DNA of 10,354 bases from an uncultured Oscillospiraceae bacterium. Lineage in GTDB: Bacteria; Bacillota; Clostridia; Oscillospirales; Oscillospiraceae. Numbering within the stretch: the first letter of the stretch is position 1; each line of letters starts with the position of its first letter. Shown piece by piece: positions 1-10,354 of the stretch. The notes below the pieces were generated by a model that was given only the letters and a program-made list of their open reading frames with translations, was not told where the DNA came from and searched no databases. The stretch lies in NCBI GenBank assembly GCA_934635545.1, contig CAKTZN010000061.1:1-10354 (forward strand), given 5' to 3'. The translations under genes and the position numbers were made by a program.

Positions 1-1
1 G

Positions 2-1360
2 GCCTCCATGACCGGCGAGTCCATGCCCGTGCCCAAGCGGCCCGGCAGCTATGTGTACGCCGGTACCGTGGCCGAGGAGGGCGAGTGCGTCATCCAGGTG
101 GAAAAAGCCTCCGGCAGCGGCCGCTATGACCGCATCGTCCACATGATCGAGGAGTCGGAGAAGCTGAAATCCACCGCCGAGGACAAGGCCGCCCGCCTGG
201 CCGACCGTCTGGTGCCCTACACCCTGGGCGGCACGGCGCTGACCTATGCCCTGACCCGCAACATCACCAAGACGCTGGCGGTGCTGATGGTGGACTTCTC
301 CTGCGCGCTGAAGCTGGCCATCCCCATTGCGGTGCTGTCCGCCATGCGGGAGAGCAGCGGCCACCACATCTCCGTCAAGGGCGGCCGCTTCCTGGAGGCC
401 GTGTCCAAGGCCGACACCATCGTGTTCGACAAGACCGGCACCCTCACCTACGCCACTCCCAAGGTGGCCCAGATCGTCACCTTCGGCGACTATAAGGAGC
501 CGGATATGCTGCGGCTGGCCGCCTGTCTGGAGGAGCATTACCCCCACTCCATGGCCAACGCCGTGGTGGAGGAGGCCAAGGTGCGTGGCCTGTCCCATGA
601 GGAGTACCACTCCCAGGTGCAGTATGTGGTGGCCCACGGCATCTCCAGCATGGTAGAGGGCCGCTCGGTGCTGATTGGCAGCGCCCACTTCGTGTTCGAG
701 GACGAGGGCTGTCGTGTGCCGGAGGGCGAGCAGGAGAAATTCGACAGCCTGCCCGAGGCGTACTCCCACCTGTACCTGTGCATCGCCGGAGAGCTGGCCG
801 CCGTCATCTGTATCTTTGACCCCCTGCGTAAGGAGGCCCGCGCCGCCGTGCAGGCGCTGCACGACTGCGGCATCGCCAAGGTGGTCATGATGACCGGCGA
901 CAACCGCAAGACCGCCGAGGCTGTGGCCCGTCAGGTAGGCGTGGACGCCGTGTTCGCGGAGGTCCTGCCGGAGGACAAGGCGGAATTCATCCGCCGGGAA
1001 AAGGCCGCCGGACACACCGTCATCATGGTGGGCGACGGCGTCAACGACTCCCCCGCCCTGTCGGAGGCCGACGCAGGCATCGCCATCTCCACCGGCGCGG
1101 CCATCGCCCGGGAGATCGCCGACATCACCATCGCCTCGGAGGATCTCTTCGAGCTGGTGACGCTGCGGAAGCTGGGTGAGGCGCTGATGGCCCGCATCCA
1201 CCGGAACTACCGGTTCATCGTGGGCTTCAACTTCTCGCTGATTGTGCTGGGCGTGGCGGGCATTCTGCCGCCCACCACCTCCGCGCTGCTGCACAATATG
1301 TCCACCTTGGGCATCAGTCTCAAGAGCATGACCGATCTGCTGCCCGACGAAAACAAATAA
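2..1360 (+). CDS. P1B-type (heavy-metal) P-type ATPase, 5'-truncated by window edge
   Basis: This is a membrane pump that moves a metal cation using ATP. The frame is open to the left edge, so the N-terminus, any metal-binding domain and the first helices lie outside; about 452 residues remain. In order: the actuator motif TGES at the very start (bases 11-22), a transmembrane helix carrying FSCALKL (Cys codon 302-304), the phosphorylation motif DKTGTLT (Asp codon 428-430), the HMA-type His motif HYPHSMA (about 536-556), the nucleotide/hinge motifs MMTGDN (about 887-904) and VGDGVND (1028-1048), and two C-terminal hydrophobic segments. The HP-type motif and the single pair of C-terminal helices fit the P1B subclass. 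The usual CPC/SPC/TPC triad in the metal-binding helix reads Ser-Cys-Ala here, so the transported metal cannot be assigned. It is followed directly by a shared terminator. Confidence 0.93.
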   Translation, partial: ASMTGESMPVPKRPGSYVYAGTVAEEGECVIQVEKASGSGRYDRIVHMIEESEKLKSTAEDKAARLADRLVPYTLGGTALTYALTRNITKTLAVLMVDFSCALKLAIPIAVLSAMRESSGHHISVKGGRFLEAVSKADTIVFDKTGTLTYATPKVAQIVTFGDYKEPDMLRLAACLEEHYPHSMANAVVEEAKVRGLSHEEYHSQVQYVVAHGISSMVEGRSVLIGSAHFVFEDEGCRVPEGEQEKFDSLPEAYSHLYLCIAGELAAVICIFDPLRKEARAAVQALHDCGIAKVVMMTGDNRKTAEAVARQVGVDAVFAEVLPEDKAEFIRREKAAGHTVIMVGDGVNDSPALSEADAGIAISTGAAIAREIADITIASEDLFELVTLRKLGEALMARIHRNYRFIVGFNFSLIVLGVAGILPPTTSALLHNMSTLGISLKSMTDLLPDENK

Positions 1361-1369
1361 CCGCACATA

Positions 1370-1401
1370 AAAAAGACCTCCGGAGTCCCGGAGGTCTTTT
1401 T
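1370..1401. terminator. Bidirectional intrinsic terminator between convergent genes
   Basis: A perfect 13-14 bp inverted repeat (arms AAAAGACCTCCGG and CCGGAGGTCTTTT, 4-base loop AGTC at 1384-1387) has an A-run on the left and a T-run on the right. It lies 9 bases after the ATPase stop and 8 bases before the stop of the minus-strand methyltransferase, so it can end transcription from both sides. Confidence 0.92.
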
Positions 1402-1409
1402 CTATGTTG

Positions 1410-2240
1410 TCAGAATTCCAAACGGACGATCTGCATGTTCATGCTGTTGTCGCCCACGCGGGACAGAAAGCGGAAGAACCCGCTGACAGAGGGATCCTTC
1501 AGGTCATGATAGCCCAGCATGTAGCCGCGGCTGGACACCTGCATGCCCAGCGCCCAGGGGGACAGCTCCTTTTTGGCGTCCGCCACGGCGAAGTACGCCC
1601 CCACATCCTGAATGTCGGCGGTCTTGAGCCAGGTTTTCAGCATCAGCTTCACCGCCTTGCGGTTGGCGGCGTCGAACACCAGCCGCCCGCCGGGGAAGGC
1701 GGCGTGCATGGCCTGCACCAGCGCCTTGACCTGCTCCGTCAGGAAGTAGTAGAACACTCCCGCCGCGAAGAACACCACGCCATTGGACGCGTCGATTCTC
1801 CCGAACCACGAGGTGTCGTTCAGGTCGCAGGGGATGTTCTCCTCCCGCTCTCCGGCGGGCAGCAGCTCGTCGCGCACTCTGATCACGTCGGGAAAGTCCA
1901 GATTGTAGATCCTGCACTGGCCGTTGTCGCAGCTCCGGCCGGTGTTGTCCAGCCCGCAGCCCAGGTTGACCACCGCCGCGTCGGGATGGCTGGCCAGATA
2001 GTCCCGCACCTCCCAGGCCAGGTCGTTCTGCCGCATGGCCGCCTCCAGAAAGCCGAAGCGCTGCATCAGGCTTCTGGGCTTCTTCTCCAACAGAGTAAAG
2101 TCGTAGTCAATCTCATCCATCAGCCGGATGGCCGTTTCATCATAGAACAGCCGCGGATACAGCGTCGAGCACATCTTCCGCCCGTACAGGGGGATCACCA
2201 GCGTCTCCTGTACGGTGTTTTTTTCGATATGGTATTTCAT
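1410..2240 (-). CDS. Class I SAM-dependent methyltransferase, LCMT/PPM1-like (COG3315-type)
   Basis: This 276-residue protein is a predicted cytoplasmic O- or carboxyl-methyltransferase. Visible features: the SAM-binding motif I VVNLGCGLDN (residues 90-99), an acidic second strand YNLDFPDVI (112-120) whose Asp should contact the SAM ribose, CDLNDTSWF (138-146), and the post-motif strand GVVFFAAGVFYYF (154-166). The NLGCGLD form of motif I, the long helical N-terminus and the length fit the leucine carboxyl methyltransferase / polyketide O-methyltransferase-like family (established family knowledge). The substrate is unknown. The start is the ATG at 2238-2240, preceded by GGAGGA. That ATG overlaps the stop of the gene before it (ATGA), so translation is probably coupled. 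It is the last gene of a three-gene operon and ends at the terminator at 1370-1401. Confidence 0.88.
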   Translation of the reverse strand: MKYHIEKNTVQETLVIPLYGRKMCSTLYPRLFYDETAIRLMDEIDYDFTLLEKKPRSLMQRFGFLEAAMRQNDLAWEVRDYLASHPDAAVVNLGCGLDNTGRSCDNGQCRIYNLDFPDVIRVRDELLPAGEREENIPCDLNDTSWFGRIDASNGVVFFAAGVFYYFLTEQVKALVQAMHAAFPGGRLVFDAANRKAVKLMLKTWLKTADIQDVGAYFAVADAKKELSPWALGMQVSSRGYMLGYHDLKDPSVSGFFRFLSRVGDNSMNMQIVRLEF

Positions 2241-2938
2241 ACATTCCTCCGATAGCCAGCCTCATCCCGGTACTCCGGGTGCGCCTTCAGATAGGGATCC
2301 CGGTCGCCGCAGATGGTGTAGTCGCACTTGCAGCCGTTGGCGCAGGTGGTGGTACGCACCAGCCGTGCGTGGATCAGCTCCATGGACACATAGTCCACGT
2401 TGCACAGGGCGGGCATGATGTCCGTCAGCCCGTTCCTGATGGCAAATTCCGCCGCGGGGCACGCCGTAAACTCATAATAGATGGGCTTGTCCTTCTCAAA
2501 GGGGGCAACCTTCATCTCATAATCGTGCCACCTGTCGCAGCCCGCCTTGGCCGAGGTGAACGCCCGATACATGAGCCTGCGCCAGAAGGGCTTGTTGCAG
2601 TCCACGAATTTCAGCCTGCGGAAGGCGGGCAGGATCAGGTTCTCCTCCATCTCCTCGATCTCCCGGAAGGAGGTCACCGCCCTGCAGACGACGTAATAGC
2701 TCAGGATGGCGATGCAGTCATAGGTGCCGCCCGCCCCGTTGTGGAAGTTCTTCTTCCCGCCCAGGTCGGTGCGCCAGTCGGCGAGAAAGTCCACATACTG
2801 CCGCTGGATCTGCTCCCATACCGCCTCCCGCTGCTCCCGCGGATAGTGGAGGGCGATCTTCTGCCGGATCTCCCTCTTGCAGGGCCTGGAATACAGCACA
2901 TGGCAGGTGCGGTCAAATTGCATCTGGTTGTCCTTCAT
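2237..2938 (-). CDS. L-2-amino-thiazoline-4-carboxylate (ATC) hydrolase family protein
   Basis: This 233-residue soluble protein resembles the ATC hydrolase family. The founding activity opens the thiazoline ring of ATC on the way to L-cysteine (established), but many family members are untested, so substrate use here is inference. Evidence: an N-terminal helical region, FTACPAAEFA (157-166), and a Cys-rich C-terminal segment RTTTCANGCKCDYTIC (195-210) that matches the conserved C-terminal Cys-Asp signature of the family. The eleven cysteines visible are many for a protein this size. It starts at the ATG 2936-2938, which overlaps the stop of the metallo-hydrolase gene by four bases, and it ends overlapping the methyltransferase start in the same way. 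Its own ribosome binding site (GAAGGGTG) is weak, consistent with translational coupling. Confidence 0.8.
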   Translation of the reverse strand: MKDNQMQFDRTCHVLYSRPCKREIRQKIALHYPREQREAVWEQIQRQYVDFLADWRTDLGGKKNFHNGAGGTYDCIAILSYYVVCRAVTSFREIEEMEENLILPAFRRLKFVDCNKPFWRRLMYRAFTSAKAGCDRWHDYEMKVAPFEKDKPIYYEFTACPAAEFAIRNGLTDIMPALCNVDYVSMELIHARLVRTTTCANGCKCDYTICGDRDPYLKAHPEYRDEAGYRRNV

Positions 2939-3798
2939 CTGCCCACACCCTTCAGATAGCCGCTCTTTGCCCCGGCCTCAGTGTCGTCGGACTCGTCATA
3001 GGCGTCGTAGGGGGCGTTGGGATCGTGGACGCGCTTGCCGAAGGGGGAGCACCACTGCTCCTTGTGGGCAAAGGCGAAGGCAAAGTTGTCCGTCCATCCG
3101 GTGTGTCCAGTGATGAACAGCGGATGCAGGCCCCGCTTCTGCAGCTTCTCCTCCAACGCCGCCAGCGACCGGACGGCCAGCTTGTTGTCCTCCGCCAGAG
3201 CGGAGATAAAGCTGTACCCGCCGTCGGCGCCGAACCAGATGGTGTCGCCGGTGAAGAGGTACTTGTCGTCGATGAGATACACCATGTGGCCCCAGGTGTG
3301 GCCCGGCACCAGGAAGCACTCGATTTTGATGCCGTCGATGTCAAAGACCTGCCCGTCCTGCAGCAGCACCTTTTTATTGTTGATGGTCACCTGGGGCAGC
3401 TTATAGAGATGATAGATGACCTTCCGGCGCACCTGGCCGGTCAGGTACCTGTTCTCGGTCTCGCCCACATACAGCGTGGCGTTCCGGAACAGGCCGGGGC
3501 TGTCGGCCTCCACCGCGCCCACATGGTCGGTGTCCTGGTGGGTGATCAGGATATGGCGGATGGACGCCGGGTCGATGCCCAGCCAGCCCATCTTCTCCGC
3601 CAGCGGGTCATAGTTGTACCCCGCGTCGATCATGATGGTAGTCTCGCCCTTCCGGTAAAAGAAGATGTTGGCCACCCACTCCCGGACGCAGGCCACATTT
3701 TCGTCGATCCAGCCGGTGTTCAGCGGCTTGAAGATCTCCTTGCCCCGGTACATTTTGCTCATTTCCTTCTTCTGGAACTCGGTCGCTTTCTTGGACAT
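2935..3798 (-). CDS. Metallo-beta-lactamase (MBL) fold metallo-hydrolase
   Basis: This 287-residue predicted cytoplasmic hydrolase is the first gene of the operon. The MBL metal-ligand motifs appear in order: THQDTDH (86-92), GHTWGH (166-171, His167), FTGDTIW (182-188, Asp185) and a late His in TGHTGW (His232). The first motif departs from the usual HxHxDH: its second His is Asp89, giving H-x-D-x-D-H, so metal site 1 may be altered. Length and motifs fit the glyoxalase II / lactonase-like branch, but the substrate is unknown. The start at 3798 is supported by GGGAGGG about 9 bases upstream; internal Met13 or Met16 would lack so good a site. It is expressed from the promoter at 3894-3922 and probably controlled through the dyads in its leader. 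It overlaps the next gene by ATGA. Confidence 0.9.
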   Translation of the reverse strand: MSKKATEFQKKEMSKMYRGKEIFKPLNTGWIDENVACVREWVANIFFYRKGETTIMIDAGYNYDPLAEKMGWLGIDPASIRHILITHQDTDHVGAVEADSPGLFRNATLYVGETENRYLTGQVRRKVIYHLYKLPQVTINNKKVLLQDGQVFDIDGIKIECFLVPGHTWGHMVYLIDDKYLFTGDTIWFGADGGYSFISALAEDNKLAVRSLAALEEKLQKRGLHPLFITGHTGWTDNFAFAFAHKEQWCSPFGKRVHDPNAPYDAYDESDDTEAGAKSGYLKGVGR

Positions 3799-3829
3799 GG
3801 CGTCGCCCTCCCGTATCGTTCTCCTGCGA

Positions 3830-3843
3830 TTAGCATCGCCTAA
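3830..3843. promoter_or_regulatory. Weaker copy of the TTAG-N6-CTAA dyad in the operon leader
   Basis: TTAGCATCGCCTAA lies between the strong dyad and the start of the MBL gene, exactly 35 bases from the corresponding position of the strong copy. Read on the minus strand it is GTTAG-GCGATG-CTAAT, which matches the other two copies except for the spacer and a final T for C. It may be a second, lower-affinity operator. Confidence 0.45.
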
Positions 3844-3862
3844 CTCTTCATCAAAGAAAAGC

Positions 3863-3880
3863 GGTTAGCGCTATCTAACC
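3863..3880. promoter_or_regulatory. Palindromic operator candidate (GGTTAG-N6-CTAACC) of the MBL operon
   Basis: A perfect 6-bp inverted repeat with a 6-base spacer begins a few bases downstream of the predicted transcription start (about 3887), a classic repressor position. The minus-strand sequence GACGGTTAGATA..GCTAAC recurs upstream of the gene at 8212-8703. The transcript could also fold here: AAAAG and CTTTT extend the stem around one bulged A (3857-3887), placing a hairpin at the 5' end of the mRNA. The binding protein is not in the window. Confidence 0.6.
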
Positions 3881-3893
3881 GTCTTTTGGTGCT

Positions 3894-3922
3894 ATTGTAA
3901 TGCCCCCGGCGGAAATTGTCAA
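3894..3922 (-). promoter_or_regulatory. Sigma-A promoter of the three-gene MBL operon
   Basis: On the minus strand, TTGACA (3922-3917), a 17-base spacer and TACAAT (3899-3894) make a near-consensus promoter. The predicted start is near 3887, giving a leader of about 90 bases that holds both dyads. Confidence 0.82.
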
Positions 3923-3932
3923 GGCCAACGCG

Positions 3933-3962
3933 GAAGAAACGGCGCAAACGCGCCGTTTCTTC
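3933..3962 (-). terminator. Intrinsic terminator of the MATE gene
   Basis: A perfect 13-bp inverted repeat (GAAGAAACGGCGC / GCGCCGTTTCTTC, 4-base loop) starts 4 bases after the MATE stop codon. The T-rich part lies within the 3' arm rather than after it, so it is weaker than the other terminators here. The next promoter starts about 10 bases further on. Confidence 0.72.
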
Positions 3963-3966
3963 GTAC

Positions 3967-5286
3967 TTATAGTGCCTTTGTGTACCGCCGGATGGCCAAT
4001 GCGGTATAGACCGCCGTCAGCAGCTCCGTCACCGGCATGGCGAACCACAGGGAATCCGGCCCGGTCACCACCGGCAGCAGCAGGATCAGCACGCCGCTGA
4101 TGACCAGTCCCCGGGCCACCGAGACGATAAAGGCCGCCCTGGGCCGCATGATGGACTGGAAATAGTAGGTAGAGAAGATGTTGAAGGGCAGCAGCAGGAA
4201 CGACAGGGCATACGTCCGGATGATGGCCGGGGCGATGGCCAGGATCTCCGCCGTGGGGCTCATGAACACCCGGATGTACAGATTGGGCGCGGCAAAGCTG
4301 AGGGCCGTCCAGAACAGGGCGAAGGCCGCCGTGGTATACAGCGCCAGCCGCAGCGTCTCCCGGATGCGGCGCCCCTGCCCCGCGCCGTAGTTGGTGGAGA
4401 TGATGGGCTGCGCCGCCTGTCCCACGCTGTAGGCGCAGCACTGCACAAAGGTACTGACGTTGATGATGGGGCCGTATACCGCCAGGGCGTCGCCGCCCAG
4501 ATAGCGCATGATCTGCCGGTTGAACAGCACCGTCAAAATGCCCATGGCCACGTCGATGAAGAAGGAGGAGAAGCCCGACACCGTGATCTCCCACAGCTTG
4601 CGGGGCAGCCGCTCCACCCGCACCAGACGCAGGGTGTTCCGGCGGCGCGGGAAGTGGGACAGCAGCACCAGCAGCGAGATCACCGAGCCGATGGCCGTGG
4701 CCAGCCCCGCGCCGTAGATGCCCATGTCGCAGGGGAACACGAAGAAGTAGTCGCCCAGCATGTTGAAAATGCCGCCGGACAGCACGCCCAGCGTGGCAAG
4801 GCCGGGGCTGCCGTCGTTCCGCAGGAAGGCCGCCAGCATCTGGTTGAACAAAAAGATGGGGAACACATACTTGATGGGCCGCAGATACCGCTGGGCCAGC
4901 GCCAGCAGTGACTCGTCCGCGCCGAAGAAGGTCAGCAGCGGCGCCTCAAAGCACAGCAGCCCCACCCACGCCAGCACCGCCAGCGCCACGGAGCCGATCA
5001 CCGCGGCGGTGAAATACTGGTTCTCGCCGCCGTCGCCGCGGGTACTGCTGCCCCGCCGCGCGCTGAAGATCACGCTGCCGCCGATGCCCGTCAGCAATCC
5101 CAGACTGTAAATAACGTTCCACACCGGGGCCACCACCGCCAGCGCCGCCGTGCCGTCGGGGCCCTGATACTGGCCCACCATGGCCATATCCACCATGCCG
5201 TAAATGCTGGAGATCAGCGCGCTGCCAAAGGCCGCCGACAGATATTTGAAGTACAGGGGCCTGATTTTTCCGTTGAGAAGATCCAT
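3967..5286 (-). CDS. MATE family multidrug/toxin efflux transporter
   Basis: This 439-residue integral membrane protein is a cation-coupled efflux pump of the MATE (MatE) family, probably with 12 helices in two six-helix bundles. The N-terminal segment with ISSIYGMVDMAMVGQYQGPD is typical of MATE helix 1-2, where the substrate/cation path opens. The internal repeat begins near the second bundle (VSGFSSFFIDVAMGILTVLF), and later segments such as PAIIRTYALSFLLLPFNIF match MATE helix 10. Length is normal for the family. The substrate is unknown. The start ATG at 5284-5286 has AAAGGAG about 11 bases upstream. It is a single-gene unit with promoter, leader hairpin and terminator of its own. Confidence 0.93.
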   Translation of the reverse strand: MDLLNGKIRPLYFKYLSAAFGSALISSIYGMVDMAMVGQYQGPDGTAALAVVAPVWNVIYSLGLLTGIGGSVIFSARRGSSTRGDGGENQYFTAAVIGSVALAVLAWVGLLCFEAPLLTFFGADESLLALAQRYLRPIKYVFPIFLFNQMLAAFLRNDGSPGLATLGVLSGGIFNMLGDYFFVFPCDMGIYGAGLATAIGSVISLLVLLSHFPRRRNTLRLVRVERLPRKLWEITVSGFSSFFIDVAMGILTVLFNRQIMRYLGGDALAVYGPIINVSTFVQCCAYSVGQAAQPIISTNYGAGQGRRIRETLRLALYTTAAFALFWTALSFAAPNLYIRVFMSPTAEILAIAPAIIRTYALSFLLLPFNIFSTYYFQSIMRPRAAFIVSVARGLVISGVLILLLPVVTGPDSLWFAMPVTELLTAVYTALAIRRYTKAL

Positions 5287-5317
5287 ATGCTCTCACGCTC
5301 CTTTTTCCTGTATACGC

Positions 5318-5365
5318 AAAAAAGCCGGACAAGGACAGGCATCTCAGCCTGCGCCTTATCCGGCT
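5318..5365 (-). terminator. Intrinsic terminator-like hairpin within the MATE leader (candidate attenuator)
   Basis: On the minus-strand RNA, AGCCGGAUAAGG pairs with CCUUGUCCGGCU (one U-G wobble). An inner AGGC/GCCU stem and a 6-base loop complete the hairpin, and UUUUUUGC follows directly. It sits between the predicted promoter (5408-5436) and the MATE start, with no other minus-strand gene upstream for it to terminate. Conditional termination in the leader is therefore the simplest reading. Confidence 0.68.
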
Positions 5366-5407
5366 GCCGTTTCTCTGAACGACCCGCCCTCCGAGCGATC
5401 AAGCGGT

Positions 5408-5436
5408 ATGGTAGCATATGTCCCCGGAAATGTCAA
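5408..5436 (-). promoter_or_regulatory. Predicted promoter of the MATE gene
   Basis: On the minus strand, TTGACA (5436-5431), a 17-base spacer and TACCAT (5413-5408). The -35 is perfect; the -10 matches TATAAT at four of six positions. The transcription start would be near 5401, leaving about 115 bases of leader. Confidence 0.6.
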
Positions 5437-5505
5437 GGGGCAGTTTCCCGCGGCGTGTTTGTCCGAAAGGGCAAAACAAAGCGCGGAATTTCGTGCAAAA
5501 CGCCA

Positions 5506-5534
5506 TTGTCCCCCTGTGCCGGATATGGTAAACT
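5506..5534 (+). promoter_or_regulatory. Possible promoter of the LRR-dockerin-sortase gene
   Basis: TTGTCC (5506-5511), 17-base spacer, TAAACT (5529-5534). Each box matches consensus at about four of six positions, so it would be a moderate promoter, possibly needing or blocked by a regulator at the overlapping dyad. Confidence 0.42.
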
Positions 5535-5544
5535 GGTACCATAT
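5523..5544. promoter_or_regulatory. Perfect 8-bp dyad overlapping the -10 region (operator candidate)
   Basis: ATATGGTA at 5523-5530 and TACCATAT at 5537-5544 are exact inverted repeats around a 6-base spacer. The dyad covers the putative -10 box of the LRR gene, where a bound repressor would block polymerase. It differs from the GTTAG dyads elsewhere in the window. Confidence 0.5.
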
Positions 5545-5598
5545 GAAATATAGCGAACCCGAGGGAGAGTTCACCAGAGGAAAACAGGAGGCGCGCAT

Positions 5599-8130
5599 AT
5601 GAGAAACCGTATCACAAGCATACTTCTGGCGGCATTGATGCTGCTGTCCCTGCTGCCGGTACCGTCCTGGGCAGCGGAGGTCACACAGAAGGACGAAGCG
5701 GTCACGGCCACGGAAGGCCAGCCGTCCCCGCAGTCCGACGCCATCGCGGTCACCTCCGTCCCGGAAAACAAATACCTGGGCTGCGACCGGGCAAGCAAGA
5801 TCATCCCCGCCAACTGCTACGTTGACGATGACGGCGTCTACTACGTCACGGATGATTCCGGCTCGATCCGGATCGACGCGGGCAGCGGCGTCATGACCGC
5901 CCGGAAGGCCGTCGTGTTCTCCTCCAGAAGCACCGAAAAGGCGGAGCTCGTGTCCGCGTCGCATATCCTGTTCCTGGTCAACGAGAATATCGAGTATTCG
6001 TCCCCCGCCACCGGCAACAAGGTCGCCAAGAACGTCAATGAGTACCAGTGTGTGCTCTGCGGCAAGACCTTCTATGGCTCCAACAAGGATTACAGTACCC
6101 CCGAAACCGCTGTCGCCTACGATTATGCTTATGCCTATAACCTGGTCAAGCAGGGCTACGTCGCCATCCCCGCCAACGCCAAGCTGGCTAGTGTTCCCTA
6201 CGTCTGGGCTGACGACAGCGCCAGCACCGGAGGAAGCGAAAGCGGCAACATCATCGCCAGCGGTGAATGCGGCGCAGATGGCGATAATGTCCTATGGACG
6301 CTGGATGGCCAGGGTGTATTGACCATTACCGGCGAGGGGGATATGGCGGATTATTCGTCCGGTGAAACAGCCCCGTGGTATGACTATGCCGCATCTGTCC
6401 AGTCCGTCGTTATCGCCGAAGGTGTTACTCATGTAGGAAACCGTGCGTTTATTTATTGTTCTGCACTAACTGACGCATCTCTCTCCAATAGCATCGAATC
6501 TATCGGAACCTATGCTTTCTTTTCTGCCGGACTATCTGACATCGTGATTCCACAGGATGTTGAAACCATTGGAACAAACGCTTTCTCTTCCTGTACACGC
6601 TTAGAATCCGTTAAAACGTGCGGCAATCTATGGTCCGTGGGAACTGATTGCTTCTCTGATTGTTCCGCTCTTACCGAGGTCGTTTTCGGAGGTTATGTTC
6701 GTTCCGTAGGCGGCGGTATGTTTGCCCGTTGCACTTCTCTGAAGTCTATTGTCCTTCCTTCTAATATAAATGGTATGTGGAGCATGTTTCAGGGCTGTAC
6801 GTCCCTGACCAACGTAACACTTCCAGATGGAATTACTGAAATTTCCTCTTCCGCCTTTCAGGGTTGCAAAGCGCTTCAATCGCTTAATCTGCCAGACAGC
6901 GTGACTAATATTCGCGAACGAGCTTTCTCCGAGTGCACAAACCTGAAAGATATCAACTTTCCGGATAATCTGGAAACCATCGACACATACGCCTTTTATA
7001 AATGCCAGAGCCTGACAAAAATTGTTTTGGGGGAACAGCTCAATTTGATTGATGAATACGCTTTCGCAAGCTGCAATGCGTTTGAGGCGGCCTCATTCAC
7101 CAAAAGCAGTAGCTCTTATGGCACGCTCAGTATCGGATTTGGCGCTTTTGCGAAATGTAGCGCATTATCCAATGTATACTACCTTGGCACTTCAAATGAT
7201 TGGGGAACCGTCAGTTTTGCAGATGACAATGACGCTCTCGCAGATGCAGAGCTTCACTATATCTCAACCTCCTGCACTATCGGCAATATCAATGGCATCG
7301 ACGGTATTGACGCCACAGACATGGCATGCCTGCATGAATACCTGACTTCTGGCTTCAATCGTGGCTATTTATCGGGTAAATACTTAAAACAAGTTGCAGA
7401 TCTGAACAATGATCAGGTCGTTGATGTGTATGATCTCCAGCTTCTTTATGAGGTCGTCAGTGGGCTTGCAGATATTGATGATATTAAGCAAAAGCAGCCC
7501 ATTACCTCGCTAGATACCATGTACGCCACCTTCAGCAATTATCCTGACGCATATGCGTGGATTGAAATTCCTGAATTTTCCGAAGCTATGGGCATAGATC
7601 ATGCATTTTCTTATCCAGTCGCCCAACATCCCTCAGATCGTAATTACTACCTCAGCCACAACTTGGATGGCAACACAAATAATGCTGGCACTATTTTTAG
7701 CGAAGCCACTGTAGAAGGCAAAGTTATCAACGGCCGTGATTTGAGCGACCCTGTCACCGTACTGTACGGCCGCAATATGGCAAATCGTACTATGTTTGGC
7801 GGTTTGCAAAGCTTTCTGAAATCGATGGATCTTAATCAGCAGCATCTGGTTTACATGTATCAGCAAAATCGCCGTGTTGCCTATCAAATCGTAGGCGGTG
7901 TGCAATACGACACAAGTCATATTATATATTACCATGACTTTAGTGACGCTTCTATCTTTAATAGCTTCTTTAATCAGTTATGGAACGAAACCGATAGCAG
8001 CACCAATGTAGATTATTCTAACAAACCAGTTGCCGGGGATCGTGTTTTAATTCTATCTGTTGCGAAAAGTAATGATGATAATCACCGTTATCTTATCATA
8101 TGCAAAATGATTGAAGATACCATTATATGA
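5599..8130 (+). CDS. Secreted BspA-type leucine-rich repeat protein with dockerin-like and inactive sortase-B-like domains
   Basis: 843 residues. Residues 1-25 are a signal peptide (hydrophobic LLAALMLLSLL, cleavage after SWA). Residues about 40-205 match nothing I recognise and hold one CVLC pair. Residues about 220-550 are BspA/LRR_5 repeats (units like IGTYAF, VTLPDGITEISSSAFQGC), which mediate surface or host binding in known proteins. Residues 562-630 form a type I dockerin-like pair of calcium loops: NINGIDGIDATD (shifted) and DLNNDQVVDVYD (canonical). Residues about 635-843 follow sortase B (YAWIEIP, YYLSHNLDG, AGTIF, YGRNM, MFGGL, ILSVAKS, HRYLII). The catalytic His is Arg725 and the Cys is Ala822, while Arg830 remains, so transpeptidase activity is not expected. 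There is no LPxTG anchor; attachment may be by the dockerin. GC falls sharply after about 6420. AGGAGG supports the start. The sortase assignment rests on motif order, not on a search. Confidence 0.88.
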   Translation: MRNRITSILLAALMLLSLLPVPSWAAEVTQKDEAVTATEGQPSPQSDAIAVTSVPENKYLGCDRASKIIPANCYVDDDGVYYVTDDSGSIRIDAGSGVMTARKAVVFSSRSTEKAELVSASHILFLVNENIEYSSPATGNKVAKNVNEYQCVLCGKTFYGSNKDYSTPETAVAYDYAYAYNLVKQGYVAIPANAKLASVPYVWADDSASTGGSESGNIIASGECGADGDNVLWTLDGQGVLTITGEGDMADYSSGETAPWYDYAASVQSVVIAEGVTHVGNRAFIYCSALTDASLSNSIESIGTYAFFSAGLSDIVIPQDVETIGTNAFSSCTRLESVKTCGNLWSVGTDCFSDCSALTEVVFGGYVRSVGGGMFARCTSLKSIVLPSNINGMWSMFQGCTSLTNVTLPDGITEISSSAFQGCKALQSLNLPDSVTNIRERAFSECTNLKDINFPDNLETIDTYAFYKCQSLTKIVLGEQLNLIDEYAFASCNAFEAASFTKSSSSYGTLSIGFGAFAKCSALSNVYYLGTSNDWGTVSFADDNDALADAELHYISTSCTIGNINGIDGIDATDMACLHEYLTSGFNRGYLSGKYLKQVADLNNDQVVDVYDLQLLYEVVSGLADIDDIKQKQPITSLDTMYATFSNYPDAYAWIEIPEFSEAMGIDHAFSYPVAQHPSDRNYYLSHNLDGNTNNAGTIFSEATVEGKVINGRDLSDPVTVLYGRNMANRTMFGGLQSFLKSMDLNQQHLVYMYQQNRRVAYQIVGGVQYDTSHIIYYHDFSDASIFNSFFNQLWNETDSSTNVDYSNKPVAGDRVLILSVAKSNDDNHRYLIICKMIEDTII

Positions 8131-8159
8131 CAAAACCGCCTGACCTCCCCACAAAAAAC

Positions 8160-8188
8160 CAGGACGCCCTGCGGTGCAGGGCGTCCTG
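8160..8188. terminator. Bidirectional intrinsic terminator between convergent genes
   Basis: A 13-bp perfect stem (CAGGACGCCCTGC / GCAGGGCGTCCTG) with a 3-base loop is flanked on the left by AAAAAA and on the right by CCTTTT. It separates the LRR gene from the minus-strand membrane gene. The minus direction has the better U-tract. Confidence 0.9.
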
Positions 8189-8211
8189 ATCCTTTTATGC
8201 CGCGCGACGTC

Positions 8212-8703
8212 TCACCGCACCAGAAGGGCCATCACACCGGCCAGCACCGCGGCGATCACCGCCATGCCCACCGTGCCGAACAGCCACTTGCGCTTTTTGT
8301 CCTGCCCCGTGATGTAGGGCTTCATGTCCTCCGTGCCGGGGATCGTCCACGCCCTGGTGTGGCCCACCCACCAGTCGTCCACCAGAAATCGGTCGATCAG
8401 GTTCATCACCGACAGAATCACCAGAAGCTGCCAGAACCCCGGCCAGAAGCCCCGCGCGCCGTTGACGGCGTACACGCACACCAGCACATAGGCCACATAC
8501 CCCGGCATGCAGATCAGCTTGAACAGCTTGCTGTTCCGCTTGATTCGCTCGTGGGTGGTCAGTCCCAGCGCCACGCACCGCGCCTGCACATCGTCGTGAT
8601 AGAGATGCACCATCCCCACCGCGCCCTTCCGGATGCCGAAGGCGCACACCAGCACCAGCAGCACGCCAAGCCCCACGCCCTCCAACAACACTCGCCAGAT
8701 CAT
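8212..8703 (-). CDS. Small four-helix integral membrane protein of unknown function
   Basis: 163 residues. I do not recognise a named family with confidence. Four hydrophobic segments are visible at about 5-24, 61-80, 88-108 and 140-162. A conserved-looking, Trp-rich loop lies between helices 3 and 4: DRFLVDDWWVGHTRAWTIPG (104-123), followed by TEDMKPYI. A basic loop (HERIKRNSK, 51-59) lies before helix 2. No enzymatic motif can be assigned. The start at 8703 is chosen because AAAGGAG lies about 9 bases upstream. An in-frame ATG at 8745 would add an Arg/Lys-rich extension, has no ribosome binding site and would overlap the regulatory dyad. It is a single-gene unit sharing its dyad with the MBL operon, which suggests a linked function. 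Confidence 0.85.
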   Translation of the reverse strand: MIWRVLLEGVGLGVLLVLVCAFGIRKGAVGMVHLYHDDVQARCVALGLTTHERIKRNSKLFKLICMPGYVAYVLVCVYAVNGARGFWPGFWQLLVILSVMNLIDRFLVDDWWVGHTRAWTIPGTEDMKPYITGQDKKRKWLFGTVGMAVIAAVLAGVMALLVR

Positions 8704-8737
8704 ACCGTTTTTCTCCTTTCGCCGTCTGCGTTTTTCA

Positions 8738-8753
8738 GTTAGCATTATCTAAC
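8738..8753. promoter_or_regulatory. GTTAG-N6-CTAAC dyad upstream of the membrane protein gene
   Basis: On the minus strand the core is GTTAG-ATAATG-CTAAC, and the surrounding 22 bases differ from the strong dyad of the MBL operon at only three positions. It lies in the leader, about 55 bases after the predicted transcription start and 35 bases before the start codon. Confidence 0.58.
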
Positions 8754-8762
8754 CGTCAGGCC

Positions 8763-8794
8763 CGCGAAAGGCCGCCCTTACGGCAGCCTCCGCG
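8763..8794 (-). other. Leader hairpin upstream of the membrane protein gene
   Basis: On the minus-strand RNA, CGCG and AGGCUGCC pair with GGCGGCCU and CGCG around a small internal loop (one U-G wobble) and a 5-base apical loop. It begins about 10 bases after the predicted transcription start. No U-tract follows, so it is not a terminator; it may stabilise the mRNA or act together with the dyad. Confidence 0.45.
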
Positions 8795-8811
8795 ATCATC
8801 TATCCGGCCAT

Positions 8812-8840
8812 AGTATACTGACGCGCCGCGGTTTTGTCAA
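8812..8840 (-). promoter_or_regulatory. Sigma-A promoter of the membrane protein gene
   Basis: On the minus strand, TTGACA (8840-8835), 17-base spacer, TATACT (8817-8812). This is a near-consensus strong promoter with the start expected near 8805. It sits just after the terminator of the upstream phzF-like gene. Confidence 0.85.
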
Positions 8841-8853
8841 GGTGCTTCCGCGG

Positions 8854-8884
8854 AAAAAAGAGACAGGCGGCCGCCTGTCTCTTT
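8854..8884 (-). terminator. Intrinsic terminator of the PhzF-family gene
   Basis: A perfect 28-base palindrome (AAAGAGACAGGC, GGCC, GCCTGTCTCTTT; 8857-8884) lies 4 bases after the stop codon and is followed on the minus strand by a run of T. A stable stem with a GGCC loop is expected. Confidence 0.92.
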
Positions 8885-8888
8885 CCCA

Positions 8889-9671
8889 TTATCCGATGTT
8901 GATGTCCGCCACGGAGTAGATAGCGGCCTTGCCGCTCATCTTGATGCGCTCCCCCACCTGGGTGCAGTACAGGGTGCCGCCCCGGGGACTGGCCTGATAG
9001 GCCACCAACGTATCCTTGCCCAGAGTCCTGACCCAATAGGGCACGATGTGGCAATGGCCGGAGCCGCACACGGGATCCTCCGCCACGTTGCACTTGGGGG
9101 CAAAGCTGCGGGACACGCAGTCGTTTTCGCCGCTGCCGGGCGCGGTGGCGTGCAGCAGCAGGCCGTCCAGCGCCCGCACCTTCTCCTGATCCACCACCAT
9201 GTTCCGCACCGTCACCTCGTCGTCAAACACGCACAGCAGGTCGCGGCCCATATAGGCGGCCTTCGGCATGGCGCCGTTCATGGCGTCGGCCATGGCCTGG
9301 GTCACCGGCACGCTTTTCATCTCGTAGGCGGGGAAATCCATCTCGTACAGTTCCCCCTTCCGCACCACCGTCAGGTCGCCGGACAGGGTAGTAAAGGTGA
9401 TCTCCGTCAGCTCCGGCGCCACATAGGTCATGATGGCGCAGGCGGTGCCCAGCGTGGCGTGGCCGCACAGGTCGATCTCGCCGCCGGGGGTAAACCACCG
9501 CAGGTGGTACTTCTCCCCCTCCTTCACGGCAAAGGCCGTCTCGGACAGGTTGTTCTCGCGGGTGATGGCCATCATGGTGGCCTCGTCCAGCCACTTGTCC
9601 ATCACGCATACGGCGGCGGGATTGCCCGCGAATACATGGTCGGTAAAGGCGTCCACAACATACTGGCGCAT
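8889..9671 (-). CDS. PhzF family phenazine-biosynthesis-like / isomerase protein
   Basis: 260 residues, close to the usual family length. PhzF proteins have two similar half-barrels and use an active-site Glu to isomerise small substrates; most members outside phenazine producers have no known substrate. Visible: the family N-terminus VDAFTDHVFAGNPAAVC (6-22), ENNLSETAF (39-47) with the expected catalytic Glu44, LRWFTPGGEIDLCGHAT (57-73), and in the second half SRSFAP (187-192) and EDPVCGSGHC (198-207). The start is set at 9671, not further upstream: the ATG there begins the canonical family N-terminus and has AAGGAG about 10 bases before it, while the in-frame extension to 9812 runs through the promoter and the next gene's terminator. 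There are no phenazine genes nearby, so a housekeeping role is likelier. Confidence 0.92.
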   Translation of the reverse strand: MRQYVVDAFTDHVFAGNPAAVCVMDKWLDEATMMAITRENNLSETAFAVKEGEKYHLRWFTPGGEIDLCGHATLGTACAIMTYVAPELTEITFTTLSGDLTVVRKGELYEMDFPAYEMKSVPVTQAMADAMNGAMPKAAYMGRDLLCVFDDEVTVRNMVVDQEKVRALDGLLLHATAPGSGENDCVSRSFAPKCNVAEDPVCGSGHCHIVPYWVRTLGKDTLVAYQASPRGGTLYCTQVGERIKMSGKAAIYSVADINIG

Positions 9672-9707
9672 AGGAAGCTCACTCCTTGTTTTTATTTGGA
9701 TGGCCCC

Positions 9708-9736
9708 AGTATAGCACACTCCCCCGCCGCCCGCAA
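9708..9736 (-). promoter_or_regulatory. Promoter of the PhzF-family gene
   Basis: On the minus strand, TGC precedes TATACT (9713-9708), an extended -10 of the TGnTATAAT type, with TTGCGG (9736-9731) 17 bases upstream. The predicted start is near 9701. Confidence 0.68.
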
Positions 9737-9761
9737 CCGTCTTTTTCACCGTCCCGGCCGC

Positions 9762-9796
9762 AAAAAACGGACTGCAAAACAGCCGTTTTGCAGTCC
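9762..9796 (-). terminator. Intrinsic terminator of the ABC transporter ATPase gene
   Basis: A 12-bp perfect stem (GGACTGCAAAAC / GTTTTGCAGTCC, 4-base loop) is followed on the minus strand by G and TTTTTT. It begins 12 bases after the stop codon at 9809. Confidence 0.93.
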
Positions 9797-9808
9797 TTTT
9801 CAGGGAAA

Positions 9809-10354
9809 TCATTGCTCTGAATACCGGGCCAGGAAGTGGCGGGTGCGCTCCTGCTGGGGATTGTCGATGACCTCACGGGCCGGCCCCTGCTCCACGATGA
9901 CGCCGCCGTCCATGAAGATCACCTGATCCGCCACATCGCGGGCGAAGGCCATCTCATGGGTGACGATGATCATGGTGGTGTGCTGCTGGGCGAGGCCCCG
10001 GATGACCTTCAGCACCTCGCCGGTCAGCTCCGGGTCAAGGGCGGAGGTGGGCTCGTCGAAGCACAGGATGTCCGGCTTCATGGCCAGCGCCCGGGCGATG
10101 GCCACCCGCTGCTGCTGTCCGCCGGAGAGCTGGTGGGGATAGTTCTCCATCCGGTCGGCCAGGCCCATCTTCTCCAGCAGTGCCTTTCCCTCGGCCAGAA
10201 TGGCGGCCTCGCTCTCGCCGGTCTTTTCCGTTTTCGCCATCAGCTTCCGGGCCAGCACCACGTTCTCCAGCGCCGTATACTGGGGGAACAGGTTGAAGCT
10301 CTGGAACACCAGGCCGAAGTGCAGCCGCTTCTTGCGGATGTCCGCCTCACGGCG
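9809..10354 (-). CDS. Polar amino acid ABC transporter ATP-binding protein (GlnQ-like), 5'-truncated by window edge
   Basis: The C-terminal 181 residues of a cytoplasmic ABC ATPase that would drive uptake of a polar amino acid with a permease and binding protein, presumably encoded to the right of the window. The reading frame is open to the edge, so Walker A lies outside. Visible: the Q-loop [10 protein letters not shown], the signature [15 protein letters not shown], Walker [15 protein letters not shown], and the H-loop [13 protein letters not shown]. The [13 protein letters not shown] and [20 protein letters not shown] segments are typical of the GlnQ/HisP amino acid subfamily. No regulator-type extra domain follows the ATPase core. 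The GTG at 10307-10309 is an internal Val, not the start. Confidence 0.94.

What the first reader, a model, noticed from the sequence alone, without database searches (positions are those of the whole stretch)
7495..8130. Sortase-B-like domain with His and Cys catalytic residues replaced
The last ~210 residues follow the order of class B sortase motifs (YAWIEIP, YYLSHNLDG, AGTIF, YGxNM, MFGGL, LS..S, HRYLII). Where active enzymes have YGHNM and LSTCS, this has YGRNM (Arg725, codon CGC) and LSVAKS (Ala822, codon GCG). Arg830 is kept. The reading frame is intact to the stop with no frameshift, so this looks like a maintained non-catalytic domain, perhaps a binding module for sorting signals or peptidoglycan, and not decay.
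Basis: partly seen in the sequence, partly recalled or inferred. Interest (0 to 1): 0.77.

Follow-up and report, generated by a model that had tools for sequence, protein, structure and literature searches.

The report
Dead sortase on a surface protein
A gut bacterium carries a surface protein whose tail is a copy of a protein-anchoring enzyme (a sortase) with both of its reactive residues swapped out but most of its shape kept, which suggests that the enzyme was reused as a binding part.

The parts
5599..8130 (+). Whole gene, 843 aa: signal peptide, N-region, BspA-type LRRs, dockerin, pseudosortase
   Evidence: ORF; Pfam LRR_5 E 2.7e-61, Dockerin_1 E 0.0016; TIGR03064
5599..5676 (+). Signal-peptide-like N terminus (residues 1-26), 81% identical over 31 aa to that of P0127; read by eye, no signal-peptide program was run
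5677..6252 (+). N-region, residues 27-218; GC3 of residues 1-218 is 0.81, near that of the neighbouring genes; residues about 49-218 mostly absent from P0002; no family match
6259..6261 (+). GC3 change point (after codon 221: 0.81 before, 0.44 after), two to three codons after the alignment to P0002 becomes near-continuous (residue 219)
   Evidence: log-likelihood gain 47.4; largest of 500 permutations 9.3
6253..7278 (+). BspA-type leucine-rich repeats (residues 219-560), 69.4% identical to P0002
7279..7494 (+). Dockerin type I (residues 561-632); Pfam match 568-616 at 19.1 bits, under the cut-off of 22.9; the same module in P0002 scores 25.1
7495..8127 (+). Pseudosortase: class B sortase domain without catalytic His and Cys (residues 633-843)
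7771..7773 (+). Arg725 (CGC) in place of catalytic His
8062..8064 (+). Ala822 (GCG) in place of catalytic Cys (Val in P0002)
8086..8088 (+). Arg830 (CGT), the kept active-site arginine
8160..8188 (+). Terminator-like hairpin (13 pairs, 10 G-C) just after the gene
   Evidence: pattern match only; 7 found in the region, mean 3.3 in shuffles

Best explanation
The C-terminal domain is a pseudoenzyme made from a class B sortase of the same bacterial group, fused behind an LRR-dockerin surface protein, and kept as a non-catalytic binding module. Shown: the sortase fold, loss of His and Cys in two diverged proteins, no loss at the other broadly conserved positions, closest kinship to stand-alone lipobox-bearing sortases, and related dockerin proteins with other lipoprotein-like tails. 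Inferred: the protein is secreted and docked to a cohesin through its dockerin, the LRRs act as an adhesive stalk, and the pseudosortase holds, without cutting, what the parent sortase recognises (a sorting-signal peptide of a partner surface protein) or contacts a partner of that sortase.
Against: The pseudosortase branch is long (stem 0.214, tips 0.12 and 0.09) against tips of 0.01-0.08 in the near active clade, so constraint is weaker or altered. Differences between the two copies are only insignificantly rarer at positions invariant in active sortases (9 of 80 against 25 of 121, p 0.088). The groove statistics are borderline, the groove positions come from a docking model of another species, and only 2 of the 10 residues are the same as in C. 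difficile SrtB, so their role here is assumed. Only two proteins with this architecture were found. No ligand is known; a search for one possible substrate type found nothing in 6 genomes and had no positive control. The window's dockerin is under Pfam's cut-off, and this dockerin type is rare in the genus (2 of 32 genomes) and family sample (1 of 400).
Confidence: 0.47

Rival explanations
1. Slow decay: a recombination event joined a sortase copy to the end of an LRR-dockerin gene; the domain has no job and is drifting, kept open only because it is still soluble and harmless.
For: Both catalytic residues gone; long branch; 13 of 80 positions invariant in 13 non-redundant active sortases changed in one or both copies; 357 of 2000 neutral simulations to the observed divergence had no stop either; only two examples found.
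Against: The domain is more alike between the two proteins than the LRRs or the dockerin; the losses at broadly conserved positions are only the two catalytic ones; no gap between the copies in the domain; confident fold (whose alignment was, apart from the window, all active-type sortases).
Confidence: 0.25
2. Decoy: the scaffold displays or sheds harmless copies of the cell's own surface lipoprotein ectodomains, away from the membrane, so that phages, toxins or antibodies aimed at those lipoproteins are caught.
For: Tails resemble lipobox-bearing proteins of the genus: sortase (L001-L005), DUF3798 (77% to one protein in 1 of 32 genomes), Bmp (61-67% in 10 of 32 genomes; lipobox seen in the 8 read). 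A decoy enzyme would best be dead. The odd GC3 fits an element exchanged between strains.
Against: No attacker is known; the Bmp tail of P0126 keeps 147 of 169 positions invariant in 8 lipoproteins, as a working binding protein would; selective loss of only the catalytic pair is not asked for by a decoy.
Confidence: 0.15
3. Adaptor: the domain binds the active sortase or its substrates to bring the LRR-dockerin protein to the site of cell-wall anchoring, so location, and not ligand holding, is its job.
For: The nearest enzymes have a lipobox (118 of 120 listed proteins); the stretch aligned to C. difficile residues 155-172 is the same in both copies and in P0004 and P0005; S. pyogenes SipA, a signal peptidase homologue without catalytic residues and with a kept peptide cleft, is needed for sortase-driven pilus assembly (PMC4049620, abstract and outline seen).
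Against: No other sortase gene and no substrate gene was seen among the annotated neighbours in the window; whether the host also has an active copy is unknown because its genome is not held.
Confidence: 0.1
4. Unusual catalysis with Arg725 and Arg830, for example hydrolysis without a thiol.
For: One active-site Arg and the groove-mapped positions kept.
Against: The position of the nucleophile is Ala in one copy and Val in the other, so no shared nucleophile is offered there.
Confidence: 0.03

Closest known systems
Class B sortases (TIGR03064; SrtB of S. aureus, C. difficile, C. perfringens; Spy0129)
   Same: Fold, order of motifs, active-site Arg, groove-mapped positions as in the near active lipobox-bearing sortases
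   Different: No catalytic His or Cys; not a stand-alone membrane protein; fused behind LRR and dockerin; under the TIGR03064 cut-off
LRR-dockerin and dockerin-serpin proteins of Ruminococcus flavefaciens FD-1 (PMC2930009, passages seen)
   Same: Signal peptide, LRR, dockerin; in the serpin proteins another domain follows the dockerin
   Different: The modules named in the passages seen include no sortase domain; here the tail resembles a surface lipoprotein
SipA, signal-peptidase-like protein of S. pyogenes pilus assembly (PMC4049620, abstract and outline seen)
   Same: Works-like analogy: catalytic residues replaced, peptide-binding cleft kept, acts in surface-protein assembly
   Different: Signal-peptidase fold, no kinship; stand-alone; experimentally studied
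P0125-P0128: LRR-dockerin-DUF3798, LRR-dockerin-Bmp, dockerin-Bmp proteins
   Same: Same kind of scaffold with a lipoprotein-like domain behind an internal dockerin
   Different: Solute-binding-type tails, not a sortase

Membership tests
Class B sortase (C60B, TIGR03064) | Sortase B fold | tested here: met
   (predicted model)
Class B sortase (C60B, TIGR03064) | Score over the family cut-off | tested here: not met
   70.8 bits against 153.75
Class B sortase (C60B, TIGR03064) | Catalytic His | tested here: not met
   Arg725
Class B sortase (C60B, TIGR03064) | Catalytic Cys | tested here: not met
   Ala822; Val in P0002
Class B sortase (C60B, TIGR03064) | Active-site Arg | tested here: met
   Arg830
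Class B sortase (C60B, TIGR03064) | Transpeptidase activity on a sorting signal | not testable with these tools
   none; loss of His and Cys predicts none
Dockerin-bearing (cohesin-docked) protein | Type I dockerin with two repeats | tested here: inconclusive
   19.1 bits against cut-off 22.9 in the window; P0002 25.1; two Asp-rich repeats visible
Dockerin-bearing (cohesin-docked) protein | A matching cohesin in the same cell | not testable with these tools
   Own genome not held; cohesins in 25 of 32 genomes of the nearest genus
BspA-type LRR surface protein | LRR_5 repeats | tested here: met
   E 2.7e-61, 205.5 bits against 27.7
Peptide-binding pseudoenzyme (SipA-like in working) | Catalytic residues lost | tested here: met
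Peptide-binding pseudoenzyme (SipA-like in working) | Peptide cleft kept | tested here: inconclusive
   0 of 10 mapped positions changed, p 0.037 and 0.052; mapping from a docking model of another species
Peptide-binding pseudoenzyme (SipA-like in working) | Shown binding or assembly role | not testable with these tools
   needs protein work

The most novel reading that the evidence does not exclude
A modular surface system in gut Oscillospiraceae-type bacteria in which an LRR-dockerin scaffold repeatedly captures ectodomains of the cell's own membrane lipoproteins (sortase, DUF3798, Bmp), moves them from the membrane to a cohesin-held surface layer, and, where the captured domain is an enzyme, disarms it and keeps its binding face; the pseudosortase is then a sorting-signal reader or a decoy.
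Probability: 0.25. Interest if true: 0.75.

Novelty: new variant of a known kind. Interest (0 to 1): 0.55.

Why it matters
Pseudoenzymes are known in many families, but in the listings of my paper searches I saw no paper on a natural sortase domain without its catalytic pair that is kept as part of another protein. If the domain binds sorting signals it would be a non-cutting reader of cell-wall sorting signals. Lipoprotein-like tails behind a dockerin would extend what cohesin-dockerin systems are known to carry and give a direct way to ask why gut bacteria relocate parts of their own membrane proteins.

Tried and rejected
Sequencing error or a single bad allele: rejected. P0001 stands for 2 member sequences on 5 contigs, P0002 shares Arg at the His position, and Cys to Ala or Val needs at least two base changes each (genetic code).

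Other fused dead sortases: none found, in partial looks. In 400 sampled genomes of the family, 75 had a match at E 1e-12, at 80 places. Loci of 30 places were held and read, and one more place is the gene already held as L015; the 49 weaker places were not read for these residues. Of the 80, one open frame was over 400 aa (L047, 504), and its listed ORF is an ordinary 346-aa sortase. Of the 67 loci held at that time, 54 gave a tblastn match: 49 read His/Cys/Arg, and in 5 the alignment ended after His. Those 5 (L006-L008, L018, L019) show Cys in printed or motif-matched sequence. Several of the 54 are one gene fetched two or three times (for example L001, L009, L022). In one search, 661 proteins passed; only the best 120 are listed and were examined.

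Tails behind dockerins in the genus: the dockerin hits read in G003 and G004 (L068/L077, L069, L070/L076, L071; four genes) are all at the end of their open frame, so the tailed form was not found in those genomes. This and the recount of groove positions made me lower the best reading from 0.50 to 0.47 and the novel case from 0.30 to 0.25, and raise decay from 0.22 to 0.25.

P0124 (sortase start 96% identical to P0004 over 164 aa, joined to a radical SAM protein) was dropped as a likely artificial join: its end resembles translated sequencing adapter (recalled, not tested).

dN/dS: NG86 gave dN 0.223 for window-L001 but no usable dS, and YN00 failed on six of seven pairs. The DNA of P0002 could not be reached.

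Tree placement: the best tree puts the fused pair inside the near active clade (86% support beside P0005), but AU tests reject neither of two alternatives (p 0.34 and 0.10). I do not claim nesting.

One scan of viral contigs found no relative. Plasmids gave 15 records with a match; the 10 listed are distant sortases or unannotated places at about 25-30% identity. A dead-enzyme precedent was sought in PMC3573020 (abstract and passages): the module whose structure was solved there keeps its triad, so it is none; the passages note a Cys-to-Ser change in a first-repeat homologue of another strain.

Full report

Is it a single broken copy? No. A search over 5.8 billion proteins for the domain inside long proteins gave three proteins among 309 candidates: the window's own, P0002 and P0003. 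P0002 has the same architecture, is 82% identical in the domain, and reads Arg and Val at the two positions. P0003 is an active-type sortase. Against the domain alone, 661 of 717 candidates passed; the best 120 are listed and were examined. With P0003 and L001-L005, all 126 active-type relatives read His, Cys and Arg. Of 67 loci held by then from genome scans, 54 matched and 49 could be read at all three positions, all His/Cys/Arg, some being one gene fetched more than once; 49 weaker places were not read.

Kept or decaying? For kept: between the window protein and P0002 the pseudosortase (82.4%) is more alike than the dockerin (77.8%) and the LRRs (69.4%). Among 14 positions conserved in at least 23 of 24 sortases, both copies have lost exactly the catalytic His and Cys. 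At the 10 groove positions named in the C. difficile SrtB paper (PMC5118464, passages) neither copy differs from the near active enzyme P0005, while 58 and 53 of 211 positions differ overall (p 0.037 and 0.052; 4 of the 10 are invariant in 12 close active sortases). Compared with L001, four-fold third positions are nearly randomised (20 of 52 identical, 16.0 expected) but 141 of 203 residues agree. Against: the branch to the fused pair is long, the excess of change at variable sites is not significant (p 0.088), the groove figures are borderline and rest on a docking model in another species, and an open frame alone is seen in 357 of 2000 neutral runs. I put a kept domain ahead of decay, but not beyond it.

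Where it came from. The matches at E 1e-20 in one genus are stand-alone open frames of 257-381 aa. Of the 120 closest proteins, 118 have a lipobox-like motif near the start. The genus includes Firmicutes bacterium CAG:176 (L005) and MAGs named Clostridia, Oscillospiraceae and Ruminococcaceae. The window's neighbours (P-type ATPase, methyltransferase, ATC hydrolase, MBL hydrolase, MATE, a small unknown protein, PhzF, ABC ATPase) have best matches at 73-88% DNA identity in genomes of that genus, so the window is from this group or close to it, though its own genome is not held. GC3 of the neighbours is 0.84-0.91. Within the gene GC3 is 0.81 up to codon 221 and 0.44 after it (log-likelihood gain 47.4; largest of 500 permutations 9.3). 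The break lies two to three codons after the point where the alignment to P0002 becomes near-continuous (residue 219). The LRR-dockerin-pseudosortase part thus has a history apart from its present neighbours. The five active relatives whose DNA was read have GC3 0.79-0.92, so, if the domain came from such a gene, it has shared the low-GC history of the LRRs for long enough to lose that signature.

A scaffold with other tails. A search with the dockerin plus tail of P0002 gave 11 proteins among 1603 candidates. Seven (P0125-P0131) share the dockerin region (44-71% identity in the best local alignment) but not the sortase. P0125 and P0126 are 92% identical over signal peptide, LRR and dockerin and then carry unrelated domains, DUF3798 and Bmp; P0127 and P0128 are signal peptide-dockerin-Bmp. 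The Bmp tail of P0126 is 61-67% identical to open frames in 10 of 32 genomes of the genus; the eight read in full have lipobox-like starts. The DUF3798 tail is 77% identical to one protein in 1 of 32 genomes, that of CAG:176, also lipobox-like. For P0127 and P0128 the lipoprotein kinship of the tail is recalled from the Bmp family, not tested. P0129-P0131 end at or near the dockerin in the ordinary way. So in six proteins a lipoprotein-like domain sits behind an internal dockerin. This is a small set from one search. This dockerin type is rare in the genomes sampled (2 of 32 in the genus; 1 of 400 in the family), and the four such genes read there have it at their end. Cohesins are over the cut-off in 25 of 32 genomes of the genus, so docking is plausible.

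How it most likely works. Secreted, held at the surface by a cohesin, with LRRs as an adhesive or spacer part, and the pseudosortase presenting the groove of its parent without the cutting pair. All of this is inferred. The nearest precedent in working is SipA of S. pyogenes, which resembles signal peptidases, lacks their catalytic Ser and Lys, keeps the peptide cleft and is essential for pilus assembly (PMC4049620, abstract and outline). The ligand is unknown.

What is known. LRR-dockerin, transglutaminase-dockerin and dockerin-serpin proteins are described in R. flavefaciens FD-1 (PMC2930009, passages). In the listings of searches (all hits listed; 15 of 55 and 12 of 18 listed) I saw no title or abstract start on a natural sortase domain without its catalytic pair fused to another protein; this covers only the held open papers and those words.

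Noticed in passing
window 6259-6261: GC3 drops from 0.81 to 0.44 inside one gene, close to where homology to P0002 becomes near-continuous: a foreign or exchanged cassette behind a native-looking N-region.
   Followed up: yes
P0125, P0126, P0127, P0128: Related signal peptide-(LRR)-dockerin scaffolds with DUF3798 or Bmp lipoprotein-like tails; P0125 and P0126 are 92% identical up to the dockerin and unrelated after it.
   Followed up: partly
window 5677-6252: N-region with a CxxC pair (CVLCGKTF) and no Pfam or NCBIfam match; residues about 49-218 are mostly missing in P0002.
   Followed up: no
L047:2097-2741: Small secreted-type protein ending in an SPQTG-like sorting signal, directly downstream of a class B sortase, perhaps its substrate; no relative in six genomes.
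   Followed up: partly
L043, L045 and G188:C10:41454-41996: Three sortase matches in family genomes are reported with one in-frame TGA each; the TGAs were not examined.
   Followed up: no
window 1410-3798 and 8255-8684: Methyltransferase (LCM), ATC-hydrolase-like and MBL-hydrolase genes, and the small unknown gene at 8255-8684, all have matches within about 5.3 kb in genome G129.
   Followed up: no
P0124: Sortase lipoprotein start joined to a radical SAM/SPASM protein with an adapter-like tail: probably an artificial join.
   Followed up: partly
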